A stretch of DNA of 29,580 bases from a virus, in IMG/VR virus record IMGVR_UViG_3300046542_000377, positions 1-29,580 of that record. One strand, written 5' to 3'. Below the pieces are notes generated by a model. The model saw only the letters and a list, made by a program, of their open reading frames with translations. It searched no databases and had not been told where the DNA came from. Position numbers and translations under genes: made by a program. Positions 1 to 29,580 of the stretch are shown piece after piece (the first letter of the stretch is position 1; every line of letters starts with the position of its first letter).

Positions 1-1
1 C

Positions 2-664
2 GTAGACTCCGGTGGCCACCACACCGATGAGGTGTACCAGTTCTGCCGCGTTCGCCGCTGGCGGAATGTGTTCGCCATCAAGGGGGCGAGTAAACCCGGT
101 AAGCCGGTGATTGCTCAACGCCCGTCGATGGTCGACGTGACCTGGAAGGGCCAGACCGAACGCAACGGTGCCGAGTTGTGGTTTGTCGGTACCGACACGG
201 CCAAAGATTGGATCTACAACCGCTATCCGTTTGAATCCGGCCCGGGTGCGCTGCACTTTGCCAATGACCTGCCGGACGACTTCTTCGACCAGTGTGTCGC
301 GGAGCGCAAGGTTGCGCGATACGTGCGCGGCCACAAGCGCATCGAATGGGTCAAGGGCAAGGCCGAGCGCAACGAAGCGCTCGACCTGATGGTGTATTGC
401 CTGGCCATGGCGCATTACCTGGGCCTCAACCGTTACAAGGAACACGACTGGGAGCGAGTGCGTCAGTCCCTGGCGCAGTCGGGCCTGTTCGACGACGCCT
501 TGGGCATCAAGCCCGTTCAAGGCGAACGCGTCACCGCACTCGCAACACCAGCTGCTGCACCGTCACTGGCTCCGCAACCCACTGCTGCTGTCGTGCAATC
601 GCGCCCGGCAGCCCCGCCACCTCAACGCCGCAGCTCCACCAGCGGTTACCTGAAGAGACGCTGA
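2..664 (+). CDS. Phage terminase large subunit, C-terminal part (lambda gpA family)
   Basis: This is the packaging motor's large subunit; only the last 220 residues are inside the window and the frame is open to base 2. The visible part is the nuclease domain. It begins with VDSGGHHTDEVY, which matches the catalytic-Asp segment of the lambda gpA/GpA family, followed by the VFAIKG strand. The segment KGKAERNEALDLMVY near visible residue 118 is a further family hallmark. The ATPase domain lies upstream of the window. The last 50 residues are Ala/Pro/Gln-rich and probably disordered. The next gene starts one base after the stop, so it is translationally coupled to the head operon. The family call is firm by motif; the exact subfamily is not tested. 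Confidence 0.93.
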   Translation, partial: VDSGGHHTDEVYQFCRVRRWRNVFAIKGASKPGKPVIAQRPSMVDVTWKGQTERNGAELWFVGTDTAKDWIYNRYPFESGPGALHFANDLPDDFFDQCVAERKVARYVRGHKRIEWVKGKAERNEALDLMVYCLAMAHYLGLNRYKEHDWERVRQSLAQSGLFDDALGIKPVQGERVTALATPAAAPSLAPQPTAAVVQSRPAAPPPQRRSSTSGYLKRR

Positions 665-665
665 T

Positions 666-872
666 ATGTCATTTACTCAAAAGCACCTCGACGCGGTTGA
701 GGCGGCCATCGCACGCGGTGAAAAAGTCGTGCGCTATACCGACCGTTCCGTGGAATACCGCACCATCGACGAACTGCTCAAGGCGCGCGAAGAAATTCGC
801 ACGTCACTGATCAGCGCGGCCGGGCCACGCTCTCGGGTGGTTCGGTTGTACCACGGGGGCAAAGGACTCTAA
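666..872 (+). CDS. Head-tail joining protein, gpW-like
   Basis: This 68-residue protein has the length of lambda gpW, which fills the portal channel after packaging and lets the tail attach. The segment VRYTDRSVEYRTIDELLKA fits the gpW fold: a beta-hairpin followed by a helix that sets register. The N-terminal helix starts FTQKHLDAVEAAIARGE. It sits between terminase and portal, exactly where lambda has W. Its stop overlaps the portal start by one base (taatg). A GAAGAG purine run upstream serves as ribosome binding site. The call rests on size, motif and position. Confidence 0.88.
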   Translation: MSFTQKHLDAVEAAIARGEKVVRYTDRSVEYRTIDELLKAREEIRTSLISAAGPRSRVVRLYHGGKGL

Positions 873-2353
873 TGGCCCGTCACTTTCCGACGCTTACCCG
901 TAACGGATTCGTGTTGCCGTCGAACATCAAGGCCAGTTACGAGGGCGCCGGAGAGGGCCGACGTTCCACTGGCTGGGATGCGCCGGACAACGGGATCAAC
1001 AGCATCAACACACCGGCACTGCGCAACTTGCGTTCACGGTCTCGGGCAGCGGTTCGCAACGACCCGTATGCCTACAACGTGATCGACAAACGCGTCAGCA
1101 ACCTGATCGGCACCGGCATCACGCCAAGACCGAAAACCGACGACGAGGCCCTGCGCAAACTGCTGCAGGAACTCTGGGACGATTGGGTCGATGAATCGGA
1201 CGCTGATGAGCGCACCGACTTCAACGGCCAGCAGGCGCTGGTCGCACGCACGGTGGAAACCTCGGGCGAATGTTTTGTTCGGCTCCGACCGCGCGGTCTG
1301 GACGAAGGCTTGGCGGTCCCGTTGCAGTTGCAAATCCTGGCCCCGGAGTTCGTGCCACACGACAAGTTCGAGACCACCAAAACCGGCAACCTCATTCGCG
1401 CCGGGATTGAGTTCACCCCGAACGGCAAGCGGGTGGCGTACTGGATGTACCTGTCGCATCCGCGTGATGCGTCGTCGCTGAACGCCGGGTACAACCAGTT
1501 GGTGCGGGTGCCGGCCGCCCAGGTGCTGCACATCTTCGAACCGGTCGAGCCGGGCCAGCTACGTGGCGTGCCGCGCTTGTCGCCGGTACTCAAGCGCCTG
1601 CGCAGTCTTGATAACTACGATGACGCGGTGTTGTTCCGCCAGGAAGTGGCCAACCTGTTTGCGGGATTCATCAGCCGTCCGGCGCCAGATAACGTCCAGA
1701 CGCCGAGAGACCCGGTCACCGGGATGCCGCTGAGCCTTGATCGCGACGGTTTCACGCCAATGGTCGCTCTGGAGCCGGGCACCATGCAGGAGCTGGGGCC
1801 AGGTGAAGAGGTTGAATTCTCCAAGCCGCCGGACGCGGGCAACAACTATCCGGACTTCATGCGACAGCAACTGATGGCAGCGGCAGCGGGCACGGGGACG
1901 CCTTACGAGATCCTCACCGGCGACATGCGCGAGGTCAATGACCGCGCGCTTCGCGTGGTGCTCAACGAGTTTCGTCGCCGCCTGGAGCAACTGCAATTCG
2001 GCGTCTACGTGCATCAGCTTTGCCGTCCGGTGCGGGCCGCGTGGATGGACATGGCGGTGTTGTCCGGTGTCCTGGTGTTGGACGACTACACCCGGCGGCG
2101 CCGTGAATACCTGCGTACCCGGTGGGTGCCGCAAGGCTGGGCCTACATTCAGCCGGTGCAGGACGTTCAAGCGCGGCGGATGGAAGTGCAGGCGGGCTTC
2201 GCTTCACGCAGCGAGATGGTGCTGCGCACGGGCTACGACGCGGAAACGGTCGATGCGGAAAACGCCGCTGACCTGGCCCGGGCCACCACCCTTGGCCTCA
2301 ATTACAACACTCTCGACGCCGTCGTCACCAATGACGACAAGGAACAACAATGA
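872..2353 (+). CDS. Portal protein (lambda gpB family)
   Basis: At 493 residues this has the normal length for a lambda-type portal, the dodecameric ring through which DNA enters the procapsid. N-terminal residues around 60-85 (YAYNVIDKRVSNLIGTGI) and the segment LWDDWVDESDADERTDFNGQ are typical of the family. The mid-protein piece LRGVPRLSPVLKRLRSLDNYDDA precedes the stem-forming helices. An AAAGGA ribosome binding site lies 5 bases before the ATG. The C-terminus overlaps the protease gene by ATGA, so the two are translationally coupled. A long antisense open frame here is a coding shadow. Identity is secure. Confidence 0.95.
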   Translation: MARHFPTLTRNGFVLPSNIKASYEGAGEGRRSTGWDAPDNGINSINTPALRNLRSRSRAAVRNDPYAYNVIDKRVSNLIGTGITPRPKTDDEALRKLLQELWDDWVDESDADERTDFNGQQALVARTVETSGECFVRLRPRGLDEGLAVPLQLQILAPEFVPHDKFETTKTGNLIRAGIEFTPNGKRVAYWMYLSHPRDASSLNAGYNQLVRVPAAQVLHIFEPVEPGQLRGVPRLSPVLKRLRSLDNYDDAVLFRQEVANLFAGFISRPAPDNVQTPRDPVTGMPLSLDRDGFTPMVALEPGTMQELGPGEEVEFSKPPDAGNNYPDFMRQQLMAAAAGTGTPYEILTGDMREVNDRALRVVLNEFRRRLEQLQFGVYVHQLCRPVRAAWMDMAVLSGVLVLDDYTRRRREYLRTRWVPQGWAYIQPVQDVQARRMEVQAGFASRSEMVLRTGYDAETVDAENAADLARATTLGLNYNTLDAVVTNDDKEQQ

Positions 2354-3504
2354 GCAAAAAAACACGACCGCGCGTTTACAACCGGGCTGGTAAACAGGTG
2401 CCGGTGCAGGACAAAACCTGGTACGCCGTGCACGCCAGCGGCGAAGCCGCCCAGCGGGTGATCGAAGTCTTCGTCTACGGCGAGATCGGCGGCTGGGGCA
2501 TCACTGCCAATCAGTTCGTGCAGGATCTGCGTGCCATGGATGACGGTGTCTCGCCCGTGATCGCCGCCTTCAACAGCATCGGCGGTGACCTGTTCGACGG
2601 TCTGGCCATGCACAACGCGTTGTCGCGCTTGGGCGAACGCTGCACCGGACGGGTCGACGCGTTGGCGGCCAGTGCTGCCAGCGTGGCGGTGTGTGGTGCT
2701 CACCGCGTGGTGATCGCGTCCAACGCCATGTTGATGATCCACAACCCATGGACGTATGCGGCGGGGGATGCCGAGGATTTTCGCAAGGTGGCCGATGTGC
2801 TCGACCAGACCATGGAGGCGATCATCGCGGCCTACAAGGCCAAAGCCCCTGACATTGATGAGGTCGAGTTGCGGCGCTTGGTTGCCGCTGAAACCTGGCT
2901 GACCGCCAATGAAGCGGTGGCGCTGGGTCTAGCTGATGAAGTCGGCGACGGGGTCAAGGTCAAGGCGTGTCTGGGTCAGGGCAGCGTGCTGCAGCGTTAC
3001 CAGCACGCACCGGCCGAGTTGTTGGCTCAACTCGACGAGCCACCCGAGACGGATCTCGACTTGGAGCTCGACAAGCTGCCACCGGCTCCCACCGTGGTCG
3101 ACTCAGCCAAGCTGGCCTTGATGATCACCCAGCGTTGCGCCGAAGCCGGTATCAACAATCTGGTCGAGCCGCTGCTCAGCTCTACCAAGCTGGAAAGCGA
3201 AGAAATCGTCCAGGCTGGCCTGATCCGCGCCAAAGCGGTGAATGACCTGTGTGTCGCAGCTCGGCTGCCCGAGTTCAGCGTCGAATACGTCGCTGCTGGC
3301 CTGGACGTTGCGGCGGTGCGGGCACGGCTGTTCGACAAGATCGTCAGCAGCGGCAAGGGTTTCGAAATCGACAACAGCCTACCGCTGGACGAAGACCTGG
3401 CGCCTAAGGTGCAAGCCAAACAACCCGATCCCACCTCGATCTGGGCCGCTCGACAAGCCGCTCAATCCGGAACTGCGCACGGCGCGAAAGGAGCAAGACC
3501 ATGA
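2350..3504 (+). CDS. ClpP-like prohead protease with C-terminal extension (lambda gpC-like)
   Basis: The N-terminal 200 residues are a ClpP/SppA-fold serine protease that would process the procapsid interior. NSIGGDLFDG (75-84) is the substrate-binding Gly-rich strand. Ser108 in the ALAASAAS turn is the likely nucleophile and His131 in MLMIHNP the likely base, with the ETWLTANEAVALGLAD segment (181-196) completing the fold. The remaining 180 residues are acidic, helical and Leu/Ala-rich. In lambda the comparable tail of gpC contains the Nu3 scaffold, and no separate scaffold gene is present here, so a scaffolding role for this tail is likely but inferred. ATGA overlaps on both sides tie it to portal and decoration genes. 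Confidence 0.93.
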   Translation: MSKKTRPRVYNRAGKQVPVQDKTWYAVHASGEAAQRVIEVFVYGEIGGWGITANQFVQDLRAMDDGVSPVIAAFNSIGGDLFDGLAMHNALSRLGERCTGRVDALAASAASVAVCGAHRVVIASNAMLMIHNPWTYAAGDAEDFRKVADVLDQTMEAIIAAYKAKAPDIDEVELRRLVAAETWLTANEAVALGLADEVGDGVKVKACLGQGSVLQRYQHAPAELLAQLDEPPETDLDLELDKLPPAPTVVDSAKLALMITQRCAEAGINNLVEPLLSSTKLESEEIVQAGLIRAKAVNDLCVAARLPEFSVEYVAAGLDVAAVRARLFDKIVSSGKGFEIDNSLPLDEDLAPKVQAKQPDPTSIWAARQAAQSGTAHGAKGARP

Positions 3505-3845
3505 CCATTCAAAAAGAACCGATCCACGCCGGTGAGTTTCTGCTGTCGGAAGGCTCGGGAAACATCTCACGCGAGTCCATCAACGTTGCGGCCGGCCCAG
3601 CACTGTATCCCGGTCAGATCCTTGGCCTGGTGACAGCTACGGGTCACTTTGCGCCGTACGCTCCGGCAGCGGAAGACGGCAGCGAGACGGCCGTCGCCAT
3701 TCTCTTCGGTCCGCTGGGCGAGTCCGATGTGGTCCGCCGTGGCCGCGCGGTGGTGCGACTGGCGGAAGTCAGCGAAGCGCATCTGACTGGGCTCGACCTC
3801 GATGCCGAAAAGGCGCTGGCCTCCCATTTTCTGATCGTCCGCTAA
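3501..3845 (+). CDS. Head decoration protein (lambda gpD-like)
   Basis: This 114-residue protein matches the small trimeric proteins that cement the expanded lambda capsid. The N-terminal arm IHAGEFLLSEGSGNISRESI and the core AGPALYPGQILG are typical of the family. The segment ETAVAILFGPL is followed by a conserved RRGRAVVRLAEV strand, and the C-terminus ends in FLIVR. It overlaps the protease gene by ATGA and is followed by an intrinsic terminator before the capsid gene, the same D-then-E order as lambda. No oddities are seen. Confidence 0.93.
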   Translation: MTIQKEPIHAGEFLLSEGSGNISRESINVAAGPALYPGQILGLVTATGHFAPYAPAAEDGSETAVAILFGPLGESDVVRRGRAVVRLAEVSEAHLTGLDLDAEKALASHFLIVR

Positions 3846-3867
3846 GTCGGTCAGCCCTGTTTACGCA

Positions 3868-3889
3868 CCCCGCCTTGAGCGGGGTTTTT
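3868..3889 (+). terminator. Intrinsic terminator before the capsid gene
   Basis: A CCCCGC/GCGGGG stem with a 5-base loop (CTTGA) is followed by TTTTT. The T-run leads after a few bases directly into the CTGGAG ribosome binding site of the major capsid gene. Attenuation or mRNA 3'-end protection between two highly expressed structural genes is the likely role. Confidence 0.8.
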
Positions 3890-3907
3890 CATTTCTGGAG
3901 AGTACTC

Positions 3908-4903
3908 ATGGCCGATATCGCCATTTTTGACGACGAAGCGTTCACCGTTACCGCGCTCACCGCAGCACTCAACGATCAGCCCTATCTACCAGGTCGCATC
4001 AGTGCCTTGGGTTTGTTCCGTGAGGAAGGGGTCACCACCCTGACCGTGCAGATTGAGAAGGACGGCGACACCCTCGCGCTGGTTCCGGCGGGCGAGCGGG
4101 GTGGTTCTGGCCTGGTCGTCGCAGCCAGCAAACGTAATCTGATTCCCTTCAACACCGTGCACCTGCCTGAGCGTTTCACCATCAAGGCAGACGAGATTCA
4201 AGGCATTCGCGCCTTCGGTACCCGCACCGAGCTGCAGGCGGTGCAGGACGTGGTCAACACCCGGCTGGCCAAGGCGCGCCGTCAGTTGGACGCTACACAC
4301 GAGTTTCAGCGCATGGGCGCACTCAATGGCCTGATCCTAGATGCCGATGGCTCGACGGTGCTGTTGGACCTTTATGACCGTTTTGGTGTGCAGCGTCAGA
4401 AGTTGCCGATGGGCCTGGCCGATCAAGGCACTGAGCTGCGGGTTAAATGCGGCGAAGCGCTGGATATGCAAGAGGATGCGCTGGGCAGTGTGACCAGCAC
4501 CAGTTCCCGCGCCTTCTGCGGCAAGAACTTCTGGAACAAGCTGATCGTTCACAAAGCGGTCAAGGAGACCTACCTCAACAGCCAGCAGGCAGCGGCGTTG
4601 CGCGGTGATGCACGGGAAAGCTTCGAGTTCGGCGGCATTATCTGGGAACGCTACCGTGGCAAAGTGGCCGGCGTGTCGTTTGTCCATGACGACAAGGCGT
4701 TGCTCGTTCCTGAAGGCGTACCGGATCTGTACATCTCGGTGTTTGCTCCAGCGGACTACATGGAAACGGTCAACACCCAGGGCATTCCGTACTACAGCAT
4801 GATCGAGCCGCTGCCGTTCAACAAAGGCATGGCCGGCGAAGCCCAGTCCAACCCGTTGCACCTATGCACGCGTCCCCGCGCGCAGATCCTGCTGGAGCTC
4901 TGA
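3908..4903 (+). CDS. Major capsid protein (lambda gpE-like)
   Basis: This 331-residue protein belongs to the lambda gpE family of HK97-fold capsid subunits. Recognisable pieces are the N-terminal FTVTALTAALNDQPYLPGRI, the segment IPFNTVHLPERFTI near residue 85, and the C-terminal VFAPADYMETVNTQG with LHLCTRPRAQILLEL at the end. The ATG at 3908 is chosen because CTGGAG lies 8 bases upstream; the longer reading frame would include the terminator hairpin. Its position after the decoration gene matches lambda. Codon use is like the neighbouring head genes. Confidence 0.95.
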   Translation: MADIAIFDDEAFTVTALTAALNDQPYLPGRISALGLFREEGVTTLTVQIEKDGDTLALVPAGERGGSGLVVAASKRNLIPFNTVHLPERFTIKADEIQGIRAFGTRTELQAVQDVVNTRLAKARRQLDATHEFQRMGALNGLILDADGSTVLLDLYDRFGVQRQKLPMGLADQGTELRVKCGEALDMQEDALGSVTSTSSRAFCGKNFWNKLIVHKAVKETYLNSQQAAALRGDARESFEFGGIIWERYRGKVAGVSFVHDDKALLVPEGVPDLYISVFAPADYMETVNTQGIPYYSMIEPLPFNKGMAGEAQSNPLHLCTRPRAQILLEL

Positions 4904-4905
4904 CC

Positions 4906-5226
4906 GTGAGCTTCCGCGATCTGATCGCTGAGGTCGACGCGGTGGTGTTCGAAACGCTGGGCGACACCGCGCGGATTGAAGGTCGTGATGAGCCGGTGCC
5001 GGGCATGTTCTCTGCGCCCTGGCTGCAGCCGAAGATCGGCAAGCTCAACACCGGTCTGCGCGAGCCTCGCTTTGAGATTCGCGTCAGTGATTCCGACGGA
5101 CTGGAGCAGGGCATGCTGATCACCGTCGATCTGCCGGTGCTGGATGGCGGTGGGGAGTACGACCTTCTGCAGCTGGAGCCGAGCGGTGACGGTCTGGTCG
5201 CCTTGATCCTGAGGATGCGCGCATGA
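4906..5226 (+). CDS. Head-tail joining protein (lambda FII-like attachment protein)
   Basis: This 106-residue protein starts at GTG, two bases after the capsid stop, with GGAG at 4894 as ribosome binding site. An upstream ATG at 4864 would overlap the capsid gene by 40 bases and is less likely. The sequence FRDLIAEVDAVVFETLGDTA followed by a run of beta strands (FEIRVSDSDGL, GMLITVDLPVLDGGGEYDL, VALILRMRA) resembles the lambda FII/phage attachment family that forms the head's tail-binding surface. It overlaps the next gene by ATGA. Confidence 0.78.
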   Translation: MSFRDLIAEVDAVVFETLGDTARIEGRDEPVPGMFSAPWLQPKIGKLNTGLREPRFEIRVSDSDGLEQGMLITVDLPVLDGGGEYDLLQLEPSGDGLVALILRMRA

Positions 5227-5888
5227 GTATCGGCAGCTACTTCAAATCGTCGGCCGGTGGCGGGATGCTCTCCATCCAGTCCTCGGCCGCTGACCTGCAG
5301 GCGTTCGAGGACTTTGCCAAGCTGGTGCCGAAAGCAGCCGCCGCGGCTCAGCGTCGAGCGATCAACAAGACGTTGGGTTGGCTGCGTACTCACATTGCCC
5401 GCGCGGTCAGCCGCCAGGAGCGCATTGCCGTTGCAGCGGTGCGTCAGCGTCTGCGTAGTTACCCAGTCTCCGGCGGGGCCACCAGCGGCAAGTTATGGTT
5501 CGGTCTCAATGCCATTGAGTCGAGCCGGATCGGGCGAGCACGACAATCCGGTAGCGGCGTATCGGTGGCCGGGCGTCGCTATCAGGGCGCTTTCCTCAAG
5601 CAGGTCTACGGCAATAAGCCCGACATCTGGATTCGTACCGCCAGTAAGCACTTCAATGCAGACGATTATCCCGACAGCACAGTGTCGGGTGCTGGCGGGG
5701 CCAGTTCGGGGTGGGTCGCAGAAAACGGCAATCGCTTTCCGTTGGCCAAGGCCAAGGTGTCGCTGGAACAGGCCCGGCCGCACTTCGACGCGTGGATCAA
5801 ACGCGCCCATGCACGCTTGCTGGAAATCCTGCAGCAAGAATTCAATTTCGAGCTGCAGAAGTACCTGAAGGGGACGGCCAATGTCTGA
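5223..5888 (+). CDS. Minor tail protein Z-like (head-tail junction)
   Basis: This 221-residue protein resembles the lambda gpZ/prophage minor tail protein Z family that acts where the tail meets the head. The first 60 residues contain a helix ending in AAAAAQRRAINKTLGWLRTHIARAVSR. This is followed by basic segments and by GNRFPLAKAKVSLEQARPHFDAW near the C-terminus, a region these proteins conserve. It starts with an ATGA overlap on the FII-like gene and overlaps the next gene by 8 bases, so it belongs to the same translational chain. Confidence 0.8.
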   Translation: MSIGSYFKSSAGGGMLSIQSSAADLQAFEDFAKLVPKAAAAAQRRAINKTLGWLRTHIARAVSRQERIAVAAVRQRLRSYPVSGGATSGKLWFGLNAIESSRIGRARQSGSGVSVAGRRYQGAFLKQVYGNKPDIWIRTASKHFNADDYPDSTVSGAGGASSGWVAENGNRFPLAKAKVSLEQARPHFDAWIKRAHARLLEILQQEFNFELQKYLKGTANV

Positions 5889-6393
5889 TGAGCCTTTTAG
5901 TCTTGACCAGCTTTACCGGGCGATTGAGCTGCATCTGGCGAGCAACTTGCCGGGTATAAAAGCGGTCACCGCCTGGCCGAACATCAAGGACCGCATTGCG
6001 TTGCCGGTGGTGTTTTTGGAAATGGCTGAGATCGAACCGGGCAAGGACCTCGGCACCGGCGAAACCACGCTGGTGTGTCGGTTCGAGGCGCGGATCATTG
6101 TTGATCCGATCAAGCCGCAGCATTGCCAACAGGCCGCGCACCTGGCGGCACAGTTGGCGGTGTTGCTGCGCATGCAAACCTGGGGTGTATCGGTTGAGCC
6201 TGCCGAGTTCGTCCAGGCCATGCAGGATTGGACCAAGCCTGAGCTGGATGGCTACACCGTCTGGCTGGTGGAATGGACCCATCAGTTGTACCTCGGTTTT
6301 GAGGAATGGCCGTGGTCGGACGATCCACCAGACGTACCGCCGGGTGGCGATCACCCCGTTGAGGTGGTGCTGGCACCGGAGGATTCGCCATGA
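5881..6393 (+). CDS. Putative tail terminator/completion protein
   Basis: This 170-residue protein begins with a helix (DQLYRAIELHLASNLPG), then strands around ALPVVFLEMAEIEPG and TTLVCRFEARIIVD, and a helix AAHLAAQLAVLLRMQTWG. That alternation and its place between the Z-like gene and baseplate V fit a tail terminator that caps the tube, as lambda gpU does. I do not recognise a specific family by motif, so the function comes from position and fold pattern. The C-terminus is Pro/Asp-rich. It overlaps both neighbours by a few bases. Confidence 0.55.
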   Translation: MSDEPFSLDQLYRAIELHLASNLPGIKAVTAWPNIKDRIALPVVFLEMAEIEPGKDLGTGETTLVCRFEARIIVDPIKPQHCQQAAHLAAQLAVLLRMQTWGVSVEPAEFVQAMQDWTKPELDGYTVWLVEWTHQLYLGFEEWPWSDDPPDVPPGGDHPVEVVLAPEDSP

Positions 6394-6995
6394 GTTACGC
6401 CAGTGCCGAACATGACCGCATGATCGCGGCCATGCTGATGCCGTGCGTGGTGGTCGGTGTGGATCTGGTGGCGGCAATGGTCCGGGTTTCAACCGGTGAG
6501 TGGACGAGCGCCTGGGTGCGCTGGCACAGCCTCGCGGCCGGTAAGGCGCGAAATTGGCGAGCGCCGAGCCTGGGCGAGCAAGGCGCGTTGCTCAGTCCCA
6601 GCGGTCAGGCCGGTATGGGTACCTTCATTCCCGGGCTGTACGGAGATGCCGGTGCCCAGCCGGATAATCGCGACCATGTGGAAGTCTGGCGTTTTGACGA
6701 TGGCGGCTCGCTGATCTACGACTGGCAGGCCAAGAGCTACACCGTCACCTTGCCGACAGGTACGGTTACCCTCAAGGTCGGCAGCACGGAAGTGGTCGTG
6801 ACGGATGACGCCGTGACGGCCAAGGTTGGTGGCACCGAAGCAGCTCTAGCGCCTGATTCGGTGGCGATCAAATCCACGGCCATCAAGCTGACTGGCGCGG
6901 TGGTGATTGACGGGACGTTACATGCCACGAAGAACATCACCAGTGCCGCCGCGATCATCGACGCCACAGGCAACAGCAACCACCACACGCATTAA
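6390..6995 (+). CDS. Baseplate assembly protein V, membrane-piercing spike (P2 gpV-like)
   Basis: This 201-residue spike protein would sit at the tip of the contractile tail. An N-terminal OB-like part (MVRVSTGEWTSAWVRWHSLAAG, EQGALLSPSGQAGMG) is followed by short beta repeats forming a triple-helix spike (TVTLPTGTVTLKVGSTEVVV, AKVGGTEAALAPDSVAIKS). The last four residues are HHTH, the HxH type of apex that binds a metal ion in P2-like spikes. ATGA coupling to the upstream gene is present. A terminator follows, which separates it from W; in P2 V and W are adjacent. Confidence 0.92.
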   Translation: MSYASAEHDRMIAAMLMPCVVVGVDLVAAMVRVSTGEWTSAWVRWHSLAAGKARNWRAPSLGEQGALLSPSGQAGMGTFIPGLYGDAGAQPDNRDHVEVWRFDDGGSLIYDWQAKSYTVTLPTGTVTLKVGSTEVVVTDDAVTAKVGGTEAALAPDSVAIKSTAIKLTGAVVIDGTLHATKNITSAAAIIDATGNSNHHTH

Positions 6996-7010
6996 CCGAT
7001 TGACCCATCC

Positions 7011-7033
7011 AGCCCGCCGCGCGCGGGCTTTTT
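7011..7033 (+). terminator. Intrinsic terminator after gene V
   Basis: An AGCCCGC/GCGGGCT stem with loop CGCGC is followed by a TTTTT run. Eight bases later CAGGAG begins, the ribosome binding site of the small gene at 7050. Confidence 0.8.
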
Positions 7034-7049
7034 CATGCCAGGAGAAAAC

Positions 7050-7268
7050 ATGGCCAAGCCCAATGAATTGCCCGCCGATGAGCCGTTGTCGGTTACGGCT
7101 CTGCTGCTGACCTTTCGCGACAAAGTCTACACCTCGCGCACCCTGGTCATCCCCGATAGCAATCGCACGCTGGCGGTCACCAAGGCCCGTGTCGAAGTGT
7201 CGGTGTCGGATGAGCAGGCCGTTAGTTATCTGAAGGCCAATCCAGAGTTCGAACAGTTGAAGGAGTGA
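7050..7268 (+). CDS. Small protein of unknown function between baseplate genes V and W
   Basis: This 72-residue protein starts at the ATG behind CAGGAG. It is a compact alpha/beta sequence: SVTALLLTFRDKVYTSRTLVIPDS, then AVTKARVEVSVSDEQAVSYLKANPEFEQLKE. It has no signal peptide, membrane segment or cysteines. Its place inside the baseplate cluster, after its own hairpin and ribosome binding site, suggests a structural or assembly role, but I do not recognise the family. P2 has no gene at this spot. Translation is plausible because the ribosome binding site and codon use match its neighbours. Confidence 0.7.
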   Translation: MAKPNELPADEPLSVTALLLTFRDKVYTSRTLVIPDSNRTLAVTKARVEVSVSDEQAVSYLKANPEFEQLKE

Positions 7269-7273
7269 CTTAG

Positions 7274-7600
7274 ATGATCGGAATGGATCGCCACACCGGG
7301 CAACCCATTTCCGGCATCGAGCATCTACGGCAGTCCATGGCCGACATCCTCGGCACACCGCTGGGCAGTCGTCGGCACCGTCCGGAATACGGCAGCAAGC
7401 TCCGCGCTTTCGTCGATTTGCCGATCAACGCCGGCTGGAAAAGCTCGGTGCAAGCGGAGGCGGCCAGGGCGTTGGGTCGCTGGGAACCGCGCCTGAAGCT
7501 AGAGAGCGTGCGGGTAGTGGCGGTGCTTGGCGGGAAAATAGATCTGAGCGTTGCCGGCGAATACCTTGGCGACCGCTTTCTGCTGGAGGTGAGCGTATGA
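7274..7600 (+). CDS. Baseplate wedge protein W (GPW/gp25 family)
   Basis: This 108-residue protein is of the gp25-like family, the sheath-initiating wedge component with a lysozyme-like fold and no catalysis. Hallmarks are TGQPISGIEHLRQSMADIL at the N-terminus, the GSRRHRPEYGS motif at 35-45 that nucleates sheath polymerisation, and ALGRWEPRLKLESVRV in the second half. A second in-frame ATG lies three codons downstream; the first is kept. It overlaps gene J by ATGA. Confidence 0.94.
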   Translation: MIGMDRHTGQPISGIEHLRQSMADILGTPLGSRRHRPEYGSKLRAFVDLPINAGWKSSVQAEAARALGRWEPRLKLESVRVVAVLGGKIDLSVAGEYLGDRFLLEVSV

Positions 7601-8484
7601 GTGGCCTGGATCTATCGGCACTGCCGGCGCCGGACGTGCTGGAGCCGCTGGACTTTGAGTTCGTCTATCAAGAAGGGTTAGACACCTTTCGCGGGTACAT
7701 GGGCGATAACTGGAGCGCGCCGCTGGAAAGTGATCCCGTGGTCAAGTTGCTGGAGGTCGGGGCTTATAACAAGGTCGGCAACCGCGCCCGCGTGAACGAC
7801 GCGGCCAAGGCCCTGCTCCTGGCACATGCCATCGGCAGCGATCTGGATCAGTTGGGGGCGAACGTCAACCTGCCTCGCCTGGTGATTCAGACCGAGGATC
7901 TGCTGGCGGTGCCGCCGGTGTCCGAGGTCAAGGAACAAGACGACCCTTACCGTGAGCGTATCCAGTTGGCCTTTGAAGGGCTGACCACGGCGGGGCCGCG
8001 TAACAGCTACATCCTGCATGCGCGTAACGCTTCGGGGCTGGTGACGGACGCCACGGCCGAGAGTCCAGAGCCTTGTCACGTAACCGTCACGGTGCTGAGT
8101 GCAGAAGGGAAAGGCCAAGCCAGTCCTGAGTTGCTGGACGCGGTCAGGGCGGCGCTGAATGACGAAAACGTCCGACCGTTAGGTGATCGGGTCAAGGTGC
8201 AAGGGGCGCAGATCATCGACTACCGGATTGACGCCATTCTGCATATGAACGGCGCCGGCCCCGAAAGTGATGCCAGTTTAGCGGAAGCCAAAAAGCGCCT
8301 AGCGAAGTGGATCAACCCACGCAAGCGCTTGGGTGTTGAGGTGGCGCGCTCGGCGGTGGATGCGCAATTGCATGTGGCCGGGGTTTCCCGAGTTGAACTC
8401 ATTGAGTGGGAGGACCTGGCGCCGAGCAAGGCAGCGGCGGCTTACTGCACAGGTTTCGAAGTGACGCTGGCGGGGGCGACATGA
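7597..8484 (+). CDS. Baseplate assembly protein J
   Basis: This 295-residue protein is a gpJ-like wedge component of the P2 type. The N-terminus LSALPAPDVLEPLDFEFVYQEGL, the helix NDAAKALLLAHAIGSDLDQLGANVNLPRL and the central DPYRERIQLAFEGLTTAGPRNSY are all characteristic. HVTVTVLSAEGKG and the C-terminal VARSAVDAQLHVAGVSRVEL complete the family pattern. It is flanked by four-base overlaps with W and I, giving the canonical W-J-I order. Confidence 0.94.
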   Translation: MSGLDLSALPAPDVLEPLDFEFVYQEGLDTFRGYMGDNWSAPLESDPVVKLLEVGAYNKVGNRARVNDAAKALLLAHAIGSDLDQLGANVNLPRLVIQTEDLLAVPPVSEVKEQDDPYRERIQLAFEGLTTAGPRNSYILHARNASGLVTDATAESPEPCHVTVTVLSAEGKGQASPELLDAVRAALNDENVRPLGDRVKVQGAQIIDYRIDAILHMNGAGPESDASLAEAKKRLAKWINPRKRLGVEVARSAVDAQLHVAGVSRVELIEWEDLAPSKAAAAYCTGFEVTLAGAT

Positions 8485-9092
8485 AAAGTCTACTGCCGAG
8501 CAATAGCACGCAACTGGAGCGCGCGCTGGAAGCATCATTCTACGAACGCACGATTATCCCGTTGCGCACGCTCTACAACGCGCAGACCTGTCCGGTTCAT
8601 TTGCTACCGCATCTTGCGTGGGCGTGGTCGGTCGATCGCTGGGACTACCGATGGTCAGAGGCGACCAAGCGTAGTGCTATCGCCGCCTCGTATTACATCC
8701 ATGCCCGCAAAGGGACCATTGGTGCGTTGCGCCGCGTGGTCGAGCCTTTGGGCTATCTGATCGAGATCATCGAGTGGTTCAACACGGTGCCAGAGGGTGT
8801 GCCGGGCACCTTTGCGCTAAAGGTCGGCGTGTTGGACACCGGCATCACCGAGGAAATGTTTCAGGAGTTGGAACGCCTGATCGACGACGCCAAGCCGGTG
8901 ACCCGGCATCTGACCGGGCTCGATATCACACTGGAAACCCGCTTGAACGCTTATGTCGGTTTCGCTGTGTACGACGGCGATGAGATCGATGTTTATCCCT
9001 GGACCAACCCCGACATCGACGTGGTGATTCAGGGTCACCACGGTGTTAACGAATACACCCTCGACGAATTGGACGTGTACCCCCATGGTTAA
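8481..9092 (+). CDS. Phage tail protein I
   Basis: This 203-residue protein joins the baseplate wedge to the tail fibre in P2-like tails. It is recognised by SLLPSNSTQLERALEASFYERT, CPVHLLPHLAWAWSVDRWDYRWSEATKR and the helix IHARKGTIGALRRVVEPLGY. The ATG at 8481 overlaps the J stop, so this start is preferred over the longer frame. Its 3' end overlaps the tail fibre start by 8 bases. The last 50 residues are Asp/Tyr-rich with repeated DEIDVYPW/DELDVYPH phrases, which may form the fibre docking surface (inference). Confidence 0.93.
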   Translation: MKSLLPSNSTQLERALEASFYERTIIPLRTLYNAQTCPVHLLPHLAWAWSVDRWDYRWSEATKRSAIAASYYIHARKGTIGALRRVVEPLGYLIEIIEWFNTVPEGVPGTFALKVGVLDTGITEEMFQELERLIDDAKPVTRHLTGLDITLETRLNAYVGFAVYDGDEIDVYPWTNPDIDVVIQGHHGVNEYTLDELDVYPHG

Positions 9093-10512
9093 TCAAAATT
9101 CTCTGTTCGGCGGCATGCTTACGACGCTGGGGGCCGCCAAGAAAACCAACTGCGACGTGCTGGGTATCCCGTGGGAACCGCGCTACATGTTGATTGGCGA
9201 TGCGAATGGCACCGATCCGGTGCCCAGTCCATCACAAACCAAGCTGGTCAATCAGGTCTACCGGGCGCAGCTCAATCAGTTGCGCGTGTCTCCCACCGAC
9301 GACAACATTCTGATCGCCGAGCTGGTGCTGCCGCCCGACGTCGGCGGCTGGTGGATTCGCGAGCTTGCCCTGGAAGACAAGGATGGCGTGTTTTCAGCGG
9401 TGGCCAACGCCGCGCCCAGTTACAAGCCGTTGCTCTCGCAAGGATCGGGGCGCAACCAGGTGGTGCGAATGCACATCATCACCAGCGGCACCGCGAACAT
9501 TCAGTTGAAGATCGATCCCTCGGTGGTACTGGCGACCCGTCAGTACGTTGATACGGCAGTCAATGGTTTGCTGCCGGCCAACAAGACGGCAGGCACCTAT
9601 ACCAAGGTGACGGTGGATGATCGCGGTGTGTTCCAGTTTGGGTCGAATCCGACTTCGTTGTCGGGGTACGGCATCACCAACGCCTTCACCAAGACCGAAA
9701 CGACCAACTTGATTCAAGGAGCGCTGGCGAGTCCGTTCGTGCCGGTGTCGGTCGCCAGGGTGTTGACGGCTGATGACATGGGGCTGGTCCAGATCGATGC
9801 GACTGCCGCAGGGTTTACCGTTGAATTGCCCGAATCCAATGCGGCGCTGGGCGTGCGCAATGTGATCGTGCGGCGTACCGACAATACGGGCAACCGGTTG
9901 GTGATCAAAGCGGCAACCAACAACAAAATCAAGTTCCACACCCATCTGCGCGCCGAGGGTTACCCGTTTTTCGTCCTGATGGGCGCCGGGGATTTCTGGC
10001 ATTTGCGCAGTGATGGCGACGGTGGCTGGGTGCCCATTGCCCGGTTTGACGGCACAGCGCTGGGACGCCCGGTCTTCGAAACGACCACTGCGTTTTCGCC
10101 GGGCGGCTGGGCGGCCTTGAATGGCTGGCTGTACAACCGCGCGGAATGGCCTTGGGTCTGGGATCACGCGCAAGCCTCGGGGATGCTGGCGACCGAAGCG
10201 CAGCGTGTCGGCAATGAGGGTTGTTGGACTTCTGGCGACGGCGCTTCGACGTTCCGCAGTCCGGAGGCTCGCGCTGAATACTTGTCGGTGCTTGATGAGT
10301 CGCGCGGGATTGAAGTCGGCCGGACGGGTGGTAGCTGGAGAGCCAGTCAGAACAAGGCGCACACCCACCTCTACGGGGCACCGGTGTTTGTGGCTTCCGG
10401 TAGTGGCAACTCTGTTCTGGCCGCCGGCACCAACTATGCGACCGGCAGTAGCGGCGGAGCAGAGGCTCAGCCGCGAAACATCGCCTATCCCGGCCGTATC
10501 AAAATGATCTGA
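9085..10512 (+). CDS. Tail fibre protein with collar-type C-terminal domain
   Basis: This 475-residue receptor-binding fibre starts at the ATG at 9085. The N-terminal 150 residues (FGGMLTTLGAAKK, WEPRYMLIGDANGTDPVPSP, GGWWIRELALEDKDG) are the tail-collar fibre domain that plugs into protein I. The middle has short SGYGITNAF-type repeats and a beta-rich shaft. The C-terminal 130 residues (PGGWAALNGWLYNRAEWPWVWDHAQASG, then AHTHLYG and NIAYPGRIKMI) resemble a collar/adhesin tip, where the HTH-type histidine motif may bind metal. It is followed directly by its assembly chaperone. Long antisense frames opposite it are coding shadows. Confidence 0.88.
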   Translation: MVNQNSLFGGMLTTLGAAKKTNCDVLGIPWEPRYMLIGDANGTDPVPSPSQTKLVNQVYRAQLNQLRVSPTDDNILIAELVLPPDVGGWWIRELALEDKDGVFSAVANAAPSYKPLLSQGSGRNQVVRMHIITSGTANIQLKIDPSVVLATRQYVDTAVNGLLPANKTAGTYTKVTVDDRGVFQFGSNPTSLSGYGITNAFTKTETTNLIQGALASPFVPVSVARVLTADDMGLVQIDATAAGFTVELPESNAALGVRNVIVRRTDNTGNRLVIKAATNNKIKFHTHLRAEGYPFFVLMGAGDFWHLRSDGDGGWVPIARFDGTALGRPVFETTTAFSPGGWAALNGWLYNRAEWPWVWDHAQASGMLATEAQRVGNEGCWTSGDGASTFRSPEARAEYLSVLDESRGIEVGRTGGSWRASQNKAHTHLYGAPVFVASGSGNSVLAAGTNYATGSSGGAEAQPRNIAYPGRIKMI

Positions 10513-10519
10513 GGTGTCT

Positions 10520-11068
10520 ATGAAAGAAATATACGTCGTGGGGGTTGCGGGCGTTTTGTCCGGGCCGGAAGTGCTGAAGGTTATTCCCGGCATCGGCTAC
10601 CAAAAGCCGGAGAACGCGGTGGAGTTGCCAGCGGTGCTGGAGGTGCCGGCGGAGGGATTCGCGTGGGCACTGGTGAGCGGCAAGGCCGTGCAGGTGCCCG
10701 ATCATCGCGGGATTGTTTTTCGCACCGAGGACGGTGTGGCGCAGGAGCACTTTGAGGTGGGCAGTCTGCCGGCCGATCTGACCTGGAAGCCGTGGCCCGG
10801 TCTGTTTCATGTGTGGGGCGGTGATGGCTGGGAGTTGGACGCGGCAGCGCAGTTGGAAGCCACCAAGGCGATCGAGCGGGTGTGGCGCAACGCCCAGATT
10901 GCCGCCACCGACTACCTGGTATTTCCGGACTATCCGATCAGCAGTGAGCAACGCGCCGAGTTGTACGCCTATCGGCAACAGCTGCGGGATTGGCCGGCGG
11001 CAGGGCCCTTCCCGGGCCAGTCTGGTCGACCGTCGGCGCCGGATTGGGTTGCCGACTTACCCGAGTAA
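10520..11068 (+). CDS. Tail fibre assembly chaperone
   Basis: At 182 residues, this has a C-terminal part carrying the phage tail assembly chaperone signature: ERVWRNAQIAATDYLVFPDYPIS, then EQRAELYAYRQQLRDWP. The N-terminal half (GVAGVLSGPEVLKVIPGIGYQKPE) is probably a fibre-specific module. The ATG at 10520 has GAGGTG just upstream; a GTG two codons earlier is the alternative. Its place immediately after the fibre gene supports a role in folding or attaching the fibre. A strong terminator follows the stop. Confidence 0.85.
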   Translation: MKEIYVVGVAGVLSGPEVLKVIPGIGYQKPENAVELPAVLEVPAEGFAWALVSGKAVQVPDHRGIVFRTEDGVAQEHFEVGSLPADLTWKPWPGLFHVWGGDGWELDAAAQLEATKAIERVWRNAQIAATDYLVFPDYPISSEQRAELYAYRQQLRDWPAAGPFPGQSGRPSAPDWVADLPE

Positions 11069-11093
11069 CGCCCCGCACTGATGGGGCGTTTTC
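11067..11093 (+). terminator. Intrinsic terminator after the fibre module
   Basis: An AACGCCCC/GGGGCGTT stem with an 8-base loop runs into TTTT. It overlaps the stop codon of the assembly chaperone and closes the fibre transcription unit. Confidence 0.82.
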
Positions 11094-11099
11094 TTATCC

Positions 11100-11111
11100 G
11101 TTACGCGTAAC
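11100..11111 (+). repeat. 12-bp palindrome GTTACGCGTAAC, copy 1
   Basis: A perfect palindrome between two terminator hairpins, 60 bases before the sheath start. An identical core recurs at 17057-17068 upstream of gene D, also in front of a terminator. It could be a binding site for a dimeric late-gene regulator or a spacer hairpin; both are inference. Confidence 0.6.
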
Positions 11112-11127
11112 ACGAACATCCCTGACT

Positions 11128-11150
11128 GCCTCGCTCATGCGGGGCTTTTT
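11128..11150 (+). terminator. Intrinsic terminator before the tail sheath gene
   Basis: A GCCTCGC/GCGGGGC stem (one G-T pair) with a TCAT loop is followed by TTTTT and then, after five bases, CTGGAG, the sheath ribosome binding site. Two terminators in 80 bp insulate the sheath unit from the fibre unit. Confidence 0.8.
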
Positions 11151-11171
11151 CGTTTCTGGAGATTGAGCCTT

Positions 11172-12338
11172 ATGAGTTTCTTTCACGGCGTCACCACCAT
11201 GTTGATCGACACTGGTGCGCGGACGATTTCGCTGCCGTCCTCGTCGATCATCGGCCTGTGCGACACGTTCACCCCGGGTTTGATCGGCGGCGGTGCGGCC
11301 AAGGCGGGTGAGTTGGTATTGCTCACCTCTGAGGGCGAAGCCATTGCAGCATTCGGTGCAGGGTCGGCGATCGCCAAGGCGGCAGCTGCAATCTATGTCC
11401 GGGCCAAGGCGGTGATCGTTGCCATCGGCGTGCCCAAGCTGGAAGACGCCGCGTTGCAAACGTCCGCCATCATCGGCGGTGTTCTCGCCAATGGTCAACG
11501 TACCGGTCTGCAAGCACTGCTGGACGGCAAGAGTAAACATAATGCCCAGCCGAAGCTGGTGATCGCGCCGAAGCATTCCGCCACGCAAGCGGTAGCGACA
11601 GCCATGGATGCGCTGGCCGGCAAGTTGCGTGCGATTGGCATCATCGACGGACCGAACACCACCGATGAAGCCGCCATGGCTTATGCCCTGGAGTTCGGCA
11701 GCAAGCGCCTGTACATGGTCGATCCCGGCGTGCAGTTCTGGGACACGATCGTCAGCGCAACAGTCGATGCCCCGGCTTCGGCTTGGGTCGCGGGCTTGTT
11801 CGCCTGGACCGATGCGAACTACGGCTATTGGGCGTCGCCGTCGAACAAGGAGTTTGTCGGCATCACTGGGACCACTCGCCCGATCGAATACCTGGACGGT
11901 GATGAGACCTGCCGGGCCAACCTGCTGAACAACGCGAACATTGCCACGATCACCCGGGACGGTGGTTATCGCCTATGGGGCAACCGCACGTTGTCCAGCG
12001 ATCCGAAATGGGCATTCGTCACCCGCGTGCGCACCTGCGACATCCTCATGGATGCGATTCAGGCGGGGCACAAATGGGCGGTCGATCGCTCGATCACCAA
12101 GACCTATGTGCAGGACGTCACCGAAGGCCTTCAAGCGTTCATGCGCGATCAGAAGAACGCCGGCGCGGTGATCAACTTCGAGGTCTACCCGGACAAGGAA
12201 AAGAACACGGCCAGCCAGATCGAGCAGGGCAAAATTTTTTGGCGCATTCGCTTTACCGATGTGCCACCGGCAGAAAACCCGAACTTCCTCATCGAGGTCA
12301 CCAACGAGTGGCTGACCGAAGTTCTTGAAACCGCCTAA
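11172..12338 (+). CDS. Contractile tail sheath protein (P2 FI-like)
   Basis: This 388-residue sheath subunit contracts to drive the tube through the envelope. Hallmarks are the N-terminal GVTTMLIDTGARTISLPSSSIIGLCDTF, a central SAWVAGLFAWTDANYGYWASPSNKE, RLWGNRTLSSDPKWAFVTRVRT and the C-terminal FRIRFTDVPPAENPNFLIEVTNEW. The ATG at 11172 lies 9 bases behind CTGGAG; an upstream TTG in frame is less likely. It is followed after 12 bases by the tube gene, the usual FI-FII pair. Confidence 0.96.
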   Translation: MSFFHGVTTMLIDTGARTISLPSSSIIGLCDTFTPGLIGGGAAKAGELVLLTSEGEAIAAFGAGSAIAKAAAAIYVRAKAVIVAIGVPKLEDAALQTSAIIGGVLANGQRTGLQALLDGKSKHNAQPKLVIAPKHSATQAVATAMDALAGKLRAIGIIDGPNTTDEAAMAYALEFGSKRLYMVDPGVQFWDTIVSATVDAPASAWVAGLFAWTDANYGYWASPSNKEFVGITGTTRPIEYLDGDETCRANLLNNANIATITRDGGYRLWGNRTLSSDPKWAFVTRVRTCDILMDAIQAGHKWAVDRSITKTYVQDVTEGLQAFMRDQKNAGAVINFEVYPDKEKNTASQIEQGKIFWRIRFTDVPPAENPNFLIEVTNEWLTEVLETA

Positions 12339-12350
12339 GGGGGCCGCTCA

Positions 12351-12854
12351 ATGATTCCTCAAGTTCTCTCCAGCATGAACGCGTTCGTCGACGGTGTCAG
12401 TTTTGCCGGCGACGTGCCCACGTTGTCACTGCCCAAGGTGACCCAAAAGACCGATGACTACCAAGGCGGTGGTATGTCCGCCCCGATCGAAATGGCCATG
12501 GGTCTGGAAAAGCTCGAAGCGGCGTTTACCACCCTCGGCGTGCGTCGCGAGTCGTTGAAGTACTTCGGGCTGGCTGATCAGACCGCTTGCACCATCGTTT
12601 TTCGTGGCGCCTTCCGAGGGCTGAAAGGAGCGGTTACGCCGGTGGTAGTGACCCTGCGCGGTGGCATCAAAGAGGTCGACATGGGCGACTGGAAGCCGGG
12701 CGACAAGGCTGAAATCAAGCATGCGATCAAGGCTGTTTACTACAAGCTCGAAATCGACGGTCGCGTCATGTACGAGATCGATCCCATCAACATGATTCAG
12801 GTGATTGACGGTGTCGATCAACTGGCTGCAGAACGCTCGGCCCTGGGCCTTTAA
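12351..12854 (+). CDS. Major tail tube protein (P2 FII-like)
   Basis: This 167-residue tube subunit begins IPQVLSSMNAFVDGVSFAGDVPTLSLPKVTQKTDDYQGGGM, a stretch shared by P2-type tube proteins. KEVDMGDWKPGDKAEIKHAIKAVYYKLEIDG near the C-terminus is the other strong landmark. GGGGG lies 9 bases before the ATG. It is directly downstream of the sheath and upstream of the E gene, keeping P2 order. Confidence 0.95.
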   Translation: MIPQVLSSMNAFVDGVSFAGDVPTLSLPKVTQKTDDYQGGGMSAPIEMAMGLEKLEAAFTTLGVRRESLKYFGLADQTACTIVFRGAFRGLKGAVTPVVVTLRGGIKEVDMGDWKPGDKAEIKHAIKAVYYKLEIDGRVMYEIDPINMIQVIDGVDQLAAERSALGL

Positions 12855-12866
12855 GGACGCACGAAC

Positions 12867-13178
12867 ATGACACAAGTAAGCCTGAACAAGCCGCTGCCGA
12901 AGTGGCTGGAACTCACCGACGACGGCGTGATCGTAACGCTCGCCTATAAGAGCAGCATCATGGGCGTGCTGGTCGACAAGTTGTCGATGCGCGCGCCCAG
13001 CGTGAAGGACATGGAGGCGGCCAAGGCGGCCGGCGGTGGTGAATACGACAAGATGGAAAAGAACCTCTTTTGCAGCTTGCTCACGGCCACCGACGCGGAT
13101 CTGGCCGGCCTGAAGATCAAGGACTACAACCGCTTGCAGGCCGGCTATTTTCGTCTGGTTGAAGAAGACGACCTGTAA
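12867..13178 (+). CDS. Tail assembly protein E (tape-measure chaperone)
   Basis: This 103-residue protein sits between tube and tape measure, where contractile phages encode the chaperone that coats the tape measure during assembly. It has KPLPKWLELTDDGVIVTLAY, then LSMRAPSVKDMEAAKAAGG and a helical second half ending LQAGYFRLVEEDDL. An AAGGAC ribosome binding site precedes the ATG. Near its 3' end a second reading frame opens that would extend the product (see the next entry). The long antisense frame across this gene is a shadow. Confidence 0.85.
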   Translation: MTQVSLNKPLPKWLELTDDGVIVTLAYKSSIMGVLVDKLSMRAPSVKDMEAAKAAGGGEYDKMEKNLFCSLLTATDADLAGLKIKDYNRLQAGYFRLVEEDDL

Positions 13179-13290
13179 CGAAGCCACGTTGAAGACGCTG
13201 GCCCGACGCTTGGCCAAAGAGACCGGTTTCTCGGCGGCCGAGATCAAGGCCATGCCGTTTTCGGAAATGGTGTGGTGGCTCACGGATTGA
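13150..13290 (+). CDS. E' extension of the tail chaperone, in the +1 frame
   Basis: This frame is open from 13114 to the TGA at 13288 and reads into a coherent C-terminal domain (ETLKTLARRLAKETGF, SAAEIKAMPFSEMVWWLTD). Paired WW near the end and a position before the tape measure fit the E/E' or G/GT arrangement, where a minority of ribosomes shift frame. Relative to E this is the +1 (equally -2) frame; the -1 frame stops at once. The only codon allowing a cognate +1 slip in the overlap is UUU followed by C at 13149. Independent initiation at TTG 13159 or 13189 is the alternative. No good ribosome binding site precedes either TTG. Confidence 0.65.
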   Translation, partial: FVWLKKTTCNEATLKTLARRLAKETGFSAAEIKAMPFSEMVWWLTD

Positions 13291-13326
13291 GCCGCCTTTG
13301 ATTGACCCGACGTAAAGGGCACGCAC

Positions 13327-15969
13327 ATGGCGAACAAACTCGCGCTCGGCCTGGTGATTGGCGGGGCGGTCAGCTCTACCGTGGGTTCGGCGTTTAAGGA
13401 TGTCTCCGGTCGCATCAAGCGCCTTGAGGCCGAGGGTCAAAAAGCCCGGGTACTGGAAAAGACCATTGGCGACACCATTCGACTGCGTGATGAATGGCGT
13501 AAGGCGCACATGGCTGGCGACAAGGGCGCTTCCGCCTTGTTGGGCAAGCTTGAAACCAACCTCAGCAGCCTGAAGAAACAGGGCGTCGCGGTTCGCGATC
13601 TGACCAAGGCTTACAACAGCATGGGGCAGGCGGCGGCTAAGGCCGAGTTCAAGGCCAAGGGTCACCAGCAAATCGACGAGGGCAAGCAACAGCTTAAAAG
13701 CAGTATCGGTCAGGCGGCGGCCGCCACGGCGGCGATGGCCATTCCGACCAAGGTCAGCGCGGACTATGGCGCGATCATTCGTGACATTGCGATCAAGTCG
13801 AACATTGCCAACAAGCCCGAAGAAGCGCAGATGTCGAGGAAGATTATCGACACGTCGCGTGACACAGGGATGGCGCGTAACCAGGTGGCCGAGGTGGTTA
13901 ACGCGTTGGTGGGCGCAGGTATGGAGCTGGACAAAGCCATGCAGTACGCTCCGACAGCGGCCAAGTTTGCCGTGGGCCAAGGCGCGGATGGCGGCGAAAC
14001 GGCACGCATGATCAACGCCTTGGGGCAAAACGCCAAGATCTCTGATCCGGCGGTAATGCAGAAAGCGCTGGAGGCGATCGCCTATCAAGGCCAGGCAGGC
14101 AGCTTTGAAGCGGCTGACATGGCGCGCTGGTTCCCCGAACTGCTGGCCAACATGGGCAATATGAAGATCTACGGTATGGATGCCGTAACCCAACTGGGTT
14201 CGATGCTCCAGGTGCAGATGAAGACGGCCGGTGGCGCCGATGAGGCGGCCAACAACCTGAAGAACTGGATCGGAAAGATCGGCTCGGGGGATACGGTTGA
14301 TGCGTATAAAAAGGCCGGGATCGACTATCAGGGGTCGATGAACACCGGCCTGCAGAACGGAAAATCGACGCTGGAATCCAGCTTTGAACTGGCCCAGAAA
14401 TACATCGCGGCGACCGATCCGAAGAAGGCTGCCGCCATGGCCAAGGCCACGGCGGAGATCAGCAAGGAGACCGATCCGGAAAAAGCCAAAGGCATGGTCA
14501 TCGCGCTTGAGGAAGCTCTGCGAACCGGTGATTTGTTCTCGGACATGCAGGTTAAGGCCGCTTTGACTGCCTACATGCAGAACAAGGATTTGTACGCCAA
14601 GTTGAAATCGGAGTCGGCCAGTGCCACCGGGATCTTGGACAAGAACCTGGAGGAGCGCCGGCAGTCGTCAGCGCAGAAATGGTCGGAAATGGCTCAGTCG
14701 ATGGACGACGCCATGCGCGCGATCGGCGATGCCTTCCGGCCTGTCACGGACAGGGTGGCGGATGGGGTGCGCACGGCCTCCCAGGCGTTGGCCAAGCTCT
14801 CCGATGAATCGCCGCGACTGGTTACGGGGATCGGTGCGGCGGTGGCCGCCGTGATCGCCTTTCAGTCGGCGATGAGCACCTTCAAGATCGCCAAGGGCCT
14901 GCTGAACATTGGCCGCGGCTCGATGATGGGCAACCCGAATATCCCGCAAAAAGTCATTGTGGTGGGTGGCGGAATGGGCGGCGGTGGCGGTGGCGGGCTG
15001 GATGCCGGCGACCTCGATGTCGATGGCAAGGAGAAAAAGGGCGGCAAGGGCGGCAAAGGGGGCGAGGCGGGCAAGGCAGCCAAGGCGGCCAAAGGTGGCG
15101 TTGGCGGTGGCGGTAGTGGTAGTGGCGGTAGTGGTGGCGGCGTCAAAGGCGTGATCAAAGGCGCGACGGTGTTCGCTGTCGCTGAGGCCGGCTACAAGGC
15201 CTTAGACACCTACCAGAACGCCGAGACGCAGGACGAGAAGGCCGAAGGCTACGGCGCCGCCGCCGGTGGTCTGGCCGGCACGCTGGGCGGTGCGGCGGCC
15301 GGTGCTGCCCTTGGCACGCTACTGTTTCCGGTGGTCGGGACCGCGATAGGTGGTCTGATCGGCGGGGTGCTCGGCAGCATGGGCGGCGACGCCCTGGGCG
15401 GTTACATCGGCAAGTCGCTGTTTGGCGGCGACGATGCGCTGAAGAGCATGCCAGCGGCCGGTCCGCTGATGATGGCCAACGCCGGGCAGAACATTGCGCC
15501 GGTGATGGGCGACATCGCCAAGTCGTTCGACACGGCGCCCAAAGCGTTTGAGCCGCCGCCGGTGTCGTATGACCCGCGCGATCCTGACTCCAAAGACGCC
15601 ATGCTGCTGCCGCACTTTGCCAACAAGGTGCGGTTCCCGGGCTCAGAGTTGCGCCGGCCCAAGGTCATTCGCTCCGGGCTGGAAGATCCGGCGCCGCAAC
15701 CGGGTGACGCCGCGCGGGCCATGATGTTGCCGCCGGCCAGTGCCGACGCGGCGATGGCAGCGGGGCCGCTGGCCTTGGCGCCGAAGCCGGCCCCGACCAC
15801 GGTCGAGACGAAAGTAGACATTCAGGCGCCGTTTACGCTGACGGTCAATGGCGACGTGAAGGACGCGGCGACGCTCTACGGCCAGCTCAAGCCCATGCTC
15901 GATCAGCACTATCGCGACATGGCCAAGCAAGCCAGCAGCACCAAGCTGTATGACGAACCGCACGTTTAA
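13327..15969 (+). CDS. Tail tape measure protein
   Basis: This 880-residue protein sets tail length and is injected ahead of the DNA. It begins LALGLVIGGAVSSTVGSAFKDV, typical of P2 gpT-like tape measures, followed by helices. Residues 150-300 hold the conserved tape measure core (GMARNQVAEVVNALVGAG, GGETARMINALGQNAK, MARWFPELLANMGNMK). Residues 546-608 are a Gly/Lys/Ser-rich linker with poly-Gly runs. Residues 642-698 form a glycine-zipper hydrophobic stretch (GGLAGTLGGAAAGAALGTLL, VVGTAIGGLIGGVLGSMGGD) that could insert into the host inner membrane during ejection (inference). AAAGGG precedes the ATG. Confidence 0.94.
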   Translation: MANKLALGLVIGGAVSSTVGSAFKDVSGRIKRLEAEGQKARVLEKTIGDTIRLRDEWRKAHMAGDKGASALLGKLETNLSSLKKQGVAVRDLTKAYNSMGQAAAKAEFKAKGHQQIDEGKQQLKSSIGQAAAATAAMAIPTKVSADYGAIIRDIAIKSNIANKPEEAQMSRKIIDTSRDTGMARNQVAEVVNALVGAGMELDKAMQYAPTAAKFAVGQGADGGETARMINALGQNAKISDPAVMQKALEAIAYQGQAGSFEAADMARWFPELLANMGNMKIYGMDAVTQLGSMLQVQMKTAGGADEAANNLKNWIGKIGSGDTVDAYKKAGIDYQGSMNTGLQNGKSTLESSFELAQKYIAATDPKKAAAMAKATAEISKETDPEKAKGMVIALEEALRTGDLFSDMQVKAALTAYMQNKDLYAKLKSESASATGILDKNLEERRQSSAQKWSEMAQSMDDAMRAIGDAFRPVTDRVADGVRTASQALAKLSDESPRLVTGIGAAVAAVIAFQSAMSTFKIAKGLLNIGRGSMMGNPNIPQKVIVVGGGMGGGGGGGLDAGDLDVDGKEKKGGKGGKGGEAGKAAKAAKGGVGGGGSGSGGSGGGVKGVIKGATVFAVAEAGYKALDTYQNAETQDEKAEGYGAAAGGLAGTLGGAAAGAALGTLLFPVVGTAIGGLIGGVLGSMGGDALGGYIGKSLFGGDDALKSMPAAGPLMMANAGQNIAPVMGDIAKSFDTAPKAFEPPPVSYDPRDPDSKDAMLLPHFANKVRFPGSELRRPKVIRSGLEDPAPQPGDAARAMMLPPASADAAMAAGPLALAPKPAPTTVETKVDIQAPFTLTVNGDVKDAATLYGQLKPMLDQHYRDMAKQASSTKLYDEPHV

Positions 15970-15981
15970 TCAGGGGGACAT

Positions 15982-16842
15982 ATGTCTGATCAGGAAACGC
16001 CTGCATTGCAGCAATTGCAGTCTGGGTTGAAATACCTTGCGTCGGCCGGCGAGACCGGTCGGCGCAGCCTGGACGGCATGCTGGGGCCGATGAATGGCGC
16101 GATCGGGGAAATCACCGGGGCCGCGTCCGAGCTGGAGGGGTTGCCCTTTGTCGGGCCGGCGGTCGGGGCCAAGTTGCAGCGGGTGATGCGCGGGGTGCAG
16201 GCGGCTCAGGCCAAGGTCGGGCAAGTGGTGGCCACCTACAACAAGGCCGCCCGCGCGCTGTCTCAAATCGACGAGCGCGTGGCCACGCTGAAGGAGCAGG
16301 CCAGCAAAGCGGCGACGGCGATCAACAAGATCGCCGGCAAGGTCAGCCCGTCGCTGGCCAACATTCTGCCGACGGGTGCGCTGGCCACCGATGGCACGCC
16401 GGCGCCGGAGGCGGTGAAACCGTTTCCGCACCTGCTGATCCTTCAGCCGCTCGATCCCAAGGCGCAGCCGTATTACTTCAACCTCGACACCGCGGCCTTT
16501 GACTCGCTGCGCCGCTCGACCGAATTCCGCTGGGCCTCTCAAGAGCGCCTGTCGCGTCGGCCGGCACTACAAGGCGTTGGCATGGGTGACGAGAAAATCA
16601 CGCTTAAGGGGCAGATTTTCCCGGGCTTCAAGGGCGGGCTGAAGCAGCTCGACACGCTGCGCTCGATCGGCGCCCAGCTTCAGCCGCTGACGCTGACCAC
16701 GGGCTATGGCGATGTGCTGGGCACCTGGTGCTTGAAGAGCGTCGACGAAGATCAAAGCGCGCTGATGCAAGGCGGGATTCCGCGTAAACAAGAGTTCACC
16801 CTGGAGTTTGTGCGCTATGGCGACGATATGCAGAACGTCTGA
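15982..16842 (+). CDS. Tail protein U-like with a long N-terminal extension
   Basis: The last 140 residues match P2 gpU: FNLDTAAFDSLRRSTEFRWA, QERLSRRPALQGVGMGDEKI, then LKGQIFPGFKGGLKQLDTLR and PRKQEFTLEFVRYGDD at the end. P2 gpU is about 160 residues; this protein is 286. The extra 140 residues at the N-terminus are predicted helical, Ala/Lys-rich and contain IDERVATLKEQASKAATAINKI. They may pack against the tape measure (inference). CAGGGGG lies upstream of the ATG. Its 3' end overlaps gene X by 26 bases. Confidence 0.86.
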   Translation: MSDQETPALQQLQSGLKYLASAGETGRRSLDGMLGPMNGAIGEITGAASELEGLPFVGPAVGAKLQRVMRGVQAAQAKVGQVVATYNKAARALSQIDERVATLKEQASKAATAINKIAGKVSPSLANILPTGALATDGTPAPEAVKPFPHLLILQPLDPKAQPYYFNLDTAAFDSLRRSTEFRWASQERLSRRPALQGVGMGDEKITLKGQIFPGFKGGLKQLDTLRSIGAQLQPLTLTTGYGDVLGTWCLKSVDEDQSALMQGGIPRKQEFTLEFVRYGDDMQNV

Positions 16843-17023
16843 CGGGGATTTGCTCGACACCATTTGCCATAACTTCTATGGCCACCTCAACGGCAGTGTT
16901 GAGGCGGTGTTTGATGCCAATCAGGGGCTGGCAGAGGAGGAGCAGCCATTCCGCACCGGCTTGCTCATTGTGTTGCCGGATCTGCCGAGCCCGGTCATCG
17001 AGGCGGTCACGCTGTGGGACTGA
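16817..17023 (+). CDS. Tail protein X (LysM-like baseplate/hub protein)
   Basis: This 68-residue protein starts at the ATG inside the end of gene U. MATICRTSDGDLLDTICHNFYG, SVEAVFDANQGLAEEEQPFRTG and LIVLPDLP are the standard P2 gpX pattern, a LysM-like small domain thought to bridge hub and tube. The 26-base overlap with U means its ribosome binding site (GGAG at 16803) lies within U. It is followed by a 16-bp palindrome and a terminator. Confidence 0.9.
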   Translation: MATICRTSDGDLLDTICHNFYGHLNGSVEAVFDANQGLAEEEQPFRTGLLIVLPDLPSPVIEAVTLWD

Positions 17024-17054
17024 CCCCGTCCGGAGTCGCCGCCGGCGCCTGATC

Positions 17055-17070
17055 GCGTTACGCGTAACGC
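17055..17070 (+). repeat. 16-bp palindrome containing GTTACGCGTAAC, copy 2
   Basis: GCGTTACGCGTAACGC is a perfect palindrome in the X-D gap. Its 12-bp core is identical to 11100-11111. Both copies lie roughly 50-60 bp before a structural gene and just before a terminator hairpin. Confidence 0.6.
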
Positions 17071-17080
17071 CCATCCCCCC

Positions 17081-17101
17081 AACCCGCCCTGTGCGGGTTT
17101 T
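17081..17101 (+). terminator. Intrinsic terminator between X and D
   Basis: An AACCCGC/GCGGGTT stem with loop CCTGT is followed by TTTTCTTTT, then GGATG and the start of gene D. Confidence 0.78.
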
Positions 17102-17117
17102 CTTTTGGATGTTTTCC

Positions 17118-18164
17118 ATGACTCCTAGGTTTCGCGTCGTCGCCGATGGTGCCGACATCACCGGCTTGATCAATGACCGGCTGATCCAGCTCAGCACCAC
17201 CGACAAGCCCGGGATGGACTCAGACGAATTCGAGTTGCGCATTGATGACCGTGACGGGCTGGTGACGCTGCCCCCGCGGGGTGCCGGCATTGAGATTTAC
17301 ATGGGTTATGTCGAGACCGGGCTGGCCCGCCTGGGCCGCTATGTGGTCGATGACATCACGGTATCGGGCCCGCCGGATACGATTTCAATCAAGGGCAAGG
17401 CCAGCGACATGCGCGGCAGTGGCAAGACCATTCGCAGTGGAAGCTGGGAAGAGGTGCCGCTGTCGAAAATCGTCAGCGATATCGCCGCGCGTAATGGCTG
17501 GGAGCCGGGCTGTCCGGTGGCCACCAAGGTCGCCCGAGCGGACCAGCTCAGCGAATCCGATTTCAATTTCATCACGCGCCTGGCTAAGCAATACGACTGC
17601 ACGGCCAAGGTCGCGGACGGCAAGCTGTTGGTGATGCCGCGTCAGGGCGGGCAAAGCGCAAGCGGCAAGGAATTTGGCGCGATCACCATCACCCGCAAGG
17701 ACGTCGACCGTTGGCAGTTCCGCCTGGGCGATCGCAACACCCACGGCAAGGTGGCCACCAAACACCAAGACAAGAAGGGCGGCAAGCTGTCGGTAGTCTC
17801 CCTGGACAACGACGACGCGCCGGCCGGTCTGCCCTCGGTGCACACCGATCGGCACATCCACCCGAACAAGACCGCCGCCGAGTCCGCGGCCAAGGCACGC
17901 TTGGCGGCGTTCAACCGCTCCGGGGCCGGGGTGCGTTTCGAAATGCCCGGTCGTACCGACCTATTCGCCGAGCGACCAATCAATGCCCAAGGCTTCAAGG
18001 TCGGGCTCGATGGCGAGTATCTGGCGGACTCGGTCGAACAGGTTTTCACCCAAGCCGGCTGGTCGACCACGGTCGAATGCAACGGCGGCAATAAGGGTAA
18101 AGCCAAGGCCAAGGGCAAGAAAAAGAAGGAGGTGAAGCCGGTCAAGGTTGTCAGTCTCGCGTAG
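17118..18164 (+). CDS. Late control gene D-like baseplate hub protein
   Basis: This 348-residue protein has the fold of the gp27-like central hub. FRVVADGADITGLINDRLIQLS, the DEFELRIDDRDG motif near 40, RYVVDDITVSGPPDTISIKGKA and LSESDFNFITRLAKQYDC are conserved in P2 gpD. ATG 17118 is chosen with TTGGAT as ribosome binding site; ATG 17109 in frame is the alternative. The C-terminus ends in a Lys-rich run (KGKAKAKGKKKKEVKPVKVV), longer and more basic than in P2. It is the last tail gene before lysis. Confidence 0.93.
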   Translation: MTPRFRVVADGADITGLINDRLIQLSTTDKPGMDSDEFELRIDDRDGLVTLPPRGAGIEIYMGYVETGLARLGRYVVDDITVSGPPDTISIKGKASDMRGSGKTIRSGSWEEVPLSKIVSDIAARNGWEPGCPVATKVARADQLSESDFNFITRLAKQYDCTAKVADGKLLVMPRQGGQSASGKEFGAITITRKDVDRWQFRLGDRNTHGKVATKHQDKKGGKLSVVSLDNDDAPAGLPSVHTDRHIHPNKTAAESAAKARLAAFNRSGAGVRFEMPGRTDLFAERPINAQGFKVGLDGEYLADSVEQVFTQAGWSTTVECNGGNKGKAKAKGKKKKEVKPVKVVSLA

Positions 18165-18183
18165 CGCCACGGCGCCCCACCAT

Positions 18184-18203
18184 CCGCCTTGTGCGGTTTT
18201 TTT
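18184..18203 (+). terminator. Short terminator-like hairpin before the endolysin
   Basis: A CCGC/GCGG stem with loop CTTGT is followed by seven T. The stem is only four pairs, so it would be weak. CTGGAG, the endolysin ribosome binding site, follows. Confidence 0.6.
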
Positions 18204-18218
18204 ATGCCTGGAGTTTGT

Positions 18219-18782
18219 ATGTCTATCACCGAGCAACAGCTACAACGCATCATGCCCAACGCCCGCCGCCAAGCGGGCGTTTTTGTTTCCGCTCTCAATG
18301 CCGCCATGGCCCACCGGCAAATCAATACGCCGAAACGTCAGGCCGCGTTCTTGGCCCAGCTCGGGCACGAGTCCGGCCAACTGCAGTACGTCCGTGAGCT
18401 GGGCGGCGATCAGTACCTGAGCAAATACGACACCGGCAATCTGGCCGAGAAACTGGGTAACACCCCAGAAGCGGACGGGGATGGCCAGCGCTATCGCGGA
18501 CGCGGCCTGATCCAGATCACCGGCCATAACAACTATCGTCTATGCAGCTTGGCCCTGTTCGATGACGAGCGCTTGTTGCGCACCCCTGAACTGCTTGAAC
18601 TGCCTGAATGGGCCGCCGAATCCGCCGCCTGGTTCTGGGCGCAAAACGGCCTCAACGAACTGGCCGACCGTGACCAGTTCAATAGCATCACCCGCCGGAT
18701 CAACGGTGGGCTGAATGGTTTGCAAGATCGGTTGCAGCTGTGGGAGCGGGCGAGGGCAGTGCTATGCGTTTCGTCGACCTGA
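18219..18782 (+). CDS. Endolysin, glycoside hydrolase family 19
   Basis: This 187-residue chitinase-type lysozyme would cleave the glycan strands of peptidoglycan at the end of infection. LAQLGHESGQLQYVREL (46-61) carries Glu51, the likely catalytic acid. Glu60 may act as the second carboxylate. YRGRGLIQITGHNNY (92-106) is the substrate-cleft motif of the family, and the C-terminal part has AAWFWAQNGLNELAD. There is no signal peptide, so a holin is expected, yet none is recognised beside it. It overlaps Rz by 19 bases. A perfect terminator-like hairpin lies inside codons 14-22. Confidence 0.94.
   Translation: MSITEQQLQRIMPNARRQAGVFVSALNAAMAHRQINTPKRQAAFLAQLGHESGQLQYVRELGGDQYLSKYDTGNLAEKLGNTPEADGDGQRYRGRGLIQITGHNNYRLCSLALFDDERLLRTPELLELPEWAAESAAWFWAQNGLNELADRDQFNSITRRINGGLNGLQDRLQLWERARAVLCVSST
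18258..18284 (+). terminator. Terminator-like hairpin inside the endolysin coding sequence
   Basis: The perfect 9-bp stem AACGCCCGC/GCGGGCGTT with a 6-base loop (CGCCAA) is followed by a TTTTT tract. It starts 39 bases after the endolysin ATG and is stronger than the hairpin upstream of the gene. It could cause premature termination when the mRNA is not translated (inference). Confidence 0.65.
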
Positions 18783-19312
18783 TCCCGGCCCCATATCGGC
18801 TGCTCGCGGTGGGTGTGTTGTTGGCTGTGCTGCTCGGTGGCTCTGCCGCGATCACCTGGCAGGTTCAAGACTGGCGCTACGGTCAGCAGCTGGAACATCA
18901 AGCCCGCCTGCAGGCGGAAACCCTCAATCAATTGGCCATAACCGCAGCGGCACAACAACGTGCCGAGCAAGACAAACGACTGGCGCTCGAGCAGCGACTG
19001 TCAGCCAGCGAAAAAACCCATTACCGAGCCCTGAGCGATGCCCAACGTGATCAAGGTCGCCTGCGTGACCGTCTTGCCACTGCTGATGTGCGCCTGTCAG
19101 TCCTACTCGATGCCACCGAGTCAGGCAACGGGGGCTCAGTGCCAGTCACCACCGCCACCGGCGGCGTGGTTCATGGCCCCACAAGAGCCCAACTTGACCC
19201 AGCGCATGCTCAACGAATTATCGGCATCACCGACGCCGGCGATCGAGGATTGATCGCCCTGAATGCATGTCAGGCATATGTCCATACCATACTTGAACGG
19301 ATTGACGAGTAA
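18764..19312 (+). CDS. Rz-like inner-membrane spanin
   Basis: This 182-residue protein has one N-terminal membrane helix (about residues 12-29, LLAVGVLLAVLLGGSAAITW) and a long periplasmic coiled-coil region rich in Gln, Ala, Glu and Arg (QLEHQARLQAETLNQLAITA onward), the architecture of lambda Rz. It would fuse the inner and outer membranes together with Rz1. ATG 18764 lies within the endolysin end. A second gene is nested in another frame inside its 3' half, which is the classic Rz/Rz1 layout. Confidence 0.9.
   Translation: MRFVDLIPAPYRLLAVGVLLAVLLGGSAAITWQVQDWRYGQQLEHQARLQAETLNQLAITAAAQQRAEQDKRLALEQRLSASEKTHYRALSDAQRDQGRLRDRLATADVRLSVLLDATESGNGGSVPVTTATGGVVHGPTRAQLDPAHAQRIIGITDAGDRGLIALNACQAYVHTILERIDE
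19038..19253 (+). CDS. Rz1-like outer-membrane spanin lipoprotein, nested in Rz
   Basis: This 71-residue protein is read in a different frame wholly inside Rz. The N-terminus has a short basic segment and a hydrophobic stretch ending LLMCAC, with Cys18 or Cys20 as the lipidation site. The mature part is Pro/Ser/Gln-rich (SYSMPPSQATGAQCQSPPPPA), as o-spanins are. Size, lipobox and embedding make the assignment strong although the lipobox is not ideal. The overlap constrains the codon use of both genes. Confidence 0.85.
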   Translation: MPNVIKVACVTVLPLLMCACQSYSMPPSQATGAQCQSPPPPAAWFMAPQEPNLTQRMLNELSASPTPAIED

Positions 19313-19313
19313 T

Positions 19314-19850
19314 TTAACGCTTTATATTGCTGTCAAACTTTAGTGGGTTATCCGCTTGTTGCGTTTTCGATGTTTTAGATAGAAGCTCATGGCCAACGGC
19401 TAGGGAAGTAGACACCAGCAGTACGCAAAAAATGCTCCCGGTCAGGCTTATGTATTCGCCAGGAGATAGCGTTATAACGTTAGTGGAGAAAGCGATGATG
19501 AGAATGCCAATCATAGCGCCGAGACCGGTTCTTATTACTGTTAAAAAGCTTGTGCCAAGCTCTGCTGTAATTCTATGAAAGGCCACTAAATTACGCTGAG
19601 CGCTTTCGGAGGAAAACCTAAATATGTATCTAAGGCCGGTCGCTAGGATGAAAACAACGGTTAAGTACCCAGCGTAATTTATCAAGTTTCCTATCGCCAG
19701 TAGTCCGCCGACAGTGTCGTCCAAAGATTTCGCATTTACGGAATAAATTGTCACGGGTAACGTGCCAAGTAGTGTTGCAATTATAATTTCGGAAGAGATT
19801 TTTTTTGCAAATTTTTTAACTTCTGATTTGAAGTTGCTTTGTTTTTTCAT
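19314..19850 (-). CDS. Membrane protein of unknown function, opposite strand (moron-like)
   Basis: This 178-residue protein has four probable membrane helices (about 19-37, 49-72, 100-120 and 132-153) and a basic N-terminus (KKQSNFKSEVKKFAKKIS). The frame is open further upstream to 19988, but that part runs through an inverted repeat and the composition changes, so ATG 19850 is preferred; its ribosome binding site is weak. It is markedly more AT-rich than the lysis genes and points against them, converging with Rz. That is typical of a prophage-borne accessory gene expressed in the lysogen. Superinfection exclusion is a reasonable guess, not shown. Confidence 0.65.
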   Translation of the reverse strand: MKKQSNFKSEVKKFAKKISSEIIIATLLGTLPVTIYSVNAKSLDDTVGGLLAIGNLINYAGYLTVVFILATGLRYIFRFSSESAQRNLVAFHRITAELGTSFLTVIRTGLGAMIGILIIAFSTNVITLSPGEYISLTGSIFCVLLVSTSLAVGHELLSKTSKTQQADNPLKFDSNIKR

Positions 19851-19895
19851 TTTTTGATCTTCAATGAAAGCTATTGAGATTACTTTTTGGAAAGA

Positions 19896-19935
19896 AGCGG
19901 TCAAGTTGAATGCGTCAACATTCAACTTGACCGCT
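19896..19935. repeat. Perfect 17-bp inverted repeat
   Basis: AGCGGTCAAGTTGAATG and its exact complement are separated by six bases. There is no T-run on either side, so it is not a normal terminator. It lies 46 bases upstream of the membrane protein gene. On the minus strand a TTGACC inside one arm could serve as a -35 element, so an operator overlapping that promoter is possible (inference). Confidence 0.7.
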
Positions 19936-20007
19936 GTACCCGCAGATTGCCCCTGCAAGTCCAGCCAAGGCTTCTGCTCCGTGCACAAAGCGGAGGGAGC
20001 CTAACAC

Positions 20008-20023
20008 CTGTTTATCCATACAG
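20008..20023. promoter_or_regulatory. LexA (SOS) box candidate upstream of the adenine methylase
   Basis: CTG-TTTATCCATA-CAG has the CTG-N10-CAG layout with an AT-rich middle; reversed it reads ACTGTATGGATAAACAGG, very like known SOS boxes. It ends 17 bases before the methylase ATG, so bound LexA would block transcription there. A closely similar box lies at 23389. Confidence 0.75.
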
Positions 20024-20040
20024 TAAAGGTCTTGCTATCA

Positions 20041-20835
20041 ATGTCCACACCTATCATTCCTTGGATGGGCGGCAAGCGCCGCCTAGCCGACCGCCTCATC
20101 CCGCTTTTCCCACCACACGAATGCTACGTCGAAGTCTTTGCCGGCGGTGCTGCGCTTTATTTCATGCGCCCCCAAGCGGCGCCCGTGGAGGTCCTCAACG
20201 ACATCAACGGCGATCTGGTAACGTTGTACCGCGTCGTGCAGAATCACCTCGAGGAGTTCGTGCGCCAGTTCAAGTGGGCGCTCAGCTCACGCAAGGTGTT
20301 CGAGTGGCAGAAAATGATCCGCCCTGAAACCCTCACCGACATTCAACGCGCAGCCCGATTCTTTTACCTGCAGCACCATGCTTTCGCCGGCAAGGTCACC
20401 GCGCAAACGTTCGGCACTGCGACCACTGCCCCGGCCATCAACTTGCTGCGGATCGAGGAAAATCTATCGGCCGCTTGGCAACGCCTGTCAGGCACCTACG
20501 TTGAAAATCTCCCTTGGCTGGAATGCGCTGAACGGTACGACCGTGCCCATACCTTCCATTACATGGACCCACCGTATTGGCAGACTGCCGGTTATGGCGT
20601 GGACTTTCCGTTCGAGAACTACGAGCGGATGGCCGAATTTATGCGCCGCTGCAAGGGCAAGGTGATGGTCAGCATCAACGACCACCCGGACATCCGCCGT
20701 GTGTTCGATGGCCTCTACTTCGAAACCTTGGATATCCGCTATACCACTACGAACCAGCGGCAAGGAAAGGTCGAGGTCAGCAGCGAGTTGGTGATTATGA
20801 ATTGGGAGCCTGCCGCGCTAGGGGGGTTATTTTAG
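20041..20835 (+). CDS. DNA adenine N6-methyltransferase, D12 class
   Basis: This 264-residue enzyme would methylate adenine in DNA using AdoMet. IIPWMGGKRRLADRLI (5-20) and EVFAGGAALYF (31-41) form the AdoMet pocket, and DPPY at 176-179 (FHYMDPPYWQT) is the catalytic motif IV; the order fits the Dam/D12 alpha class. The ATG at 20041 is preferred over an upstream TTG. No restriction partner lies beside it, so an orphan, phage-protective or regulatory methylase is likely. Its target sequence cannot be read from the protein. The LexA-type box upstream suggests induction upon DNA damage. Confidence 0.92.
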   Translation: MSTPIIPWMGGKRRLADRLIPLFPPHECYVEVFAGGAALYFMRPQAAPVEVLNDINGDLVTLYRVVQNHLEEFVRQFKWALSSRKVFEWQKMIRPETLTDIQRAARFFYLQHHAFAGKVTAQTFGTATTAPAINLLRIEENLSAAWQRLSGTYVENLPWLECAERYDRAHTFHYMDPPYWQTAGYGVDFPFENYERMAEFMRRCKGKVMVSINDHPDIRRVFDGLYFETLDIRYTTTNQRQGKVEVSSELVIMNWEPAALGGLF

Positions 20836-20886
20836 ATTTCAAGTCCTAGTATCTTTGACGTAACTTTGGATTCATGGATTTGTTAG

Positions 20887-21387
20887 ATGCCTACTTTTTT
20901 TCATTCGGATCGCGAGCGACTGCTTCAGGAGGGGATGCGCCTTGAGCTCGGTAAGGGGAATCTTTCTAGATTTGGAGAAATGTTTTGGAATGTTATCCAT
21001 GAAGTTTCCCCAGATCAGATGCATCGTAATAGTGGAGAGCTCCGTGAGTATTGCGCAGAGAAAGTACTGCAGGAGGATGAATTCAGGCACCGTTTTTCGA
21101 GGCATTGTTCGCTTTTTGGCGTGCGATCCATCGAGGAGTCGATAGCTTACGCTCGCACAATACTGCCACCTCCCGACCACCCGATTCCAATATTTGAAGT
21201 TCAATCAGATATGTATCAGATCCTTGATTCCAACTGGTTGGATTTTGACTGTCCTTTAGATAGGCGTTTGGAGTATAGCCGGCTATATTGGAGGGGGTAT
21301 GCTACCAATATCCCTTTAAGACCGCCCCGGTGGGAGGTTGTTATGTGTTTGCCCGTTACGATCGGTCGGCAGGTGGGGTTTGCGTGA
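20887..21387 (+). CDS. Unrecognised 166-residue protein at the prophage edge
   Basis: The gene begins 51 bases after the methylase and probably shares its transcript; its ribosome binding site is weak. The protein is soluble, with FFHSDRERLLQEGMRLEL at the start, a middle FGVRSIEESIAYARTIL, and YWRGYATNIPLRPPRWEVVM near the end. The layout (an opening FH..R..L..G segment, a short substrate-side helix and a late W-E motif) loosely recalls ADP-ribosyltransferase-like domains of unknown function. I cannot establish that from motif reading alone. Composition is lower in GC than the phage genes, pointing to separate acquisition. Confidence 0.6.
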   Translation: MPTFFHSDRERLLQEGMRLELGKGNLSRFGEMFWNVIHEVSPDQMHRNSGELREYCAEKVLQEDEFRHRFSRHCSLFGVRSIEESIAYARTILPPPDHPIPIFEVQSDMYQILDSNWLDFDCPLDRRLEYSRLYWRGYATNIPLRPPRWEVVMCLPVTIGRQVGFA

Positions 21388-21405
21388 GCTCCGCAGATGT
21401 AACTT

Positions 21406-21830
21406 ATGAAGCCGCCTCGAAATTGATGCCTATCCGAGATCCGCTCCCTTAAATCGAGCCAGACCCTGTTTGATATGGCCGGCGTTTGCACCAATCGCCT
21501 CCAGGGCGCCGCGAATGTTACTCCCTACTTCTGCTGAACCCCGCTGCTCCACCCACAACGTAAGCTCCATTATCGCTGCCTCCAGGGCGAGCTGATTGTG
21601 GCAAATCCTTTCCAGCACTTCGGGTAGTGAGTAATCGCCTCGCATGGGGTCGACTCCTTTCGAGAAACCCCTAGCATAGCAGCGGCAGTGATGAAGAGGT
21701 TTAGGGCAAAATTAGGGCAGTTTCAGGGCCGCCATGGACCGCAGGACGCCATGAGCAAAAGACTAAGGCGCCGGAATTTCTGGCCTTAAGCGGTCTATAG
21801 GGATGCTAGAAGGGGGGCGAATCCCTATAA
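21406..21830. repeat. Type 1 repeat, copy A (probable prophage right attachment region)
   Basis: About 425 bp that matches 28019-28441 along its length with scattered differences. It contains the 71-residue gene on the minus strand and then an intergenic part with TAGGGCA at 21702 and 21713 (11 bp apart) and CAGGG further on, like integrase arm-type sites on one face of the helix. It ends in a TATAGGGAT/ATCCCTATA inverted repeat (21796-21804 and 21821-21829). It sits exactly where phage genes stop, so it is probably an att arm; the core site is not proven. Confidence 0.65.
21430..21645 (-). CDS. 71-residue helical protein, copy A
   Basis: This small protein (YSLPEVLERICHNQLALEAA, MELTLWVEQRGSAEVGSN, then AGHIKQGLARFKG) is predicted to be nearly all alpha-helical, with no signal peptide or membrane segment. 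AAAGGAG lies 8 bases before the ATG, so translation should be strong. A close relative is at 25705 and a broken one at 28065, always on the minus strand and always next to the same flanking sequence. I do not recognise a named family. Its constant place by att-like repeats suggests a phage-end gene, perhaps linked to integration, but this is inference. Confidence 0.72.
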   Translation of the reverse strand: MRGDYSLPEVLERICHNQLALEAAIMELTLWVEQRGSAEVGSNIRGALEAIGANAGHIKQGLARFKGADLG

Positions 21831-22799
21831 CATCAGAAAGGACTTGCTGATTCTGGATTTTTTTATTTTTCCATTTGTCTGAGTGCTAACTTCACTTTTT
21901 GTGATTGATGCATTTGGTCCAATGGTTACTGAGTGCAATATTTTATCTAAGGGTATAGATATGAACTTGGATTTGTTGTTTTCTGAAAGCGATAGCTTTG
22001 TATGGATTTGGTTTTTTCTCTCGATATACTGCTTGTTAAAGGCTTCTGATAGTTCAATTGGTTGACGCGTAGTGAAATGACCCCATTTTGCCAGTAGGCT
22101 GCACATCAGTAGAAATATCGAATAGTTGTCAGAAACGACAAATCGTACCTCGGACTCTGCTTTGTATGGGTCAGATACCTTGATGAAGTTTCTCCAGTAT
22201 TCAAGAAAAAAGAACCAAACCAAGTAACCAGCATGTCCAAGTTGAGCATTGGCTTGTTGGATTGCGGGAAAGATCATTTCCATGAAATGATCAGCCCATT
22301 CGTTGCTATAAGATACATAGCAGCATTTTAAGTAATCTGGAAGTAGTTCGAAATCGGTTAGTGTTTCGTTTAAGAGATCTAAGTATTGCTTTGTGGAGAA
22401 GCACAGGCAAATTCCTTTTCCTTGATCGCCGTAATTTCTCCATAGGTAAGCGTTTTTATCTGAGGTCGTATTTGATTGAATGAAAACATGATGGCTGGAC
22501 AGTTCGTTATTTATAATGGTTGCGAGATCATGATTTTCTCCGGTTTCTTTATCTGTAATTGCTCCGCTGACACGATTTTCGATAGAGAAAATATGTTTTC
22601 GTTCTAAAGTGTCAGTAAAATTACTGGTTGTATGTAATCTTATTGAGTTTGACTCCATCATTGAGCAGAAACTGCCCCAGGTGGTGTAATGATAGACGTG
22701 CGTTGGCAATTTTATTTTTACACTGGTATCGATACCTTTTAATACTCCGAAAAATATATTTCGAGCTGTATTAATTTGACCTTCTATGTCTTCTGTCAT
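21825..22799 (-). CDS. DUF2971 family protein
   Basis: This 324-residue protein shows the DUF2971 pattern: VYHYTTWGSFCSMMESNSIRL (35-55), a TSNFTDTLE stretch (58-66) replacing the usual 'N-D-x-E' segment, LWRNYGDQGKGICLCF (119-134) and ESEVRFVV (about 217-224). The biochemical activity of the family is not established; members are frequent in mobile and defence-rich regions. The gene is AT-rich and its last three codons and stop lie inside the type 1 repeat, so its 3' end was joined to the repeat during acquisition. No clear promoter is seen upstream. Confidence 0.75.
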   Translation of the reverse strand: MTEDIEGQINTARNIFFGVLKGIDTSVKIKLPTHVYHYTTWGSFCSMMESNSIRLHTTSNFTDTLERKHIFSIENRVSGAITDKETGENHDLATIINNELSSHHVFIQSNTTSDKNAYLWRNYGDQGKGICLCFSTKQYLDLLNETLTDFELLPDYLKCCYVSYSNEWADHFMEMIFPAIQQANAQLGHAGYLVWFFFLEYWRNFIKVSDPYKAESEVRFVVSDNYSIFLLMCSLLAKWGHFTTRQPIELSEAFNKQYIERKNQIHTKLSLSENNKSKFISIPLDKILHSVTIGPNASITKSEVSTQTNGKIKKSRISKSFLML

Positions 22800-22883
22800 T
22801 TTGTAATTCTTAATTAACTCGCTTGGGCTAAGCGGTATTTTGAGACTCGGAGGCCGAGGATACCCTTTGGTGGTGCGCTGCTT

Positions 22884-23005
22884 CTAGACTGCAATCGGCT
22901 CGAATGAAATTTTAAATTGACCATCGTTAGGATTACCTATGGCGATCCTGAAATCATCTCGGGAAAACACCCCTAAGCTATAGGGTGTGGCGTAAAGCCA
23001 GCTAC
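22884..23005 (-). pseudogene. C-terminal remnant of an unidentified gene
   Basis: A short frame reads SWLYATPYSLGVFSRDDFR and then IAIGNPNDGQFKISFEPIAV before a stop. It looks like real coding sequence but has no start codon with a ribosome binding site and is preceded by a stop in frame. It probably is the tail end of a gene whose 5' part was lost. The family is not recognised. The rest of 22800-23000 shows no feature. Confidence 0.4.
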
Positions 23006-23370
23006 TCGATCAGGTGGAAATCGTCACGGTTCTTGGGATCCATTGTTCCGCCTCGGCAGTTTTGACCCCGCATGGGCTTCAGCCCTGGGATAAATACTAG
23101 GCCCTCTGCTTCTAAGGCAAACGACAAGGCCTGCATCGTGACCTGTCGCAATATCTACCGTCCTTCTTCAAGGTCTCTGATCGCCTTGACTGAAACCCCG
23201 GACCGGAATGAGAGTGCCTCTACTGACCAGTTCACCATTGCGCGGGCGGCGGCGCAGTGGGCTGACGAGAAGGACGGCGGTAGGTCATCCATGAATGGGG
23301 CAGGTCCCCATTCGACTCCCGCCTCCTTTAACGCTCTTATCTGTTCAAGTTTGATAATTTTCGCCGTCAT
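23002..23370 (-). pseudogene. HTH transcriptional regulator interrupted by an amber codon
   Basis: Read from ATG 23370 there are 71 codons ending LEEGR, then TAG, and the same frame continues ILRQVTMQALSFALEAEGLV and FIPGLKPMRG to a TAG at 23002. The pattern ARAMVNWSVEALSFRSGVSVKAIRDLEEGR is a Cro/CI-type helix-turn-helix, and the text after the stop is the normal C-terminal continuation of such regulators (ALEAEGLVFIPG). So a single in-frame nonsense codon splits an otherwise intact 122-codon gene. GAGGA lies before the ATG, and a near-perfect LexA-type box sits 18 bases further upstream. A truncated 71-residue protein might still bind DNA. Confidence 0.78.
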
Positions 23371-23388
23371 CACACAATCCTCAGAATA

Positions 23389-23404
23389 CTGTTTATTTGT
23401 ACAG
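23389..23404. promoter_or_regulatory. LexA (SOS) box candidate upstream of the HTH gene
   Basis: CTG-TTTATTTGTA-CAG; read on the minus strand it is TACTGTACAAATAAACAGTA, an excellent match to the CTG-N10-CAG SOS consensus with flanking TA on both sides. It lies 18 bases before the HTH start. It shares CTGTTTAT and TACAGTAAAG with the box at 20008. Confidence 0.82.
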
Positions 23405-23551
23405 TAAAGCGCGCAGGCGGGAACGATTCTAGAGCCCTACTTTGAAACTGGTGAGTCACGGTAGTGCAGAAATGGGAGGGGCGGAGGTGATGATGGGGGA
23501 ATCGGCCGGCAGGACGCGGGAATATTTCAGGAGGTGGAGTGTTTAGGTGCG

Positions 23552-23699
23552 GGTGTCTGTTCAGTTCATATGGAGTCTGCGAAAAACAGAAACAGACACA
23601 TTAACAGACACCTTGTTTTGGCGCGGGGTAGGCTGGAGGTCTTGAAAATAGTGGAGCGAGTGAAGGGAATCGAACCCTCGTTATCAGCTTGGGAAGCTG
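23552..23699. repeat. Type 2 att-like repeat, copy 1: tRNA-Gly(CCC) 3' fragment plus arm sites
   Basis: Bases 23652-23699 are, on the minus strand, the 3' part of tRNA-Gly(CCC): anticodon arm CAGCTTCCCAAGCTG, T-arm GAGGGTTCGATTCCC and the CCA-ending acceptor end TCGCTCCA. The 5' half is missing, so it is not a functional tRNA. To the left are GGTGTCTGTT (23552), AACAGACAC (23591) and AACAGACACC (23603), spaced like integrase arm sites. The arrangement recurs at 26664-26810 with 47 of 48 tRNA bases identical. This is the mark of integration into a tRNA-Gly gene. Confidence 0.82.
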
Positions 23700-23855
23700 G
23701 CAACGAGGTGGCGATACAGCCGCGCAAAATCTAAGTAAGGATAATCAAATATTGAGGTGCCAGTCGAGGTTGCAGGCCTAGCCGTTCGGAGAGGGTTCAA
23801 CCGGATATGAGGAGTAGAATCGATACGTTTAAAAGTGAATGGCAGGCAAGCGCAG

Positions 23856-24722
23856 CTAGAGGGTGGCTTTAACTGCGCGTGTTAATTGGCGAGCAACTTC
23901 TTCTACGCCGAGACTCGCGGACAGACCAACCTTGTCGGCTAGTCGAGGGCTGTACTTATAGATATCGTGGATTCCGACGTCAAGCCATACAGGCAGTATG
24001 ACATTTTGCTTTTCGATGATTTCCCTAGTATATATTGAATCGAACTCTGCTTTGCCCCAGCCTTCATTGGAAAGAAAGTGTGGAGAAAGTATCACAATAC
24101 ATTTTTTTGTTTCGCGGAGCCCTCTCTCGATGTTGGCTCTAAGGCTATCACCAACTTTCAGTGAGTACTCGTCATACCAGACGGTGCAATGGTTCATTGA
24201 TAGCTGAGTTGCGAGAGCTCTTACAAAACCATCCTTATCCCGAGAGTCATGTGAAATAAATGCAAGAGGTTTTTCACTCTCGGAGCGCTTTTTGGAGTAT
24301 TCTCGGTCTCGAATTGATAGAAAATACCCGTGAGCCAGGCCTTCTTTTACGAGTGCTGTGCGAATATCTGGTGTCAGATCGGCGTCGAGATAGAGGTGGA
24401 CTCGCTTGGTAAATTGAAGTGTCGAACTAGATAATCGTTCAGAGTAATCTAACTCTCCTATATCTACTAGAACACCGTCGCCTTCCGGTCCGATACGACA
24501 ATTTTCAACGTTAGGTGAGCGGAAAATAGCGTTCAAACATTGTGATAAATCTGACGTAGTCGGGATGTAGATATACCAGTACTTAGCATTAGCCTCAAAA
24601 TCATATGCGACCTTCCCAATAATGTCGGCCGCAGTCTCACCTGTGCGCGTCTGTATAGTCCAGTTTGTATTAACAGTAAAAATTTTTGCGTCTACATCGA
24701 AATACTCACGAATCGTTGCCAT
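23856..24722 (-). CDS. TIR-domain protein, probable NAD-cleaving defence effector
   Basis: This 288-residue protein has a C-terminal TIR domain (about 152-250): LAFISHDSRDKDGFVRALA opens strand A and box 1, WYDEYSLKVGDSLRANIERG is the BB-loop region, CIVILSPHFLSNEGW follows, and Glu226 in GWGKAEF is the position of the catalytic glutamate in NAD-hydrolysing TIRs. The N-terminal 150 residues are not recognised and may sense the trigger. GGAAAATC precedes the ATG. The DUF3825 gene lies 104 bases upstream on the same strand, so they may form one operon. NADase activity and defence are inferred from the family. Confidence 0.85.
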   Translation of the reverse strand: MATIREYFDVDAKIFTVNTNWTIQTRTGETAADIIGKVAYDFEANAKYWYIYIPTTSDLSQCLNAIFRSPNVENCRIGPEGDGVLVDIGELDYSERLSSSTLQFTKRVHLYLDADLTPDIRTALVKEGLAHGYFLSIRDREYSKKRSESEKPLAFISHDSRDKDGFVRALATQLSMNHCTVWYDEYSLKVGDSLRANIERGLRETKKCIVILSPHFLSNEGWGKAEFDSIYTREIIEKQNVILPVWLDVGIHDIYKYSPRLADKVGLSASLGVEEVARQLTRAVKATL

Positions 24723-24826
24723 GGATGATTTTCCTATCAGGAGCGTTATATTCAGGGTGGTGAGCCTATGCTGCTGGTGGACAATTGGTTGGCGTTATCC
24801 CTATTCTGAGGTCCGCCTCCATCAGT

Positions 24827-25597
24827 TCACGGCTTTAGCCAGTCCTTGTCTGGTTTTGCCAGCAAGCGAGCGTTGTTGTATGCCATGTCTAGAGTTAAAC
24901 ATGTTGCAGCTCTATAAAACAAACCATGATCTTCGACAATGATTGCTAAGTCAGCTTGGGTTGGGGATGAAATGCAGAGTGGGAGCATTAGCTGCACACG
25001 TCCTGAATAATATTGCGGAACTGCTGTTTTGTAATTTCTTTTGACTCTTTCTTTTGCGTTGTCAATGGCCCCTTTCAGAAAAGTTTGCAGCGCAAAGTCG
25101 TCCATGGCGTTAAATGGTGCGGGGAAACGAGTTTTGTTATCGCTGACAATATGCTCAACATTGACTCTTAGTTCTTTGTTGCAGTCGAGTACGAGGGCGG
25201 AGGGGTTTGTAAAATAGCTCGCTAGTTCGGGTAGCTCTGAGAAGGCAGTTAGAATTTGCTCTCCACGGCGTACAAACCTTAAAAAATGCCATGGCTGACG
25301 ATCAGGAATAGTGTTTCTATCGAATAAGGCGTAGATCGGCTCTTGCGATGGTGTAACTAGTCCTGTATTGAAAGTTGAGTATTCATCGTTGTCAGATCTC
25401 GATATTTTTCCTTCCTCAGTTAGTCGTTTGTATGTGTGTTTAAGGTAGTTTGAAAGTACAGGTTTGTATTGGCTTGTTGGATTGTTTTGATAGTCCCAGA
25501 TTTCATGCTCGCTAAGTGCTGATAGGCTGTCGAGCATTTGTTGAGTGTTAGGGATGTAAGAGAATTCGTAAAGATCTTCCGGCCATACTGTGGTCAT
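24827..25597 (-). CDS. DUF3825 family protein, paired with the TIR gene
   Basis: This 256-residue protein matches the DUF3825 pattern as I know it: STFNTGLVTPSQEPIYALFD in the first half, NVEHIVSDNKTRFPAPFN centrally, FLKGAIDNAKERVKRNYKTA, PQYYSGRVQLMLPLCI and the end LDMAYNNARLLAKPDKDWL. The biochemical role of this family is not established. AGGGAAATACG is the ribosome binding site. Sharing strand, AT-rich composition and integration unit with the TIR gene suggests they entered together. No membrane helix or signal peptide is present. Confidence 0.72.
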   Translation of the reverse strand: MTTVWPEDLYEFSYIPNTQQMLDSLSALSEHEIWDYQNNPTSQYKPVLSNYLKHTYKRLTEEGKISRSDNDEYSTFNTGLVTPSQEPIYALFDRNTIPDRQPWHFLRFVRRGEQILTAFSELPELASYFTNPSALVLDCNKELRVNVEHIVSDNKTRFPAPFNAMDDFALQTFLKGAIDNAKERVKRNYKTAVPQYYSGRVQLMLPLCISSPTQADLAIIVEDHGLFYRAATCLTLDMAYNNARLLAKPDKDWLKP

Positions 25598-25704
25598 CGT
25601 ATTTCCCTATGTTGTTACTGTTGTTTTAAACGCGGGTTAGTTTAGGTTCTTCAGGTTCTATTTTTCATTGTTTCCAGCAAAACTGTGTGGGGCGGCTGGG
25701 GCCG

Positions 25705-25920
25705 TTAGCTAAAGTCTAATCCTTTAAGGCGAGCTAAGCCTTGTTTAATATGACCTGCGTTTTCACCGATTGTGCAGAGTGCCGCACGCACGTTCTCGCC
25801 CACTTCGGTAGCGTTTTCCCGCTCAGCACACAATGTTAGCTCCATCGCAGCCGCTTCCAGCGCTAGTTGATTTTGATAAATCCTTTCAAGTACGTCCACC
25901 AATGAATATTCGCTCGCCAT
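25705..25920 (-). CDS. 71-residue helical protein, copy B (part of a shortened type 1 repeat)
   Basis: This is a full-length relative of the copy at 21430: YSLVDVLERIYQNQLALEAA, MELTLCAERENATEVGEN and AGHIKQGLARLKGLD. The identity is high across the whole length, and the similarity continues about 45 bases past the start (25921-25967, including GCATAGCAGCG) before it ends, so the TAGGGCA arm region is missing here. GGAG lies before the ATG. The protein is intact while copy C is broken, so the family may be under selection. Function unknown. Confidence 0.72.
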   Translation of the reverse strand: MASEYSLVDVLERIYQNQLALEAAAMELTLCAERENATEVGENVRAALCTIGENAGHIKQGLARLKGLDFS

Positions 25921-26150
25921 GGTTACCCGACTCCATTCGAAAGATCTACAGCATAGCAGCGACAGTGTTCGGGAGTGGAGCCGAAAACGCTTGCTTAAAA
26001 TTTGCTACGGCGGGTGATGAAGGGCCTAGATCTAACGACGCGTGATGCGTCACGGTACTAAATTGGTACGGGGCTTTTAGAGTAGTTCTTTGGGCCTTTA
26101 TTTCCGGGGGCGGTGCTAGTAGTTAGTCCAATCCATCATGAGCATGGACG

Positions 26151-26460
26151 TCAATCCGGAAGGCCGCCAACGATAGCCAGGGTGATACCCAGCTTGGATG
26201 CACTACCGTCAATTGTTGCTTGGCGATCAGCTTCGGTTTCTTCTTCTGTAGCTACAAAATGGCCACCGTCAATGGACGGACTGGCTTCGAAGCCATTCGG
26301 CGAGGCCCACGCGCACCAACGGTCGGAAAGTGAGCAATACGCCCGCAATAGTAAGGATTGCTCCTGAACGCCCAAACCAATGCCACTGATTTGACCAAAG
26401 GCTAGCAGCGGCCGACGCCAGCACAATCAGCGCGCTGGCGGCAAAAAGGAATTCAATATT
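26151..26460 (-). pseudogene. Frameshifted remnant of a small membrane protein
   Basis: On the minus strand one frame reads EFLFAASALIVLASAAASLW and GAILTIAGVLLTFRPLVRVG, two clear membrane helices, up to a stop near 26270. The adjacent frame continues SIDGGHFVATEEETEADRQA and GSASKLGITLAIVGG. Joined, they give one membrane protein with a frameshift in the middle and both ends missing. The rest of 25968-26150 shows no gene. Confidence 0.6.
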
Positions 26461-26484
26461 TTAGAATAGTCGTCTCATTTGATG

Positions 26485-26531
26485 AGGCATCGCGTGATGC
26501 CTAACGTTGATTTAATTCCGGCTTCAGCCGG
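26485..26531. other. Two small hairpins in a gene-free stretch
   Basis: AGGCATC-GCGT-GATGCCT (26485-26502) and CCGGCT-TC-AGCCGG (26518-26531) are back to back in 26461-26663, where no gene is seen. They may be the transcription end for whatever lay upstream; no T-run follows, so this is uncertain. Confidence 0.35.
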
Positions 26532-26663
26532 TTCCAGTGAGCGTAGTGAACGACTACAGCACAAGACGGATGATGAGTAGAGCTATCGGGTTTGATCGAT
26601 TGTGAGCGGGGATGGGGCGGCACGGCGGGAATGATTCGAAAGGCTGCGCATCTTCGAACTGTA

Positions 26664-26810
26664 GGTGTCTGTTTCTATCCGTTCTGAATCTGAGAAAGCC
26701 AGAAACAGATACCTTAACAGACACCTGGTTGACGCGGGGTAGGCTGAAGGCCTTGAAAATAGTGGAGCGGGTGAAGGGAATCGAACCCTCGTTATCAGCT
26801 TGGGAAGCTG
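26664..26810. repeat. Type 2 att-like repeat, copy 2: tRNA-Gly(CCC) 3' fragment plus arm sites
   Basis: Bases 26763-26810 repeat the tRNA-Gly(CCC) 3' fragment seen at 23652 with one difference. GGTGTCTGTT (26664), AACAGATAC (26704) and AACAGACACC (26716) are the arm-like sites. The two copies bracket 3.1 kb that holds the TIR and DUF3825 genes. The sequence right of 26810 is not the tRNA 5' half, so a complete tRNA must lie elsewhere, probably to the right. Confidence 0.82.
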
Positions 26811-27030
26811 AGAGCGGACCCCCTTTATTTGTCACTGCTAAGTCTGCAAATGTATGATAAGTGTAGGGTAATATGAGGTGTGTCATTGGCGCGTAATGCG
26901 CCTGTGAGGCAAATAGAAAACACGAGATTGACTGGTCAAAAATGCCCCTCAAGGACGCGCGAAGAAATTTGCAAAGTTAAAGCCAGGGGCTGGCATTTAT
27001 AAAGAACCGTGAGAAGCAATTGGAGATGAC

Positions 27031-27861
27031 ATGGCGGAGGATGATGGCGTGCTGAAAGGGGTGCAAAACGGAGTAACTGTTATTGCTGAGATTATGAAGG
27101 CCGCCGGAGATAACTCTGAGGTAAAGGAAGCGGGTAGAAATCTAGGGCAGGCAGCTTTGACTCTCACGAAATCAATAAATGTTGTGTTGCTCCCACTAGC
27201 AGCGATGAATTTTGGTGTAGAAAAAGCACGACGTTATTTCGAGAATGATTTTGAGGAAGATGTTGCAAAAAAGATGGCTGCGATTCCAATTGATAAATTA
27301 GTAGAGCCGAATGCGTCGCTTGCCGGGCCGGCATTGCAGGGTTTAGCATTCAGCTTTGAGGAAGCTGATCTAAAGGAGATGTATCTAAATTTACTATCCA
27401 CAGCAATGGACTCTCGGGTTTCCTCTAAGGCTCACCCTGCCTTTGTTGAAGTAATTAAACAAATTACTGCCTCGGAAGCCGAACACCTTAAAACCATTTT
27501 TTCTGTTCCCGACAATTTTCCGGTTTGCCAAGTTCGCAGAGCGGTTGAAGGCGGGTATCAGACATTATATATGCATCTTATGGATAACGTTGATCTTAAG
27601 AGTGGCCAGCCAATAGTTGACGAGGACTTGCCGGCCTTGGTCGATAACTGGATTCGTCTTGGCTTGGTTGTAGTTGATTACAGTAGAGCTATATCGAAGG
27701 CTGGGGCTTATGATTGGGCGAAAGAACGACCCGAGTTCCAAGTTCTACAGATTGGATTTAAAGACGCTATTTTCCTAGAAAACGGTATATTACACGTTAC
27801 GTCCTTCGGCTCGAACTTTGCCAGGGCGGTAGGATTGCATCATTCGTACTTATTAAAGTGA
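27031..27861 (+). CDS. Abi-alpha (DUF4393) family protein
   Basis: This 276-residue protein shows the Abi-alpha pattern: an N-terminal helical part, ARRYFENDFEEDVAKKMAAI, PNASLAGPALQGLAFSFEEA, LKEMYLNLLSTAMDSRV and HPAFVEVIKQITASEAEHL. Members are associated with abortive infection, where an infected cell stops growing, but the mechanism is not known. TTGGAGATGAC gives a good ribosome binding site. It is a lone + strand gene between a tRNA-Gly fragment and a type 1 repeat, with no partner gene. The 220 bases upstream (26811-27030) hold its promoter region but no consensus promoter is obvious. Confidence 0.83.
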   Translation: MAEDDGVLKGVQNGVTVIAEIMKAAGDNSEVKEAGRNLGQAALTLTKSINVVLLPLAAMNFGVEKARRYFENDFEEDVAKKMAAIPIDKLVEPNASLAGPALQGLAFSFEEADLKEMYLNLLSTAMDSRVSSKAHPAFVEVIKQITASEAEHLKTIFSVPDNFPVCQVRRAVEGGYQTLYMHLMDNVDLKSGQPIVDEDLPALVDNWIRLGLVVVDYSRAISKAGAYDWAKERPEFQVLQIGFKDAIFLENGILHVTSFGSNFARAVGLHHSYLLK

Positions 27862-28018
27862 CCTTTCGAATGAGCTGAAGACAATTGGCTGATTGCGAAT
27901 TTGCATTTTTGTTAAGCCTAGCTTGCGTTCACCCCAGATGGGTGGTCGCTTTGTAGCCGAAAAACGGTCCATCATGAGATTTAATATAGGCAATCGATAG
28001 GCTCTCCGGGAGGCGAGC

Positions 28019-28441
28019 ATGAAGTCGCCTCGAATGTGATGCCTAGCGGAGATCCGCCCCCCATGAGCCGAGACAGGCCTTGATTGATATGACCAGAGTT
28101 TTCACCAAACGCCTCCAGTACACCGCGAATACCACCTACCTACGTCTGCTGAGCTGCGCTGTTCCACCCAAAGCGTCAGTTCCATTATCGCCGCCTCCAA
28201 GGCGAGCTAATTGTGGCAAATCCTTTCCAGCACATCGGATAGTGAGTATTCATTTGGAATGGGTCGACTCCTTTCGAGAAATCCCAAGCATAGCAGCGGT
28301 AGTGATGAAGATGGTTTAGGGCAAAATGAGGGCACATTAAGGGTCGCTACGGACCGCAGGACGCCACGATTCGAAGACGAAAGCGCCGCAATTTCCGGCC
28401 TTAAGCGGCCTACAAGGATGCTAGAAGGGATTCGAATCCCT
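28019..28441. repeat. Type 1 repeat, copy C
   Basis: About 423 bp matching 21406-21830. It holds a broken copy of the 71-residue gene, then TAGGGCA at 28317 and TGAGGGCA at 28327 with the same spacing as copy A, and ends in the 16-bp palindrome AGGGATTCGAATCCCT, which resembles but does not exactly fit a tRNA T-arm. It marks another probable att remnant. Confidence 0.65.
28065..28260 (-). pseudogene. 71-residue helical protein, copy C, degenerate
   Basis: The frame reads NEYSLSDVLERICHN, then TAG where copies A and B have CAG (Gln), then LALEAAIMELTLWVEQRSSADVG. A small indel then shifts frame before the IRGVLEAFGENSGHINQGLSRL part. The start codon is ATT rather than ATG. So three independent lesions inactivate it, in contrast to copies A and B. 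Confidence 0.8.
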
Positions 28442-28610
28442 ACCCATGCCTCTCTCACACAACGTCGTATCGCAATGACCGCATTCGACTGTGGATTCAA
28501 CCGTTCGCGCAAGGTCCTACCTAATAGGTCAAAAGCAGTTCCTAGCTTGTTCAGTTGCCCTCCTCAATCAGCCAACGTTCATGCCCATCTTCGGCGAATA
28601 CAACAATCTT

Positions 28611-28639
28611 TTGACAAAGGGGATAATAAGAGATATAGA
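28611..28639 (+). promoter_or_regulatory. Near-consensus sigma-70 promoter
   Basis: TTGACA at 28611 and TATAGA at 28634 are 17 bases apart, a near-perfect vegetative promoter. Transcription would begin near 28646, about 20 bases before the ATG of the gene at 28667. No operator-like repeat overlaps it, so constitutive expression is likely. Confidence 0.78.
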
Positions 28640-28666
28640 AACTGAGGCAGCCAGTGGAATATCAGA

Positions 28667-29580
28667 ATGAAAAATCAGTTGTTAGTGAGATCTTTGTTAG
28701 TCGATCCGGTCACAAAAAAATATATCAAGGCAGTGGATGAACAGGATTTTTCTGACTTCGTTCAATTGTTGACAAAGCGAAACCAAGATTCAAAATTTGA
28801 GGTTTTTGATTTCTCATTAGTTATTGAAGCTTTTCATGGGCAGCTTGACGAACGGCTAAAGTACAGAGAGAGCACAGAGGTCTCTGTAAAGAGAAATAAC
28901 GTATTTAATGGCTGGAAAAGGATACGATGCATTAGGAATGAGGGGCTTCTAAACAGCGCAGTGGTGAAAAATTGTTCGGAGGCGGAAGATGCATTGAACT
29001 GGATGCATACTCGGCTACCAAAATTAAAATCCGATTTCTCATATGCTCCAGGTTATGACTATAGGACTGGGAAAGATGAGAAAGCGGCCGCTCTCCTGGT
29101 GCTTTCTGGCGAGATAGAAGCATTTATAGAGGTGCTGCTGTGTAGCATACACTCAATGCTCCTGGTTGATCCTGGCTATTTTAGAGGCGAGGATGTGTAT
29201 ATAGGGCATTGCCGGACTGTCAGAGGACTTTTGATTGAGGCTTTGTGCAAGGAGCTAGGCTATCGCAATGGGGAATTTGACTGGAATAGCGCTATTCATC
29301 AATGTGCTATGGAACCGGAAAGGGTCGGCATGGATGCTGACGCGCTTCTATCGCAGGTTAGGTCAGACAAGTGCCGTGAAGATATTGTACATAACTTAGT
29401 TAACTTGGAAAGTATAGGGGCGTTCGACGACGATACTAGAGGATATGTCGTTAAATGGCCTGCCACGCCTTCGCGCATAATTGAAGGCATAAAGGTTATA
29501 TCTAGGTTGCTGCAAGAGATGGATTCGATTTTTGACTTTTTGAGCAATCTCAGCTCTAGTGAGTTTAAATATGGTGCCAA
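28667..29580 (+). CDS. Unrecognised AT-rich protein, C-terminus cut by the window edge
   Basis: From ATG 28667 the frame is open for 304 codons to the end of the window without a stop, so the protein is longer than what is seen. It begins MKNQLLVRSLLVDPVTKKYI and is soluble and mostly helical. It includes FSLVIEAFHGQLDERLKYRE, WMHTRLPKLKSDFSYAPGYD and KCREDIVHNLVNLESIGAF. I do not recognise a family; no nuclease, HTH, TIR or membrane signature is visible. The strong promoter immediately upstream and low GC match the neighbouring cargo genes, so it is probably another accessory, possibly defensive, gene. Confidence 0.72.
   Translation, partial: MKNQLLVRSLLVDPVTKKYIKAVDEQDFSDFVQLLTKRNQDSKFEVFDFSLVIEAFHGQLDERLKYRESTEVSVKRNNVFNGWKRIRCIRNEGLLNSAVVKNCSEAEDALNWMHTRLPKLKSDFSYAPGYDYRTGKDEKAAALLVLSGEIEAFIEVLLCSIHSMLLVDPGYFRGEDVYIGHCRTVRGLLIEALCKELGYRNGEFDWNSAIHQCAMEPERVGMDADALLSQVRSDKCREDIVHNLVNLESIGAFDDDTRGYVVKWPATPSRIIEGIKVISRLLQEMDSIFDFLSNLSSSEFKYGA

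Follow-up and report, generated by a model that had tools for sequence, protein, structure and literature searches.

Is a regulator gene that lies behind an SOS box and is interrupted by one in-frame stop codon a recently broken gene, an intact gene misread in the record, or a gene that works in a shortened form? This question was raised by a gene in a virus record of IMG/VR, 29,580 bases long, the whole of which was analyzed and is referred to here as the window. We addressed it by examining the interrupted gene, its relatives, and their genomic positions.

A LexA-Type Box and an Interrupted Regulator Gene

The window proteins that we tested, located at ~0.9-21 kb, matched phage portal, tail, endolysin, and methyltransferase families, and the window is a Pseudomonas prophage fragment in which the regulator gene lies behind a LexA-type box. 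The elements of this gene are as follows.

23387-23406, minus strand: LexA-type (SOS) box TACTGTACAAATAAACAGTA, with its core CTGT-N8-ACAG at 23389-23404, 31 bp upstream of the GTG
23155-23373, minus strand: XRE/HTH_3 regulator gene through the in-frame TAG, with 71 codons from ATG 23370 or 72 from GTG 23373 and then the stop
23155-23157, minus strand: in-frame TAG, opposite which a sense codon or a gap stands in the aligned relatives
23002-23154, minus strand: remainder of the regulator gene past the TAG, with 50 codons and a normal stop (23004-23002), homologous to relatives and low in dN/dS
22971-22985, minus strand: terminator-like hairpin 3' of the regulator gene, a pattern match only

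The first-pass annotation had described a nearly ideal SOS box, an HTH regulator, and a frame that reads on coherently after a single TAG, and our analysis bore out each of these points. The box showed three mismatches to a 20-base pattern defined by us, TACTGTATATAAAAACAGTA; it was the single match in the window, compared with 0.00 in 100 shuffles, and relatives carried a box at the same distance. For the core pattern CTGT-N8-ACAG, the window had two occurrences where 0.22 were expected; a count of two was reached in 1 of 100 shuffles. The regulator ORF starts at GTG 23373 or ATG 23370, and its whole frame (23373-23002) is interrupted by this one TAG only. When the TAG was read through, the resulting protein (P0001) matched HTH_3 (PF01381) at residues 42-84 with 24.1 bits, above the Pfam gathering cut-off of 23, and the 50 codons beyond the TAG aligned with the relatives down to the last residue. 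Terminator-like hairpin patterns numbered four in the region versus 1.2 in shuffles, and the similarity of the window to a locus titled Pseudomonas sp. (L002) extended as far as 22971.

Relatives of the Regulator and Their Boxes

Relatives were detected in 222 of the 398 sampled genomes of the genus to which G001 belongs (E ≤0.001, with the TAG read as Q). The loci compared below were the best matches of each search, with no random draw, and L001, L009, L010, and L011, which represent one and the same locus, entered the counts as one. In a tree built from 27 members, seven chromosomal-type rows were separated from 20 phage-type rows (100/100), and the window was placed with L007 (97/89). In 19 of the 20 phage-type loci having upstream DNA, a perfect box began 28-34 bp before the matched stretch, the exception being L019 with one mismatch (L004 had no upstream DNA); in all 17 chromosomal-type loci, it began 98-108 bp before that stretch. 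As a control, we checked the other ORFs of ≥90 aa that were called mechanically in the same contexts. Of these 341 ORFs, 13 had a perfect box within 120 bp; the 13 comprised five dam genes, three ORFs sharing the box of dam, three sharing the box of the regulator, and two others, one of them SRAP-like by eye. These results indicated that the CTGT-N8-ACAG box close upstream of the gene is conserved in the relatives, a sequence feature of the LexA regulon.

The chromosomal-type relatives (L012, L013, L027-L041) shared a common box, CTGTACAAAAACACAG, ~100 bp upstream (17/17), and two clusters of neighboring genes recurred in all four contexts read. In PMC8544851, P. fluorescens SBW25 was scanned with a LexA pattern, to which CTGTACAAAAACACAG did not conform by eye. 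Outside these genomes, tblastn of GenBank phages gave no match at 1e-5, a search from which near records were possibly left out, and a plasmid search with the L006 protein gave 15 records, one of which was covered over at least 80%. The gene family was not named in the titles and abstract openings of the literature searched, and may nonetheless be published.

Age and Cause of the Stop

After the stop, dN/dS between the window and eight relatives was 0.095-0.145, compared with 0.106-0.220 for the six intact pairs listed; before the stop, the corresponding values were 0.20-0.41 and 0.07-0.39. The bases unique to the window comprised one silent and one changing difference before the stop, and no silent and two changing differences after it. 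Thus, the dN/dS values indicate that the codons past the stop still show purifying selection, and because their dN/dS resembles that of intact pairs and the window-unique bases are few, the stop should be either young or an error. The recent mutation suggested in the first-pass annotation was supported to this extent, by full-length relatives and by a post-stop dN/dS like that of intact copies, but an error in the contig would look alike.

Alternatively, the contig may carry an error of sequencing or assembly and the real gene may be intact. In keeping with this, the TAG is the sole interruption of a conserved frame and few other changes follow it, and exact-pattern scans of IMG/VR around the TAG matched no sister contig, so that no second record with this codon was found. 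Nothing direct speaks against such an error, since a true recent mutation would look identical; we consider it unlikely, with an appreciable chance of being right. We propose that the window gene, one copy of a conserved XRE-type regulator under a LexA box, has probably been inactivated by a recent nonsense mutation; the stop itself has the look of ordinary decay.

A third explanation, in which the TAG is read through or suppressed and some full-length protein is made, would account for the preserved post-stop frame with its low dN/dS. The preserved frame is, however, explained by recent mutation, and the relatives have a sense codon at this position. The first-pass annotation had proposed looking for suppressor tRNAs, but ARAGORN detected no tRNA gene in the window and hence no suppressor tRNA there, and TAG terminates 4 of 28 other window genes checked. 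A suppressor tRNA or recoding was rejected on these grounds, and we regard read-through of any kind as extremely improbable.

Broken genes were found at 2 of 21 phage-type loci, the window and Pseudomonas marginalis (L003). The product of the P. marginalis copy stops at residue 72, and its similarity to the family ends at the same place, where the sequence diverges. On the far side of this break, only G002 itself matched in 194 genomes, G111 matching in the gene part alone, and an exact 20-mer spanning the break had no match in IMG/VR. The 5' part of the window gene was nearest to L007 and L003 and its 3' part to other relatives; the window gene may be a mosaic near the stop. Two breaks at one place may reflect chance or a recombination-prone spot.

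Predicted Consequences of the Stop for the Protein

AlphaFold modeling of the read-through sequence (27 rows) gave a mean pLDDT of 77.5, with residues 1-5 and 18-29 below 50, and predicted helices at 8-16, 36-46, 50-57, 61-68, and 76-87. The TAG, codon 73 of P0001, cuts the HTH_3 match, so that the domain is incomplete in the encoded product, which ends at residue 71, before the predicted fourth HTH helix (76-87). The 71 encoded residues thus keep the first three HTH helices and lack the fourth as well as the conserved C-terminal tail, in which several positions are nearly invariant among the relatives. Judged from this predicted model, the short product, without the fourth helix and the tail, is unlikely to be a stable DNA-binding protein.

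The first-pass annotation had considered this 71-residue N-terminal part as the DNA-binding product, possibly a damage-inducible truncated repressor that could interfere with related prophage repressors. A working short product of this kind would agree with the intact SOS box and start region, and the P. marginalis copy, which ends at a near-identical residue by a different route, could hint that a short form is tolerated or useful. The loss of the predicted fourth helix and conserved tail argues against it. Furthermore, the gene was uninterrupted at 19 of 21 phage-type loci (the window being counted), the opposite of homologues that all end at this position, and the post-stop part was more constrained than the pre-stop part in 13 of the 14 pairs listed, with L005-L006 as the exception. 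We therefore find an interfering repressor unsupported and any working short product very unlikely.

Position in Prophages and Proposed Function

A second perfect box in the window is associated with a phage methyltransferase gene.

20008-20023, plus strand: another perfect SOS box, immediately 5' of the dam-like phage gene
20032-20835, plus strand: phage D12-class adenine methyltransferase (dam-like) gene, on the strand opposite to the regulator

To compare contexts, four phage proteins of the window (dam, endolysin, Rz-like, and tail protein) were searched for around 18 of the 21 phage-type loci, all but L020, L022, and L023. One or more of the four were encoded downstream, on the strand opposite to the regulator, in 15 of the 18 phage-type contexts and in none of the four chromosomal-type contexts; L043, L051, and L057 had none of these markers. 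The dam gene was present in 12 of the 18 contexts, within ~6.2 kb, and had its own perfect box in 11 of these 12, L005 at a contig edge being the one without a box. These results indicated that the phage-type branch marks the cargo end of prophages, beyond the lysis and dam genes, along with an SOS-boxed dam.

S24 and integrase proteins were examined at 12 loci, which came from 11 genomes or records. An S24 (LexA-like) protein scoring above the Pfam cut-off was encoded 29-40 kb downstream on the same strand at nine of them, counting G143, where no phage marker was present in the context and the 40-kb pairing may be due to chance. G313 had no such protein on its contig, and the G001:C1 copy, which is without phage markers, had none near it; in G111 the nearest S24 protein, at 36 kb, belonged to a 208-residue group found in most host genomes looked at and was not counted. 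Other neighbors included umuC-like genes in L052 and L056 and SRAP-like genes in L042, L052, and L053, named by eye and clustering, and UmuD-like S24 matches were found in G133 and G196. The names umuC, SRAP, and DUF4065 are tentative ones, assigned by eye from sequence, whereas the UmuD-like S24 proteins were identified by family matches. In L043, an ORF at +793 from the regulator was DUF4065/SocA antitoxin-like by eye and had a perfect SOS box of its own.

We propose that in intact relatives LexA would silence the regulator gene in the quiet lysogen, and that DNA damage would release an HTH protein of ~122 residues, which would act in trans on host promoters or on those of the prophage cargo region. 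Intact members would accordingly be putative damage-induced XRE regulators of such promoters. Transcription of the window copy would remain inducible by damage, but its translation would end within the HTH domain; the product would most likely be unstable and inactive, and the regulator role would be lost. LexA binding, damage induction, loss of function, and the targets are all points that we infer.

tRNA-Gly Core, Repeats, and Attachment Sites

On its upstream side, the window regulator is accompanied by two elements reminiscent of an attachment site.

23652-23697, minus strand: attachment-core-like 3' end of tRNA-Gly(ccc), 46 nt with one mismatch to the core defined from relatives
23553-23611, minus strand: direct repeats GTGTCTGTT and inverted repeats AACAGACAC beyond the core, similar to arm-type integrase sites

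The same arrangement, in which the regulator start lies 0.27-0.31 kb from the tRNA-Gly(ccc) 3' end and the GTGTCTGTT/AACAGACAC repeats follow the core, was observed at eight distinct close loci (the window, L002, L003, L005, L006, L042, L045, and L047), and the near-constant spacing of the repeats suggests arm-type integrase sites. One of the two direct repeats was left in L006, and in L007 the repeats were present beside a degraded core. The block from core to gene end aligned in one piece in L002, L005, L006, L042, L045, and L047. Searching with the 551-bp stretch from core to stop matched 94 of 293 genomes; only G002 and G111 matched over most of its length, and the remaining genomes mostly matched little beyond the tRNA end.

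Attachment repeats at a tRNA gene were identified in three of the six prophages or contigs tried: in G351 the outer repeats lay at tRNA-Cys, 5.1 kb upstream of the regulator, with the tRNA-Gly core still adjoining the gene, and in G274 and G230 they lay at tRNA-Ser, 3.6 and 1.5 kb from the regulator, respectively. The other three gave only a 23-bp match (G133), a match away from any called tRNA (G228), or none (G003). The tRNA-Gly core may be left over from an older attachment site, because no second core with up to 10 mismatches was found in the DNA examined near the G001:C5 integrase end or further around the G111 copy.

Because of the tRNA-Gly link, we also considered that the intact family might be an attachment-linked factor that steers excision upon DNA damage, through recombination directionality or its control, rather than a general transcription regulator. 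Besides the eight tRNA-Gly-linked loci with their evenly spaced repeats, this is suggested by L043, in which the gene lies inside a 4.2-kb stretch flanked by two tRNA-Gly(ccc) genes and without phage markers. However, the core may be a relic, as noted above, the outer repeats of G351, G230, and G274 are at other tRNA genes, chromosomal-type members occur without phage markers, and none of the family matches listed was named an excisionase; we consider an excision factor rather doubtful. A broader scheme is a Pseudomonas-wide LexA-box XRE family, with one branch at prophage or island attachment sites and one chromosomal, that would couple host damage to excision or to defense and repair cargo and that the window copy has just lost; this too we think improbable. 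We thus retain damage-induced regulation of prophage-cargo or host promoters as the proposed role of intact members. An SOS-boxed regulator with relatives in over half of the sampled genomes is more interesting than the stop itself, if only mildly so, and raises the testable question of what damage switches on at the cargo end of Pseudomonas prophages besides induction.

The tRNA-Gly core with arm-type-like repeats occurred in two copies in the window (23573-23699 and 26686-26810), 3.1 kb apart. Between them lay a TIR gene (PDC-S66/ThsB-like) and a DUF3825 gene, and beyond them an Abi_alpha gene (PDC-S47), an array that looks like defense cassettes accreted at one attachment site. Window positions 26167-26328 matched DNA directly beside the tRNA-Gly 3' end in L095 (G142) and are possibly host flank that became enclosed in the array. 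Two more direct-repeat pairs of ~40 nt were located at 25727-25967 and 28066-28304, with spacings of 2339 and 2337.

Comparison with Known Systems

Tum of phage 186 and similar proteins are LexA-controlled antirepressors. Like Tum, the family is encoded by a LexA-box gene of temperate phages that lies apart from the repressor; unlike Tum, it has an XRE HTH, and an extra antirepressor may not be needed because an S24 protein is encoded 29-40 kb downstream at 9 of 12 loci, which weakens a Tum-like role. Mobile elements also carry LexA-controlled DNA-damage cargo, such as umuDC and SRAP/yedK-like genes, and genes resembling umuC and SRAP adjoin some family members; the regulator differs from such cargo in that it apparently forms a unit of one gene, with a box and a terminator-like hairpin of its own.

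The controller proteins of restriction-modification systems (C.Kpn2I, 4yba; C.AhdI, 1y7y; and C.Esp1396I) offered the closest comparison. C.Kpn2I was the best sequence match of solved structure (E 3.9e-5, profile residues 33-96) and also headed the Foldseek list (E 8.2e-3, probability 1.00), in which no fold match reached E 0.001, and the PADLOC profile "Control_protein" matched the family with E 6.1e-5. No restriction endonuclease was recognized by eye among the neighbors listed for family members. Unlike these controllers, the family has an extra N-terminal stretch (in the phage type) and a conserved C-terminal tail, and it sits under a LexA-type box. By these comparisons, the family is a little-known one of putative XRE regulators that are nearest in sequence and fold, though by weak matches in both, to the restriction-modification controllers.
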